This document shows, one piece after another, positions 1-53,729 of a stretch of DNA of 53,729 nucleotides. Made by a program: the position numbers and the translations under genes. The stretch lies in assembly GCA_946480815.1 (NCBI GenBank), contig CAMLLB010000025.1:1-53729 (forward strand), read 5' to 3'. This DNA comes from an uncultured Flavobacteriales bacterium (GTDB lineage Bacteria > Bacteroidota > Bacteroidia > Flavobacteriales > Crocinitomicaceae). The notes beneath the pieces were generated by a model. It did not search any database. It saw nothing but the letters and a program-made list of their open reading frames with translations, and was not told the origin of the DNA. Numbering within the stretch: position 1 is the first letter of the stretch; each line of letters opens with the position of its first letter.

Positions 1-111
1 GGATCAGATCGCTTCCTCCCGGGGTGGTTTCCAGGAGCCAGATTACCCAACAAAGAAGCAGTAGAAGCAATGGATAAATTAATGCTTCAGCAGTCGAACC
101 GGTTATCTTAG
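1..111 (+). CDS. C-terminal end of an unidentified protein (5' truncated by the window)
   Basis: An open frame runs from the first base to a TAG stop at 109-111 and gives 36 residues ending in LMLQQSNRLS. The segment contains FLPGWFPGARLPN followed by what looks like an amphipathic helix (KEAVEAMDKLMLQQ). Codon use looks like ordinary coding sequence of this genome, and non-coding repeats begin soon after the stop. The start lies outside the window and I do not recognise the family from so short a tail. Confidence 0.5.
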   Translation, partial: GSDRFLPGWFPGARLPNKEAVEAMDKLMLQQSNRLS

Positions 112-190
112 TTTGTGTTCTCACGAAAGGAACCCGTCAAAAAGCAAACCGAAAAGCAAAGCCTGACAGAATGACATTTGGTTAATTCTT

Positions 191-310
191 AATTCCTAAT
201 TAAAAAATGTTCAAAGAGTTGACTTCGACTACGCTGCGCCTATGCTGAAGCTGCTGCGCAAGCATTCAGTCACCTTGTTCGCTAAAGTTTCAATATTCGC
301 AATTCGCAAT
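191..310. repeat. ~118-bp direct repeat, left copy, flanking the FadL-like gene
   Basis: This stretch begins AATTCCTAATTAAAAA and continues through GTTGACTTCGACTACGCTGC and TTCAGTCACCTTG to CAATATTCGCAATTCG. The same order of blocks recurs at 1883-2000 with a few substitutions and small indels. It merges on its right into a run of AATTCGC units (about five copies, 295-335). The rest of 112-414 holds no credible reading frame. Confidence 0.85.
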
Positions 311-414
311 TCGCAATTCGCAATTCGCAATTCATTTAGTTAAAGAGTTCAAAAATTCGCAATTCATCATTCAAACTTTTCAATTGTCAATTTTCAATTC
401 CGTAAATTAGAAAG

Positions 415-1884
415 ATGAGGATAAAATATGTATTACCACTTTTCAGTCTAAATTTGCTGCCTTTCGTCTCATTGGGGCAGGATAATCATTACTGGAACGA
501 TCAATTCGGGATCAAGGCAACAGCGCTGGGAGGTGCAGCCGTTGGCGGATTGAATGATTACTCGATGGTTTATTACAATGCGGCTGCCATGACACTGGTT
601 GAAAAAAGAGCGCTTTCCTTCTCCATGAATGCTTACCAGATCCGAAAATTCAAGCAACAGAATTCATTAGGCCCGGAACAGGACCTCCAAAGTACAGAGT
701 TTTCGGTTGTCCCAAATATGATCGCAGGGATCATGATCCCAAAAAAATTCCCGAAATGGCATATCGGGTACATGCTTTTATCCAAAAACGTCCATAACAG
801 TAAACTGAACTCCTTTCATTCGGGGAAATATGATGCTATTGAATCTCCGGGATCTGAGAAATTCATTTCCAAGTATGCCCAGGAGATCCGTAATATCGAA
901 TATTGGGTGGGATTCGGGATTTCCTATGATATCTCTCCGAATCTATCTGTGGGATTGACACACATGGGATGTTTTAAAAGTGTCCGGTATTACAATGATT
1001 ATTCTGTTACGGTTCTCCCACAAGACACTTCTTCTTCCCAGGACACGCGTCTTTCCTCCAATATTTCCTTCAATTACTGGGATGTAAAAGCCATGTTCAA
1101 ACCTTCCATCCTGCTTCATTACCCTAAATTCCGGATCGGTTTTGCAGCCACGCTCCCTACTTTCAACATTGTTGGACAAGGGACATTTTTTCGGGAATTC
1201 TACACACTCAACCTGGACGGCGACGGAATTCTTCCTTTCGATATTTCCATCGCATCCAAATCGACCAGACATCAAATCAAAGTCCGCAATCCGGCATCCT
1301 TCAGCTTAGGGATCAGTGCCCGGTTGACTGAAAAAATCTGGCTCAACATCACATCGGAATCATTTCTTGAGCAGAAATATTACCTGATCCATGACGACCC
1401 AACGGTGGCCGAGCGCTACCCGGAATTCATCAGCGATTCTACTATTCAGGCACTTTTCGGCGGACAGGAATTCCTCTCTTTCGGTGAAAGTGCGAGGCCT
1501 GTGACAAACATCGGGATCGGGATTGATGTACAGCTCACGAAGCGGGCCGCTTTTCAATTCGGAGGACATACGGATTTCAACTATAACCGGAACCCGGTTT
1601 ATTTGTTTACGCAACAACACATCCAATCTTCGCAATACAATCGCCTGGTCTTTGCTTTAGGAGGAAACCTGGACCTAAAAGATGGAAAACGTGCTTCTAT
1701 GGTGTTCGAATTTGGTTTTGCACTTCCCAAAACAACGGATTATGTGATTGATTTCACTACTCCCAACGCTGCACGAAATGGTTTGATGGGTGACCGTGGG
1801 GTTGGCGTGAAAACGCAGGCTTATTCTTACCGTTTGATGGTGGAACTGACTTTGGGGAAATTGATGAAGGAGGGGATTAAGTAA
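415..1884 (+). CDS. FadL/OMPP1-like outer-membrane transport protein
   Basis: The 489-residue product starts with a signal peptide (LFSLNLLPFVSLGQ) and then has the mature N-terminus typical of the FadL/TodX/OMPP1 group: an aromatic start, ATALGGAAVGG, and YYNAAAMTLV (the NPAA-like hatch motif). The rest alternates short hydrophobic strands with polar turns, as expected of a beta barrel of FadL size, and ends in a strand-rich tail (YSYRLMVELTLGKLM). The inferred role is uptake of hydrophobic compounds across the outer membrane; the substrate cannot be read from sequence. A TAAATTAG box (403-410, 7/8 to TAnnTTTG) lies only a few bases before the ATG, so the leader is probably very short. The gene stands alone between two direct repeats, which suggests it may have been inserted or duplicated as a cassette. 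Confidence 0.75.
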   Translation: MRIKYVLPLFSLNLLPFVSLGQDNHYWNDQFGIKATALGGAAVGGLNDYSMVYYNAAAMTLVEKRALSFSMNAYQIRKFKQQNSLGPEQDLQSTEFSVVPNMIAGIMIPKKFPKWHIGYMLLSKNVHNSKLNSFHSGKYDAIESPGSEKFISKYAQEIRNIEYWVGFGISYDISPNLSVGLTHMGCFKSVRYYNDYSVTVLPQDTSSSQDTRLSSNISFNYWDVKAMFKPSILLHYPKFRIGFAATLPTFNIVGQGTFFREFYTLNLDGDGILPFDISIASKSTRHQIKVRNPASFSLGISARLTEKIWLNITSESFLEQKYYLIHDDPTVAERYPEFISDSTIQALFGGQEFLSFGESARPVTNIGIGIDVQLTKRAAFQFGGHTDFNYNRNPVYLFTQQHIQSSQYNRLVFALGGNLDLKDGKRASMVFEFGFALPKTTDYVIDFTTPNAARNGLMGDRGVGVKTQAYSYRLMVELTLGKLMKEGIK

Positions 1885-2000
1885 TTCCTAATTAAAAAGT
1901 TAAGTTCAAAAAGTTGACTTCGACTACGCTGCGCCTATGCTGTAGCTCCTGCGTAAGTATTCAGTCACCTTGTTTGCTAAAGTTCAATATTCGTAATTCG
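1883..2000. repeat. ~118-bp direct repeat, right copy; followed by a hairpin and non-coding DNA
   Basis: This copy starts inside the stop codon of the FadL-like gene and repeats the blocks of 191-310: AATTCCTAATTAAAAAG, GTTGACTTCGACTACGCTGC, TTCAGTCACCTTG and CAATATTCG. Just after it a near-perfect palindrome TCCCAATAGCTATCGGGA (2003-2020) can fold as a short hairpin. Between 2021 and 2242 I see no gene on either strand that I would defend. Confidence 0.85.
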
Positions 2001-2242
2001 TATCCCAATAGCTATCGGGACGTAATTCGTATTCCCTGAAAGTTTTTTCGGAAAATTTAATTGAAAATTGCGCAAAACAAGCCCTTTGCATTTGTTAAAT
2101 CCTTCACACAACTACGCTCTCCAACGCTCTATCTACGCTTTATCCTCCCTTAATCCACAGAGTATCCTCCCACTATCTATTTTTAACCTTTCGGATCGGC
2201 ATCCATTGGTTACACTTTTGGGAAAACATCCCACATGGGGAT

Positions 2243-2356
2243 TTACCGGAAGCGTAAAAAGATCAAAACGGAACCCGCAACTAACCACAACCAAAAGGTG
2301 CGATCTACAAAGTTCATGATCCGCAATTTGTATTCTTTCATGATTTCTACTTGCAT
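2243..2356 (-). CDS. Putative 37-aa single-pass membrane protein
   Basis: Reading the reverse strand from ATG at 2356 to TAA at 2243-2245 gives a 37-residue peptide: a charged N-terminus (MQVEIMKEYKLRI) and a hydrophobic stretch FWLWLVAGSVLIFLRF that fits one membrane span followed by a positive end. A full TACCTTTG box lies at 2366-2373 (reverse strand), about ten bases before the ATG, so the mRNA would be almost leaderless, as for other genes in this window. A longer forward-strand frame overlapping it (2068-2319) has no promoter and an implausible composition. No family recognised; the promoter position is the main support. Confidence 0.45.
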   Translation of the reverse strand: MQVEIMKEYKLRIMNFVDRTFWLWLVAGSVLIFLRFR

Positions 2357-2365
2357 TTGTTGTTG

Positions 2366-2373
2366 CAAAGGTA
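2366..2373 (-). promoter_or_regulatory. -7 promoter box TACCTTTG for the 37-aa membrane protein
   Basis: The reverse strand reads TACCTTTG, an exact match to the Bacteroidota TAnnTTTG element, placed so that transcription would begin at or just before the ATG at 2356. No clear TTG element is seen about 20 bases further upstream. Confidence 0.45.
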
Positions 2374-2494
2374 GAGCGCGGATTCCGGAAGGAAGTTAAG
2401 GGGGAGTGAAGAGTGGGTTAATAATTGCGAATTTCCAAACAATTGCGAATGAACAATTAACCAAGTGAGAAACTTCATCTAATAGTTTCCCCAA

Positions 2495-3181
2495 TTATTT
2501 ATTTGCTTTTTTAGCTTCATCTTTTAATTCAGCCATTCCAACAATTGACTTGAGTTTCAATTCTCTTTCATGTTTATGGACATACCATTCTTCAAACAAC
2601 ATCTCAATTAATTGAACTAATAGTTGAGCTTCTTTTGGCTCTACTTCTATTATTAAATTGATGTCATTTTCCATATGGGCACCGATATTCCCAACCTTTC
2701 TAATGGCATCAATCGATTTCCAAGTTAAAGGATCAACCCTATCTTCTATAGCATTAATTTCATCGACCAACCTTCCCTTTTTTACTCCCCAAAAATCTCT
2801 AATCATACCTTGTAAACATCTTCTCGAAAGGGTGGCAGATGCTTTAGGACTTAAATCCAAAATCGCGTACGCTTCTTCATAATCTTGTCTAATTGCGATT
2901 GGAATGTAATCAGGATAAACATTTGCTTTTGTATCTGGTAATAATGTCCATTCTTTTATTAGACCTCCTCTTTGCCATAGATGAATATAATTGTACTCAT
3001 ATAATTGCACATAAAGTGACAGCTTTTTACAATCTGTATTGGGACAAACAATCCATATAGAATCAAGACTTTTAGTTCCGTCTGTGTTTTTGATTCTCAA
3101 ATTTGACTCACTTTTATGGTAGTCATTATCATTTACAGTTGTTTTTGTTTTGCAGTGTGGGCAAGTCCAATTGAAAGCCAT
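2495..3181 (-). CDS. DUF4145 domain protein with N-terminal zinc ribbon
   Basis: The 228-residue product begins with a zinc-ribbon arrangement: CPHCK at about residues 7-10 and CPNTDCKK near residue 50. The middle and C-terminal part match the DUF4145 helical domain: SPKASATLSRRCLQGMIRDF, then KVGNIGAHM and VEPKEAQLLVQLIEMLFEEWY. In known genomes DUF4145 occurs alone or fused to restriction and phage-defence enzymes and its biochemical role is not established. No nuclease or helicase partner lies next to it here. The product is cytoplasmic, with no signal peptide. The gene is flanked by non-coding repeat-rich DNA on both sides, consistent with an accessory island. Confidence 0.8.
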   Translation of the reverse strand: MAFNWTCPHCKTKTTVNDNDYHKSESNLRIKNTDGTKSLDSIWIVCPNTDCKKLSLYVQLYEYNYIHLWQRGGLIKEWTLLPDTKANVYPDYIPIAIRQDYEEAYAILDLSPKASATLSRRCLQGMIRDFWGVKKGRLVDEINAIEDRVDPLTWKSIDAIRKVGNIGAHMENDINLIIEVEPKEAQLLVQLIEMLFEEWYVHKHERELKLKSIVGMAELKDEAKKANK

Positions 3182-3494
3182 AATTCAGTGAATTTTTAAT
3201 TGTCAATACTACACAAAATTCTTTCACACACTCTAAAACAATTGTGTGACACAACACAGCTACTATCGGAATTGTGTTTATTTACGGATTGATTACTCAA
3301 ATCCTCCTCCTCATTCCTCCTCCAAAGGAGGAAGCACGTATTTCCCTCTAAAAGAGATTTCCACACCTCATTCTCATTTCCATTTTATTTCTCATTCTCT
3401 TACCTGTGATTTATGTAACTTTCTTACAAAAAAATATAAGAGCCCGGTGGTGAGAAGGTCTATTTTAAGCCACATACTTATAAAACTTCACGCC
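3182..3494. other. Non-coding gap with palindromes and CATTCTC-type repeats
   Basis: No convincing gene is visible. The gap holds a TTCCTCC/GGAGGAA hairpin (3314-3333) and a run of CTCATTCTCATTTCC-like units (about 3367-3403) that resemble the repeats at 6954-6990 and 35776-35852. A longer frame through this gap that reaches the next gene is best treated as an untranslated extension. Confidence 0.5.
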
Positions 3495-3830
3495 ATGGAA
3501 AACTCAATTACTTCAAACCTGCGCTGGTATCATTACCTTTCAGCATTCTTTGCCGGTTTTTTCCTGGCTAATGCGATTCCACACCTGTTTAACGGTATTT
3601 CGGGAGACGCTTTTCCAACTCCTTTTGCAGAAGAACCCGGAATAGGACTTTCCTCACCGCTGACAAATGTTTTGTGGGCACTTGGAAACCTGGTAATCGG
3701 TTACCTGCTTTTCAGAATTGGCAGGGTCAACTCCCGAAGAATCGGTGTGCTGATCGTTTTCTTTATCGGTGCGGCAGCTATCAGTATTGCATTAAGTATT
3801 CTTTTCGCGGATAAGGATTTTGTGTATTGA
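3495..3830 (+). CDS. Small integral membrane protein (111 aa)
   Basis: Starting at the ATG at 3495 gives MENSITSNLRWYHYLSAFF and three hydrophobic stretches: YHYLSAFFAGFFLANAI, LTNVLWALGNLVIGYLLF and IGVLIVFFIGAAAISIALSI. The motif NAIPHLFNGISGDAFPTPFA near the first span recurs in small uncharacterised membrane proteins of many bacteria. The frame is open further upstream to 3246, but that part is low-complexity (PPPHSSSKGG) and lies over repeats, so the internal ATG is preferred. Function unknown; likely cytoplasmic-membrane protein. It stands alone. Confidence 0.7.
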   Translation: MENSITSNLRWYHYLSAFFAGFFLANAIPHLFNGISGDAFPTPFAEEPGIGLSSPLTNVLWALGNLVIGYLLFRIGRVNSRRIGVLIVFFIGAAAISIALSILFADKDFVY

Positions 3831-3911
3831 GAAATTCCAGCAATCATTACTGTTGATCAATGTGAGAAGAAAATGGTACGGGAGTCGAACCACTCATTTT
3901 ATTCATAGCTG

Positions 3912-4331
3912 CTAAACTCCCAATAACCATCTTACGTCAAAAACATCCGTTATCTCAATTAGTTTTTGGTCATCGTCATTCTTATTGAAATGATCCTTTT
4001 TGTTGGCTTCCAACTTTTCAATAAGCACTTTTCTATCATTGCTGGTTTTGCAGTGCAGAAAAATGGACATATAATTCCCAATTTTTCTTCCTTCTTCGTG
4101 TACCAGGTCGGAACCATGAATAATTATTCTGTCGGAAACCAGCGATCCACTAACGACAGGTGTTTCTGTGTAAACCTGTAATAATTCCTTTCCAAAAGTT
4201 TCAAATTGCAAGGTACCGCCAAAGCAGGATTGGTAAAACCGGAGTGCTTTTATACAATTCCCGGAAAATGTGATAAAAACCGCACTCGTTACCTTATTCG
4301 TATGCTCATCCATGTAGCATAAATTAAGCAT
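3912..4331 (-). CDS. VOC/PhnB-like (glyoxalase-fold) protein
   Basis: The product of up to 139 residues has the layout of PhnB-type VOC proteins: TSAVFITFSGNCIKALRFYQ, then SCFGGTLQFETFG, a central SDRIIIHGSDLV and a final DVFDVRWLLGV. This group contains uncharacterised beta-alpha-beta paired proteins related to glyoxalase and extradiol dioxygenases; a reaction cannot be assigned. It is the last gene of a four-gene reverse-strand operon and its first ATG overlaps the stop of the upstream SRPBCC gene by 8 bases, consistent with translational coupling. An alternative start, MDEHTNK at 4313, would remove the overlap. SRPBCC and VOC genes commonly travel together. Confidence 0.75.
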   Translation of the reverse strand: MLNLCYMDEHTNKVTSAVFITFSGNCIKALRFYQSCFGGTLQFETFGKELLQVYTETPVVSGSLVSDRIIIHGSDLVHEEGRKIGNYMSIFLHCKTSNDRKVLIEKLEANKKDHFNKNDDDQKLIEITDVFDVRWLLGV

Positions 4332-4773
4332 CCGGAATTTCAGGTTCTACAAGCTTAATCAATTTATCCAACGATTCCTGCCAACCTAAATAACACATTT
4401 CTGCCGGAATTGCCTGAGGAATCCCTTCTTGCAGCACTTTAAGTTCCGTGCCGCAGATCACCTTATTCAGCTGTATGATTGTTGTCATTTCTCCGGGTAA
4501 ATTGGGATCATCAAACGTATCGGTGTATTTAATAAATGCATCCTGTTTTATTTCAAGATACTCTCCACCAAAAGAATGTCCATTTCCTGTACTGAAATTG
4601 ATAAAGGTCATTTTGAACTTACCTCCTACCTTAAAATCCATTTGCTGTACCGTGCATAAAAATCCATATGGAGGAAGCCAGGTGGAATATGCAATGGAGT
4701 CTTCAAACGCCCGAAACACCTTTTCCGGGCTTGCTTTAATTACTCTGTGGAGTGAAACACTGTTGCTTGTCAT
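4324..4773 (-). CDS. SRPBCC (AHSA1-like) domain protein
   Basis: The 149-residue product has the START/AHSA1 signature: HRVIKASPEKVFRAFED near the N-terminus, then WLPPYGFLCTVQQMDFKVGGKFKMTF, GGEYLEI, and a C-terminal helix GWQESLDKLIKLVEPE. The family has a helix-grip fold with a hydrophobic pocket; ligands of most members are unknown and a co-chaperone role is proven only for eukaryotic Aha1. It is third in the operon, 54 bases after the DoxX-like gene, and is a distant paralogue of the SRPBCC gene at 5238-5657. Cytoplasmic, no signal peptide. Confidence 0.85.
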   Translation of the reverse strand: MTSNSVSLHRVIKASPEKVFRAFEDSIAYSTWLPPYGFLCTVQQMDFKVGGKFKMTFINFSTGNGHSFGGEYLEIKQDAFIKYTDTFDDPNLPGEMTTIIQLNKVICGTELKVLQEGIPQAIPAEMCYLGWQESLDKLIKLVEPEIPDA

Positions 4774-4827
4774 TTTATTGAAGTTTTATGATTAATAATG
4801 AATTCTTTTATTCTTTGCCGACACGCA

Positions 4828-5223
4828 TCAATTGACTGATAACCTGCTTTGGCTGTAATTCTGAATTTTCTTGTTATATACATAAGAAACGGCCAAAATT
4901 CCCAGTACCACAAGCGGCATTAACATGAACCCCACGTTTTTGTCTACACAGGCATGACTGATGAATGCAAAGATTAAATTAAAGGTAAGTCCCGCATATG
5001 CCCATTCTTTTAGCGTCTCCGGAGTTTTAGAATAGGAAATTGCCAGGACTCCAAGTGCTTTACAGAAAATAAGGGTGTAGGCGAAATAATCCGGATAACC
5101 CAGGGGTTCTGTACCCGCATTTACATATTCCGGGGCAAAGATTACAGTGCTAAGCGGCATAACACCTTCCCAAAGAATGATGATGACAGTTGCCACCCAA
5201 AAAATTATTTTAAACTTTTTCAT
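4828..5223 (-). CDS. DoxX-like membrane protein
   Basis: The 131-residue product has four predicted membrane spans: IIFWVATVIIILWEGV, YFAYTLIFCKALGVLAIS, WAYAGLTFNLIFAFISHAC and VGFMLMPLVVLGILAVSYVY. Length, span pattern and the LGYPDYFAYTLIFCKALGVLAI region fit the DoxX/DoxX-like family (SURF4-related). In other species some members act with thiol or redox enzymes, but most are uncharacterised. It lies 14 bases behind the first SRPBCC gene, in a set (SRPBCC, DoxX, SRPBCC, VOC) that recurs in soil and aquatic bacteria; the inference is a shared stress or small-molecule response. Confidence 0.8.
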   Translation of the reverse strand: MKKFKIIFWVATVIIILWEGVMPLSTVIFAPEYVNAGTEPLGYPDYFAYTLIFCKALGVLAISYSKTPETLKEWAYAGLTFNLIFAFISHACVDKNVGFMLMPLVVLGILAVSYVYNKKIQNYSQSRLSVN

Positions 5224-5237
5224 CGCATTAAATTTTA

Positions 5238-5657
5238 TTAGTTTGATTCAACATATTTTACAAAGTTGTTCAGGATCGCTTGCCATCCTTGTTTCTGAAA
5301 TTCAGGGTCATTTTCTGTTTCAGGGTCAAATGTGGTCGCTATTTTGGTTTGCCCATTTTGCTCTGTAAACAAAGTAGTAGCCTTTCTTCCGTCACCCATT
5401 GTGTATGTAATTTCCTTGTGCAGTTCCACCTGGTCATAAGTACCTTCAAAGTCAAAACCGAAGCTCCCATCTCTGGCTTCCATTCGATGCTTGAATTTAC
5501 CGCCTGTTCTCAGGTCGTTTTCACTGCTTGGGGTGTGCCAGCTTGGGTCGGCGCTGTTCCATTGAATAATGTCGTCCGGTGTATTCCAAGCTTTCCAAAC
5601 TTTTGTCACAGGAGCGCTTACTACTGTTTCTACCGTAATTCTTGTTACTTGTTCCAT
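5238..5657 (-). CDS. SRPBCC (AHSA1-like) domain protein, first gene of operon
   Basis: The chosen ATG at 5657 gives 139 residues beginning MEQVTRITVETVVSAPVTKVWKAW. The frame stays open upstream, but that extension covers the intergenic promoter region. Hallmarks are VSAPVTKVWKAWN, IIQWNSADPSWHTP, DLRTGGKFKHRMEARDG, FDFEGTYDQV and the final helix QGWQAILNNFVKYVESN, which matches the AHSA1 subfamily closely. It heads the four-gene operon and lies divergent from the GlxA-type regulator 132 bases away, which is the obvious candidate regulator. A CAAAAGTA sequence (5685-5692; TACTTTTG on the reverse strand) is a good -7 box for it. Confidence 0.88.
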   Translation of the reverse strand: MEQVTRITVETVVSAPVTKVWKAWNTPDDIIQWNSADPSWHTPSSENDLRTGGKFKHRMEARDGSFGFDFEGTYDQVELHKEITYTMGDGRKATTLFTEQNGQTKIATTFDPETENDPEFQKQGWQAILNNFVKYVESN

Positions 5658-5684
5658 TGTTATTTTTTTTAAAGTTTTATAATT

Positions 5685-5692
5685 CAAAAGTA
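5685..5692 (-). promoter_or_regulatory. -7 box TACTTTTG for the SRPBCC-DoxX-SRPBCC-VOC operon
   Basis: The reverse strand reads TACTTTTG, a full TAnnTTTG match, 28 bases before the ATG of the first SRPBCC gene. It lies in the short region shared with the divergent regulator gene, where an operator for that regulator would be expected. No clear -33 TTG is seen. Confidence 0.45.
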
Positions 5693-5789
5693 CAATGGAA
5701 TGTAAACCCCGGTCTATTGTAAAAAATGACAACTTTAGGGGTGGATTATGACAAAACATTTTTATCTTGTGACTCAAAATTTTGTTGAT

Positions 5790-6767
5790 ATGCGCATTTC
5801 AGTATTTGTACCTGAGTATGGAGTGATCGAAGCCGTTACACCACCTTTTAGAACGTTTCATACCGCCAATGAATTTTTGACAACATTTGGTAAAAAGCCC
5901 GTTTTTGAGGTAGAATATGTTGGCTTAAATGAATATGTACCTGCAAATAACGGGGAATACATGATCAAAACAAACAGGTTGCTCAAGGATGTGACTGAAA
6001 CGGACCTACTGATCATACCTCCTACATTTGGCGACACCCAAAAAGGAATACAAGCTAATGCGGAAGCGATACCTTACTTTAAAAAGTTATATGAGGGAGG
6101 TGCAAGCCTTGCCAGTTTATGTATCGGTGCTTTTCTTTTAGCTGAAACAGGTTTACTGGATGGGAAGAAATGTTCTACACATTGGGCACATATTAATGAG
6201 TTTAAAGAAAGATACCCGGATGTGGAAGTCGAAGACGGGGCCATAATAACAGAGCATGAAAATATTTACAGCAGTGGCGGAGCAAGCAGTTTGTGGAATT
6301 TGATATTATACCTGGTTGAAAAGTTCACTGACAGAGAAACTGCAGTAATGATTTCAAAATATTTTGCATTGGATATCGGGAGAGATAGTCAATCCCAATT
6401 CGCGATATTCAGGGGACAAAGAAATCATGGTGATATTGAAATTCAAAAAGTACAGGATTACATTGAAAAAAACTATTGTGAAAAGATAACAATAGAAACA
6501 TTGGCAAGTTTAATTAATACGGGGCGCAGAACTTTTGAAAGAAGATTTAAAGAGGCTACGAATAATACATCCATAGAATATATACAAAGAGTGAGGATCG
6601 AAGCTGCCAAAAACTTTTTCGAGGCATCAAGAAAGAATGTGTCAGAAATCATGTTTGATGTAGGCTATACCGACACAAAAGCATTTAGAGATACGTTCAA
6701 AAAGATTACAGGGCTTACTCCAATTGAATATAGAAATAAGTTTGCACGGGTTTCAAATGAGGTGTAA
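5790..6767 (+). CDS. GlxA-type transcriptional regulator (DJ-1/PfpI + AraC HTH)
   Basis: From ATG 5790 the product is 325 residues; an in-frame ATG at 5748 would add 14. The N-terminal half is a DJ-1/PfpI-like amidotransferase fold: ISVFVPEYGVIEAV, LLIIPPTFGD, a nucleophile-elbow-like ASLCIGAFLLAETGLLDGKK and CSTHWAHINEFKERYP. The C-terminal half is a double helix-turn-helix of the AraC family: ITIETLASLINTGRRTFERR and the signature SEIMFDVGYTDTKAFRDTFK followed by GLTPIEYRNKF. Such GlxA-like proteins act as DNA-binding regulators whose DJ-1 domain is thought to sense a ligand. Divergent placement next to the SRPBCC operon makes that operon its likely target. Confidence 0.88.
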   Translation: MRISVFVPEYGVIEAVTPPFRTFHTANEFLTTFGKKPVFEVEYVGLNEYVPANNGEYMIKTNRLLKDVTETDLLIIPPTFGDTQKGIQANAEAIPYFKKLYEGGASLASLCIGAFLLAETGLLDGKKCSTHWAHINEFKERYPDVEVEDGAIITEHENIYSSGGASSLWNLILYLVEKFTDRETAVMISKYFALDIGRDSQSQFAIFRGQRNHGDIEIQKVQDYIEKNYCEKITIETLASLINTGRRTFERRFKEATNNTSIEYIQRVRIEAAKNFFEASRKNVSEIMFDVGYTDTKAFRDTFKKITGLTPIEYRNKFARVSNEV

Positions 6768-7121
6768 TTTTTCTTTTGACCCGATTCTGCCAAAAAACCT
6801 GGAATACGGTGCCTTTTGAGCAAAAGGGGGATCGAACTGATTGATTTCAGGAAACCGAATGAAATCGGTCCTTACGGAAGATTTGGGTTTTGCCACCCTC
6901 CTTAATCCTCCCTCGAGGGAGGAGACAGAATCGTAGCTTCGAACCGGGATTCCCCTCATTCTCATTCTCATTCTGTTTCTCGCTCTGAAAAAGAAGAGTC
7001 AGCCATGGCTGACGAAGACTGAGGCTTCGTCTTAAAAGACGAAAAAAGCCGATTGATAGCCAGAAAAACAGAGTGAGTGTGAGAGCGAGTATTGATGGAC
7101 AAAAAGCAAAAAAGCATCCAA
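6768..7121. other. Non-coding, palindrome-rich gap between the regulator and GIY-YIG gene
   Basis: No real gene is seen. Three palindromes stand out: TCCTCCCTCGAGGGAGGA (6906-6923), GTCAGCCATGGCTGAC (6998-7013) and TTCGTCTT-AA-AAGACGAA (7026-7043). CTCATTCTCATTCTGTT at about 6961-6977 is matched in inverted orientation near 7068-7090 (AACAGAGTGAGTGTGAGAG), giving an imperfect inverted-repeat element around the two central palindromes. Confidence 0.6.
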
Positions 7122-7373
7122 CTAAGTTATGACTCCTTGTTTTCGAAGAAAATTTTTTCCTGCTGTTGACTTCAGATATTTTTCACGCTTTCGTGCTAAT
7201 GAAGTTTCTCCGACCTCTTCCGAATAAACCAATTTCCATGGAACAAATGATTTTGTATAAGCAGATTTCCCTGAATTGTGTTCTTTTAGTCGGGCTTCAA
7301 CTTCTTGTGCCATTCCCACATAAAATGATCCATTGAGCTCACTTTGTATTACGTAGACTGAATAGTGTTTCAT
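7122..7373 (-). CDS. GIY-YIG domain protein (UPF0213/YhbQ-like size)
   Basis: The 83-residue product is a single GIY-YIG domain. YSVYVIQSELNGSFYVGMAQ is the GIY...YVG core, followed by the conserved RLKEHNSGKSAYTK with the catalytic-type Arg and the PWKLVYSEE strand, and a C-terminal KREKYLKSTAGKNFLRK helix. The family includes many small stand-alone proteins with presumed but mostly untested nuclease activity; similar proteins are frequent and often multicopy in Bacteroidota. It is on the same strand as and downstream of the tRNA-Phe gene and its tandem repeats. Confidence 0.88.
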   Translation of the reverse strand: MKHYSVYVIQSELNGSFYVGMAQEVEARLKEHNSGKSAYTKSFVPWKLVYSEEVGETSLARKREKYLKSTAGKNFLRKQGVIT

Positions 7374-7418
7374 TGAATGAATATACCGAAAAGATCTTAA
7401 TCTCTAAAGAGATGCCTG

Positions 7419-7550
7419 TGGTGATGGAGGGAATCCCTGCCTGACTGCGTCATGCAGACAGGGAACCCCGCGGCACAGTAATCGAAAATCCTTGTGTCGG
7501 GGGAATAGGGAATAAAAAAAAGCTCCAGAAATAATCCTGGAGCTTCCGAG
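7419..7550 (-). repeat. tRNA-Phe-derived tandem repeat, distal unit (132 bp)
   Basis: On the tRNA-coding strand this unit ends in the 3' part of tRNA-Phe (GATTCCCTCCATCACCA) followed at its other edge by the same terminator hairpin found after the tRNA. A 27-bp segment, 7436-7462, splits what would be the T-loop. Positions 7484-7503 match tRNA positions 7701-7720 exactly over 20 bases, but in inverted orientation. It differs from the neighbouring unit by about four substitutions and two one-base indels. Confidence 0.9.
7513..7545 (-). terminator. Terminator hairpin inside the tandem array (second copy)
   Basis: On the reverse strand AAGCTCCAG-GATTATTT-CTGGAGCTT is followed by a run of T. It is identical in its stem to the terminator directly after tRNA-Phe and is carried as part of the repeat unit. 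Confidence 0.75.
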
Positions 7551-7680
7551 TGGTGATGGAGGGAATCCCTGCCTGACTGTGTCAAGCAGACAGGGAACCC
7601 CGCGACACAATAATCGAAAATCCTTGTGTCGGGGAATAGGGAATAAAAAAAGCTCCAGAAATAATCCTGGAGCTTCCGAG
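7551..7680 (-). repeat. tRNA-Phe-derived tandem repeat, tRNA-proximal unit (130 bp)
   Basis: Immediately downstream of tRNA-Phe. In tRNA sense, after the terminator, it carries an inverted copy of the anticodon/variable part (19-base exact inverted match, 7616-7634 to 7702-7720), then TTGTGTCGCGGGGTTC (close to tRNA TTGTGTCGGGGGTTC), a 27-base insert (7568-7594) that folds CCTGTCTG/CAGGCAGG, and then GATTCCCTCCATCACCA exactly as in the tRNA. Thus it is a tRNA 3' half interrupted in the T-loop by a hairpin. Reading frames through it are artefacts. Confidence 0.9.
7644..7675 (-). terminator. Rho-independent terminator of tRNA-Phe
   Basis: On the reverse strand a 9-bp stem AAGCTCCAG/CTGGAGCTT with an 8-base loop is followed by seven T. 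It starts six bases after the tRNA 3' end and should end the tRNA-Phe transcript before the repeat's tRNA-like part. Confidence 0.85.
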
Positions 7681-7753
7681 TGGTGATGGAGGGAATCGAA
7701 CCCCCGACACAAGGATTTTCAGTCCTTTGCTCTACCAACTGAGCTACATCACC
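7681..7753 (-). tRNA. tRNA-Phe (GAA)
   Basis: The reverse strand folds as a complete 73-base tRNA: acceptor GGTGATG/CATCACC with discriminator A, D-arm GCTC-AGTTGGTA-GAGC, anticodon arm AAGGA-CTGAAAA-TCCTT with anticodon GAA, and T-arm GGGGG-TTCGATT-CCCTC. CCA is not encoded beyond the chance ACCA of the acceptor. A TATCTTTG box (7771-7778, reverse strand) lies 17 bases upstream. Confidence 0.95.
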
Positions 7754-7770
7754 ATCCTCAATTGCGAGGG

Positions 7771-7778
7771 CAAAGATA
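7771..7778 (-). promoter_or_regulatory. -7 box TATCTTTG for tRNA-Phe
   Basis: Exact TAnnTTTG match on the reverse strand, 17 bases before the first tRNA base. The 92-bp gap to coaX thus carries two back-to-back promoters. Confidence 0.6.
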
Positions 7779-7832
7779 GTAATAGAATTCATTACTCCTA
7801 AAAAAAAGTGAAAATTTTTCTAAATCAATCCT

Positions 7833-7840
7833 ATCTTTGT
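7833..7840 (+). promoter_or_regulatory. -7 box TATCTTTG for coaX (leaderless)
   Basis: Exact TAnnTTTG match ending six bases before the ATG at 7846, so the transcript would start at or next to the initiation codon. The TTG inside this box can be mistaken for an upstream start codon. Confidence 0.6.
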
Positions 7841-7845
7841 TCCTG

Positions 7846-8595
7846 ATGGAGCAAGGAATTAAATCAATTGTAGTCGATGCCGGAAATACCCGGATCAAAG
7901 TTGGCCTGTTCCAAGATTCTAGTTTACAAGAAGTTCATGCGTTCTCCAATGACGAGTTGGACAAACTGAAGTCCTACTTGCTGAAGCATAAAACTATTCG
8001 CGGAATTATCAGCTCGGTGCGCTCGGATAAGAACACCAAATGGATCAAAGGACTGCTTCCGAATGCCATTTTGTTCACTAATCAATTGGCTGTTCCGCTC
8101 ACCAATAATTACGAATCCCCGAATACGCTCGGAATTGACCGATTGGCAAATGCGATTGCTGCAGCCAATATTTCGGAAAAAAATGCGTTAGTGATTGATG
8201 TTGGAACCTGCATCAAGTATGATTTTGTCCGTTATCCTAAAATTTATGAAGGCGGAAGTATTTCCCCCGGAATTGAATTAAGATACCGGTCGATGCACCA
8301 GTTTACAGGAAAATTGCCCCTGATTGAAGACCGGATCCAGGGACCATTCCTTGGAAAAAACACCCTGGATGCCATGCGAAGCGGTGTGATGAACGGAATG
8401 CATCTGGAAATGGTGGGTTTTATCGAAGAATATCGGAGACTTTACCCGGAATTAACAATTTTTCTCACCGGTGGTGACAGTCAATATTTTGAATTAGGTA
8501 ATAAATATGGCATATTTGCCGACGAGAATTTGACCTTAAAAGGATTATTAATAGCGCTTTTACATGCCCAAACATTTCATTCTTCTAGTATTTAG
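7846..8595 (+). CDS. coaX: Type III pantothenate kinase
   Basis: CoaX phosphorylates pantothenate, the first step of coenzyme A synthesis, in the cytoplasm. The 249-residue product shows the family motifs in order: the N-terminal phosphate loop VVDAGNTRIKVGLF, the TLGIDRLANAIAA region that carries the GxDR motif, VIDVGTCIKYDFV with the catalytic Asp, GGSISPGIELR, and the C-terminal IFLTGGDSQYF. Length is normal for the family. The ATG at 7846 is chosen; a TTG nine bases upstream belongs to the promoter box. The last 32 bases overlap the start of the outer-membrane protein gene, so the two are probably co-expressed. Confidence 0.95.
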   Translation: MEQGIKSIVVDAGNTRIKVGLFQDSSLQEVHAFSNDELDKLKSYLLKHKTIRGIISSVRSDKNTKWIKGLLPNAILFTNQLAVPLTNNYESPNTLGIDRLANAIAAANISEKNALVIDVGTCIKYDFVRYPKIYEGGSISPGIELRYRSMHQFTGKLPLIEDRIQGPFLGKNTLDAMRSGVMNGMHLEMVGFIEEYRRLYPELTIFLTGGDSQYFELGNKYGIFADENLTLKGLLIALLHAQTFHSSSI

Positions 8596-9919
8596 TACCA
8601 TTTCGTGTTTCACAATCTGGGCACAGACCACCTCATCATCCCCTTATAGCACAACCGGAATCGGTGAAGAAGGAGCCCTTCCTGAAGCTCAATATGGAGG
8701 AATGGGAAATATTACCGGGATTTGTTTTGATTCCACATTGATCAACACGTACAACCCCTCCAGTTATTCATTACTGTCTTTCGGACAACCTTTGTTTTCT
8801 GTAGGAGTCTCATCCAAATTCTCAACTTACACCGGCAATGCAGGAAGCTTTAACGGGAAAACAACCGGTATCTCGAATATCACCATGGCTATTCCTATCG
8901 GGAAACATTTCGGGATTGCTCTAGGATTAAAACCCTTCACCCGAAAAGGATACGATTTGACACAGCGCTCTCATGCATACGACGATTCAACAACATTCAA
9001 CTATAAAGGTTACGGATCAACGAACTTACTTTTTGTTGGTCTGGCGTACTCCATTATTAAAAATGACAAATCATACCTAAGCGTTGGTTTCAACGTGGGA
9101 TATTTATTCGGATCGGTTACCAATCAGCGCAGCAGTGTATTTGATGCAAACAGTCCTGCAGGAGGTGTTGACTTAACAACTTACCGATTGAAGTCTGTGC
9201 ATTATTCGTTTGGTGCCAGCTACCAGCGTTTCCTGGATATCGATAAGCGCAAACAATTGTTTTTATCCGCTGTTTATACTCCTAAGATCTCCGTTAACTC
9301 GTTCCGGGATTACTCCATGTTTTATGCAACTGACGTAAATAATCAGCTTTCATACACGGATACGATCACTTACATTGATAACAACAACGGAAAAATCGTT
9401 TTCCCAAGTAAACAAACAATCGGAGCTGGTTATACGTTTACCCCGGATACAAAGAATTCAGACCAAATGAAGTATCAATTGGGTGTATTTGCTGAGGTAG
9501 ACCTGATGCAATGGGAAAGCTATGCCGAAAACTTCGATGCGCATACTTCATCTGCCGTTTTCTCGAATACCTACGTCTCAAAAGTCGGTTTGCAATACAT
9601 TCCAAGTATTGATTACACTAAAAAAACGAAAGGGATCAAGTATTTCTCTAAAGTCAAATACCGCATCGGAGGCCAATATGGTTTATTGCCAAATTCGATC
9701 AATGGAAGACAATTAAAAACGACTTCTGCAACAATCGGGTTCGGATTCCCGTTCCTGAGCCAAAAAACAAACTCGTCACTGAATGTCAGCTTCCAATACG
9801 GTTCCAACGCAACAGGAAATGCTGCTGATTTGAAAGAACGTTTCTTCTCGGTGAATTTCGGGATTATTATTGCACCTTCTTCCTACGAAAAGTGGTTTAA
9901 AAAGTATAAACTGGATTAA
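8564..9919 (+). CDS. Outer-membrane beta-barrel protein of unknown function
   Basis: A 451-residue protein with a signal peptide (FILLVFSTISCFTIWAQ) and a mature start SSPYSTTGIGEEG, then GGMGNITG and many alternating beta strands with aromatic girdles, ending in a strand-rich tail (RFFSVNFGIIIAP, then FKKYKLD). Layout and the YSTTGIGE/GGMG opening are typical of the FadL-like or Bacteroidota-specific barrel proteins that often follow coaX. No transport substrate can be inferred. Its start codon lies within coaX (32-base overlap) and its stop abuts lptC, so it sits in the middle of a coaX-barrel-lptC operon; a role linked to outer-membrane biogenesis is inferred only from that. Confidence 0.7.
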   Translation: MPKHFILLVFSTISCFTIWAQTTSSSPYSTTGIGEEGALPEAQYGGMGNITGICFDSTLINTYNPSSYSLLSFGQPLFSVGVSSKFSTYTGNAGSFNGKTTGISNITMAIPIGKHFGIALGLKPFTRKGYDLTQRSHAYDDSTTFNYKGYGSTNLLFVGLAYSIIKNDKSYLSVGFNVGYLFGSVTNQRSSVFDANSPAGGVDLTTYRLKSVHYSFGASYQRFLDIDKRKQLFLSAVYTPKISVNSFRDYSMFYATDVNNQLSYTDTITYIDNNNGKIVFPSKQTIGAGYTFTPDTKNSDQMKYQLGVFAEVDLMQWESYAENFDAHTSSAVFSNTYVSKVGLQYIPSIDYTKKTKGIKYFSKVKYRIGGQYGLLPNSINGRQLKTTSATIGFGFPFLSQKTNSSLNVSFQYGSNATGNAADLKERFFSVNFGIIIAPSSYEKWFKKYKLD

Positions 9920-10468
9920 ATGAAGGGGGGACAAACATTATTTCATTTGTGCATTGCATGCGGATTGGTGTTTAGTTCCTGTGTGAATGATATTGACGAG
10001 ATCAAACAAATTACGTTTAAGTCAACAGACCCCGAGCAAAAAACGGAAGAATTGTATGTACTTCAAACGGAAGGCGGATTTCCCCAATTCAAATTATATG
10101 CTCCTCTGGCCGAAGCATACTCAAAGCCCGAACAGGTAACCAAATTCAAAGAGGGTATCAAAGTAGAATTCTTTGACAATGACGGAGAACCGGAATCGAT
10201 TCTGACCGGCCTTTACGGAGAGATCAATGAAACAAAAGGAACGATGCGTGTTTTGGACTCCGTACAGCTTCATAATCCTGCCCGGAAACAAACCATGTAC
10301 ACAGAGGCACTTTACTGGGATCAAAAAGATAGTCTTATCTTTACAGACAAAATGGTAATGATCAAGAGTCCGACAGAACTGATTTACGGAAAAGGGATCC
10401 GTGCAAAACAGGATTTTTCGTACTACGAGTTTTTGGAGCCTCAAGGTCGTATTTCAATTAAAAAATAG
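9920..10468 (+). CDS. lptC: LPS export protein LptC-like
   Basis: LptC bridges the inner-membrane LptBFG transporter to the periplasmic LptA in lipopolysaccharide export. The 182-residue product begins with a lipoprotein-type signal (IACGLVFSSC) instead of the single span of E. coli LptC, as is common in Bacteroidota. The LptC fold is seen in FPQFKLYAPLAEAYSKPE, IKVEFFDNDGEPESILTGLYGEI (the conserved F-D-dG...s.l.a..a.y pattern), then LYWDQKDSLIFTDKMVMI and IYGKGIRAKQDFSYYE. The ATG follows the previous stop with no gap, so translation is likely coupled. Confidence 0.85.
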   Translation: MKGGQTLFHLCIACGLVFSSCVNDIDEIKQITFKSTDPEQKTEELYVLQTEGGFPQFKLYAPLAEAYSKPEQVTKFKEGIKVEFFDNDGEPESILTGLYGEINETKGTMRVLDSVQLHNPARKQTMYTEALYWDQKDSLIFTDKMVMIKSPTELIYGKGIRAKQDFSYYEFLEPQGRISIKK

Positions 10469-10472
10469 AAGA

Positions 10473-10510
10473 GAAAGCACTGCTTTCGATATAAGTGATC
10501 TACAGATCAC
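10473..10510. repeat. Two small hairpins; one belongs to a dispersed palindromic repeat
   Basis: Downstream of lptC lie GAAAGCA-C-TGCTTTC (10473-10487) and GTGATC-TACA-GATCAC (10495-10510). The first, with its flanks, is an inverted copy of the element at 24090-24122 (shared core CTTATAT, CGAAAGCA, TGCTTTCTCTTCT when read on the reverse strand). They may form the end of the lptC mRNA. Confidence 0.6.
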
Positions 10511-10528
10511 AAACTAAATATAACAGAC

Positions 10529-10747
10529 ATGAAACTATATAATCGCATTATGGAGCTCTTTTGGCTGGCAGTGGGAATTATCATCATTATTTTGGTAACA
10601 GTGATGTGCCTGAAAGAAAGTTTCAGTAGCTGGGCTGTTTATTATGCTTTTGCTTTCATGGCGTTGGGAACTTATTTCCTGAGAAGATTTATGAGAAAAC
10701 GCATGGAAAAGCACCAGGCTTTTTTAAATAGTCAAAAACAGAAATAA
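10529..10747 (+). CDS. Small two-span membrane protein (72 aa)
   Basis: The 72-residue product has two hydrophobic segments, ELFWLAVGIIIIILVTVMCL and SWAVYYAFAFMALGTYFL, followed by a strongly basic C-terminus (RRFMRKRMEKHQ) that should remain in the cytoplasm. Similar short proteins follow lptC in related genomes in my recollection, but no function is known. The 60-bp gap to lptC holds two hairpins, so it may be expressed separately or from processed mRNA. Confidence 0.75.
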   Translation: MKLYNRIMELFWLAVGIIIIILVTVMCLKESFSSWAVYYAFAFMALGTYFLRRFMRKRMEKHQAFLNSQKQK

Positions 10748-10840
10748 CCGCTCAAACCTGCAATTCAGGCTTTCACATGATTTTCAACTGATTAGCGATC
10801 AAATCTCCTTATTTTCGTTTCACCAAATACTCCAGGTTAA

Positions 10841-13312
10841 ATGAAGCTCTTGAAGGTTTTTTACCTACTTTATTTTATTTGCATCCCTGCATTTTCCTTT
10901 TCTCAATGGAATTTGAGCGGGACGGTGCTGGATGAAAAAAAGCTTCCTATTCCGTTCGCTAATGTATACGTGAAAAACAATACAGACCTGCGAACCCAAA
11001 CGGATGAAAACGGAAAATACTCCCTCCAGCTTTTCGACGGGGAATACTTTCTGGTTGTAAATGCTACCGGTTACCAGGAACGCGAAACTTATGTGGTGAT
11101 TTCCAACAAAGGAGCTGTAAAAGACATTCAGCTTTTTCCCCTCAAAATTAAGGAACTGGAAGATGTGGAGGTTGCTGTCAAGCGCAGTAACCCGGGAAGG
11201 GAAATCATGCTCGAAGTAGTCAAAAAACGAGACAAGATCAATCCCTGGGCGTATCCGCATTCAACGGATGTGTATATCAAAGCTACCGAATCGATCGTAC
11301 GAAAAGAAAAAGAGTCGGACTCGAAGAACGACCGGCAGGACGCAGACCCTTTCGAGGAGGAAAAAAGAAAAATGGCGAAACTGGCCGGAAATATGAACTT
11401 CGCAGAAATCCAGGTTACCCGCAATTATTCGCCTCCCAATAAAGTGAAGGAAATCCGGAATGCCTATGAATTGCGTGGGGAAGATAAAACACTCTATTAC
11501 ACCACGACAGTCAAATCCAATTTCAACTTCTTCGAAAACCTGCTTCATTTGGAGGACCTGCACAGTACTCCGGTTATGAGCCCAATTTCAACTCCCGGCA
11601 TTTTATCTTATCGCTACCGGCTCGAAGCACAATATATAGAGAACGGCAGAAAAATCCACAAGATCAGGATTCTTCCGCGAATGAGTTCCACTTCTACTTT
11701 GACCGGGTATATCTATGTAATCGATTCGCTTTGGCTGGTCCAAAAACTGGATTTGACCATGGAGAAAGGAAACCTGTTCATGTATGATTATTTTTCCATT
11801 CACCAGGAATTTGACCTGCAGGGAGATTCTATGTGTGTATTAAAAGAACAGGTTTTGGATTATGGAGTGAAATACAAAAACCAAACTTCTACCTGCAAGA
11901 CCGTTGCGCAATTCTCGAATTATAACTTCCAACCGAATTTCCCGCCGAGATTTTTCAATAATGAATTGGCTGTTACAACAGAAGAAGCTTATGAACGTGA
12001 TTCCAGTTTTTGGAAAGAACAACGTGCGGTTTCATTAACAGCGGAAGAACAGCGTTTCATTATCGTGAGGGACAGTATCCACGATGCCTTGAACCGAAAA
12101 GAATACCTGGACTCCATCGACAAGGTCTTCAACAAAGTCACTGTCCTGAAAGTACTCTGGTTTGGAGTGGAACACCGGAACCGTCCTAAAAAAGTACAAT
12201 GGTCGATCAGTTCGCTCGCTGCAATGGCAAGGCCCTTATACCCGGCCGGACCACGCGTGGCGCCGGGTTTCAGTTACTTTAAAAAGTGGGACGATCAGCG
12301 AACCCTGGATGTAAACACGGAGATTTCCTACGGGTTCCTCAATCACGACATCAAAGGAAACATTAATGGGAACTACCTTTACGACCCATTCAGGCAGGCC
12401 AGGCTTAGGGGTGGGTTCGATCATGATTTCGACGCAGTTGTGTCCTATGATGCGATTACACAGATCTATAAACGAAGTAACTTCATTGAGGCCACGTCGC
12501 TCAGCATTGGTCAGACTCAGGAATACATCAACGGTTTGTACGTCGATATTGATTTTGAATTTACCGAACGCAGGTCCATTCACGGCTACAAAAAAATGGG
12601 ATTCCTGGACAGCGTTATTCCCAATGATGATTTCAAACCATTTCAGGGTTACCAGGCTTTTATCGGTACAGCAACCATTAGTTATACACCCAGACAAAAA
12701 TACATGCGCGAACCTCATCGCAAAGTGGTGCTTGGTTCCAAATGGCCTACTGTTTACGCAACTTACGAGCGTGGGATTCCAAAACTATTCGGCAGTGACG
12801 TTGATCATGAATACGGATTACTTGGAATTTACCAAAACTTTCAGCTGGGAACTTTCGGAACATCCTCTTATCACCTCAAATCAGGAAAATTCCTGAGTTC
12901 AAAAAGTTTGAAAGACGCCGACTTCAAGTACCAGCGCCGGAGCGATCCGCTTTGGTTCTCCAATCCCTTGTATTCCTTCCAGGACCAGGATTCTTCGCTT
13001 CCTTCCAGGGATTATTACATCGAAGCACACTTCATTCATCACGACAATGGTTCGATCATGAATAAAATCCCTTTTATGAAGAAAACCGGGATCGGGTTGG
13101 TTTTTGGTTGTGGTGCTTTATATGTTGCTCAATACAATTGGAAACACTACGAGGTTCTGGCAGGAATTGAACGCAACTTCAAATTTTCGAAAAGAAGGTT
13201 ACGGATCGGTTTGTATGGCGTATTCTCGGACGGAAATCACATTACGCCGAGATGGACAGGTAAAATTTCTTTTGCAGTCCTGGACGACCGGAATATGAAA
13301 TTTAATTTTTAA
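10841..13312 (+). CDS. DUF5686 protein with carboxypeptidase-like regulatory domain
   Basis: An 823-residue exported protein. After the signal peptide (FICIPAFSFSQ) comes a carboxypeptidase-D-like beta sandwich: NLSGTVLDEKKLPIPFANVY, TQTDENGKYSLQLFDGEY and VVNATGYQERETYVVI. The remaining ~700 residues match the DUF5686 family: VKKRDKINPWAYPHSTDVY, long strand-rich segments, DPFRQARLRGGFDHDF, RKVVLGSKWPTVYATYERG and a terminal barrel strand (AVLDDRNMKFNF). The family is found in Bacteroidota and predicted to be an outer-membrane barrel related to TonB-dependent receptors but lacking the plug; its function is unknown. A TATTTTCG box (10810-10817, 7/8) lies upstream of the ATG. Confidence 0.88.
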   Translation: MKLLKVFYLLYFICIPAFSFSQWNLSGTVLDEKKLPIPFANVYVKNNTDLRTQTDENGKYSLQLFDGEYFLVVNATGYQERETYVVISNKGAVKDIQLFPLKIKELEDVEVAVKRSNPGREIMLEVVKKRDKINPWAYPHSTDVYIKATESIVRKEKESDSKNDRQDADPFEEEKRKMAKLAGNMNFAEIQVTRNYSPPNKVKEIRNAYELRGEDKTLYYTTTVKSNFNFFENLLHLEDLHSTPVMSPISTPGILSYRYRLEAQYIENGRKIHKIRILPRMSSTSTLTGYIYVIDSLWLVQKLDLTMEKGNLFMYDYFSIHQEFDLQGDSMCVLKEQVLDYGVKYKNQTSTCKTVAQFSNYNFQPNFPPRFFNNELAVTTEEAYERDSSFWKEQRAVSLTAEEQRFIIVRDSIHDALNRKEYLDSIDKVFNKVTVLKVLWFGVEHRNRPKKVQWSISSLAAMARPLYPAGPRVAPGFSYFKKWDDQRTLDVNTEISYGFLNHDIKGNINGNYLYDPFRQARLRGGFDHDFDAVVSYDAITQIYKRSNFIEATSLSIGQTQEYINGLYVDIDFEFTERRSIHGYKKMGFLDSVIPNDDFKPFQGYQAFIGTATISYTPRQKYMREPHRKVVLGSKWPTVYATYERGIPKLFGSDVDHEYGLLGIYQNFQLGTFGTSSYHLKSGKFLSSKSLKDADFKYQRRSDPLWFSNPLYSFQDQDSSLPSRDYYIEAHFIHHDNGSIMNKIPFMKKTGIGLVFGCGALYVAQYNWKHYEVLAGIERNFKFSKRRLRIGLYGVFSDGNHITPRWTGKISFAVLDDRNMKFNF

Positions 13313-13582
13313 TAGGATTGAATTCCTAATTTTTGAACTTATGATTCTGCCATTGGAATCCTATGAAGTTAAATCCAATTAGCATCGATACCATTCCCCT
13401 GTAATCATTAGCTACACAGCAAAACTTTCCAGAACATGATATCATGATATTATGTTTTAATGATATTACGAATTGGGGGTGGTTATTATTGGACTTTCAA
13501 AACAAACCAAATTGGATTTTGAAATAAAACGCAAGTGAATCACCGATTAAAACGGTAAGCACATGATTAATCGCACCCCTAC

Positions 13583-13613
13583 TTGTTCAAATCAAATCTA
13601 CTGGTTATCTTTG
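13583..13613 (+). promoter_or_regulatory. Promoter of the metH riboswitch transcript (TTG-N20-TATCTTTG)
   Basis: A TTG at 13583-13585 and a full TATCTTTG at 13606-13613 are separated by 20 bases, the textbook Bacteroidota sigma-ABfr layout. Transcription would begin about seven bases later, so the transcript starts shortly before the riboswitch aptamer. Confidence 0.75.
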
Positions 13614-13631
13614 CAGCAGATCTTTGAGATA

Positions 13632-13742
13632 ACTTATGAAGAAAGGTGGAGGGACAGGCCCTGTGAAACCTTGGCAACCTGCCGTTTCAAAACGAAAAGG
13701 TGCCAAATCCGATCCCGGCAGAATCGTCAGGAAGAGATAAGT
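13632..13742 (+). ncRNA. SAM-I (S-box) riboswitch upstream of metH
   Basis: The leader has the S-box consensus: P1 strand ACTTATGAAGAAAGG, the highly conserved GGTGGAGGGAC, GGCCCTGTGAAACC, TTGGCAACC, then GGTGCCAAATCC and the closing strand GAGATAAGT that pairs with ACTTAT. S-box RNAs bind S-adenosylmethionine and turn down methionine genes. The downstream expression platform includes a perfect hairpin AAGTAGTA-TTT-TACTACTT (13746-13764) without a T-run, so control of translation or an alternative fold is more likely than simple termination; that last point is inference. Confidence 0.9.
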
Positions 13743-13801
13743 ATCAAGTAGTATTTTACTACTTCCCCGACTTCATAGTTTGCAAAGCAACGAATAAAGC
13801 T

Positions 13802-14809
13802 ATGAAAGACATCAAGCAATTACTAAACGAACGAATTCTCATTCTCGATGGAGCTATGGGAACAATGATTCAACGTTATAACCTCGAAGAAGAAGATTTT
13901 CGTAAAGGTTGGTTTGAAGATCATCCGCATAAATTAAAAGGCGATAATGATATTCTTGTCTTAACCCGTCCGGATGTCATAAAAGAAATTCATGCACAAT
14001 ACTTAGAGGCCGGTGCCGATATTATTGAAACCAATACCTTCGGTGCGACAAGTGTTGCACAGGCAGATTACCATTTGGAAAAAGCAGTTTACGACATCAA
14101 CTATCACGGGGCGAAAATCGCGCGGGAAGTTTGCGATGAGTTTACCGCAAAAAATCCGGATAAACCCCGTTTCGTAGCAGGTTCCATGGGACCAACAACT
14201 AAATTGGCTTCCATGTCTCCGGATGTGAACGATCCAGGTTTCAGGGCTATTACCTTCAACGAATTGGTAGTTGCATTCAAAGAACAGGCGACCGGTTTAA
14301 TGGACGGAGGCGCTGACTTCCTGTTGGTGGAAACAATCACCGATACACTAAATTCCAAAGCAGCTATGTTTGCCATTGATGAATTAAGCGAAGAGCGTGG
14401 AATTCAGATCCCGATCATGATCTCCGGGACCATTACCGACCAAAGTGGACGTACCTTAACAGGCCAAACAACCGAAGCATTTTTAGTTTCCGTTTCTCAC
14501 ATGCCGCTTTTAAGTATCGGGTTGAATTGCGCTTTGGGGGCAGATGCCATGAGACCTTACTTACAGGTATTGGCAAACCAGGCACCGTTTGCGGTCAGTG
14601 CACACCCCAACGCAGGTTTACCAAATGAATTCGGTCAGTACGATGAAACTGCAGAAATGATGGGTTCACAAATTGAAGAGTTTCTGCAGGAAGGATTGAT
14701 CAATATCATTGGCGGTTGTTGCGGAACAACACCTGACCACATTCGCAAAATGGCTGAAATTGCAGCTAAATACTCACCAAGAAAAATCAGCGAAACAGCA
14801 AACGCATGA
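13802..14809 (+). CDS. metH: Methionine synthase, homocysteine-binding part (split MetH N-terminus)
   Basis: The 335-residue product is the homocysteine S-methyltransferase domain of B12-dependent methionine synthase. It begins [20 protein letters not shown], with [20 protein letters not shown], and carries the zinc ligands in [13 protein letters not shown] and the C-terminal [13 protein letters not shown]. The ATG at 13802 is chosen because the longer frame runs through the riboswitch. Its stop overlaps the start of the second metH gene (ATGA, 4 bases). Bacterial MetH is usually one chain of about 1200 residues; a separate domain gene is common in Flavobacteriia. Expression is controlled by the upstream SAM-I riboswitch. 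Confidence 0.93.
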
Positions 14810-17472
14810 ATTATTTACGCTTATCGGGCTTAGAAGCCATTACCATAACACCTGAAAGTAACTTCACCAATATCGGTGAACGTACCAATGTAACCGGATC
14901 CCGTGCTTTTCTTCGTATGATCAAGGAAAATGATTACGAAGCAGCTCTATCTGTTGCACGTGAGCAAGTAGAAGGTGGTGCACAGATAATTGATATCAAC
15001 ATGGATGAAGGAATGATCGATGGCAAAGAAGCCATGGTGAAATTCTTGAACCTCATTGCTGCAGAACCTGATATTTCAAGCGTTCCGATCATGGTGGACA
15101 GTTCCAAATGGGAAATTATCGAAGCCGGATTGCAATGCATTCAGGGAAAAGGGATTGTAAACTCCATTTCACTGAAAGAGGGAGAGGAAAATTTCATTCG
15201 CCAGGCAAAGCTGATCAAGCGCTATGGTGCTGCAACGGTAGTAATGGCTTTTGATGAGCAAGGTCAGGCAGATAGCTACGAACGACGCATCGAAATTTGC
15301 GAGCGCTCTTACCGCATTTTGGTAGACAAAGTCAAATTCGCACCCGAAGATATTATTTTCGACCCCAATATATTCCCGGTTGCAACCGGAATGGAAGAAC
15401 ACAATAATAACGCCCTGGATTTCTTCCGGGCAACCAAATGGATCCGCACAAATCTTCCGGGAGCGCATGTTTCCGGTGGAGTTTCCAACGTTTCCTTCTC
15501 TTTCCGCGGGAACAACCCGGTACGCGAGGCGATGCATTCTGCCTTTTTGTACCATGCAATCAAGGAAGGAATGGATATGGGAATCGTAAACCCATCCATG
15601 CTGGAAGTTTATGATGACATCGATAAGCAATTACTGGAATACGTAGAAGATGTCCTTTTAAACAGAAGAGACGACGCTACGGAACGTTTGTTGGATTTTG
15701 CTGAAAACTTCAAGGGAGAAGACAAGAAAAAAGAAGTTTCCCTGGAATGGAGAAATGCACCGGTGAACGAACGTTTAGCTCACGCATTGGTAAAAGGAAT
15801 TGTGGATTTCATTGATGAAGACGTGGAAGAATGCAGACATCAGTTTCCAAGACCGATCCAGGTGATCGAAGGGCCCTTGATGGATGGAATGAACATTGTC
15901 GGGGACTTATTCGGAAGCGGGAAAATGTTCCTGCCTCAGGTGGTGAAATCTGCACGTGTCATGAAAAAAGCAGTGGCTTATCTCCTACCCTTTATCGATG
16001 CCGAAAAAGACGGGAAATCAAGTTCTGCAGGAAAAGTGATCATGGCAACCGTAAAAGGAGATGTACACGATATCGGGAAAAATATCGTTGCAGTTGTCCT
16101 GAGTTGCAATAACTACGAGATTGTAGATTTGGGTGTCATGGTCCCGGCTGAAAAGATTATCCAGGCAGCAATTGATGAGAATGCACAGGTAATCGGACTA
16201 AGTGGTCTGATCACACCTTCATTGGATGAAATGGTGCATGTAGCCAAAGAAATGGAACGTGCAAACCTTTCAATTCCTTTATTGATCGGTGGGGCAACCA
16301 CTTCCAAAGTACATACTGCGGTTAAGATCGAACAAAACTATCACAAAGGACAAACTGTTCACGTACTGGACGCTTCCCGTTCTGTAACAGTGGTAGAACA
16401 ATTATTAGGACATAAAAAAGAACAGTTTGTCAAAGACATTCAGGCAGATTATGCCCGCGTGAGGGAACACCACGAAAAGCACCGCGGAGCAAAACAAGTA
16501 TTGAGTTATGCCGATGCGTTGAAGAACAAACTGGTGTTGGACTTCAATTCGGAAACCATCAAAAAGCCGAACCAATTGGGAGTTCAGGTTATTGAAAAAC
16601 AGGATTTATCCGAATTGGTACCGTTCATTGACTGGACACCATTCTTCCAAACCTGGGAATTGCACGGAAAGTTCCCGCGCATTTTAAAAGATGAAGTTGT
16701 TGGAAAAGAAGCTACCCAACTTTACGAAGATGCTCAGAAAATGCTGAAACAAATTGTAGACGAAAAATGGTTGACAGCCAAAGCAGCTTACGGTATTTTC
16801 CCGGCAAACAGCATCGATGATGATATTGAAATTTACTCCGATGAACAGCGAACTTCTATTTTAGGGATCCAGCATTCACTTCGTCAGCAAACGAAAAAAG
16901 CTGCCGGACAACCCAATCTTTCATTAGCAGATTTCATTGCTCCCAAAGAAAGTGGGCTGATCGATTACCTTGGAGCATTTGTCGTTACTGCCGGACATGG
17001 AATTGACGAACATGTGAAACGTTTTGAAGACGATCATGACGATTACAACTCCATCATGATCAAAGCACTTGCTGATCGCTTTGCGGAAGCATTTGCAGAA
17101 TTCCTTCACGCGAAGGTAAGACGCGAAACCTGGGGTTATGCTTCAGACGAAACACTGGACAACAATGCCTTGATTGCCGAAGAGTATAAGGGAATCCGGC
17201 CTGCTCCCGGTTATCCCGCCTGTCCGGATCATACGGAGAAACCAAACCTGTTTAGACTATTGAATGCAGAAGAGTTAAGTGGCGTTTCCCTAACAGAGAC
17301 TTTGGCCATGTGGCCGGCAGCATCCGTTTCGGGATGGTACTTCGCACACCCGGATTCCAAATATTTTGGCCTGGGCAAAGTAACTATGGATCAGGTAGAT
17401 AACATTTCGGTCAGAAAAAAGATGGACTTAAATGAAATGAAACGCTGGTTATCGAGCAACCTTATCGAATAA
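14806..17472 (+). CDS. metH: Methionine synthase, folate/B12/activation part (split MetH C-terminus)
   Basis: The 888-residue product supplies the other domains of cobalamin-dependent methionine synthase. Pterin-binding domain: [33 protein letters not shown] and [20 protein letters not shown]. The cap and cobalamin-binding domains follow, with the B12 His in [11 protein letters not shown] and the [13 protein letters not shown] and [17 protein letters not shown] segments. The C-terminal activation domain has the AdoMet-binding [15 protein letters not shown]. Together with the preceding gene it gives a complete enzyme that transfers methyl from methyl-tetrahydrofolate to homocysteine, with reductive reactivation. 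The 4-base overlap supports coupled, near-equimolar synthesis. Confidence 0.95.
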
Positions 17473-17491
17473 TTTAGCATCTTTACAAGGA

Positions 17492-17549
17492 AGATTAACG
17501 GAATAATTAGTTAATTGTTAACAAATTAACAACAAGCGTCCGTTAATCT
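17492..17549 (+). other. Inverted repeat between metH and the PKD gene
   Basis: AGATTAACGGA (17492-17502) pairs perfectly with TCCGTTAATCT (17539-17549); the interior (GTTAATTGTTAACAAATTAAC) is itself nearly palindromic. There is no T-run after the outer stem, so it is not a standard terminator; it could be an mRNA-end structure or operator. Confidence 0.5.
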
Positions 17550-17581
17550 CACAATAGTGTGAACCTTGAAACTAGCTTATT

Positions 17582-20500
17582 ATGCGAGTACTACTCTTTT
17601 GCCTGATGATCTCTACCTTCGGGCTATCTCAAACACCACCAACCGCACAATTCACTGCATCACCACTAACTGTTTGTTTGGAACAGAGTATTCATTTCAC
17701 CAATCAATCCACGGCCGGGAGTTCACCAATCACGTCCTATTCCTGGGATTTCGGGGACGGAAATGCATCCACCCAGCAAAACCCAGATCACATTTACAGT
17801 GCGCCGGGAACTTATACCGTAACCCTGACGGTCCAGGCTTCAAACGGTCAGGCGGATTTTGAACTAAAAGCCGCATATGTAACAGTAAACCCAAAACCGG
17901 TATCCAACTTTACCACGACCGCAAACGGCTGCAGCCTTCCGGTAAGTGTAACTTTTGGGAATACGACCACCGGAGCTGTTTCATACAATTGGAATTTCGG
18001 TAACAGTCAGACATCGACGCTTCAAAACCCTGCAGCGGTCAATTATCCTACTGCCGGAACATATAACGTGACACTCATTGCGACCAATAGTTTCGGCTGC
18101 AGGGACACGATGATCAAACCGATCGTTATTTCGAATTTCCAGGCAGGAATTACTGCTCCTGCAACAGCATGTCAAAATGCTCCGGTTTCCATTACGAACA
18201 GTTCTACTGTGGGGTCCAATACCTGGAGCTGGACGTTCCCTGGTGGTTCTCCGGCAAGTTCCACGTCTGAGAACAATACGGTCGTTTATTCGACTCCCGG
18301 AACGTACACCATTGGTTTGACAGCTCAAAACACCAGTCTTGGCTGCTCAGGATCAACTACCAAGCAAATTACCATTTTACCGACACCTGTCCCGTCCTTC
18401 ACTGCAAACCCGACAACAGGATGTGCTCCGCAAGGCGTTACTTTCACCAATACAAGCCCTGCCGGGACAAACTTTCAATGGAATTTCGGTGACGGAACAA
18501 CTTTTAACGGACAAAATCCACCGGTACACAACTATACCAGTAACGGATCTTATACCGTAACACTTACAATGACCGGTGCAAACGGCTGTCCGGGTTCTGT
18601 CAGTTTAAATGCTGTAAACCTGACTCCGCCTGTTGCCAGTTTTACAAGTACCGATACTGCAGGTTGTGATCCGCTGACCGTAACATTCACAGATAATTCA
18701 TCGGCAAGTATTCCGATTACAAACTGGTTATGGACCTTTGGCGACGGAACAACTTTTGTTGGACAAAATCCTCCTCCTCACACCTATACATTAGGAGTTT
18801 ATGATGTCTCTTTAACAATCACAACATCCACTGGCTGTCAGGGAACAATAAGCATTCCGGCATACATTGAGGTTGGAAAAGTGGACCTGGTGAATTTTAC
18901 TTTGAATACATCACCCGAATGTGCCAAACGGTCCATTCATTTTCACAACGAATCTGTTATTCTAACACCACATACTTCAGATGAAGTGACCTATCATTGG
19001 GATTTTGGTGACGGAGGTACTTCAGAACTGGAGAATCCGGATTATTCCTATTCTTCAGACACCGGATATTTCGATGTGACCCTGATTGTCACTTTCAGAG
19101 GATGCAGTGATACATTAACAATTCCTGATGCCGTATATATCAAAGCACCGATCAGCCGGTTCCAGCCGGCACAAACCCTTTACTGTAATCCGGCTAGTTT
19201 ACCGGTAAACGTGGTTGTAAACGACCAGGCAATTATTGGAGAAATTCCGGATGATTGTTTAATGATCTGGCATTGGGGAGACGGATCAGAAACAACTTTT
19301 GATGATCCTGTCTTTGATGATGCCGATTTAGGAACCACTTCACATAACTACTCCAGTTACGGTACATATACAATCGAACAAGTGATCTATAATTATACAA
19401 CCGGTTGTTCGGACAGTACAACACAAACCATTCATATTTCAACAACAACTGCCGGAATTGCAGGAATCTCCAATGACAGTGTTTGTGTGAATTCATCCAT
19501 AACATTGCTGGATAATTCTACTTCATCCCATGCGTTCGGAACTTATTCCTGGGACATGGGCAACGGACAAACAGTTACCGGCTCGAATCCAAGCTATGCT
19601 TATCCGGGTTTCGGAACGTTCACTATTACCTTAACGGCAACAAACAGTGTGGGCTGTGCAGACGATCAAACATTCAGTCCAATGGTGGCCCTGGCGTTGC
19701 CACAGGCTCAAATCACTCCGGATGACAATACCGGCTGTGCACCGTTTCTGGTCACATTCAGCAATGGGTCGAGCCTGCAAAATAACGGCGTGAATCTGGC
19801 ATCGTTCCTGTTTACCTTTAATGATGACAACACCACTCAAACGACTACGAATGTAGGGACGACTGTAACTCATACTTACAACACAGAGGGCACATTCACC
19901 GCAACATTAGTTGCCACGGATCAATTCGGCTGTGTATCTCCACCGGCAAGTACTTCTATCACTATTACTAAACCTACCGCCCTGTTTACGATTGATTCTG
20001 TAGTTTGTAACCTGGAAAATGTAAGCACTGTAAATGCATCTTCAGGTGTAGCTCCACTGAGTTATCAATGGATCGTTGACGGATCGCAGGTAAGTACAGG
20101 AACGGATTATGCACATACATACAGTGAAAGTTTGAATAATTCCACTTCCAGTTTCACCCACGGCTATGAATTGATCGTAACCGATGCAAACGGATGTAAG
20201 GACACCTTATCCAGGGTATTGACAATTTCAACACCGGTTGCAATTCCTCAGTATTCGTTCAGCGGGGCAGCTACCAATGCCGATGGAGATTACTTATGCC
20301 CGCCTGTTTTCGCTGCTTTAACGGATGCTTCGCTTTCCTACGGTGACATTTCCAGTTATAGCTGGATTTTCGGCGATGGGAAAACTTCCGTCCTGGAAAA
20401 TCCGAATAACACGTATGTATTCCCGGGAACTTACAGTTTAACCCTGTCTATCACAGACGAATTCGGTTGTACTTCAGACACGACTTATGTTGATTATTTG

Positions 20501-21298
20501 ACCATATTCGGTCCGGTTGCAAATCCTTCCTGGACACAGAACACAAACGGTTGCGGTCAGGATGTTGATTTCACTATCGGAGCAACCAGCTTCCTGGAAA
20601 CAATCGTATGGAATTTGGGAGACGGGACAACTGTCAATGACTCTACAAGTTTTTCGCATACCTATCATGATGTTACGACATACAATCCAACATTGACTGT
20701 TACGGACAGCAATAATTGCGAAGTCATTTATCCCATGAATCCTATCACCATTCCGGACATCGGATTGAACGCTTATTTTGTAGTTAATCCTACCTTGATT
20801 GATTTGGGCACAACCGTGGAACTGGATGACCAATCCACGAGTGTAGGCGGAATTTTGACATGGACCTGGGATATGAGCCCAAATCCGCAGGTAATCAATT
20901 ATTCCGACGCTTCCGTGTATTCGAATTATTACACACCGGGATCATATACTGTGACGCTAACAGTAGAAGATCCGAACGGTTGCTTTGATACCTACTCGAC
21001 GGTGATTACTGTTGCAGGAGATTTTCAAATGCCGAATATCATCACACCGAATGGTGACGGAACAAATGAATTCTTCTCTTTCAAATATGACATTTTTAAG
21101 AGTTTTGACATCGTTATTCTGAATCGTTGGGGGAATGTAGTACACGAAGGTAAAAATGTCACAGGAACGATCTTTTGGGACGGAAAAACACAAGGTGGTG
21201 ACCCGTGTAGCGAAGGAGTTTATTTCTATAAATTAAACGGAATCTTAAAAGATAACAATCCGATCCAGAAGTCAGGATTCGTGGAACTCTTCAGATAA
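17582..21298 (+). CDS. Giant PKD-repeat secreted protein with T9SS type B (CHU_C) end
   Basis: A 1238-residue protein with a short signal peptide (MRVLLFCLMISTFGLSQ) followed by about a dozen PKD-type immunoglobulin-like repeats; diagnostic cores include SYSWDFGDGNAS, FQWNFGDGTTF, WLWTFGDGTTF, YHWDFGDGGTS, YSWIFGDGKTS and IVWNLGDGTTV, each followed by a Y..PGTYTVTLT-like strand. Some repeats are degenerate (FTFNDDNTT, DMSPNP). The last ~90 residues are the gliding-motility-associated C-terminal domain: MPNIITPNGDGTNEFF, IVILNRWGNVVHEG, WDGKTQGGDPCSEGVYFYKL. Type IX secretion exports such proteins and type B ends keep them at or release them from the surface. The likely role is adhesion or surface coat. 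A bidirectional terminator follows. Confidence 0.92.
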   Translation: MRVLLFCLMISTFGLSQTPPTAQFTASPLTVCLEQSIHFTNQSTAGSSPITSYSWDFGDGNASTQQNPDHIYSAPGTYTVTLTVQASNGQADFELKAAYVTVNPKPVSNFTTTANGCSLPVSVTFGNTTTGAVSYNWNFGNSQTSTLQNPAAVNYPTAGTYNVTLIATNSFGCRDTMIKPIVISNFQAGITAPATACQNAPVSITNSSTVGSNTWSWTFPGGSPASSTSENNTVVYSTPGTYTIGLTAQNTSLGCSGSTTKQITILPTPVPSFTANPTTGCAPQGVTFTNTSPAGTNFQWNFGDGTTFNGQNPPVHNYTSNGSYTVTLTMTGANGCPGSVSLNAVNLTPPVASFTSTDTAGCDPLTVTFTDNSSASIPITNWLWTFGDGTTFVGQNPPPHTYTLGVYDVSLTITTSTGCQGTISIPAYIEVGKVDLVNFTLNTSPECAKRSIHFHNESVILTPHTSDEVTYHWDFGDGGTSELENPDYSYSSDTGYFDVTLIVTFRGCSDTLTIPDAVYIKAPISRFQPAQTLYCNPASLPVNVVVNDQAIIGEIPDDCLMIWHWGDGSETTFDDPVFDDADLGTTSHNYSSYGTYTIEQVIYNYTTGCSDSTTQTIHISTTTAGIAGISNDSVCVNSSITLLDNSTSSHAFGTYSWDMGNGQTVTGSNPSYAYPGFGTFTITLTATNSVGCADDQTFSPMVALALPQAQITPDDNTGCAPFLVTFSNGSSLQNNGVNLASFLFTFNDDNTTQTTTNVGTTVTHTYNTEGTFTATLVATDQFGCVSPPASTSITITKPTALFTIDSVVCNLENVSTVNASSGVAPLSYQWIVDGSQVSTGTDYAHTYSESLNNSTSSFTHGYELIVTDANGCKDTLSRVLTISTPVAIPQYSFSGAATNADGDYLCPPVFAALTDASLSYGDISSYSWIFGDGKTSVLENPNNTYVFPGTYSLTLSITDEFGCTSDTTYVDYLTIFGPVANPSWTQNTNGCGQDVDFTIGATSFLETIVWNLGDGTTVNDSTSFSHTYHDVTTYNPTLTVTDSNNCEVIYPMNPITIPDIGLNAYFVVNPTLIDLGTTVELDDQSTSVGGILTWTWDMSPNPQVINYSDASVYSNYYTPGSYTVTLTVEDPNGCFDTYSTVITVAGDFQMPNIITPNGDGTNEFFSFKYDIFKSFDIVILNRWGNVVHEGKNVTGTIFWDGKTQGGDPCSEGVYFYKLNGILKDNNPIQKSGFVELFR

Positions 21299-21342
21299 AT
21301 AATCCTTAGTTGAACTAGTTGAATAGTATTTAGGTGAAAAAC

Positions 21343-21369
21343 AAAAAGCGGTCATTGCTGACCGCTTTT
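21343..21369. terminator. Terminator after the PKD gene
   Basis: AAAAGCGGTCA-TTGC-TGACCGCTTTT is a perfect 11-bp stem with a 4-base loop, flanked by A and T runs so it can act on both strands. The rest of 21299-21707 shows no gene. Confidence 0.85.
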
Positions 21370-21695
21370 CGTTAACCTAACCTAACCACTATTCACTGAA
21401 TCAGAAACTGAAGATATCAGCTCCTTTTCGAATACAAAATTGCGCATTAAATTATGTATTTCAAAATTCAATTTTTCTCATTTACAACATTTCTTGAAAG
21501 TTAATACTCCGTTACCGAATTAAAAACCATTACTTTATCGGTATAAATAGTACATTCAGAAGAACAATTGACCTATTCGGCAGTTCTAACTATTGGAATC
21601 CTAAAAAATCCACCAGGGTGAATTTTTAACAACTATTTAGCTAAAATCATCTTTTCTGCAACTCCAACTAAAAATTTTAAAGCGCAGATTTTTTA

Positions 21696-21703
21696 TAACT
21701 TTG
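21696..21703 (+). promoter_or_regulatory. -7 box TAACTTTG for rnhA (leaderless)
   Basis: Exact TAnnTTTG match ending five bases before the GTG start of rnhA, so the transcript probably starts at or next to the initiation codon. This supports GTG 21708 as start. Confidence 0.6.
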
Positions 21704-21707
21704 CCTG

Positions 21708-22181
21708 GTGTCAGAATACATTCAAATATTTACTGATGGCTCAGCCAGAGGAAATCCGGGCCCCGGAGGTTATGGTATTATCCTGAAATACAAGCAATCC
21801 GTAAAAGAGATTTCCCAGGGCTACCGACTGACCACGAATAATCGCATGGAATTACTTGCAGTAGTTTGCGCTTTGGAAAGTTTAAAAACGAATACGATCC
21901 CTGTCAAAATTTATTCCGACTCAAAGTATGTCATTGATGCTATCGAAAAAAGATGGGTCTACGGCTGGCATGCAAAAGGATTTGCCAAAAAAAAGAACAA
22001 AGATCTTTGGCTGCGTTACCTTTCTATCGCAAAAACATTCAAAATAGAGTTTATCTGGGTGAAAGGCCACAACGGACATCCTGAAAACGAGCGTTGTGAT
22101 GTAATGGCAGTAGAGGCCGCATTAGGACCGAATCTATTGATCGACCAATACTTCGAGGAAGTGCAGCAATACGAAAATTAA
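21708..22181 (+). CDS. rnhA: Ribonuclease HI
   Basis: RNase HI cuts the RNA strand of RNA-DNA hybrids. The 157-residue product has the complete active site: D10 in IFTDGSARGNPGPGGYG, E48 in TTNNRMELLAV, D71 in IYSDSKYVIDAI, H124 in VKGHNGHPENERCD and D131. The basic handle WHAKGFAKKKNKDLWLRY is present. Length equals the E. coli enzyme. It starts with GTG; no in-frame ATG precedes the DGS motif closely enough. Its last four bases overlap the end of the convergent CTP-synthase-like gene. Confidence 0.95.
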   Translation: MSEYIQIFTDGSARGNPGPGGYGIILKYKQSVKEISQGYRLTTNNRMELLAVVCALESLKTNTIPVKIYSDSKYVIDAIEKRWVYGWHAKGFAKKKNKDLWLRYLSIAKTFKIEFIWVKGHNGHPENERCDVMAVEAALGPNLLIDQYFEEVQQYEN

Positions 22182-22849
22182 TTATTCAGGAAGCAGGATT
22201 TTACGAAAGTATATACCAGCGGATGCGGAAGCTCCCTGGTAGAACTGATTTGCGGACAAAATCCACATGCAAGGAAAAACTTACGGTTTTTTAAACTGAT
22301 AATTTCAGGTTCTTCGAATTGATTGTACGCTTCAATATCCAGATCTGTTTCGGTAAGGCTTCCGATGAGCTGAGGGTACAAACTATAGCGCGTAGCCGTC
22401 AATTCTTCCGGGTTACGGGTTTCGTATAAGTGGATCAGTGCAGAAGAATGCGGTACAACATATACACGCTCGAAATGGTTTCCATCTACCAGGTTATCCG
22501 AAATCAATTTTTCACCGTTCGCACTTAGGTTATTGCGGTGAATCAATACATCGATCAAAGCTTTATACCCTTCTCCGGTAATAAAGACCGGAGCTTCCTG
22601 CTGTAACAGAAGATCGATAACTCCATTGAGATAAAATAAATTGAGATAAGGTCCCGGAGCAAACCAAAAACCGTCATAATTTGACAATTGCTGAGGTTTC
22701 ATGTTGATTATCTCATTGACCTTAATCCAGTAATAAGACAACTCCACTTCCAGGAAACGACCTGCATGATCTAATGCCATATTAGTCGCATGATGCGTAT
22801 TGAAGGTAAAATTAAAATCTCCAATAATCCCAATCTTCAGTTGCTGCAT
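22178..22849 (-). CDS. CTP synthase C-terminal-like protein lacking the amidotransferase cysteine
   Basis: From ATG 22849 the product is 223 residues. It resembles the stand-alone family of CTP-synthase glutaminase-domain relatives: KIGIIGDFNFTFNTHHATN at the start (cf. the IGDY...H-A pattern), YDGFWFAPGPYLN (cf. the oxyanion strand), VFITGEGYKALIDVL where relatives have a T-C-G-G nucleophile elbow, and RKFFLACGFCPQ with ELPHPLVYTFV at the end. The expected catalytic Cys is Gly here, so glutaminase activity is unlikely. Family assignment rests on recalled motif order, not on a search. The upstream extension to 22885 lacks support. It is convergent with rnhA. Confidence 0.6.
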   Translation of the reverse strand: MQQLKIGIIGDFNFTFNTHHATNMALDHAGRFLEVELSYYWIKVNEIINMKPQQLSNYDGFWFAPGPYLNLFYLNGVIDLLLQQEAPVFITGEGYKALIDVLIHRNNLSANGEKLISDNLVDGNHFERVYVVPHSSALIHLYETRNPEELTATRYSLYPQLIGSLTETDLDIEAYNQFEEPEIISLKNRKFFLACGFCPQISSTRELPHPLVYTFVKSCFLNN

Positions 22850-22861
22850 AAGGAATAAACT

Positions 22862-22892
22862 AAAAAGCCATCCGTCAGTTGACAAATGGCTT
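22862..22892 (-). terminator. Terminator of the 213-aa lipoprotein gene
   Basis: On the reverse strand AAGCCAT...ATGGCTT forms a 7-bp stem around a 14-base loop and is followed by TTTTAG. It lies 15 bases after the lipoprotein stop. Confidence 0.6.
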
Positions 22893-22906
22893 CTTTATAT
22901 TATCAA

Positions 22907-23548
22907 TTATCTTTTAAACCAACCCTTTAGAATTCCGTTATTGATCGCCAGTGAAAGCGTTATCGAATCATTCGGATCAGGGGTAGATGTATCTGGTACA
23001 TCCCGATATACATTACAAGTAAACGTACATGTAAATTTCGAGTAATCTCCTGAACCATCCGATTCCTGAACAATACCGGTGAACTCAACGGTTTGTCCCG
23101 GCTGTGATGCATCAGAAGTCCAAACATTTCCTGAACCATCACGGTAAACCACTTCAAAACCGTTAGCTGCTCCGGTAGCGTATACCGGATTTGTATTTGA
23201 AGTAAAGAAACTATTGAACGCCGTTAAACTTGGATCGCTGCTCGCACTTCCGTCAAACTGAAGAGATCCCAACCCTACACGAATGGAAACCAATCCGTTG
23301 GAAGATTTCATATTTGCATAATAAGTAGCTAATGAAGGCGTTGGAGAAGGTTGAATGTATTTTGTTTTTGTAGCATCTAAATAATACCCATCTACATTTT
23401 GTGTCAACTCCAATTGACTTCCATTTACGATACCAATAAAACTTGATTCCAGTTCCACTTTTGGTGTCGGTGCCGGAATAATTTCGTGTTTTGGACAACC
23501 AGCTAAAAATACCGAGCCAAACACAAAAAGTGCAATAACTTTTTTCAT
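22907..23548 (-). CDS. Lipoprotein of unknown function (213 aa)
   Basis: The product has a type II signal peptide with lipobox LAGC (MKKVIALFVFGSVFLAGC), then a Pro/Thr linker and a mostly beta-strand body: SSFIGIVNGSQLELTQN, VGLGSLQFDGSASSDP, EVVYRDGSGNVWTSD, TVEFTGIVQESDGSGDYSKF, FTCTFTCNVYRD and ITLSLAINNGILKGWFKR. Two close Cys (CTFTC) could form a disulfide. It should be anchored in the inner or outer membrane facing the periplasm or surface. I recognise no family. It appears to be a single-gene unit with its own terminator. Confidence 0.75.
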   Translation of the reverse strand: MKKVIALFVFGSVFLAGCPKHEIIPAPTPKVELESSFIGIVNGSQLELTQNVDGYYLDATKTKYIQPSPTPSLATYYANMKSSNGLVSIRVGLGSLQFDGSASSDPSLTAFNSFFTSNTNPVYATGAANGFEVVYRDGSGNVWTSDASQPGQTVEFTGIVQESDGSGDYSKFTCTFTCNVYRDVPDTSTPDPNDSITLSLAINNGILKGWFKR

Positions 23549-23644
23549 AGATAATGTTTTTCAAACCAATATGTTCCAAAGAACACAATTCGAAAATACA
23601 ACTTTTTTTCTTACCCCAAAGATATTTCTGAAAATCTCACAGAT

Positions 23645-23965
23645 CTATGCTCTCAATAACTTATTTTGTTCAGGGAAGCAATAGTAAGGTAAGAAAATCG
23701 GTTTGTCCGTATCATTTGTCAAATCCATGGAGTAAATGGTCTCTGTGTCAGAGATTACAATCGTATCCAGATTTTCATCGATATTCAAATCAATTCCACG
23801 CACGCTCAATTCGCACATTAATTGATTAAAAGCACTCATACTCACAAAAATCTGGCTTTCGTACCCATTTCCGTTTTCATAAATACAGCAATCCAACTGA
23901 ACTTCTGTTGATGAACTCTCGAATTGAATGCGGTTTAATAAGATGCTGTCGAATATTGTTTTCAT
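23645..23965 (-). CDS. Hypothetical cytoplasmic protein (106 aa)
   Basis: The 106-residue product has no signal peptide or membrane span; it is acidic and strand-rich (STEVQLDCCIYENGNGY, QIFVSMSAFNQLMCELSVRG, DTIVISDTETIYSMDL). It contains a CC pair and ends PYYCFPEQNKLLRA. No family recognised. It lies divergent from the aminopeptidase gene, with about 220 bp between the two starts that contain an imperfect inverted repeat. Codon use is in keeping with neighbours, so it is probably a real gene. Confidence 0.6.
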   Translation of the reverse strand: MKTIFDSILLNRIQFESSSTEVQLDCCIYENGNGYESQIFVSMSAFNQLMCELSVRGIDLNIDENLDTIVISDTETIYSMDLTNDTDKPIFLPYYCFPEQNKLLRA

Positions 23966-24040
23966 ACTGTTTGACTTTGATGATACAAATTTGCACCCAG
24001 TAGTTCGTAAAGTACTTACGATCTACTTCCACAGTATAAA

Positions 24041-24150
24041 AAAATTGAAATTGGAGAATGGACAATTGAGAAGAGCCGCGCTAACGCTTGCTTATATATC
24101 GAAAGCAATGCTTTCTCTTCTTTTCAATTCTCACTTTTCAATTTTCAATT
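24041..24150. repeat. Imperfect inverted-repeat element upstream of aminopeptidase P
   Basis: The left arm AAATTGAAATTGGAGAATGG (from 24042), continuing ACAATTGAGAAGAG, is roughly the reverse complement of the right arm ending TTTTCAATTTTCAATTT (to about 24151). The interior holds GAAAGCA-A-TGCTTTC (24101-24115), the core shared with the inverted element at 10473-10494. Non-coding on both strands. Confidence 0.55.
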
Positions 24151-24185
24151 TCTTTCGTAATTTCACGATCTCACATATCAAGAAC

Positions 24186-25481
24186 ATGAAGTATTTCCAA
24201 ATAGACAAAAACCTCTTTATTGAAAACCGTAAGAAATTTACGGCAAAAATGGCAAAAAACACCTTAGCCGTTTTCAATTCGAATGATATTTATCCGGTAA
24301 GCGCTGACGGAACTTTGCCTTTCACACAACACCGGGATATTTTCTACCTTTCCGGAGTAGACCAGGAAGAAAGTATTTTGGTCTTATTCCCGAATGCAAG
24401 CAATGAAGCAAACCGTGAAGTACTTTTCTTAAAAGAAACAAATGACCATATTGCTGTTTGGGAAGGTGCCAAACTGAATAAAGAACAGGCATTTGAAACA
24501 GCAGGTATCAAAACAGTTTACTGGTTACAGCAATTTCCAACGATCTTCAAACAACTCATGTCTGAAGCGGAAGGAATCTACCTGAACACGAATGAGCACT
24601 TGCGTGCCGACACAACCGTTCAAACCCGCGAAGACCGTTTCATTATCCAGGTAAAACAGGACTATCCTGCACACCAGGTACATAAGAGTGCTCCGATCAT
24701 GCACCAGATCCGTTCTGTGAAAGAAAAAATCGAATTGGATTTAATGCAAACAGCTTGTGACATTACCGAAAAAGGTTTCCGCCGGATCCTTGGCTTTGTG
24801 AAACCAGGTGTTTGGGAATACGAGATCGAAGCAGAATTTTCTCATGAATTCCTGCGTAACCGTTCAAAAGGCTGGGCCTATACTCCAATTGTTGCCTCCG
24901 GAAAGAACGCTTGCGTACTTCACTATATTGAAAACAACATGCAATGTCAGGATGGTGAAGTAATCTTATTGGACGTTGGGGCCGAATACGCAAATTACTC
25001 TTCCGACATGTCGAGAAGTATCCCGGTTAACGGACGTTTCACTCCAAGACAAAAAGAAGTTTACAACGCCGTTCTGCGTGTAAAATCACAAGCAGAAAAG
25101 ATGTTGGTACCCGGAACCATGCTTGCTGAATATCAGAAAGAGGTGGGCCGCTTAATGGAATCCGAATTACTTGGATTGAAACTCCTGGACCAAACGGATA
25201 TTAAAAACCAGGATCCGAACTGGCCTGCATACAAAAAGTATTTTATGCACGGAACATCGCATTATCTCGGGCTGGATACACACGACGTAGGTCTGTGGAA
25301 TGTTCCGATCGAGGCAAACATGGTATTTACCTGTGAACCCGGAATCTATATTCCTGAAGAAGGTTTGGGAATCCGGATCGAAGACAACCTGATTGTTCAG
25401 GCATCCGGAGAGCCATTCAACTTAATGCGCAACATTCCGATCGAAGCAGACGAAATAGAAACGTTGATGAATCAAAAATAA
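24186..25481 (+). CDS. pepP: Xaa-Pro aminopeptidase (aminopeptidase P, M24B)
   Basis: The enzyme removes an N-terminal residue that precedes proline. Starting at ATG 24186 (MKYFQIDKNLFIENR) gives 431 residues, the normal length; the longer frame runs back through repeats. The N-terminal domain includes LPFTQHRDIFYLSGVDQEES. The catalytic creatinase fold carries the two-metal site: Asp in ILLDVGAEYANYSSDMSR (two Asp), His in MHGTSHYLGLDTHDVG, Glu in FTCEPGIYIPEEGLG and Glu in IRIEDNLIV. Its stop overlaps the ATG of the next hydrolase gene by one base (TAATG), a coupled pair. Confidence 0.93.
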   Translation: MKYFQIDKNLFIENRKKFTAKMAKNTLAVFNSNDIYPVSADGTLPFTQHRDIFYLSGVDQEESILVLFPNASNEANREVLFLKETNDHIAVWEGAKLNKEQAFETAGIKTVYWLQQFPTIFKQLMSEAEGIYLNTNEHLRADTTVQTREDRFIIQVKQDYPAHQVHKSAPIMHQIRSVKEKIELDLMQTACDITEKGFRRILGFVKPGVWEYEIEAEFSHEFLRNRSKGWAYTPIVASGKNACVLHYIENNMQCQDGEVILLDVGAEYANYSSDMSRSIPVNGRFTPRQKEVYNAVLRVKSQAEKMLVPGTMLAEYQKEVGRLMESELLGLKLLDQTDIKNQDPNWPAYKKYFMHGTSHYLGLDTHDVGLWNVPIEANMVFTCEPGIYIPEEGLGIRIEDNLIVQASGEPFNLMRNIPIEADEIETLMNQK

Positions 25482-26230
25482 TGAGCGAACAATTATTGAA
25501 TTACAGGATTTCCGGCAATGGGAATCCTGTTGTTTTTTTGCATGGTTTCATGGAGGATTACAGCATGTGGGATGAAATCATTCCGCACCTGCCCATTAAA
25601 GCGATTTGCATTGATTTACCCGGTCACGGCAAAAGTCCGGTCGATTTCAATGCCACTCCCTCCATTCTATCCATGGCAAAGGAAGTGGAAAAGATCATGC
25701 TTCATGAAAAGCTGAAACATCCGATCGTTATAGGCCATTCCATGGGTGGTTATGTGGGTTTGGAATTAATGAAACTCGTTCCGGGACTGGAACATTTAAT
25801 CCTGTTCCATTCACATCCCTGGAGTGATTCGGAAGATAAGAAACGGGACCGTGAACGTGTTGCCAACATGGTATTGACCAAAGCATCTGTTTTTATACGC
25901 GAGGCGATCCCGAACCTGTTTTCGAATCCGGCCATGATGAAGGATGCAATTGATCATTACGTCGGTATTGCTGAAAAAATGGACCCGAAAGCAATCGGGT
26001 GGGCTTCCTTAGCCATGAAAAACCGCTTTGACCTGGCTTACCTGATGGAAAAGAACCCGGAAAAGTATACCATCATTAGCGGACACAACGACAAGTTGAT
26101 CAATGTGGGACTACTGAACTCTTTTTGCAAACAGCATAAAATTTCGTCCATTGTTTTTCCAAACGCAGCACACATGTCGCACGAAGAGAACCGGGAGGAG
26201 GTGATCCAGCTTTTGAATACTATCCTCTAG
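25481..26230 (+). CDS. Alpha/beta-fold hydrolase
   Basis: The 249-residue product has an oxyanion-hole motif VVFLHGFMEDYSMW, the IDLPGHGKS strand, the nucleophile elbow GHSMGG (Ser about residue 87) and a catalytic His in FPNAAHMSHEENREEV; the acid is likely the Asp in SGHNDKL. There is no signal peptide. The fold covers esterases, MenH-like and dienelactone hydrolase-like enzymes, and the substrate cannot be told. It is translationally coupled to aminopeptidase P. The following gap contains four AATTCCG-type tandem units (26237-26264). Confidence 0.88.
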   Translation: MSEQLLNYRISGNGNPVVFLHGFMEDYSMWDEIIPHLPIKAICIDLPGHGKSPVDFNATPSILSMAKEVEKIMLHEKLKHPIVIGHSMGGYVGLELMKLVPGLEHLILFHSHPWSDSEDKKRDRERVANMVLTKASVFIREAIPNLFSNPAMMKDAIDHYVGIAEKMDPKAIGWASLAMKNRFDLAYLMEKNPEKYTIISGHNDKLINVGLLNSFCKQHKISSIVFPNAAHMSHEENREEVIQLLNTIL

Positions 26231-26431
26231 TAAGAACAATTCCGAATTCCGAATTCCGAATTCTTTAACCGATTCAACAAAAAATAAATAATTTTAACGG
26301 TATAAACTTTTGATTGTGCTACGAGCTACACTATTTTAACAGTTGAAATGGAAGTATATTCTGTAGCAAAACAATTATTCAGTTTAACAGAACTCGTAAA
26401 TTGTCGGTAAGAACAAGTAACAAACTACATT

Positions 26432-27217
26432 ATGGAACCGAAAAGACTTCGTGCTTTGGTCATTGATGACGAAGAATATGCACGCAAAAATTTAATTATG
26501 ATGCTGGACGATTTCTGTCCTGAAATCGAAGTAATCGGTGAAGCTTCCGGCAAAGAACAAGCTAAAGCGCTTATTACTGCAAGCAAACCGGATGTGGTTT
26601 TTTTGGATATCCGCATGCCAAGCGGTGCGGAAGGATTTGAACTGCTCGAAGAAGTGGAAGAAAAGAACTTCCTGGTTGTTTTTGTAACCGCATTTAAAGA
26701 TTATGCTATCCGTGCATTCAACGCAAGTGCCGTTTATTACCTGCTGAAACCAATCGATATTGATGATTTAAGAGTTGCTGTTGAAAAACTGGTTGAAGCA
26801 AACAATGTATTCGGTCAGGACCCGGAAAATTATGTCACTTACTTCCGAAGTTTACGCAACCTGTCGGATCAGTTATTGCGCAACAAACCGAATAACCGTA
26901 TTGCGATCAGTCATACCAAAGGATTGAAAATTGTGGAAGACAACACCATTTCTCACCTGGAAGCAAGCGGGAACTGTACGACGATCTATTTCAATGACGG
27001 AACGCGTTACCTGGATACAAGAACCTTAAAGATCTATGAAAACATTTTGAATCCGGCCAAGTTTTTCCGGATTCACAAATCCCATATTATTAATCTCAAC
27101 AACCTTGCTGAATACATCAACGAAGACGGTCATTTTGCCGTTCTGAAAAATGGATTGCGCATTCCTGTTGCAAGAAATCGTGTAACTGATTTTGTAAAAA
27201 TGCTGAAAGAAGGATGA
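26432..27217 (+). CDS. LytTR-type response regulator
   Basis: The 261-residue product has a receiver domain (ALVIDDEEYARKNLIMMLDD; phospho-acceptor Asp in VVFLDIRMPSGAEGFELL; Thr and Lys in VFVTAFKDYAIRAF and LLKPIDIDDL) and a C-terminal LytTR DNA-binding domain (ISHTKGLKIVEDNTISHLEA, GTRYLDTRTLKIYENIL, FFRIHKSHIINLNN, IPVARNRVTDFV). It is coupled by a 4-base ATGA overlap with the sensor kinase that follows, so the two form a pair. LytTR regulators bind short direct repeats; likely targets include its own promoter and neighbouring genes, which I cannot confirm. Confidence 0.93.
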   Translation: MEPKRLRALVIDDEEYARKNLIMMLDDFCPEIEVIGEASGKEQAKALITASKPDVVFLDIRMPSGAEGFELLEEVEEKNFLVVFVTAFKDYAIRAFNASAVYYLLKPIDIDDLRVAVEKLVEANNVFGQDPENYVTYFRSLRNLSDQLLRNKPNNRIAISHTKGLKIVEDNTISHLEASGNCTTIYFNDGTRYLDTRTLKIYENILNPAKFFRIHKSHIINLNNLAEYINEDGHFAVLKNGLRIPVARNRVTDFVKMLKEG

Positions 27218-30129
27218 GATTATTCACATTGATAGTTTTTGCAGCCATTTCTACTCTTGGAATGGCTCAGGACTATTCTTTCATTACCTATTCCAACGGG
27301 CAGGGTTTGCCCCAATCCCAGGTTCAGTGTATCACGCAGGATGACGAAGGTTACCTGTGGGTTGGGACTTTGGGCGGTTTAGCCAAATTCAACGGGAAAA
27401 ATTTCACCACTTTCCCGCTTGAGCAAGGATTGTTCAATAACCGGATCTCCTGTTTGCAATACATCCAAAAAACGATTTGGGTGGGGCATGAAGGCGGAAT
27501 TACCCAAATAAAAAACAACAAGGCGCAAACCTTCTCCCTGGGTGATAATAACCGCACGGTGATTGTGACCGATTTCATCCTGTACCAGGGAAAAATAATC
27601 GCTTCTACCGAAGGAAGCGGTTTGTACATCATTTCAAACGGTCATATTTCCAAGATCACTCTGAAAAATGCAGATGCTTCTACTTGCCGGGACCTGGAAG
27701 TAATCAATGGAAAACTCTACATCGGGACCAGGGACGGATTGTACTTTACAAACGACCTGACCAATTTCAGCCGTGTGGAAGCTTTTCGGGACCGCCGGAT
27801 TTCCGGAATTGCATTGGCGCAGGGCCGCGTTTTCATTTCGACCTCTTTTGAAGGATTATTCAAAACCGACCCGGCATTCAAAAAATTCGATTCCATACCG
27901 GTTCAATCAAACGATTTGTATATCGGTTCAATAAACAGCGACAGATCTGACCAGCTTTGGCTTGCTTCTCCTGACGGAGTAATTCGTTTGTCTCCTCAAA
28001 TGAAACAACTGAATTTAAATGAGGCCAACGGACTTCCGGTAAATGCGATCAATTGCTCCTTCCAGGACAATGAAGGAAATATCTGGTTCGGAAGTGACGG
28101 AAAAGGGTTGGTTCGTTTTGCCAATCAAAACCTCCAGATCTATTCTACCGAAACGGGAATGCCTTCCGATTTGATCCTTTCAGGAACAAAACTGAAAAAT
28201 GGAACCTACCTTTTTGGCTCATACGACAAAGGGGCCTTCAAAATGAATCTCCAGGGAGTCTGCGAAAAAATCCCGATTCCGGCAACAACAGTCTGGGATA
28301 TTGAGTATTTCAACGGACTAGCTTGGTTTGCAACGGATATGGGCGTTTTCAGCTGGGATTTCAAATCGGAACCAAAAAATTACACGTTCAAAAACTTTTC
28401 AAATACGTGCAGAGTATTAAAACCGTTCAAAAACCGCCTGATTGTAGCAGGAGAAGAAAGCATCGGTTACATCGAAAACAATGCTTTGCACCACTATTCC
28501 CATTTCAAGTTCAGTCTCAGCAAAGACGGAAACATCCGTGATATTGCATTCTATTATTCGAACATCCTGGTGGCAACTTCCAAAGGACTTTACGAACTCA
28601 ACCTTTCCCGGAAAACACAAACGCTGCTCAAGAAGTTCAAATCGAGTATTGCTTCCATTGAAACAGATATCGATAATCGCATCTGGATCGGTACCGAGAA
28701 CGGTTTGGTCATATTCGACGGGATCAATTACAAGAATGTTTCCTACAGTTCCAAAAGCGGTGCACGTTTCATTAATTTCATTCACCGGGTAGAAAGTCAC
28801 ATTTTTGTAGGGACCAATGACGGTTTATATGTTTTTGAAAACAGTGAAGGTTCACAGGTCCTGGTGAAGCACATCGGGACCAACAACGGGTTGATCAACC
28901 TGGAATCGAACATCAATTCTTCGATCTACGAAAATGGGAATTTCTGGTTTGGTACCAGCGATGGTTTGGCAAAACTGCAATTCGGTCCGGAAGAAGGATT
29001 CTCCGATTTTGCACCGAAACTCAATATTGCCCGCGTCCTGGTGAATTACCGCGAGATCAATCCTTCGGATATTTACACCGGGCTGAAATTGAATTATTCC
29101 AAGAATAACCTGATCATCGATTTGGATGGAATTTCGATGGAAGATCCTGAATCTGTAACGTTTCAATATTGGCTGGAAGGTGAATCCGACAAATGGTCAC
29201 CTCCTACACTTAACCCAACCATTATTCTTTCCAACCTGGATGCAGGAGATTATACCCTGCATATCCGCGCGATTTCCGGGACAAAGAAAATATCAGAGAT
29301 CAGTTCATTTGCCATCACGATTACTCCTCCTTTCTGGAGAACCTGGTGGTTCTACATCCTGGTTTTCGTTGCAATTGCATTCGGGATCCGCTATTATTTC
29401 AGGCTGCAGATCAAACGCGAAAGAGAACGCAACTACAAAATAAACCTGGAAAACAAATCCCGTTTACTTGCTTTGGAACAACAATCCCTGAACGCAAGTA
29501 TGAACCGCCATTTCATTTTTAACTCACTTAATTCCATTCAGTATTTCATCAATACACAAGACCGGGTGTCGGCAAACAGGTACCTGACCAGCTTTGCGAA
29601 ATTGATCCGGAAAAACCTGGATAGTGCTTCGGAAGGAGATAATGTGGTGACTTTACACCAGGAATTGGAACGCCTGGAATTGTACCTTTCACTGGAAGCG
29701 ATGCGTTTCAAAGATCGATTCACGTATAAAATTGAAAATCAGGATATTGATCTGGAACAGGTAAGCGTACCGGCCATGCTTCTTCAACCTTTCGTAGAAA
29801 ACAGTATTATTCATGGAATTTTGCCGGATGAGACCAAAAAAGGAGAAATTGTTGTGACCATCAAAGCGCTTGGAGACCAATTGGAAATTTGCATCGACGA
29901 TAATGGGATCGGAATTGATTACAGTTTAAACAAAAAGGCCAAATTTAAAGGCGATCACAAGTCACAGGGAATGGAAATCACATCCAAAAGAATTGACCTG
30001 ATCCGTCAAATGTGGAATAAAGATTACGAGCTGATCGGACCATTTCAAATGACGAATCCGGACCGTTCAATCAAGGGAACGCGCGTTTTAATCAAAATTC
30101 CTTATGAAAATTTGGAAATTAATGATTAA
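27214..30129 (+). CDS. Sensor histidine kinase with periplasmic propeller (Reg_prop/Y_Y_Y, LytS-type kinase)
   Basis: A 971-residue membrane kinase. After a signal-like N-terminus (TLIVFAAISTLGMAQ) come many two-component-regulator propeller repeats: ITQDDEGYLWVGTLGGLAKF, FQDNEGNIWFGSDGKGLVRF and DNRIWIGTENGLVIF. The Y_Y_Y-like domain follows (VTFQYWLEGESDKWS, AGDYTLHIRAI). A single span WWFYILVFVAIAFGIRYYF leads to a His_kinase (LytS/YehU-type) domain with the phospho-His in NRHFIFNSLNSIQYFI and an HATPase_c end (LLQPFVENSIIHGIL, CIDDNGIGID, GTRVLIKIP). This arrangement senses something in the periplasm and signals to the adjacent LytTR regulator. The ligand is unknown. Confidence 0.93.
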   Translation: MRLFTLIVFAAISTLGMAQDYSFITYSNGQGLPQSQVQCITQDDEGYLWVGTLGGLAKFNGKNFTTFPLEQGLFNNRISCLQYIQKTIWVGHEGGITQIKNNKAQTFSLGDNNRTVIVTDFILYQGKIIASTEGSGLYIISNGHISKITLKNADASTCRDLEVINGKLYIGTRDGLYFTNDLTNFSRVEAFRDRRISGIALAQGRVFISTSFEGLFKTDPAFKKFDSIPVQSNDLYIGSINSDRSDQLWLASPDGVIRLSPQMKQLNLNEANGLPVNAINCSFQDNEGNIWFGSDGKGLVRFANQNLQIYSTETGMPSDLILSGTKLKNGTYLFGSYDKGAFKMNLQGVCEKIPIPATTVWDIEYFNGLAWFATDMGVFSWDFKSEPKNYTFKNFSNTCRVLKPFKNRLIVAGEESIGYIENNALHHYSHFKFSLSKDGNIRDIAFYYSNILVATSKGLYELNLSRKTQTLLKKFKSSIASIETDIDNRIWIGTENGLVIFDGINYKNVSYSSKSGARFINFIHRVESHIFVGTNDGLYVFENSEGSQVLVKHIGTNNGLINLESNINSSIYENGNFWFGTSDGLAKLQFGPEEGFSDFAPKLNIARVLVNYREINPSDIYTGLKLNYSKNNLIIDLDGISMEDPESVTFQYWLEGESDKWSPPTLNPTIILSNLDAGDYTLHIRAISGTKKISEISSFAITITPPFWRTWWFYILVFVAIAFGIRYYFRLQIKRERERNYKINLENKSRLLALEQQSLNASMNRHFIFNSLNSIQYFINTQDRVSANRYLTSFAKLIRKNLDSASEGDNVVTLHQELERLELYLSLEAMRFKDRFTYKIENQDIDLEQVSVPAMLLQPFVENSIIHGILPDETKKGEIVVTIKALGDQLEICIDDNGIGIDYSLNKKAKFKGDHKSQGMEITSKRIDLIRQMWNKDYELIGPFQMTNPDRSIKGTRVLIKIPYENLEIND

Positions 30130-30143
30130 ATAGTTTATATTTG
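30112..30143 (+). promoter_or_regulatory. Promoter TTG-N21-TATATTTG for the small lipoprotein, inside the kinase gene end
   Basis: TTG at 30112-30114 lies within the last codons of the kinase and TATATTTG at 30136-30143 just after its stop, 21 bases apart. This allows independent expression of the small lipoprotein gene. Confidence 0.65.
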
Positions 30144-30164
30144 TTCAGTATGCGTTTTTACGAT

Positions 30165-30425
30165 ATGAAAAAGATAACAATCATAGCATCATTATTAGTC
30201 GTGTTTACAGCTTGTCAGAAAGCTGATATTCGTCCAAGAACGGGTAGCATGGAGCCTGGTTCGGAAGTAAAAAGTCTTTCGGTAGAAACTCCTACTCCAA
30301 CTGGCGAAAATCCAAATTCATTGGGTGGTTCGGATGGGACAACTGTTGATCCAAACAATCCCGATCCAAACGGAGGAGACATTACGGATCCACTAAGAAA
30401 GAAAGATCAGAAAGACAATAAATAA
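30165..30425 (+). CDS. Small lipoprotein (86 aa)
   Basis: From ATG 30165 the product is MKKITIIASLLVVFTAC plus a 69-residue mature part; an in-frame ATG at 30150 would add five residues. The lipobox is FTAC. The mature part is low-complexity and unstructured-looking: PTPTGENPNSLGGSDG, then VDPNNPDPNGGDITDP and a basic tail KKDQKDNK. Such short Pro/Asn/Gly-rich lipoproteins are common but uncharacterised in this phylum. It has its own promoter and shares a bidirectional terminator with the convergent thiL. It may be regulated with, or sensed by, the adjacent two-component system; that is inference. Confidence 0.65.
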   Translation: MKKITIIASLLVVFTACQKADIRPRTGSMEPGSEVKSLSVETPTPTGENPNSLGGSDGTTVDPNNPDPNGGDITDPLRKKDQKDNK

Positions 30426-30459
30426 AAAAATCCCGGTTCAATGAATCGGGATTTTTTTT
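30424..30459. terminator. Bidirectional terminator between small lipoprotein and thiL
   Basis: AAAAAAATCCCGGTTC-AAT-GAATCGGGATTTTTTTT forms a long stem (about 14 bp with one G-T pair) with A and T runs at both edges, fitting convergent genes on either side. Confidence 0.85.
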
Positions 30460-30481
30460 GTTCCATTTATTTTTATTCCAC

Positions 30482-31522
30482 CTATTGTTGGAAATGGTTC
30501 CACCCTTGAGCTCTCAAAGGAATTAACGAATCATTGGTATCTACCAAATAAGTTCCTTCACTTGCATCAGTCATGTAACCGATCACAGTCATATGCGGAT
30601 TTCCCTTAATCTTATCAAAATCACTTTGAGCAATCGTGAACAACAATTCATAATCCTCTCCTCCATTCAAAACACACGTTGTCGGATCCAGGTTAAAATC
30701 AATTGCCGTAGTTGATGTCAATGAATCGATTGGCAACTTTGCATTATAAACCATCGCACCTTTATTACTTGATTTACACAAATGCAACACTTCGGAAGCC
30801 AAGCCATCCGAAACATCGATCATTGCCGTCGGGACCACTTCCAGCTCTTTCAGGTAATTGATGATATCCAAACGCGCCTCAGGCTTCAATTGTCTTTGAA
30901 TAATGTAATCTTTCCCATCCAAATCAGGCTGAATATCCGGATTTGCTTCAAAAACGCTCTTTTCACGCTCCAAAACCTGCAATCCGACATAAGCAGCGCC
31001 CAAGTCTCCTGAAACGACCAACAAGTCATTCGTTCCTGCTCCGGATCTGTAAACCACTTTGGATTTATCTACTACACCAACAGCCGTTACCGAGATCACC
31101 AATCCGGATCGCGATGAGGTGGTGTCTCCTCCGATCAAATCCACTTTGTAGTGCTGACAAGCCAGACGAATTCCATCGTATAATTCTTCCAGCGCTTCCA
31201 AAGGAAATCTATTCGAAACAGCGATCGAAACCGTAATTTGCTCCGGTGTTCCGTTCATTGCAACAATATCGGACACATTCACAGCAACCGCTTTATATCC
31301 CAAATGTTTGAAAGGAACATACATCAGGTTAAAATGTACACCTTCCACTAACATATCAGTGGAAATCAAGGTAAATTGCTCTTCGTTTCGTTCCAAAACC
31401 GCTGCATCATCTCCAATTCCAAAAGCCGTTGATTCTCTTGTTATCAGGAAGTTCTTCGTCAATAAATCAATGGTTCCAAATTCACCCAGGGATTCCAGGT
31501 CCGTTCTTTTTTCTTCCGACAT
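30482..31522 (-). CDS. thiL: Thiamine-monophosphate kinase
   Basis: ThiL phosphorylates thiamine monophosphate to the active diphosphate using ATP. The 346-residue product shows its glycine-rich and metal-binding motifs: FGIGDDAAVLE, LISTDMLVEGVHFNL, GYKAVAVNVSDIVAMNG (the A-x-N-x-SD signature), LIGGDTTSSRSGLVISVTAVG, VVSGDLGAAYVGLQVL, AMIDVSDGLASEVLHLC and VLNGGEDYELLFTI. The ATG at 31522 is chosen: the upstream TTG at 31543 is part of a TATCTTTG promoter box. The gene is divergent from the sugar dehydrogenase and convergent with the small lipoprotein. Confidence 0.95.
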   Translation of the reverse strand: MSEEKRTDLESLGEFGTIDLLTKNFLITRESTAFGIGDDAAVLERNEEQFTLISTDMLVEGVHFNLMYVPFKHLGYKAVAVNVSDIVAMNGTPEQITVSIAVSNRFPLEALEELYDGIRLACQHYKVDLIGGDTTSSRSGLVISVTAVGVVDKSKVVYRSGAGTNDLLVVSGDLGAAYVGLQVLEREKSVFEANPDIQPDLDGKDYIIQRQLKPEARLDIINYLKELEVVPTAMIDVSDGLASEVLHLCKSSNKGAMVYNAKLPIDSLTSTTAIDFNLDPTTCVLNGGEDYELLFTIAQSDFDKIKGNPHMTVIGYMTDASEGTYLVDTNDSLIPLRAQGWNHFQQ

Positions 31523-31540
31523 GTGCTCTAATATATGGTA

Positions 31541-31548
31541 CAAAGATA
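31541..31548 (-). promoter_or_regulatory. -7 box TATCTTTG for thiL
   Basis: Exact TAnnTTTG match on the reverse strand, 18 bases before the ATG of thiL. The embedded TTG is in frame with thiL and looks like a start codon if the promoter is overlooked. Confidence 0.6.
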
Positions 31549-31597
31549 CACTTTACGGAAAAGAAGCCGTACTTTTAGTGAATCAACTCCATCAATC

Positions 31598-33166
31598 ATG
31601 AAGAACTCCATCTTCCTCCTTATCGTACTGAATTTCTTTTCAGGCAAAACCCAAACCTTTGTCAGATCAGAACTTCCGACTACCGTTTCCACTCCCTGGG
31701 AATTGTTTTACGGCCCGGATTCCATGCTTTGGGCGACCGAAAGTAACGGAAGAGTTTCACGCATTGATCCCGAGACCGGAAACAAAACACTCGTATATAC
31801 TGCAAGTGACTATTTCGGTGGAAGTCCGCTGGAGAACTCAACCCTTTGTCCAAACCTGAGTATAGGTTCCGGCACACTTGGTTTGGCTTTACATCCGGAT
31901 TTTAAAACTCCGGGATTGTCCTTCATTTATTTCCTATACTCCTACAATTCGGGTACATCCGGAAGTCCGGCAACGAAATTTAAAATCAGGAGGCTGGAAT
32001 GGGATCTGAATACGCAACAAGTCGTCGCTTACCAGGATATCGTAACAGGAATTTCCAACGGATTCGATCATTTGGGCGGAAGATTATTAGCCGTAAAGCA
32101 AAATACCACTTCTTATTTGTTTGTGTCAATCGGGGATCACGGTTCTTCGGAAACAAACAGTCCGCAATGCTACAATCCGCAAACAGACAATCCGAATAAT
32201 TTTGCACAGGACCCGAATACGGATAACGGAAAAATTCACCGTTTTAACATGGATGGAAGTATCCCGGCCGATAACCCCATTCCGGGAAACTCTTTTTTCA
32301 CGCGCGGGCACCGGAATCCGCAAGGATTGGTTTACAACACCAACCTGGATATTTTGTATGGCATTGAGCATGGTGACCGAACAGATGACGAGATCAACAT
32401 CCTGGAAAAAGGAATGAATTACGGATGGAAAAACATCCATGGTTTTCACAATGACGATAATTTCCCGGGAGAAGCAGCTTATGTGAGCAACTATGTTCCT
32501 CATCCTCAAATTCCGAATGACCATTTGGTTGAACCCATTTATTCTTTCTGCGCCGAGCCACTTCCCGCCTCAACCAACGGAAGTTCCTGGTGCACTGTTG
32601 CCCCATCCGATGGAATTTATTACAAAAGTACTTCTATCCCGGAGTGGACGAACAGCATCCTGATGGTCACATTAAAGAATGGTGACAATACCGATATGGA
32701 AGTGTACCAATTCAAATTAAATGCACAGGGAACAATAGAAGCATCAACCACTCAAAACCCCAATCCGAAGAAGTACTTTGCAGATGATCAGCAATTAAAT
32801 GGTCGCTTACGCGATATCGCGGTTTCTCCTGATGGAAAGAAAATTTACCTGATCAATAATGGAGGAGCAACTTCAGCTACGGATAAAATAACGGTCTACA
32901 CTTACGTTGAACCACCCGTTGTCCCCTATCCGGAGGCAGGATTGAAAATCACCCCGAATCCTTCTTCCGGGATGATCCAGCTCGAGCTTCCTGAGAACAA
33001 GCCCTATTCGCTTCAGATTTTCGATTCCCGTGGCGCAAAACTAATGGAGTTAAACGATTTCAACCAAATCCTGGACATGGACCTTTCTTTCCTGTCGAAA
33101 GGAGTTTACTGGTTTCATTACGAATCAGACAGTATGAAACGGATACAGAATTTTGTAAAGGATTAG
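31598..33166 (+). CDS. Secreted PQQ-type sugar dehydrogenase (GSDH-like) with T9SS sorting tail
   Basis: From ATG 31598 the product has 522 residues: signal peptide (IFLLIVLNFFSGKTQ), then the glucose/sorbosone dehydrogenase propeller: VSTPWELFYGPDSMLWATE, GTLGLALHPDFKTPG, FDHLGGRLLAV, SIGDHG, GKIHRFNMDGSIPADNP, TRGHRNPQGLVY, YGIEHGDRTDDEINIL, GMNYGWKNIHG and GRLRDIAVSPDGKKIYLINN. Soluble members of this fold use pyrroloquinoline quinone and calcium to oxidise sugars. The last ~80 residues (LKITPNPSSGMIQLELPE, YSLQIFDSRGAKL, LSKGVYWFHYES) form a type A sorting domain, so export by type IX secretion is likely. Substrate not determinable. Confidence 0.9.
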   Translation: MKNSIFLLIVLNFFSGKTQTFVRSELPTTVSTPWELFYGPDSMLWATESNGRVSRIDPETGNKTLVYTASDYFGGSPLENSTLCPNLSIGSGTLGLALHPDFKTPGLSFIYFLYSYNSGTSGSPATKFKIRRLEWDLNTQQVVAYQDIVTGISNGFDHLGGRLLAVKQNTTSYLFVSIGDHGSSETNSPQCYNPQTDNPNNFAQDPNTDNGKIHRFNMDGSIPADNPIPGNSFFTRGHRNPQGLVYNTNLDILYGIEHGDRTDDEINILEKGMNYGWKNIHGFHNDDNFPGEAAYVSNYVPHPQIPNDHLVEPIYSFCAEPLPASTNGSSWCTVAPSDGIYYKSTSIPEWTNSILMVTLKNGDNTDMEVYQFKLNAQGTIEASTTQNPNPKKYFADDQQLNGRLRDIAVSPDGKKIYLINNGGATSATDKITVYTYVEPPVVPYPEAGLKITPNPSSGMIQLELPENKPYSLQIFDSRGAKLMELNDFNQILDMDLSFLSKGVYWFHYESDSMKRIQNFVKD

Positions 33167-33226
33167 AACTAAAACAATTCAAAACAGACAGATTGAAAAT
33201 CATTGTCTTAAAAAAATTGAGACATT

Positions 33227-33721
33227 CTAAAAAATTGACTTTTTTTCATTCATCGCATTCCAAATCTTTTCATAGGGCATCCATTCCTTATTGCTTTCAA
33301 GAACGATTGGAAACTTTGCAATTTCACGACAAAATTTAGATTTAGACAGAAAATAAACCCGTTTGTCATCAATTAATTTGGCATTACTGCCAAAATTACT
33401 TTTAATGGAATTAATAATATCCCGCATAGCCGAGGCACTTAATTTACCGTCTCCATCCACAACATAAAGCAAAGACCAATCGCGGTCAGACTTCACTGTT
33501 TCGTCCAAAACAAATGTTAGACAATCATGACAGCTTCCGCCACTTGTAACGATCAGTACACTTTTTTGCTTCCCTGGAATCTTCTCAACTTTAGTCTTAT
33601 CCCCATAGATATTTTCAATGGAACTTTTCATGAACTTTCCATTACATGGAAGATCATTGCTACTTAGCGAGCATAGTAGTATTAAAAGTGGAAACCACCA
33701 GATAAATATTTTTCTTTTCAT
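33227..33721 (-). CDS. Thioredoxin-fold-like lipoprotein with CxxC (164 aa)
   Basis: The N-terminus MKRKIFIWWFPLLILLC is a plausible lipoprotein signal. After a short linker comes PGKQKSVLIVTSGGSCHDCLTFV, which has the position and form of a thioredoxin-like beta strand and C-H-D-C redox pair, then WSLLYVVDGDGKLS, VYFLSKSKFCREIAKFPIVL and a C-terminal helix. It is probably a periplasmic thiol protein; the exact family is not recognised. Its start lies 62 bases inside the end of the preceding 406-aa gene, an unusually long overlap that still looks genuine because both frames remain coding-like and the signal peptide is intact. Confidence 0.65.
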   Translation of the reverse strand: MKRKIFIWWFPLLILLCSLSSNDLPCNGKFMKSSIENIYGDKTKVEKIPGKQKSVLIVTSGGSCHDCLTFVLDETVKSDRDWSLLYVVDGDGKLSASAMRDIINSIKSNFGSNAKLIDDKRVYFLSKSKFCREIAKFPIVLESNKEWMPYEKIWNAMNEKKSIF

Positions 33722-34880
33722 CTTTCAATGCTGCTTCATTATTCTTTTCTTCTATCGTCTTTTTCTTTAATCCCAATTCCATTTGTCCATAACCGGACTC
33801 AATAAACACCAATTTATTATTTGAAAAATCGTGTGGTTTTTGTCGGATTCGATACTCATAATGCTTCTTGGTGAGTTTTTCATTATCTGAAAATAAAACA
33901 TCCGGAATATCGGTCTTTATCAGGACTGACACAGAATCAGACAACGAATGATTGAATTTAACGATATCGAATTTACGTAATTGATTTGTTCCTGACTGAT
34001 TTTCAACTATCTTACTAATTATTAAAGTTGAATCATTGAGGAAATCAATCGTTTGGACCCTGTTAATTTTGTTATGCCAGGGCGCAAGGGTTTCAATAAC
34101 AGTCCGGGCATTGGGCTGCTCACCTAAAGCTTGAAGATCTTTCCGGATTTGTTCCGCATTTACCATTTTCCAGGTAAGAGAAGGTATGCTCTTCACTCCT
34201 AAGCTATTTAAACTTTCATCAAATACCTGATAAGTATATTGAACTGTTTGGGAAAACACAATCTCCCCCTTTGAATTCACATCGAACCAGTCATTCGGGT
34301 CAAAATGAGAAAATTCTATCAGTTCAAACTCCGGAAGCTCATAACTTTCGAGTACTTTGGTTCTCCAATTAAGCTTACCTATAATAGTTTTATAAGGTGA
34401 TTTTTTCGGGTGAGAATTATAGTGCTTTCCGAAATAAATAAAATCACCCATGAGGCTGATCTGCTTAAAATCCTCAAAAGAAGGTAAAATTGATTCTACC
34501 TCACCTGTTTTTCGATTGTAAATACAGAGGTAATTTGTCATATCAGCAAAACGGACAACCAAATAAGTGCTATCAAAATCGAAATCTAAAATGTTTTCTG
34601 AGGGCACCAGGAACTGAAAATTCTTAGAGTACACCAAATCTTCTTTCCATAAGCGGGCTGTTGAAAAATCATAGAACATAAAAGAAGCATGTAATTCATC
34701 CGATTCTTTTTTAAAAAGAACACCTGCCTGGTTATTTTTAACCTTAACAACGATATCCGAAGTGGGATCAAGATCATGACTTCCCAGATTTATTAAAGTA
34801 TCAACAACAAATAAATCCGAAAAGGTTTGTGAAAAGCCTGTAATGGAAACAAAGCAAACTAAAATTATTAAAATCTTCAT
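33660..34880 (-). CDS. Exported propeller-like protein of unknown function (406 aa)
   Basis: A signal peptide (IILVCFVSITGFSQ) precedes a body rich in four-stranded blade-like units: SDIVVKVKNNQAGVLF, FDFDSTYLVVRFADMTNYLCIYN, ISLMGDFIYFGKHYN, IIGKLNWRTKVLESYELP, YTYQVFDESLNSLGVKSI and RVQTIDFLNDSTLIISKI. This suggests a beta-propeller, but I cannot name the family. It lies downstream of a terminator and upstream of the thioredoxin-like gene, with which it overlaps. Exported propeller plus small peptide plus thiol-protein sets occur in Bacteroidota (NVEALA-type clusters), and this may be an analogous set. Confidence 0.7.
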   Translation of the reverse strand: MKILIILVCFVSITGFSQTFSDLFVVDTLINLGSHDLDPTSDIVVKVKNNQAGVLFKKESDELHASFMFYDFSTARLWKEDLVYSKNFQFLVPSENILDFDFDSTYLVVRFADMTNYLCIYNRKTGEVESILPSFEDFKQISLMGDFIYFGKHYNSHPKKSPYKTIIGKLNWRTKVLESYELPEFELIEFSHFDPNDWFDVNSKGEIVFSQTVQYTYQVFDESLNSLGVKSIPSLTWKMVNAEQIRKDLQALGEQPNARTVIETLAPWHNKINRVQTIDFLNDSTLIISKIVENQSGTNQLRKFDIVKFNHSLSDSVSVLIKTDIPDVLFSDNEKLTKKHYEYRIRQKPHDFSNNKLVFIESGYGQMELGLKKKTIEEKNNEAALKDEKKNIYLVVSTFNTTMLAK

Positions 34881-34888
34881 ATTTTATA

Positions 34889-34915
34889 AAAGGCTGTCCC
34901 TACGAGACAGCCTTC
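34889..34915 (-). terminator. Terminator after the 122-aa exported peptide gene
   Basis: On the reverse strand AAGGCTGTC-TCGTAGG-GACAGCCTT plus TTATAAAAT forms a perfect 9-bp stem. It sits between the 122-aa gene and the 406-aa gene, so read-through or a separate promoter must serve the latter. Confidence 0.75.
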
Positions 34916-34936
34916 GAATTTAATGGTTTGTTGTAA

Positions 34937-35305
34937 TTAAAGGGGTAAAACTTTGATCTCAGAAGTGTACCCTGAAGCGTCTCTTGAACTCCATACAACA
35001 CGATACTTGTTTCCATTTGGATCAACAATGGTGTCATCACCAGTCAAAACATTCTCGCTGATTTTTTTTAATGCATAATCAACACCTATTCCAGAACCAA
35101 CAATTGTTGGAACCGCAGGGCATGATTCATAACCAGGACTCGTGCACTTGATTGTTATTGACAAACCATCTTCATGATAAGAAGTTTCATTGTAACCGTC
35201 TGGCCCGCCATTACTGGTTGTCCTTTCTACTTTCTTATCTGTAATTGAAAAAGCTGAAAGCGCGAACACAAATGTCCCCGCGATTAAAAGTGATTTTTTT
35301 AACAT
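34937..35305 (-). CDS. Small exported protein of unknown function (122 aa)
   Basis: ATG 35305 gives MLKKSLLIAGTFVFALSAFS, a clear signal peptide, then a mature part of about 100 residues: KKVERTTSNGGPDGYNETSY, LSITIKCTSPGYESCPAVPT with two Cys, GVDYALKKISENVLTGDDTI and NKYRVVWSSRDASGYTSEI. The upstream extension to 35332 is unlikely because a TATATTTG promoter box (35330-35337) overlaps it. No family recognised. It is followed by a terminator, so it may be made in excess relative to the two genes downstream. Confidence 0.7.
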   Translation of the reverse strand: MLKKSLLIAGTFVFALSAFSITDKKVERTTSNGGPDGYNETSYHEDGLSITIKCTSPGYESCPAVPTIVGSGIGVDYALKKISENVLTGDDTIVDPNGNKYRVVWSSRDASGYTSEIKVLPL

Positions 35306-35329
35306 AGATTGATAAATTTTAATTATAAC

Positions 35330-35337
35330 CAAATATA
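35330..35337 (-). promoter_or_regulatory. -7 box TATATTTG for the 122-aa exported protein
   Basis: Exact TAnnTTTG match on the reverse strand, 24 bases before the ATG at 35305. Confidence 0.55.
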
Positions 35338-35416
35338 TATTAAAAATTTATTCGTCGTATCTTAATTTTTCTAAAAAATAAAACAACATTTTGATGTGTT
35401 TCGATTTTAAAAGAAT

Positions 35417-35446
35417 AAAAGCCTCATTTTCAATAAACAAGGCTTC
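35417..35446 (-). terminator. Terminator of the 42-aa zinc-ribbon gene
   Basis: On the reverse strand AAGCCT...AGGCTT (6-bp stem, 15-base loop) followed by TTATT. It lies 23 bases after the stop of the small gene and so supports a real transcript there. Confidence 0.5.
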
Positions 35447-35468
35447 TTATCATTTCAAAATACGTCGG

Positions 35469-35597
35469 TTAATGAATCGGTGGCGGTGTATTTGTAGGAC
35501 AAGTTGGATTCGGACAATGTGTTTGTCCATCCGGCAATGGTGTTCCGCATGCCGGGCAAAACTTCTGCTCTTTAGCAAGATAAAACTGCTTTTTCAT
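35469..35597 (-). CDS. 42-aa zinc-ribbon protein
   Basis: The reverse strand encodes MKKQFYLAKEQKFCPACG at its start and a second metal-binding knuckle (THCPNPTCPTN) before a Pro-rich end, PPPIH. Four Cys in two pairs (CPAC and CPNPTC) form a zinc ribbon. A near-consensus promoter (TACCTTAG, 35620-35627 reverse strand), a GAGGGG stretch just before the ATG and a terminator after the stop make this a complete small gene. It is too short for ordinary frame filters. Likely a cytoplasmic adaptor or nucleic-acid-binding peptide; function unknown. Confidence 0.65.
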   Translation of the reverse strand: MKKQFYLAKEQKFCPACGTPLPDGQTHCPNPTCPTNTPPPIH

Positions 35598-35642
35598 ACC
35601 CCTCATTTTTTGTTACTTTCTAAGGTACAAAAAACGTTCTAG

Positions 35643-35853
35643 GGTTTATAACCCTGGAAGGGTGCTTAACTTTTTTTGGGGTATATTGAGGTGTATACGC
35701 GCGAAAATCTTAACAGAGAATAAAGAATTTAATTCGACGAACTTCTTTTCCCTAAGGTTTGACGGGATTTTCCCGTACCTTCATTCTCATTCTCTGTTCT
35801 CGCTCTCAAAAAGAAAAGAGCTTATCAGAATGAGAAACAAAACGAGAATGAGG
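35643..35853. other. Non-coding gap with inverted CATTCTC-type repeats
   Basis: No gene is seen. CATTCTCATTCTC (35781-35793), followed by GTTCTCGCTCT, is mirrored by AGAATGAGAAAC and GAGAATGAGG near 35827-35852, giving an imperfect inverted repeat like that at 6961-7090. Confidence 0.5.
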
Positions 35854-35896
35854 AAAAAAGAAAAGAGCATCACTCACGTAATGCTCTTTTCTTTTT
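35854..35896 (-). terminator. Strong terminator hairpin after the tRNA-Gln-derived copy
   Basis: AAAAAGAAAAGAGCAT and ATGCTCTTTTCTTTTT form a perfect 16-bp stem with a 10-base loop (CACTCACGTA). On the reverse strand the stem itself ends in a T-rich run. It is the second terminator downstream of tRNA-Gln. Confidence 0.8.
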
Positions 35897-35946
35897 GTTG
35901 ATCCGTCAGCTGACGGACTCAACCTAGACTCTCCTGAACCAAAAAC
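35897..35946 (-). repeat. Degenerate tRNA-Gln 3'-half copy carrying a palindrome
   Basis: In tRNA sense this reads TTTTGGTTCAGGAGAGTCTAGG (one mismatch to tRNA-Gln positions 36012-36033 over 22 bases), then, where the T-loop and acceptor should be, a palindrome TTGAGTCCGTCAGCTGACGG-ATCAA (35898-35922, one bulged base). The architecture parallels the copies after tRNA-Phe. Confidence 0.8.
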
Positions 35947-35959
35947 TTCATCAAAACAA

Positions 35960-35989
35960 AAAAGCTCCATCTTTCGATGAAGCTTTTGT
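35960..35989 (-). terminator. Terminator of tRNA-Gln
   Basis: On the reverse strand AAAAGCTTCATC-GAAA-GATGGAGCTTTTTT: an 11-12-bp stem with one G-T pair, a GAAA tetraloop and a T-run, directly after the tRNA. Confidence 0.85.
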
Positions 35990-35991
35990 TG

Positions 35992-36064
35992 TTGACCCAC
36001 TAGGGCTCGAACCTAGACTCTTCTGAACCAAAATCAGACGTGTTGCCAGTTACACCATGGGTCA
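35992..36064 (-). tRNA. tRNA-Gln (TTG)
   Basis: The reverse strand folds as a 73-base tRNA: acceptor TGACCCA/TGGGTCA with discriminator A, anticodon arm TCTGA-TTTTGGT-TCAGA with anticodon TTG, and T-arm CTAGG-TTCGAGC-CCTAG. The D-arm (TGGTGTAACTGGCAACA) is the form usual for bacterial tRNA-Gln. Confidence 0.95.
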
Positions 36065-36074
36065 ATTGCGGTGG

Positions 36075-36104
36075 CAAAGTTAATACTAAATTCTTTTCAT
36101 CCAA
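36075..36104 (-). promoter_or_regulatory. Promoter of tRNA-Gln (TTG-N19-TAACTTTG)
   Basis: On the reverse strand TTG (36102-36104) and TAACTTTG (36075-36082) are 19 bases apart, and the -7 box ends ten bases before the tRNA 5' end. Confidence 0.65.
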
Positions 36105-36247
36105 GAAAAGGAGTAAAAATTTTGGCGTTTTTCAGCTAAAAAGTGGAAAAAACATTGAATTTCATCCATTTAGCATTTTTCAACATTTCTATGAGGAATC
36201 GTGCCAATATATTTATAACTTCGCGAGTCAAACTTTCAAAGTAAATC

Positions 36248-39200
36248 ATGAATTACAATAAACTGAATAACCTTACAGGCTGGTTTGTTTTTTTAATCGC
36301 AACGATTGTTTATTTCCTGACCATTGAAGATACCGTTTCACTTTGGGATTGCGGGGAATATATTACAGCAGCAAATAAATTAGAAGTTGGTCACCCTCCG
36401 GGCGCACCGTTATTCATGGTACTTGGACGTTTGTTCTCTTTCTTCGCAGAACCTGAAATGGTAGCTGTGTGGATCAACCGCCTTTCAGCTTTGTGCAGTT
36501 CTTTCACTATTTTATTCCTGTACTGGTCAATTACCATGTTTGGTAAAAAGATCATGCAACGCAAAGAAAGAGACTGGTCAAGAGGTGACCAGATCGCTAC
36601 GATCGGAGCGGGAGTTGTAGGTGCTTTGGCTTACACATTCTCTGATTCATTCTGGTTCTCCGCTGTTGAAGGGGAAGTTTATGCGATGTCATCCCTGTTT
36701 ACGGCAGCAATTTTCTGGATGATCCTGAAATGGGATGCTGAAATGATCGGCATCAAGCACGGAGAAATCAAAGACGGAAGATCTCCGATGCGCTGGATGA
36801 TCCTGATTTGGTTCATGTTCGGTTTGGCGATCGGGGTCCATTTATTAGGACTACTTGCTGTACCGGCAATTGCTTACGTGATTTACTTTAACCTTTGGGA
36901 AAAAACAAACCTGAAAGGAATTATCCTTACCGGAGTTATTTCCATTGCCGTACTTGGATTCGTTCAGGAAGGAATTATCCCGGGATCTGTTGCATTGGCT
37001 TCTTCTTTCGAGGTTGCGTTTGTGAATTCATTCGGATTGCCATTCTTCTCCGGAACGATTTTCTTCTTCCTGCTGTTGATCGGTGCATTCATGTGGGCTT
37101 TCAGATATGCAAAAAGAAAGGCAAAACCAATTTTAAATACTGCACTGTGGAGTTTGGCATTCCTGTTAATCGGTTATGGTTCCTTTGCTGTAATCGTAAT
37201 TCGTTCGAACGCAAATACACCATTGGATGAAAATGACCCTGAAAACTTGGTAACACTTCATGCTTATTTGAAACGTGAACAATATGGTTCATGGCCAATC
37301 TTAAACGGGAATTACTGGAACTCTTCATTGGCGGACCAAAGTGAGTTCGAAGACGGATCACCGTTCTACCTGCGTCGTTTCGTGGTTGAAAATGACCAAA
37401 CGGGATTGGACGCAAAAGCATTCGTAACAGAAAAAGAAGCTAACGATTGGGCGAAAGCAAAAGGAAGTAACTTTTCTGTAAAAGAGAAGTATTTCTCCAG
37501 CAACGAAAGTGTACGAAAAGGAAGCAAACAGGTATATGCACAAACCACCTTCCTGCCTCGTATGTATTACACATCCAACAACCCGAACGATCCGAAAATC
37601 ATTGCTTATAAGAACTGGTCGGGTTATGATCCGACAGATGTAACTGATTCGGACGAAAACGGTACGGATGGTTTGCGACTTCCGCGTTTCAGTGAGAACA
37701 TGACTTATATGTTCAGTTACCAGATGAACTGGATGTACTGGCGTTATTTCATGTGGAATTTCTCCGGCCGTCAGAATGACTTCCAGGGACATGGTTATGA
37801 AATGCGCGGAAACTGGATTTCCGGGTTCTCATTCATCGACAATGCACGTTTGGGGAACCAGGAACATGCACCTTACTATACATTGGAAAATCCGGCACAC
37901 AATAATTTCTGGATGCTTCCGCTTGTTCTGGGAGTAATCGGGTTGATCTTCCATTTCTACCGAGCTCCGAAGGATGCGTTTATCGTATTCTTAACATTCT
38001 TCTTTACAGGAGTTGCGATTGTAATTTACCTGAACCAAAAACCATTCGAGCCACGCGAACGTGATTACGCTTATGCGGCATCCTTCTACGCCTTTGCGTT
38101 CTGGATCGGATTAAGTGTTCTTGCTCTATATGATGCTTATAAAAACTTCAACAAAGAAGACTGGAAGAAAATGCTGATCGGATACGGTGCACTAACCGGG
38201 TTCATCCTGATCTTTGCAATTTCCGGCGGAGGTTTCATTTTAACAACCTGGTTGATCGTTGCATTAATCGGTTTGGTATTGCTTGGATTGGCATTCGGAT
38301 TGCGAAAGGCCTTACCGAACAGCAGTGTTGCCGCAACAGTATTTACGGTCCTTACCTTGTTTGTTCCATACATCATGGGAGAACAGGGATGGGATGACCA
38401 CGACCGTTCAAACAAATCATCTGCTCACGATTTAGCTTACAACTACTTAAAATCCTGCGCTAAAAACGGAATTATCTTCTCTGTTGGAGATAACGATACA
38501 TTCCCGCTTTGGTACTTGCAGGAAGTAGAAGGTGTAAGTACGGATGTACGTGTATGTAACACCAGTTTATTCGATACAGACTGGTATACCAACCAGATGA
38601 AAATGAAAATGTATGATTCCGAACCGCTTCCTATTACATTCAGAGAAGATCAAATCCTTCAATGGGCCGGTGGAACAGATCAGGCATTCTTCATGTCGAC
38701 AACTCAAATGTTGAACCAGGGTATCAATCGTGAGACTTTGGAAAAACTATTCAAGCTGAAATTGAAAAACAGCCCGAGAGAGTTCAAGCAGGCATTTACA
38801 AGTTTTGCAGGAACTGCTTCTTCTGTTCTTTCTACAGTGAAAGCAAAAGACCCTGCATACGATCCTAGAATCAATGAGATCCGTCAGTTATTTGCAAACG
38901 CAAGCGCTGATTCTGCTACGATCGACATGGTAGAAAGCATGGAAAACGGTGTTCTGGAGATTTTCGAAGGATACAGAAACCAGCTTTTGGAAGCTGACGT
39001 AAAAGGATTGGAATCATTGCAGGAAGTTATGGCTTCATGGGAAGACGGATGGTCCTTCCTTCCATTGAAAGAAGTGATCTCTTTCATGCAGAATGATGAC
39101 AACATGATCAAGTACGGAACTGCTTACTTACGTGTGATTCCAAGTACCGGATTCATCCTTCCGGTGAATAAGAAAAATGCGCTGGCATCAGGGATTATCT

Positions 39201-40414
39201 CGAAAGATGAAGTAGCAAATTGTGAAGACGAAATCCGATTCCGATTCAATTCAAGAGCTGTTCAGGCAATCACGAAATCAGATATCATGATCCTGGACAT
39301 GTTGGCAAACAACAACTGGAAACGCCCGATGTATTTCACTTCTCCGGGTAACACGGAAGTTTCTACGGCAATGTACCAAAGCGGACATTTACGTACGAAT
39401 GGTATGGCATGGGAAATCACTCCGATCCTTGCTCAGGGTAAAACTCCGATCAATGAGAAAGTAATGTTCAAGCATTTGATGGAAACTTACCATTACGGTA
39501 AGATGAACGATCCGGATGTATTGACTGATTACTACGCAAGAAGACAAACTGTTCAGTTCAGAACAATGTTCGCGCAGCTTGCAGAACATTACGTGATCGA
39601 AGCAGAACAAATGGAAATGAGCAAACAGCAATACGGACCGATGTTGAAGAACTTACGCGCTTCGGGTCAGACAAGAGTTGCAGATTCATTGGAAAACACG
39701 TTCAAAGGAAGTATGGGAATGACTCCTGCAGAACTGCGCAAAAGAGCAGCTCAGGTAATTCACAAATCGTTGGAGGTAATGCCGGCAGATATTGTATTGG
39801 ATTACGGTGAAAGACCTTCACCTGCTGGTCCGATCAAAGATGCGAATGGTGTGGAATACAATCAGTACCAGGACGGAGTTTTACAGGATTATGTAGGCCT
39901 TCTTTACAGAGCAAACGACAAAGCCGGTGCTGAAAAACTTGGAGCTGAAGTTGCCCGGCAATTGGAAAGTATCTTAGGTTACTTTAAAAACAGCCCGGCA
40001 AACTTTGCAGCGTCCAATGACATGGATTACATTGCAGCAGTGATCAACTATGCGACGCTTCACAAATTTGCAGGCGATCAGCGCATTGCAGATCCTAACG
40101 GAGTATTGGTTGGCAGAACGACAAAAGGTCTGGAAGCACTTTATAATGTGGATCTGCCACGTATCTATAATGAATTGGATCAGCTTTCCCTGGAAAACGG
40201 TGAAAGCAGAACCGATGGAAACTTTGCAGTGAAAAAGGCACGTTTACAAGGCACCATGAATGCCATTGACTTTACATTTGAATTAACCGGAACACAAGTT
40301 CCGACAAATAACCCGAATCCGGCTCCTAACGGAATGCCAGCTGGACCGGAAGGAATTCTACCTGAATCATTGCCAAAAGGGGCTGAGTCAGACAGTGAAC
40401 CGATCGTCGGGTAA
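36248..40414 (+). CDS. GT117/DUF2723 membrane glycosyltransferase
   Basis: A 1388-residue integral membrane protein. The N-terminal third holds the DUF2723 domain with TVSLWDCGEYITAANKLEVG and HPPGAPLFMVLGRLFSFF (conserved acidic and HPPG motifs) and about ten spans (e.g. IGAGVVGALAYTFSDSFWF, LAIGVHLLGLLAVPAIAYVI, TIFFFLLLIGAFMWAF). Further spans lie near residues 550-710, and the C-terminal half is soluble, ending in a Pro-rich tail. GT117 proteins are lipid-phosphate-sugar-dependent transferases; the animal relative TMEM260 is a protein O-mannosyltransferase, so O-glycosylation of exported proteins is a reasonable inference. The next gene, a deacetylase, begins nine bases later. A TAACTTCG box (36216-36223) lies upstream. 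Confidence 0.92.
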   Translation: MNYNKLNNLTGWFVFLIATIVYFLTIEDTVSLWDCGEYITAANKLEVGHPPGAPLFMVLGRLFSFFAEPEMVAVWINRLSALCSSFTILFLYWSITMFGKKIMQRKERDWSRGDQIATIGAGVVGALAYTFSDSFWFSAVEGEVYAMSSLFTAAIFWMILKWDAEMIGIKHGEIKDGRSPMRWMILIWFMFGLAIGVHLLGLLAVPAIAYVIYFNLWEKTNLKGIILTGVISIAVLGFVQEGIIPGSVALASSFEVAFVNSFGLPFFSGTIFFFLLLIGAFMWAFRYAKRKAKPILNTALWSLAFLLIGYGSFAVIVIRSNANTPLDENDPENLVTLHAYLKREQYGSWPILNGNYWNSSLADQSEFEDGSPFYLRRFVVENDQTGLDAKAFVTEKEANDWAKAKGSNFSVKEKYFSSNESVRKGSKQVYAQTTFLPRMYYTSNNPNDPKIIAYKNWSGYDPTDVTDSDENGTDGLRLPRFSENMTYMFSYQMNWMYWRYFMWNFSGRQNDFQGHGYEMRGNWISGFSFIDNARLGNQEHAPYYTLENPAHNNFWMLPLVLGVIGLIFHFYRAPKDAFIVFLTFFFTGVAIVIYLNQKPFEPRERDYAYAASFYAFAFWIGLSVLALYDAYKNFNKEDWKKMLIGYGALTGFILIFAISGGGFILTTWLIVALIGLVLLGLAFGLRKALPNSSVAATVFTVLTLFVPYIMGEQGWDDHDRSNKSSAHDLAYNYLKSCAKNGIIFSVGDNDTFPLWYLQEVEGVSTDVRVCNTSLFDTDWYTNQMKMKMYDSEPLPITFREDQILQWAGGTDQAFFMSTTQMLNQGINRETLEKLFKLKLKNSPREFKQAFTSFAGTASSVLSTVKAKDPAYDPRINEIRQLFANASADSATIDMVESMENGVLEIFEGYRNQLLEADVKGLESLQEVMASWEDGWSFLPLKEVISFMQNDDNMIKYGTAYLRVIPSTGFILPVNKKNALASGIISKDEVANCEDEIRFRFNSRAVQAITKSDIMILDMLANNNWKRPMYFTSPGNTEVSTAMYQSGHLRTNGMAWEITPILAQGKTPINEKVMFKHLMETYHYGKMNDPDVLTDYYARRQTVQFRTMFAQLAEHYVIEAEQMEMSKQQYGPMLKNLRASGQTRVADSLENTFKGSMGMTPAELRKRAAQVIHKSLEVMPADIVLDYGERPSPAGPIKDANGVEYNQYQDGVLQDYVGLLYRANDKAGAEKLGAEVARQLESILGYFKNSPANFAASNDMDYIAAVINYATLHKFAGDQRIADPNGVLVGRTTKGLEALYNVDLPRIYNELDQLSLENGESRTDGNFAVKKARLQGTMNAIDFTFELTGTQVPTNNPNPAPNGMPAGPEGILPESLPKGAESDSEPIVG

Positions 40415-40423
40415 TAATTACAA

Positions 40424-41035
40424 ATGAAACTCTTTAAACCTCCACGCTTAACGAATTGGGTTTTCCCGAAGTTAAGGTGGAGGTTTTCTATTTCTGATCC
40501 GGTCGTATTCATCACTTTTGACGACGGGCCGAATCCCGAAATCACTCCTTTCGTTTTGGACCTCTTAAAACAATATCACTGGAAAGCGACTTTCTTTTGT
40601 GTCGGGCAAAACGTGCTCAAATACCCCGAACTGTTCCAACGGATCCAGGCAGAAGGGCACACAATCGGGAATCACACCATGAAGCATCTGAATTCCGTCA
40701 AAACGGATAATGAGTTATACCTGCAATCATTTCGTGAATTTGAAGAGGTTGCTCCGACAAAATTGTTCCGCCCGCCTTATGGAAGGATCAAACCAAGCGT
40801 TGCGAAAGAGATTGCCCGAACACACCAAATCATTATGTGGTCCTGGCTCTCGTATGATTATGATTTAAGCGTCAGCAACGAACGCATTCTTTCGGAAGCA
40901 AAACGGGTAAAAAAAGGAGAAATCCTGGTGCTGCATGACAATGCGAAAATCACCGAAAGACAAAAGGAATTGCTTCCGGCCTTGTTTGAATCAATACAAA
41001 AAATGGGATTCCGGTCGGAAGCTATTTCTGTTTAG
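40424..41035 (+). CDS. Polysaccharide deacetylase (NodB-type)
   Basis: The 203-residue product is one carbohydrate-esterase-4 domain. Motif 1 is ITFDDGPNPEIT (two Asp), then WKATFFCVGQN; motif 2 is GHTIGNHTMKHLN (the H-x3-H metal pair); motif 3 is LFRPPYGRIKPS; and LVLHDN supplies the late His. Enzymes of the family remove acetyl groups from peptidoglycan, chitin or other N-acetylated sugars. There is no clear signal peptide; the N-terminus KPPRLTNWVFPKLRWRF is basic and amphipathic. It directly follows the GT117 gene and may be co-transcribed. Its last 14 bases overlap the convergent DUF2480 gene. Confidence 0.92.
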   Translation: MKLFKPPRLTNWVFPKLRWRFSISDPVVFITFDDGPNPEITPFVLDLLKQYHWKATFFCVGQNVLKYPELFQRIQAEGHTIGNHTMKHLNSVKTDNELYLQSFREFEEVAPTKLFRPPYGRIKPSVAKEIARTHQIIMWSWLSYDYDLSVSNERILSEAKRVKKGEILVLHDNAKITERQKELLPALFESIQKMGFRSEAISV

Positions 41036-41537
41036 ACTTTTTGTAAATCGGAACGGTAGAACACGGTTCGCCATACATGATACTGGAACAAACCGGTTGC
41101 ACCTTCACCAAAAATTGTGACATTGCCGCTTCCGGATTGGGAATATCCGAACATCCTTTCACGATCAGTTTCCCGTCATTGAATTGCTGGACATCCAATT
41201 TTTCGATACTCAATTCCAACGCTTTTTGTCTTGCATGAGCTAAAGTCCCGATTGTAACAGAATTCGCAATACCAACTAGTTTCGAACTTACCAGCATAAA
41301 TGCCCAGGAAGGTAAAATAGCTTCGACAGAACAATACAAGTAGACATGCTTAGCCTTGAATTGCTCCCAGTCAAAATTCTTCACATAATCACGAAAATCC
41401 TTTTCCTTCAAGACCAAACCCTGCCATAGAGAAGGTTCAAAATCAAAACCCGCAAACTCAGAATTCTTCGGACAATATTCCGCCAAATCAACTGCGATCA
41501 ATCCGCTTTGTGCTACTTTATTTACTATTTCAGACAT
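41022..41537 (-). CDS. DUF2480 family protein
   Basis: The 171-residue cytoplasmic protein shows the DUF2480 pattern: MSEIVNKVAQSGLIAVDLAE, the central IEKLDVQQFNDGKLIVKGCS, and the conserved C-terminal Cys positions VKGCSDIP, VQPVCSSIMYGEPCSTVPIYK. The family is largely confined to Bacteroidota, its function is unknown, and the conserved Cys suggest metal or cluster binding (inference). A TAATTTTG box (41542-41549, reverse strand) ends five bases before the ATG, so the mRNA is probably leaderless. Confidence 0.9.
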   Translation of the reverse strand: MSEIVNKVAQSGLIAVDLAEYCPKNSEFAGFDFEPSLWQGLVLKEKDFRDYVKNFDWEQFKAKHVYLYCSVEAILPSWAFMLVSSKLVGIANSVTIGTLAHARQKALELSIEKLDVQQFNDGKLIVKGCSDIPNPEAAMSQFLVKVQPVCSSIMYGEPCSTVPIYKKSKQK

Positions 41538-41541
41538 GATA

Positions 41542-41549
41542 CAAAATTA
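41542..41549 (-). promoter_or_regulatory. -7 box TAATTTTG for the DUF2480 gene (leaderless)
   Basis: Exact TAnnTTTG match on the reverse strand ending five bases before the ATG. Confidence 0.55.
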
Positions 41550-41774
41550 CGTTTATTAATTACGAATACGAATGCCGAATTACGAATTGTTTGGCACCAA
41601 CTTCATTTTTCATGATTCTTCTTACCTGCATAAAGCATTACAAACCGGCTCTTTCCTATTTATGTACAAGAATTTGTCAATTGTTAAACTTCGGTTGCCA
41701 TTCACCCATTTTAACAAAAATTGGTGAAACAGGTCTTTCGTTTCCCTTACATTTATGCCCATAAAAGTTAAACC

Positions 41775-42287
41775 ATGAAACACTTGATTTTTTTAGGACT
41801 GGCAACCGTGTTGGTTTTGGGTTCTTGTTCATCCAATGAGAAAAAGATTATCTCCGTTGAAAAGAAAGTGGTCTATAAAAAATTAGATCCGGTTCTGGCA
41901 AATCGCAAACTGGCGATCGAGGTTTCAGGAATGACTTGTGAACATGCTTGCGGTGGTTCGATCCGCATGGCTTTGAAAGAAACCGGCGCTGTTGATCGCG
42001 TTTCCTATGATTTTGAATCAGGAAGAAAGACCAATACCGCTTACATCACATTTGACAAATCAAAGATTTCCGCGGATAAAATTGTTTCCATTATTGAAAC
42101 AATCAACGACAAACAGTTCACAACCGGGAAATCAAGTTCTACCGACATCGAAGGAGAAACAAAATCGAGCAGTCCTTCAACGACTACCGTTACAGAAACA
42201 AAAACAACCAAGATCAACGTGGAAGTTCCCGAAACGAATTGGGAAATGCCAAATATCTTCCGCTTTTTTTCTCATTTACTCAGCTAA
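41775..42287 (+). CDS. HMA-domain lipoprotein with CxxxC metal site
   Basis: A lipoprotein signal (MKHLIFLGLATVLVLGSC) is followed by a heavy-metal-associated domain: KLAIEVSGMTCEHACGGSIR, LKETGAVDRVSYDFES and AYITFDKSKISADKIVSIIE. The metal motif is M-T-C-E-H-A-C (three residues between the Cys) in place of the usual CxxC. A Ser/Thr-rich tail follows, then EVPETNWEMPNIFRFF. It is probably a surface- or periplasm-tethered copper/zinc-binding protein. TACATTTA (7/8) lies upstream of the ATG. Confidence 0.8.
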   Translation: MKHLIFLGLATVLVLGSCSSNEKKIISVEKKVVYKKLDPVLANRKLAIEVSGMTCEHACGGSIRMALKETGAVDRVSYDFESGRKTNTAYITFDKSKISADKIVSIIETINDKQFTTGKSSSTDIEGETKSSSPSTTTVTETKTTKINVEVPETNWEMPNIFRFFSHLLS

Positions 42288-42303
42288 AAACAAAGCGGAT
42301 TTG

Positions 42304-42311
42304 TAGTTTTG
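42304..42311 (+). promoter_or_regulatory. -7 box TAGTTTTG for the esterase-like gene (leaderless)
   Basis: Exact TAnnTTTG match ending four bases before the ATG at 42316; no leader is expected. Confidence 0.55.
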
Positions 42312-42315
42312 CAGC

Positions 42316-43077
42316 ATGAAACTGCAGCATCGTATCATTGGAGAAGGAAAACCTTTAATCATCCTTCACGGACTTTTTGGTTCTTCAGATAATTGGCAAA
42401 CCCATGCCAAGCGTTTCTCGGATTATTTCCAGGTTATTTTGGTCGATCAGCGCAATCACGGTCATACGGATTGGAGCGATGAGTTCGATTACGATATTCT
42501 TGCAGAAGACCTTCATGAACTGATTACGGATCTCGGATTGAATAGAGTTCATTTGCTGGGCCATTCTATGGGTGGGAAAACAGTGATGCGCTATGCCCAG
42601 CTTTATCCTGAAACCATTGATAAAATGATTGTGGTGGACATGGGAATCAAACAATATCCCATGCATCATCAGCAAATTCTAGCCGGAATACATGCTGTGA
42701 ATGCATCTGAAATGGACTCGCGATCCAAAGCCGAAGAAATTCTATTGCCTTTCGTTCCCGAAAACGGTACCCGGCAATTCTTATTAAAAAACCTGTACTG
42801 GGCAGAGAAAGGAAAACTGGCCTGGCGCATGAATGTGGCCGTATTGGAAAAGGAAATGAACCATATCCTTCAGGCACTTCCTGAAGAGGAGGTAATGGTC
42901 CAAACACTGTTTATTCGCGGAGCAATTTCGGCTTACATTTTGGATGAAGACATCCCGGATATTGAAAACCAATTCCCGGATTCTTCTTTTGTGACCATTG
43001 AAAATGCAGGCCATTGGGTCCATGCGGAACAACCGGAAGAATTCATGAATACGGTATTGGAATTTTTGTTGCGGTAA
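42316..43077 (+). CDS. Alpha/beta hydrolase (YbfF-like esterase)
   Basis: The 253-residue product matches the YbfF/ABHD11 group: LIILHGLFGSSDNW (oxyanion hole), ILVDQRNHGHTDWS, the nucleophile elbow LLGHSMGGKTVMRYAQ (Ser about residue 84), and IENAGHWVHAEQPEEF with the catalytic His. The acid is probably Asp in the FIRGAISAYILDED region. Members hydrolyse thioesters or short acyl esters; the natural substrate is unknown. No signal peptide, cytoplasmic. It stands alone with its own promoter. Confidence 0.9.
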   Translation: MKLQHRIIGEGKPLIILHGLFGSSDNWQTHAKRFSDYFQVILVDQRNHGHTDWSDEFDYDILAEDLHELITDLGLNRVHLLGHSMGGKTVMRYAQLYPETIDKMIVVDMGIKQYPMHHQQILAGIHAVNASEMDSRSKAEEILLPFVPENGTRQFLLKNLYWAEKGKLAWRMNVAVLEKEMNHILQALPEEEVMVQTLFIRGAISAYILDEDIPDIENQFPDSSFVTIENAGHWVHAEQPEEFMNTVLEFLLR

Positions 43078-43559
43078 AATGTGACAACAATTACACATGC
43101 AATACATATATCAACATTGTAGGCATACGATGCGTTGAGAATTAATCACGATCCGCACCCAATTTTATTTTTACCGCAAATGCACAAATTTTTTTGAGGC
43201 GCTTACTAGTGGGAATTATGTACTTAATATTTAGATACAGAATCTTCGAATTTGTTTTCAAAGTTGCAACTTTGCAAGTTCGCGATATTGCGAACAGCCC
43301 TTTATCTGACTGGGGGTATAGAGAAGAGAATCACCTAAATTTCCAACACTTTAAACCCACTATTTTGTGGCAGCCTGATTAAAGTACATAAGTCCCCTTA
43401 CTAGTCGCCTCTTTTTATTCTAAACTATTGATTTTGATGTGAAAAGCGAGAGCGGTAGCCGAACCTTTATTTGCGCATTTGTGGTAAATAAATTTCAACC
43501 CCATATGTTCTTTCTTATTTAATTCAGGAAAAAACAACATTAAAAGAATGATCCCGCGC
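43078..43559. other. Non-coding gap of 482 bp
   Basis: I see no gene here; the only longer frame (43194-43382) has no promoter and an odd composition. GAGGCG near 43195 and CGCCTC near 43406 are in inverted orientation, each next to ACTAGT, suggesting an imperfect element about 215 bp long. No T-rich hairpin marks the end of the esterase gene. Confidence 0.4.
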
Positions 43560-44735
43560 TTACAATTTAAACATAACCGGTAAATTAAAGTACAAATTCA
43601 CCGCCTTACCGTTAATCTTTCCCGGGATCCAGTTCGGCATGCTTTTCACAATACGAAGAGCTTCTTTATCACATTCAGGGCAATCGGAAACTCCACGCAT
43701 GATCTTTACATTGGAAACTTCTCCTTTCTCCGAAATAACAAACCTTAAAAATACTTTTCCCATAATACCGGCATCTTTTGCCTTTGAAGGATAAACCAGG
43801 TTGTCTGAAAGGTATTTTTTCAACCCTTCGATTCCTCCCGGGAATTCTGCCTGCTGATCAACAATTTCATAAATTACCGGCTCCTGATTTCGATAATTGT
43901 ATGAATCCGGAACTGGTTCCTGCACTGGTTCGTCACCGATTATTCCTACATTATCATCATAGCCCGCATGAGTTATTTCACTCAATTCGACCTCGGGGAT
44001 TTCTTTCACTAACTCCGGATGTACATCCGGGAAATGGCGTTTATATGCTGCCGGAAAACCTTTTGGACCTTTCAATTTGTAATTGGTTTTCAATTCATTT
44101 AGCTTTCCTGTCAAAACCTGATTTCCATTATCCAGACGGAAAACCAAATCCTTATTGAGCATAATGAGGCTGTCTATCTGTAAATTGAATGCTTCCAAAG
44201 CAGTAATGTATTCCTGTTGCTGACGATAGTAATTCCGATTGAACTCGAACTTGTCTTTATAACTGCTTATCACCTCTGTTAATAACAGGTTTTGCTCTTT
44301 GGTCTTGTGTTGATCCAGGCCGGAACCATCCCGCAATTCCAATTCAAAATTCACGTATTCATTCAATGCTTCTTTCTGAGATTTGACCAGTTCACGTGAA
44401 GTGGGATATCGATTGGAAGGCATGATCGAATCAGAGGTCAGTGCTTTAGGATCAAACCCCAGATCTCTCAAAATTGCCACTGTATAATTCAACGAAAAAG
44501 CGGCTCGCTTTACATAACGTTCTTCACTCGACAAAGAAGTTTTAATTTTCTTTTGAATCGCACTCCTCAAATCCTCCAGGCGGGTCCTTTCTTTCAAAAA
44601 AGCCGTATAGGCAGAATCCTGTCTGCGCATTTCCGAAATCAATTCGGCACGCAATTGTTTATTCACTTTCTTCGCAGATTGTGCAAAAACACTCGTGCTT
44701 CCAAGGATAATTACTAAAAACAAAAATGACTTCAT
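43560..44735 (-). CDS. Secreted TonB C-terminal-domain protein, paralogue 3 of 3
   Basis: The 391-residue product has a cleavable signal peptide (LFLVIILGSTSVFAQ), a long charged helical region with coiled-coil character (KKVNKQLRAELISEMRRQ, LEDLRSAIQKKIK and more), a Pro-rich linker, and a TonB C-terminal domain: FPGGIEGLKKYLSDNLVYP, IMGKVFLRFVISEKGEVSNV, DCPECDKEALRIVKSMPNW and IPGKINGKAVNLYFNLP. Unlike ordinary TonB it has no uncleaved N-terminal anchor, so it should be free in the periplasm. It is the last of three tandem paralogues, three bases after the previous stop. Confidence 0.85.
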   Translation of the reverse strand: MKSFLFLVIILGSTSVFAQSAKKVNKQLRAELISEMRRQDSAYTAFLKERTRLEDLRSAIQKKIKTSLSSEERYVKRAAFSLNYTVAILRDLGFDPKALTSDSIMPSNRYPTSRELVKSQKEALNEYVNFELELRDGSGLDQHKTKEQNLLLTEVISSYKDKFEFNRNYYRQQQEYITALEAFNLQIDSLIMLNKDLVFRLDNGNQVLTGKLNELKTNYKLKGPKGFPAAYKRHFPDVHPELVKEIPEVELSEITHAGYDDNVGIIGDEPVQEPVPDSYNYRNQEPVIYEIVDQQAEFPGGIEGLKKYLSDNLVYPSKAKDAGIMGKVFLRFVISEKGEVSNVKIMRGVSDCPECDKEALRIVKSMPNWIPGKINGKAVNLYFNLPVMFKL

Positions 44736-44738
44736 AGA

Positions 44739-45869
44739 CTATAATTCAAATTTAAGAGGTAAACGGACATAGGAACTGACGTTTTTGCCGCTCTGTTTTC
44801 CCGGAAACCAATTCGGCATGCTTTTCACCAAACGGATCGCCTCCTCACCACATTCCGGGCAAGCCGGAATCCCCCTCAATACTTCAACATTTGAGATCCC
44901 GCCACTTCCGGAAACGATAAATTTCACATATACTTTCCCGGAAATGATGCCTTGCGTAACGCTTTCAGGATAACGCAGATTCATCGTAATAAATTCATTC
45001 ATTTTATCTTTCCCACCCTGAAAAGTGGCTGCTTCTTCTGTCCAGTCATAGATTTCCGGCTCACTCCGTTCCATTGCAACAGGATATGAATCTTCAAACT
45101 CAATCCGTTCCGGCACTCCATTCAACTCCAATTCTTTTTCCGTAAGGATAAAACCGGGGAAAACTTCCGGAAAAATGCGAAAGTAAGCTTCCGTGTACCC
45201 TTTTGGTCCTTGCTTTCGGAAACTGGTTTCCAATTGTTTCAGTTTATCCTGCATTTTCCAGCTATCCGAGGTCATGTCGTTTGCAAGGATTTCATATACT
45301 TTCTTCAAAGAATCCAGGCGTGGTAAAAATGCACTGATCCGTTCCTGGCTTGCTTTCATTTCTCCAAGCACAACGGAATTTGAAAGTGCGTACCGCTTAT
45401 ATTCGTTGAGCTTTCTGTTCAACACCTTGTTTTGCTCTTTCCTGCTGAGATCTCCCAGATCCGTTTTACCGGATACCATCTCAAAAACATATGTCGTGTT
45501 TAAAGTCTTACGGATCGGTTCTACAAATCCCTCTGTCACGGGAACCTCCTCGCTCTTAAAACTTCCAATGAGTTCCGGAAGGTCAGCTTTTAATTCCTTT
45601 AACTGGTAAAGGAGTCCGGAGTAAGTGAAAAATTGTTCCAAAACCCTTCTTTCTCCCTTCTTCAAAAAACCGATTTGGTCATTTGCAAGCCCTTTAATCG
45701 AATCGAACTCAGTCTTTGATTTCCTGAAAAGCGTGATCGCATCCTCCTGCTTCTGTTGTTCGGAAGCCAGTTCTGTTAAAAGTAATTTGCGCTGTTTCTT
45801 TGCAGATTGCCCGAAAACGGTGAAGCTTCCGATACCGATAATAAACAGCGAAAAGAATAGTGGTTTCAT
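44739..45869 (-). CDS. Secreted TonB C-terminal-domain protein, paralogue 2 of 3
   Basis: A 376-residue paralogue with signal peptide (FIIGIGSFTVFGQSAKKQ), a helical middle (LLLTELASEQQKQEDAITLF, DQIGFLKKGERRVLEQFF) and a TonB-type end: FQGGKDKMNEFITMNLRYP, ISGKVYVKFIVSGSGGISNV, ACPECGEEAIRLVKSMPNW, FPGKQSGKNVSSYVRLPLKF. The central domain is more divergent than in its neighbours, but both mature starts share QSAKK and the GPKGYTEAY..PEV block before the linker. Middle gene of the tandem operon, with three-base spacers on both sides. Confidence 0.85.
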   Translation of the reverse strand: MKPLFFSLFIIGIGSFTVFGQSAKKQRKLLLTELASEQQKQEDAITLFRKSKTEFDSIKGLANDQIGFLKKGERRVLEQFFTYSGLLYQLKELKADLPELIGSFKSEEVPVTEGFVEPIRKTLNTTYVFEMVSGKTDLGDLSRKEQNKVLNRKLNEYKRYALSNSVVLGEMKASQERISAFLPRLDSLKKVYEILANDMTSDSWKMQDKLKQLETSFRKQGPKGYTEAYFRIFPEVFPGFILTEKELELNGVPERIEFEDSYPVAMERSEPEIYDWTEEAATFQGGKDKMNEFITMNLRYPESVTQGIISGKVYVKFIVSGSGGISNVEVLRGIPACPECGEEAIRLVKSMPNWFPGKQSGKNVSSYVRLPLKFEL

Positions 45870-45872
45870 ACG

Positions 45873-46949
45873 TTATAATTTAAACGCAACAGGTAAAATG
45901 AAAAACGAATTCACTTTCTTCCCATTGTTCTTTGCCGGGATCCAATTCGGCATATTTTTCACAACACGCAAGGCTTCTTTATCACATTCCGGACAATTGC
46001 GAACTCCTTTCATAATTTTCACATTGGAAATATAGCCTTTGTCCGAAACCACAAATTTCAGGTATACTTTCCCCGAAATTCCGGCTTCTTTCGCTGTTTG
46101 AGGATAAACAAGGTTACCTGAAAGATACTTATTTAAAGCTTCTGTACCTCCAGGAAAGGTTGCGGGTTCTTCCACCACTTCAAAAATTTCAGGTTCCTGT
46201 ACCGGTTCGATCATTGGCTCTGCCTGTACCGGTGCAATTTCATAATCACCTTTCGTAAGTGGAAAATACTTTTCGTAATTCTTATTGAATTTTTTTGGCT
46301 CCTTCAGGTAAGCCGTTTCCAGTTCCATCAATTTCTTATCCAATTTTAGGTCGGCGAGGCTGAATTGCTCCACTAAACCCTTATTTCGGTTCAGGTTATC
46401 TTCTGCTTCCTGATTTATTTTTTGAACCGAATCAATTCCTGACCGGTTAATTTGAATTTGATTCGTGCATTTTTGAGTTTCATCTTTCAAAACAACCAAT
46501 TGTTTTGTTATCCGCTCATTTTTCTCGCGTGTTTTTAAGTCTTTCAAATGCACCGTATCCAGGTGAGGAAGATTCTTCTCATACAGATTTATGGCTCTCA
46601 ACCGTTTTTTCAAAACACCGGAGTTTCCTGAAACTTGAATGATCTTCTTATCCAGAATTGCTGTGTAATCAACTCCGAGATCATCCAAAATGCTTGTTTT
46701 TTCAAGAATCGATCCTGAAAGATCTTTTATTTTATTTTCTGAGTTTTCCAATTCACGCACCTTCTTTTCTGCAGCTCTAAATGTGGTTTCCAAAACACTG
46801 TGCTGAATCCTGTATGATTGCTTAGTTGAATCGTATTTGTGTTGAGCCGTATTCATTTCCGCCAGTAACTGTGCATAGCGTTCCTTTTTTGACTGAGCCA
46901 AAACAACAGAACTCAGCAATAAAAAAGGGATAAGAAGGTGTTTTTTCAT
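45873..46949 (-). CDS. Secreted TonB C-terminal-domain protein, paralogue 1 of 3 (operon head)
   Basis: The 358-residue product has a signal peptide (LLIPFLLLSSVVLAQSKKE), a coiled-coil-rich middle (LLAEMNTAQHKYDSTKQ, FRAAEKKVRELENSENKIKD) and a TonB-type C-terminus: FPGGTEALNKYLSGNLVYP, ISGKVYLKFVVSDKGYISNV, NCPECDKEALRVVKNMPNW, IPAKNNGKKVNSFFILPVAF. A GAAAGATA stretch (46983-46990; TATCTTTC on the reverse strand, 7/8) may be its -7 box. The role of anchorless TonB-like proteins is not established; possible roles are partner binding to TonB-dependent transporters or cell-envelope scaffolding. Confidence 0.85.
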   Translation of the reverse strand: MKKHLLIPFLLLSSVVLAQSKKERYAQLLAEMNTAQHKYDSTKQSYRIQHSVLETTFRAAEKKVRELENSENKIKDLSGSILEKTSILDDLGVDYTAILDKKIIQVSGNSGVLKKRLRAINLYEKNLPHLDTVHLKDLKTREKNERITKQLVVLKDETQKCTNQIQINRSGIDSVQKINQEAEDNLNRNKGLVEQFSLADLKLDKKLMELETAYLKEPKKFNKNYEKYFPLTKGDYEIAPVQAEPMIEPVQEPEIFEVVEEPATFPGGTEALNKYLSGNLVYPQTAKEAGISGKVYLKFVVSDKGYISNVKIMKGVRNCPECDKEALRVVKNMPNWIPAKNNGKKVNSFFILPVAFKL

Positions 46950-47010
46950 GGGTTTAATTTAATTAAGTGGATTTTCATCTGCGAAAGATACTAATCTGCA
47001 AATGATTATA

Positions 47011-47050
47011 AAAACAGTAGGGGTGCGATTAATCGCACCCCTACTGTTTT
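47011..47050. terminator. Perfect 40-base palindrome, terminator of paaZ
   Basis: AAAACAGTAGGGGTGCGATT is followed directly by its exact reverse complement, giving a 20-bp stem (with a short loop when folded) ending in A and T runs. It lies 18 bases after the paaZ stop. Nineteen bases of it (47027-47045) recur exactly at 13565-13583, just upstream of the metH promoter. Confidence 0.85.
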
Positions 47051-47067
47051 ATGTTTAATTTTTTATT

Positions 47068-49140
47068 TTATTTCGATTGATCCAGCCTTTTTACCATTGT
47101 CAAAATAGTCGCAATTCCTACCAATGGCTCATCCGTATCATCCAGCATTTCTACCAGCCACTTTACAACACCGCGTTGGATCAGTGTTTTCGGGTCTTCC
47201 TCATTCGGAGTTACATCCGTACTCACTTTTTCCTTACAGGTAAACCGAATGTGGATTTTTGCTCCTGCGTACACTGGCTTGGTAAATCGCAACTCGTCAA
47301 TACCATAGTTCAAAAGCACCGGATTGATCTCGTAACTATCCACGAACAAACCTGCTGAAATACTCATGATGAGGTATCCGTGTGCAACCTGCTCATCGAA
47401 CATGGTCCCTGCAAAATTGGTTTCCCGTTTATGCGCATAGAAATTATCTCCGCTCAAAGCAGCAAAGGCATCGATGTCTTCCGCAGTAATTAAACGGCTG
47501 TCCGTGATCAATTGATCCCCAACTTCCAATTCCTCGTAATGTTTCTTGAATGGGTGAACGGAACTCAACTTCCCTTTCGCTCCCTGCTGGTATTGTTGTG
47601 TGATCTCCGTAATCGTTGTCGGATGCCCCTGGATTGCCGTTCGCTGCAAGTAATGCATAATTCCCCGTTTTCCACCCATTTCTTCTCCGCCTCCGGCTCT
47701 ACCCGGACCACCATGTGTTAACAGAGGCATTGGCGAACCGTGACCTGTACTTTCTTTTGCACAGTCTTTATTCAGAACCAGGATCCGTCCGTTTACGGAA
47801 GCAGCTTCCACTACAAACTCTCTTGCTTCTTTATCATCTGCAGTAACAATGGTTGTTACCAACGAACCTTTTCCAAGCTTCGTCAATTCAATCGCCTCAT
47901 CCATATTTTTATACGGCATGATCGTTGAAACCGGCCCGAAAGCTTCTACATTGTGCACATCCTGCTTATCAAACGGAGAATCATTCAGGAATAAGATCGG
48001 GGAAAAGAATGCTCCCTTATCTTTATCTGCACCAACTACCTCGAACTGGTCCATATTCCCGTAAACGATTTTTTGCGATTTCGCCAGCAATTCTACATTC
48101 TCACGAACGCGATCTACCTGTGTTCTGTTGATCAAAGCTCCCATGCGCACACCTTCTACTTTCGGGTCACCGATCGTAGTTGATGCCAGGCGGGCAGCAA
48201 CTCCTTTTTGCACTTCTTCAATGAAGTTTTCAGGAACTAAAATCCGGCGAACAGCAGTACATTTCTGACCTGCTTTGATCGTGATCTCTTTCGTAACTTC
48301 TTTCACGAAAATATCGAACTCTTCCGTTCCCGGAGCAGCTTTTTCTCCCAAAACCATTGCATTCAACGAATCTGCTTCCAAATTAAATGGAACCGATTCT
48401 TCGATCAAACGCGGATGCGCTTTCAATTTTCTTCCGGTAAATGCGCTTCCGGTAAAGGTTACCACATCCTGGTTCGTAACGTGATCAATAATTCCACGGC
48501 CAAATCCTGAAACCAGCTGCAAGGCTCCTTCAGGAAGGATTTTCGAATCGATGATATCTTTCACCATCACTTCCGTCAGGTAACTGGTAAACTCGGAAGG
48601 TTTCACGATCGCAGGAACACCTGCCATCAGGTTCACCGCAATTTTCTCCAGCATTCCCCAGATCGGGAAATTAAACGCGTTGATATGGATCGCGACACCT
48701 TGTTTCGGGACCATGATGTGATGCCCGATAAATGATCCGTTCTTAGACAGCGGAGCCGCAGTTCCATCTACATAATACGGTAAGTCGGGAAATTGTCTTC
48801 TCAAAGATGCATTGGCAAACAAGTTACCGATTCCACCTTCAATATCGATCCAGGAATCCACTTTAGTAGCACCTGTCCAGGCAGAAACTTCGTAGTAGGT
48901 CTTTTTGCGCTCCATTAAGAACAAGGCCAACGCTTTCAGCATACGACCACGCTCCTGGAAAGTCATTTTACGCAATACCTTTCCTCCGACAGTTCTCCCA
49001 TAATTCAATGCAGCTTCGTAATCCAATCCGGCACTTGAAACCGAACCGATCTGGTCGCCGGTAATGGCATTGTAAATCTTTTGTTCTTCACCTTCACCTG
49101 CAACCCACTGGCCGCATATATAGTTCTTTACTTGTATCAT
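47068..49140 (-). CDS. paaZ: Bifunctional PaaZ: oxepin-CoA hydrolase / semialdehyde dehydrogenase
   Basis: PaaZ opens the oxepin-CoA ring and oxidises the resulting aldehyde in aerobic phenylacetate degradation. The 690-residue product has an N-terminal NADP-dependent aldehyde dehydrogenase domain: KQGVAIHINAFNFPIWGM, VTFTGSAFTGRKLKAHP, the Glu in FNLEADSLNAMV, the Cys in KAGQKCTAVRRILVPE and EAFGPVSTIMPY. A C-terminal MaoC-like hydratase follows, with ITAEDIDAFAALSGDNFYAH and MFDEQVAHGYLIMSISAGLF carrying the Asp/His pair. Length is close to the E. coli enzyme. No other paa gene is in the window, so the pathway genes are elsewhere or PaaZ serves another route. Confidence 0.95.
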   Translation of the reverse strand: MIQVKNYICGQWVAGEGEEQKIYNAITGDQIGSVSSAGLDYEAALNYGRTVGGKVLRKMTFQERGRMLKALALFLMERKKTYYEVSAWTGATKVDSWIDIEGGIGNLFANASLRRQFPDLPYYVDGTAAPLSKNGSFIGHHIMVPKQGVAIHINAFNFPIWGMLEKIAVNLMAGVPAIVKPSEFTSYLTEVMVKDIIDSKILPEGALQLVSGFGRGIIDHVTNQDVVTFTGSAFTGRKLKAHPRLIEESVPFNLEADSLNAMVLGEKAAPGTEEFDIFVKEVTKEITIKAGQKCTAVRRILVPENFIEEVQKGVAARLASTTIGDPKVEGVRMGALINRTQVDRVRENVELLAKSQKIVYGNMDQFEVVGADKDKGAFFSPILFLNDSPFDKQDVHNVEAFGPVSTIMPYKNMDEAIELTKLGKGSLVTTIVTADDKEAREFVVEAASVNGRILVLNKDCAKESTGHGSPMPLLTHGGPGRAGGGEEMGGKRGIMHYLQRTAIQGHPTTITEITQQYQQGAKGKLSSVHPFKKHYEELEVGDQLITDSRLITAEDIDAFAALSGDNFYAHKRETNFAGTMFDEQVAHGYLIMSISAGLFVDSYEINPVLLNYGIDELRFTKPVYAGAKIHIRFTCKEKVSTDVTPNEEDPKTLIQRGVVKWLVEMLDDTDEPLVGIATILTMVKRLDQSK

Positions 49141-49167
49141 CTTTCTCTTCGATCTGAAATTTCATTT

Positions 49168-49200
49168 CAAATATACAACGCTCAATCAGCACCGTTGCAA
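49168..49200 (-). promoter_or_regulatory. Promoter of paaZ (TTG-N22-TATATTTG)
   Basis: On the reverse strand TTG (49198-49200) and TATATTTG (49168-49175) are 22 bases apart, and the -7 box lies 27 bases before the ATG. The rest of 49141-49494 shows no gene. Confidence 0.6.
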
Positions 49201-49423
49201 AACGAAGCAATTTCTTTCAAATTAATCCCTTCATTGAACGAAAGTTTAAGGTGTTTGTACGGAAAGCCGAACCAAGAATGTTCATTTTGTGTTAATACAG
49301 ATTTGATTTTATCGTAACATTCCACAAAATCAATCCATTCTTTCGTTCAATTGATAATTAAGGTACTTAAAACGCGTTTTGAAACATTTTGATAAAAAAG
49401 GCAACTCATTTCATAAAAAGGAT

Positions 49424-49455
49424 TGGAACTATTTAAAACCTTTTTAGTATGTTTG
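49424..49455 (+). promoter_or_regulatory. Promoter of the exbB-exbD-exbD-tonB operon (TTG-N21-TATGTTTG)
   Basis: TTG at 49424-49426 and TATGTTTG at 49448-49455 are 21 bases apart, a full match to the phylum consensus. The predicted leader is about 33 bases. Confidence 0.7.
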
Positions 49456-49494
49456 AGGCTTAAACAAGTAAAAAGTTTCAATAAAGACTAAATT

Positions 49495-50295
49495 ATGAGC
49501 AAGACAAAAACAGGAGGAGGTTTTTCATCATTAGTTGCCTCATTATCTATTGCAATTGCATTAGGAATTGGATTTCTGATCTATTATTTCATCTTAGGAG
49601 ATCCATCAAACTTCGTTAACGGTGATCCAAACGAGCATCCAATTGATGGAAACACGCTTGGAACGATTTACAAAGGAGGTATTATCGTACCTTTCCTAAT
49701 GGCTGTAAACCTTATCGTGATCATTTTCTCGGTTGAGCGTTTCATCAGTATTTCAAAAACTAAAGGACGTGGAAATATCAACGCATTCGTTGAGAACATT
49801 AAATCTTTAATGGATTCAAACGACCTTCAGGGTGCAATCGAAGAGTGCGACAAGCAAAAAGGATCTTTGGCAAATGTGATCCGTGCAGGATTAGAGAAGT
49901 ATGAGTCTATTCAAAAAGACACTACTTTAGACAAAGAGCAAAAATCAGAAATTCTGAAAGCTGAGATCGATGAAGCGATCGCTTTGGAATTGCCTATGAT
50001 GTCTAAGAACCTGGTAATTATCTCTACATGTGTATCTATCGGTACCTTGATCGGTTTGATCGGAACGGTATTGGGGATGATCAAGTCATTCCAGGCGATG
50101 GGTGCCGGTACTCCTGATACAGCAAAACTTTCTGTGGGTATCTCTGAGGCCTTGATCAATACGTTCTTCGGTATCTTCGCATCAACTGTTGCAACAGTAA
50201 TGTACAACTTCTTTAACACGAAGATTGATCAAATGACACATGCAATGGATGAAGCAGGATTTGCTATCGTTCAAAACTTCAATGCGAATAATTAA
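49495..50295 (+). CDS. exbB: ExbB/TolQ/MotA-family proton channel
   Basis: ExbB forms the pentameric inner-membrane channel that harvests proton flow to drive TonB. The 266-residue product has a first span (SLSIAIALGIGFLIYYFIL), a second (IIVPFLMAVNLIVIIFSVERFI), the cytoplasmic loop with LQGAIEECDKQKGSLANVIR, and a C-terminal TolQ/ExbB core IISTCVSIGTLIGLIGTVLG, MIKSFQAMGAGTPDTAKLSV, GISEALINTFFGIFASTVAT with the conserved small residues and Thr of the channel. It heads the four-gene operon. Confidence 0.95.
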   Translation: MSKTKTGGGFSSLVASLSIAIALGIGFLIYYFILGDPSNFVNGDPNEHPIDGNTLGTIYKGGIIVPFLMAVNLIVIIFSVERFISISKTKGRGNINAFVENIKSLMDSNDLQGAIEECDKQKGSLANVIRAGLEKYESIQKDTTLDKEQKSEILKAEIDEAIALELPMMSKNLVIISTCVSIGTLIGLIGTVLGMIKSFQAMGAGTPDTAKLSVGISEALINTFFGIFASTVATVMYNFFNTKIDQMTHAMDEAGFAIVQNFNANN

Positions 50296-50325
50296 TATCC
50301 GTTTAACGGCATAAATAATTAAGGA

Positions 50326-51030
50326 ATGGCAGAAATTAAAACACCCAAAGGATCCCCGTCCATCGACATGACGCCGATGGTGGACTTGGCGTTCCTCTTG
50401 GTAACATTCTTCATGCTTGCTGCCAATTTCCGTACGGATGAGCCTGTTGACATTTCGATTCCATCATCTATTGGTGAAAAAGAAATTCCACCAAAGACGG
50501 CAGTTTTGGTAAGTGTTGATAAAGGTGGTCGTATTTACTTCGACGTAAAAGGCGGTGAAGAGGTACGTACCAAAATCCTTACAGATATGGCAGCCAAGTA
50601 CAAGGTACAGTTAGGCAAAGATCAGATCACAGCTTTCGGACGCATGTCAGGAAGTTTCGGTTGTTCGATGCGCGAATTACAACAATACCTTCAGTTAGAC
50701 GGAGAAGAAAGGAAAAAATACCGCAGAGAAGACCCTGCGTTTGTAGGAATTCCTTCCGACAGTACACATAATGAGCTAAAGGATTGGATTTATTTTTCCA
50801 AAAACCGCATGCTTGATTATGGTAAGACCCAATTTGAGAAAGAAAGCGGAAACAAGGGTCCGAAAGGTGAACCATTACAGGCAGATGATTTCAAACCGAA
50901 GTTTATCTTAAAAGCAGATATGGAGGCAGAGTACGTGCGTACGAAACAAGCCATTGAAACTTTCCGCGACCTGAATATTAACAACTTGAATTTCGTTACT
51001 TCACAAGAAGCAGCACCCGTAATTCGTTAA
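50326..51030 (+). CDS. exbD: ExbD/TolR-family protein 1
   Basis: ExbD sits in the ExbB pore and carries the proton-accepting Asp. The 234-residue product has the usual N-terminal span PSIDMTPMVDLAFLLVTFFM with the key Asp in MVDL, then a periplasmic domain VDISIPSSIGEKEIPPKTAV, LVSVDKGGRIYF and the closing LKADMEAEYVRTKQAIETF. A large insertion of about 70 residues (MRELQQYLQLDGEERKKY to PKGEPLQADDFKP) is not present in E. coli ExbD but is common in Bacteroidota. Thirty bases follow exbB. Confidence 0.93.
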   Translation: MAEIKTPKGSPSIDMTPMVDLAFLLVTFFMLAANFRTDEPVDISIPSSIGEKEIPPKTAVLVSVDKGGRIYFDVKGGEEVRTKILTDMAAKYKVQLGKDQITAFGRMSGSFGCSMRELQQYLQLDGEERKKYRREDPAFVGIPSDSTHNELKDWIYFSKNRMLDYGKTQFEKESGNKGPKGEPLQADDFKPKFILKADMEAEYVRTKQAIETFRDLNINNLNFVTSQEAAPVIR

Positions 51031-51042
51031 ATAACAAAAGAA

Positions 51043-51678
51043 ATGGCAGAATTAGCACAAGACGACGGTGGAGCAAAAAAAGGCGGTAAAAAACGCCCTA
51101 AGAAAGGCTCGGCACGTATCGATATGACGCCGATGGTGGATTTAGGATTTCTTCTTTTGACGTTTTTCGTAATGACTTCTACCTTCGCGAAACCGAAAGT
51201 GATGAGTTTGGCGTATCCGGCTAAAGAAAAGGATACGGATGTAAAACCTCCTCCGGTAAACAATGCAATTACCTTTATCGTTTCAGATGACCGTTTGTTC
51301 TATTACAAAGGAGAGTTTTACCCGGAAGGAAATGCAAAAGGAAAACCTGCAACGGTGTTAACCGAAACCAATTTCGGTCCGCAAGGAATTCGCAAATTAC
51401 TTGCTGATGAGAACAAATTTGTTTTGAATAAGAAAGTAGAGCTGGATGCAAAACTTCAAAAGAAACAAATTGTCGATTCGATCTGGCAAAAGGAATTGGA
51501 CAACGCCAAAAGAGACAAACACGCATTGAAAGTACTGGTAAAAACGGACATGAAAGCCAAGACCAGAAACTTTATTGACGTCATTGATGAGCTGTATATT
51601 GCATCCATCGGAACAATTGCTCCGGTAGATATTATGAACAGCGAGCAAGCATTGTTAGACAAAACATTAAATAAATAG
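51043..51678 (+). CDS. exbD: ExbD/TolR-family protein 2
   Basis: The 211-residue second ExbD has a Lys/Gly-rich start (DDGGAKKGGKKRPKKGSARI), the span IDMTPMVDLGFLLLTFFVM with its Asp, and a periplasmic part VNNAITFIVSDDRLFYYKG, LKVLVKTDMKAKTRNFIDVI, DELYIASIGTIAPVDIM. Pairs of different ExbD proteins are normal in this phylum and may form a mixed dimer in the ExbB pentamer. It ends two bases before the tonB start. Confidence 0.93.
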   Translation: MAELAQDDGGAKKGGKKRPKKGSARIDMTPMVDLGFLLLTFFVMTSTFAKPKVMSLAYPAKEKDTDVKPPPVNNAITFIVSDDRLFYYKGEFYPEGNAKGKPATVLTETNFGPQGIRKLLADENKFVLNKKVELDAKLQKKQIVDSIWQKELDNAKRDKHALKVLVKTDMKAKTRNFIDVIDELYIASIGTIAPVDIMNSEQALLDKTLNK

Positions 51679-51680
51679 AT

Positions 51681-52541
51681 ATGTTAATAACAATCGTAAT
51701 CCTATTAGTAGCAGGTATTTCGTTATACGAGTACTTAAGCTCTAAAAGCTGGCAGCAAGTCACATCTGCGGAACGTAATGAGATCGTATTTGAAGACCGT
51801 AACCACGAATATGGTGCGTACCAGATCCGAACAAATTACAGCCGCAACCTGATCCTTGTAATGGCCGGTGTAATCCTGTTCATCGGAACTACTTTCGGAA
51901 TTTATAAGTTGATTATGAATCTTCCTAAAGAAAAACCACAAGAAGTTCCTTTAGATCTATCTTCTTTTGCTATGGATGCTCCATTGGAAGAAGAGATCAT
52001 CGAACCTCTTGAACCGGAAATTCCACCGATGGAAAAAACCATTCAGTTCTTGCCTCCTGTGGTAACGGATGATGAAGTAGATACTCCTCCTCCGATTCAA
52101 AGTGATTTGGAAAAAACAACTGTATCGGATAAAACCAACGAAAACGAAGGTGACCCGTTTGCAAAAGTGGATCCAACTCCTCCAAAACCGAAAGAGGAAA
52201 AAATTGAAAAGGAAAAAGAGATCATTTATGATATCGTTGATGAGCCTGCTGAGCCACCAGGTGGTATGGCAGCTTTGAAGAAATACCTGGCGGAAAACAT
52301 CAAGTATCCTCAAACAGCGGTTGAAATGGGACTGGAAGGGAAATGTTACTTACAGTTCGTTGTGAGTGAAAACGGTTACATCTCGAACGTAAAAATTAAG
52401 AAAGGTGTAACAGATTGCCCGGAATGTGACCAGGAAGCAATCCGTGTTGTAAAAGGAATGCCGAAATGGACACCGGGTAAAATTAATGGTAAGGCTGTAA
52501 ACAGTACCTTCTCATTACCTGTTTCATTTAAATTAAACTAA
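51681..52541 (+). CDS. tonB: TonB energy transducer
   Basis: TonB transmits the ExbBD motion to outer-membrane transporters. The 286-residue product has an N-terminal membrane region (ITIVILLVAGISLYEYL and a second span LILVMAGVILFIGTTFGIYKL), a long Pro/Glu-rich periplasm-spanning linker (EEIIEPLEPEIPPMEKT, PTPPKPKEEKIEKEKE) and a C-terminal TonB domain: PPGGMAALKKYLAENIKYP, GLEGKCYLQFVVSENGYISNV, DCPECDQEAIRVVKGMPKW, TPGKINGKAVNSTFSLP. An additional N-terminal span before the M56-like EDRNHEYGAYQIR segment is usual for Bacteroidota TonB. A terminator follows the operon. Confidence 0.95.
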   Translation: MLITIVILLVAGISLYEYLSSKSWQQVTSAERNEIVFEDRNHEYGAYQIRTNYSRNLILVMAGVILFIGTTFGIYKLIMNLPKEKPQEVPLDLSSFAMDAPLEEEIIEPLEPEIPPMEKTIQFLPPVVTDDEVDTPPPIQSDLEKTTVSDKTNENEGDPFAKVDPTPPKPKEEKIEKEKEIIYDIVDEPAEPPGGMAALKKYLAENIKYPQTAVEMGLEGKCYLQFVVSENGYISNVKIKKGVTDCPECDQEAIRVVKGMPKWTPGKINGKAVNSTFSLPVSFKLN

Positions 52542-52558
52542 TTTCAATTTTAATATTA

Positions 52559-52591
52559 ATCCCCCTTGGCTAAGCTTAGGGGGATTTTTTT
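52559..52591 (+). terminator. Terminator of the exb-ton operon
   Basis: ATCCCCCT...AGGGGGAT, an 8-bp stem with an 11-base loop, followed by seven T. Confidence 0.85.
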
Positions 52592-52599
52592 CATTTAAC

Positions 52600-52803
52600 A
52601 TGTTCAAGAACGCAGCTCTTTACATCGCCGGCTTTATGGTAGTAACCTTTCTATTCGCAGGTTTCTACTTACTATTTACAGATATTCCTATTAAAGGACT
52701 CGAAGGTGGCAAACGTGTATTTTTTGTAGTTATTCTATTTGCTTATGCCTCCTACAGGGGCTACAGATTATATACCGCATTTAAACAAAACAGAGAAAAA
52801 TAA
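52600..52803 (+). CDS. Small two-span membrane protein (67 aa)
   Basis: The 67-residue product has two hydrophobic segments, LYIAGFMVVTFLFAGFYLLF and RVFFVVILFAYASYRGYRLY, with a basic tail KQNREK. Such a gene often lies between tonB and the PstS-like lipoprotein in Flavobacteriales in my recollection. Function unknown. It ends four bases before the lipoprotein ATG, so the two are probably co-transcribed. Confidence 0.75.
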   Translation: MFKNAALYIAGFMVVTFLFAGFYLLFTDIPIKGLEGGKRVFFVVILFAYASYRGYRLYTAFKQNREK

Positions 52804-52807
52804 AACC

Positions 52808-53716
52808 ATGAAAAAACTTGTCTTCGTAAGTCTAAGTCTGCTGTTTATTTTGGGAATACAATTTTCCTGTAACACGAATCAAACACCGGATGATACTCCC
52901 AGACGCGGCACGAAAACCATGTATGCGGATGAATCCTTTCAACCATTCTTCAAAACAGCATCGGAAGTATTCACGGGAATTTATCCGGACGCGACATTAA
53001 ACATGGTTTACACCAGTGAAACCGAAGCAATGAAAGCATTGTCTGAAGGGAAGGCCAGAACGATCTTCATAGGGAGGGATTATACCAAAGAAGAAAAGAA
53101 ATACCTGAGATCATTAAACATTACAGTGACCTCAGACATCATAGCGAAAGATGCGATAACTTTTATTGTTAATCTCAATAATCCGGACACCTTGTTGACG
53201 AAAAATCAGATTCGTGATTTGCTCACAGGGAAAAGCACTACCTGGCCAGTTTCTCAAAAACCCATAGAAATTGTATTCGACCGGGTACAATCGGCAAATT
53301 TCAACTACCTGTTAAAATGGATTGGTACTGATTTTGGGAAACAGGTCCACGCAGCAAAAAATACGGAAGATCTGATCCAATATGTTCAGAACAATCCGAA
53401 TACACTTGGAATAATCGGTTATAACCACATCAGCGATACAGACGACCCCTTAGTAACGATGAGATTAAAGAAATTTAAAGTAGTTGGAATTAAGGGCAAT
53501 GATGCATATTATTGGCGACCTACCAAAGCAAACATTACGGAGAAAAAATACCCTTTTCACCGGACTATTTGGGCTGTAAATTCGGGCGCACCGGACGGAC
53601 TGAACACAGGTTTCGTTAATTTCCTGAATGGAAGACAAGGTCAAATGCTTTTAGAAAAATGTGAACTCGGCCCGGGCAAGGGAACTCCAAGGGAAATCAA
53701 CTTTATAACGGAATAA
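52808..53716 (+). CDS. PstS-like substrate-binding lipoprotein
   Basis: ATG 52808 gives 302 residues with a lipobox (LLFILGIQFSC). The body is a periplasmic-binding-protein fold of the PBP_like_2/PstS type: TMYADESFQPFFKTASEVF, YPDATLNMVYTSETEAMKAL, RTIFIGRDYTKEEKKYLRS, DAITFIVNLNNPDTLLTKNQ, IRDLLTGKSTTWPVSQKP, FNYLLKWIGTDFGKQV, NTLGIIGYNHISD and a final FVNFLNGRQGQMLLEKCEL. No ABC transporter genes are near; in this phylum the gene usually follows exb-ton, so it may act with TonB-dependent uptake instead of a Pst permease. The longer upstream frame overlaps the previous gene and is rejected. Confidence 0.88.
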   Translation: MKKLVFVSLSLLFILGIQFSCNTNQTPDDTPRRGTKTMYADESFQPFFKTASEVFTGIYPDATLNMVYTSETEAMKALSEGKARTIFIGRDYTKEEKKYLRSLNITVTSDIIAKDAITFIVNLNNPDTLLTKNQIRDLLTGKSTTWPVSQKPIEIVFDRVQSANFNYLLKWIGTDFGKQVHAAKNTEDLIQYVQNNPNTLGIIGYNHISDTDDPLVTMRLKKFKVVGIKGNDAYYWRPTKANITEKKYPFHRTIWAVNSGAPDGLNTGFVNFLNGRQGQMLLEKCELGPGKGTPREINFITE

Positions 53717-53729
53717 TTACGAATTACGA

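Follow-up and report, generated by a model that had tools for sequence, protein, structure and literature searches.

The two tandem tRNA-derived units 3' of the tRNA-Phe gene in the window, i.e. the whole 53,729-nucleotide stretch of DNA from an uncultured Flavobacteriales bacterium that was analysed, are probably ORF-less derivatives of a mobile GIY-YIG element specific for tRNA genes, a reading to which we assign a probability of about 0.78. The complete element is best read as an intact tRNA, a terminator, a GIY-YIG ORF, a displaced partial tRNA carrying a palindrome and a terminator, an order that appears from comparison of loci. The same comparison of sequences establishes a preference for tRNA genes, patchy occupancy of an orthologous tRNA, tandem arrays of ORF-bearing and ORF-less units and a conserved presumed active site. 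Mobility would be driven by the nuclease, with the tRNA as its presumed cleavage target.

All pieces named in the preliminary description of the locus were present: two tandem units of about 130 bp that both contain a terminator, a 19-20-base inverted tRNA copy without mismatch and a 27-base hairpin separating TTC from GATT in the T-loop (Table 1). Each unit runs from the terminator through ATTCCCTATT, the inverted tRNA piece and GATTA to a near-copy of the tRNA segment preceding the T-loop, the 27-nt hairpin and GATTCCCTCCATCACCAC, the tRNA 3' end. Aligned with each other, the units show four substitutions and two one-base indels. Looked for elsewhere with up to three mismatches allowed, the hairpin occurs window-wide in these two units only, and 100 shuffles yielded none. 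The extent first proposed, 7419..7753, proved too short at its distal end because the GIY-YIG ORF (7122-7373) belongs to the same feature. The window copy is degenerate: its ORF is found past the two units and lacks a remnant of its own. In an alignment, the ORF runs directly into the right half of a terminator of the type found in L001, the last remnant being gone, and no third terminator copy was found beyond unit 2. The kinase gene beside the tRNA-Phe is 94% identical to the Fluviicola chungangensis kinase gene, by which the window belongs to Fluviicola or close to it. An Rfam search of 6800-8000 gave, apart from the tRNA, only matches under the curated score and no known RNA family; no intron family matched this span at E 1 and the tRNA-Phe is uninterrupted, which speaks against a group I intron with a homing nuclease. 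The second tRNA of the window, a tRNA-Gln, is followed by its own terminator and then by a broken copy of its own 3' half, and therefore the phenomenon is not confined to one locus.

Table 1. Coordinates of the features at the tRNA-Phe and tRNA-Gln genes of the window.
Feature	Position	Strand	Basis
tRNA-Phe (GAA), intact	7680..7753	minus	ARAGORN; Rfam tRNA 76.6 bits
Unit 1, without ORF, 130 nt (terminator, spacer, inverted piece and 3' remnant of tRNA-Phe bearing the T-loop palindrome)	7550..7679	minus	
Terminator hairpin, unit 1	7645..7675	minus	
Inverted copy of tRNA anticodon-arm/variable/T-stem segment, 19 nt exact, unit 1	7616..7634	minus	
Palindromic insert, 27 nt, between TTC and GATT of T-loop, unit 1	7568..7594	minus	
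ORF-less unit 2, 132 nt, layout as unit 1	7418..7549	minus	
Terminator hairpin, unit 2	7515..7545	minus	
Inverted copy of tRNA segment, 20 nt exact, unit 2	7484..7503	minus	
Palindromic insert, 27 nt, T-loop, unit 2	7436..7462	minus	
GIY-YIG endonuclease ORF, 83 aa, presumed mobility protein	7122..7373	minus	Pfam GIY-YIG 1e-15
Distal junction, right half of the terminator directly 3' of tRNA-Phe in F. chungangensis (L001)	7100..7119	minus	alignment
tRNA-Gln (TTG), second tRNA of the window	35991..36064	minus	
tRNA-Gln 3'-half remnant with palindrome TCCGTCAGCTGACGGA (35902-35917), unit without ORF	35896..35944	minus	

The ORF product belongs to the GIY-YIG superfamily by its Pfam match (1e-15), its conserved Tyr, Tyr, Arg and Glu, and its fold. 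These residues (Y7, Y18, R28 and E64), which we take to be the catalytic residues of GIY-YIG nucleases, are invariant in an alignment of 16 hand-chosen members (16/16). The AF2 model (pLDDT 95.8) has its best PDB matches in UPF0213 (E 5.5e-4) and Slx1 (E 5.9e-4), followed by a weaker match to I-TevI (0.24). The GIY-YIG domain occupies residues 4-73 of the 83, and there is no separate DNA-binding domain of the kind that SegB-like free-standing homing endonucleases carry beside the catalytic domain. I-TevI, too, is described as having a separate domain beside its catalytic domain (PMC2988022). According to the titles of its PDB entries, Slx1 processes branched DNA, which makes a structure-directed action of the window nuclease on hairpins plausible. 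A viral origin of the feature was considered and is not supported: neither the neighbouring kinase gene nor the exact palindrome insert had a match in IMG/VR, and only 13 of 50,697 phage records matched the protein at 1e-5, each with less than 60% identity.

At 1e-5, the window ORF matches 105 of the 150 genomes of the family, with no match in the closest named relative (G001). A profile of the 16 members matches 181 of 296 Bacteroidota genomes at 1e-12, one of which holds at least 18 matches. The flanks of 74 family matches in 49 genomes, and of the 30 best-scoring loci in the phylum, were examined for tRNAs. Adjacency in the family loci was defined as an intact tRNA on the same strand, at most 400 nt upstream or 120 nt downstream of the ORF. 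By this rule a tRNA adjoins the ORF in 51 of the 74 loci, where about 0.26 would be expected (assuming 45 tRNAs per 3.3 Mb), and adjacency does not fall with E-value rank (15/25, 20/25 and 16/24). Twenty-five of the best 30 phylum loci have a tRNA, 17 of them within 400 nt upstream and eight others within 150 nt downstream. Eleven amino-acid types are represented among the intact tRNAs beside related ORFs. Near the remaining 23 family matches there is no intact tRNA; inspection by eye revealed remnants or contig ends at many of them, an ORF inside another gene at four (L103, L108, L109 and L128) and no remnant at two (L153 and L163). A location-unbiased set, consisting of the window and 79 loci fetched for the kinase gene (803 kb), was searched with the profile and yielded seven GIY-YIG matches, one of them a fragment (L048). 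All seven lie within 900 nt downstream of tRNA-Phe and on its strand; 3.2% of the strand-bases fall in this zone, and the orthologous sites are not fully independent.

Other GIY-YIG arrangements were seen among these loci. A related clade lies near tRNAs in L140, L145, L156 and L003 with no broken copy detected or visible; its proteins carry a C-terminal extension and measure 103-113 aa in the three that were translated (L145 is the same locus as L005, and L143 the same as L078; they are used in different counts). The ORFs of L103, L108, L109 and L128 form a subfamily flanked by the inverted repeats CCCCGTTAGAAAT / ATTTCTAACGGGG, both arms of which are altered together in L103 (CCACG / CGTGG); the gene hosting these ORFs is, we presume, possibly a transposase. 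In L163, the GIY-YIG ORF has no tRNA and lies, by eye, between the long inverted repeats ATCTCGGCTCGCGCTCGAT and complement.

Occupancy of the orthologous tRNA-Phe beside the kinase gene is patchy, with a GIY-YIG match in 7 of 56 loci, the window counted. Location at or close to the DNA target and patchy presence there are traits of SegB-like free-standing homing endonucleases, and the element shows them in these 7 of 56 loci and in the 51 of 74 matches next to a tRNA, its presumed target. In L053 the tRNA-Phe is followed directly by the terminator, and the site is empty. L058 has an ORF-less unit (terminator, spacer and T-loop-broken 3' end) between tRNA-Phe and a similar terminator, and in L078 ORF-less and ORF-bearing units form an array that precedes such a terminator. 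In the 799 bp beyond the site L058 shares 98.7% identity with L078, and over 8.1 kb of the locus the two share 80.5%; L053 and L078 are 76.0% identical across the locus. The profile search found no GIY-YIG gene in L053 or L058. A clean single copy is present in L036, and arrays read directly contain five ORF units at a tRNA-Asp and three at a tRNA-Ser. In the related Fluviicola genome G003, two tandem ORF-less units lie 3' of a tRNA-Cys (L243), each composed of a terminator and a tRNA-Cys 3' half broken by TCCCGCATGTGCGGGA, which is the window layout minus the inverted piece. Remnants and arrays are not all independent of each other.

Searched with both units (E 0.01), five of seven relatives gave only a 20-nt match, which falls inside a tRNA in the three relatives comparable, and two gave none. 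Six of the 150 family genomes scanned with the units had a match. In G134, G028 and G120 it is the T-loop-broken tRNA-Phe 3' half, and a GIY-YIG ORF is present in L085, L086 and L088, the profile search having found none in the second G120 locus (L092); the remaining matches are an isolated palindrome in G027 and the terminator hairpin in G128 and G148. A set of 59 tRNAs was formed from the two of the window and those in 40 regions of G003 and G006, regions that hold part of the tRNAs of these genomes. Fourteen of the 59 have a partial copy within 500 nt, the copy in L258 being nearly full length and some matches only 16 nt long. Two Rfam tRNA matches (G006:C5:17848-17972 and G006:C16:223845-223965) are 121-125 nt long, which exceeds the normal length, and may be tRNAs with inserts. 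Within the tRNA-Phe of L006 the assembly has a stretch of Ns, which may be a collapsed repeat of the tRNA-remnant kind.

These occupancy patterns bear on the idea of a domesticated function, by which the 3' remnants would serve the nuclease mRNA or the tRNA operon as signals for processing or termination, or as decoy RNAs. A strong predicted RNA fold of the 284-nt stretch 3' of the tRNA-Phe (z = -7.6, with 0 of 200 shuffles equally low) fits such a role, as does the observation by eye that several ORFs have their stop codon supplied by the remnant or palindrome. We nevertheless consider a domesticated function improbable, given that orthologous sites are patchily occupied, that no such units were found in the seven near relatives searched, and that the tandem arrays and ORF-less forms look parasitic.

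Behind the ORF, a partial copy of the same tRNA was found in 29 of the 47 loci with an upstream tRNA, compared with 12 of 541 trials with mismatched tRNAs. In a mirror class, where the only near tRNA lies downstream, a 5' tRNA piece precedes the ORF in all four loci. Fragments of tRNAs left by integrated elements are described as common in prokaryotes (PMC9897764), and the window units could in principle be attL/attR-like 3' fragments that a tyrosine-integrase island or a phage left at tRNA-Phe and into which hairpins were inserted later. However, mirror-class loci hold 5' and not 3' fragments, at many isotypes fragments are repeatedly accompanied by GIY-YIG ORFs and palindromes, and none of ten neighbouring ORFs tested with Pfam matches an integrase (two had no match). 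With no integrase match among these ten ORFs and 5' fragments in the mirror class, integrase scars were rejected as the main cause, and we regard them as a very improbable one. The preliminary description had held that a known integrative element or IS end at this tRNA in related genomes, yielding the same pieces, would speak against its reading. That objection applies in part, since an element in relatives does yield the same pieces and resembles neither a known integrase island nor an IS.

Hairpins are frequent in the broken copies. Of 38 remnants collected by a local-alignment rule (eight were compared with a tRNA from another locus, and L114 is probably an intact neighbouring tRNA), 29 contain a perfect stem of at least 7 bp, compared with 4 of 38 intact tRNAs and 22 of 452 control spans; for stems of at least 6 bp the counts are 32/38, 5/38 and 82/452. 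The stem-length test was chosen after the outcome of an earlier alignment test for hairpin inserts, which picked up only 4 of 39 remnants, since an arm is often replaced by a palindrome of similar length. By eye, most palindromes start with TCC and end with GGA. A strict TCC-stem-GGA motif is found downstream in 30 of 74 loci versus 28 of 2054 control windows, and fifteen other end triplets gave 0-11. The view of the T-loop as the target holds in part: hairpins were seen by eye in the T-loop for Phe and some Leu, and elsewhere in relatives, i.e. in the anticodon arm or variable region for initiator Met, Asp, Asn, other Leu and some Arg, and in the D-arm for other Arg, an Ala and an Asn. Remnant T-arms scored 0.86 against their own hosts and 0.75 against others, with 47 of 54 others reaching the lowest own value.

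Double-hairpin inserts with unrelated stems, a common linker (GAGTCCT) and TCC...GGA ends were seen in the remnants of L116, L117 and L136. A double-hairpin type with CTGAC...GTCAG pairs was seen in Ala, Asn and elongator-Met remnants (L131, L133, L135, L138, L157 and L251).

Hairpins and tRNA fragments might also stem from two processes, with GIY-YIG genes duplicating tRNA pieces and REP-like palindromes inserting alone and surviving only in useless copies. The behaviour of the tRNA-Gln palindrome lends this some weight, as TCCGTCAGCTGACGGA was found at 79 sites spread over 30 of 150 genomes, in many cases away from tRNAs, and is therefore a dispersed repeat in its own right; a control palindrome of the same composition was found in 0 of 150. 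Ten of 30 inspected loci with TCCGTCAGCTGACGGA have a predicted tRNA, in one case without an assigned type, and several other sites lie, by eye, in the loop of a longer hairpin. Like REP sequences, TCCGTCAGCTGACGGA is thus the same palindrome at many scattered sites. Unlike it, the tRNA-Phe insert has only similar sequences in a few genomes, with few sites in G027. Three G027 loci (L087, L093 and L095) contain close variants of the window CCTGTCTGC...CAGTCAGGCAGG palindrome with no predicted tRNA near, some of which may be coding. In the 803 kb, TCC..GGA hairpins number 67 versus 20 in one shuffle, which is weak evidence of dispersal because AGC (49 versus 14) and AGG (44 versus 7) hairpins show a matching excess. 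Against two separate processes, most remnants hold a hairpin, frequently at a position shared within the isotype while the stem is retained or exchanged (Met, Asp and Phe, by eye), so that a hairpin integral to the element fits better than chance insertions. We therefore judge two processes to be unlikely, if still a reading to be reckoned with.

For comparison of the nucleases with their targets, a protein tree was built from 68 proteins (67 of the 74 matches and that of the window) over 89 columns, with proteins cut at 100 aa and with six ORFs shorter than 70 aa and one repeat copy left out. Target labels were assigned by eye from the flanks for 19 loci (two among those left out) and four further rows. 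The target label changes 22 times on the tree, with three unlabelled rows counted as a group (20 times without them), against a shuffled mean of 48.0, and 0 of 200 shuffles were as low; the genome label changes 23 times on the same tree. Asp, Asn and the set inside another gene form single groups, initiator Met nearly so, and Phe and Arg change four times each, while the labels Ala, Leu and elongator Met lie scattered, 29-37 of 500 shuffles being as low. The window ORF falls into a supported group of five, all at Phe (97/94), on a tree in which many forks are uncertain at 89 columns. On this tree, nuclease subfamily largely corresponds to tRNA isotype.

In the proposed mobile element, the nuclease would cut or nick its tRNA gene, or a cruciform formed there, and repair would copy the element in, duplicating the 3' part of the tRNA along with the terminator; at mirror-class loci the 5' part would be duplicated instead. 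With the tRNA end duplicated, one tRNA would stay functional. The palindrome at the border of element and tRNA would inactivate the other copy and would protect that copy from a second cut and from recombination that removes the element. Tandem units could then arise by unequal recombination between the duplicated tRNA ends, and loss of the ORF would leave units of ~90-130 bp, such as those in the window. The inverted tRNA piece is most readily understood as a palindrome copied from the tRNA itself through a template switch. The preliminary description thus came near in suggesting a selfish palindromic element that targets tRNA genes, and it overlooked the GIY-YIG nuclease gene, which is likely the autonomous part.

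Template-switch palindromes and tandem slippage after the stable tRNA hairpin might even have produced the units with no element at all. The exact inverted tRNA piece in both units looks like a template switch, and in L003 and L005 the terminator hairpin 3' of tRNA-Phe is, by eye, lengthened in a similar manner by the inverted tRNA 3' end. Replication error alone leaves the adjoining nuclease ORFs and the isotype-linked subfamilies unexplained and is highly unlikely as a full account; it may be the source of the inverted piece alone.

A broader and more speculative possibility, which we advance tentatively, is that the Slx1-like single-domain GIY-YIG nuclease and the TCC-hairpin-GGA palindrome form a new bacterial transposition system. 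The nuclease would recognise hairpin or cruciform DNA (tRNA genes, terminators and palindromes), the palindrome would be the element end, and the same activity would scatter ORF-free palindromes in Bacteroidota. If true, this would provide the mobility enzyme that very small palindromic repeats have so far lacked.

Among known systems, the 178-bp repeats of E. coli tyrT, which give rtT RNA, are tandem repeats 3' of a tRNA that hold its 3' end; we know of no nuclease gene or palindrome in them, and rtT had no match in the Rfam search of 6800-8000. In fungal mitochondria, the homing-endonuclease ORFs (mORFs) of Allomyces atp6 duplicate the 3' end of their target gene. There, too, a nuclease ORF enters a gene that remains functional through a duplicated end, although the genes concerned are protein-coding and mitochondrial. 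The closest known system is SegB, a phage GIY-YIG free-standing homing endonuclease beside tRNA genes that has been linked to breaks in sequence containing tRNAs and to homologous recombination that amplifies the tRNA-segB segment in tandem, and an association with tRNAs is reported to be widespread in phages (PMC13096335, PMC2988022). As far as these accounts describe it, SegB resembles the window element in combining a GIY-YIG nuclease adjoining tRNA genes with tandem amplification. It differs in being a phage system, whereas the window element is chromosomal and encodes a lone catalytic domain of ~80 aa, and the available portions of the SegB accounts mention no palindrome-broken partial tRNAs, isotype-linked subfamilies or ORF-less units (PMC13096335, PMC2988022). 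Fragments of tRNAs in prokaryotes are ascribed in the accessible account to CRISPR spacers and integrating elements (PMC9897764). A search of titles and abstracts in the open-licence literature, with subscription papers and preprints mostly outside its range, found no description of a tRNA-invading GIY-YIG element with broken copies among the entries inspected, and its novelty is provisional.

The findings point to a tiny and abundant selfish element that resides at essential tRNA genes and leaves them functional, and many odd tRNA fragments in Bacteroidota genomes could be footprints of GIY-YIG elements and not integrase scars. Short palindromic repeats whose mobility is poorly explained also gain a candidate enzyme with relatives of solved structure, which makes the question of palindrome mobility directly testable. 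Among bacterial small dispersed repeats, REP/RAYT likewise comprises short scattered palindromes; RAYT is a Y1 transposase, whereas the protein associated with window-type palindromes is a GIY-YIG nuclease. Mitochondrial GC clusters, double-hairpin elements and RHEs of yeast, Allomyces and sponges are described as short dispersed palindromes of unexplained mobility, and intron endonucleases have been proposed as helpers in the movement of GC clusters (PMC4478555, PMC2800124). On the DNA side these mitochondrial palindromes are similar to ours, but the window-type palindrome goes together with a recognisable nuclease gene at tRNA genes.
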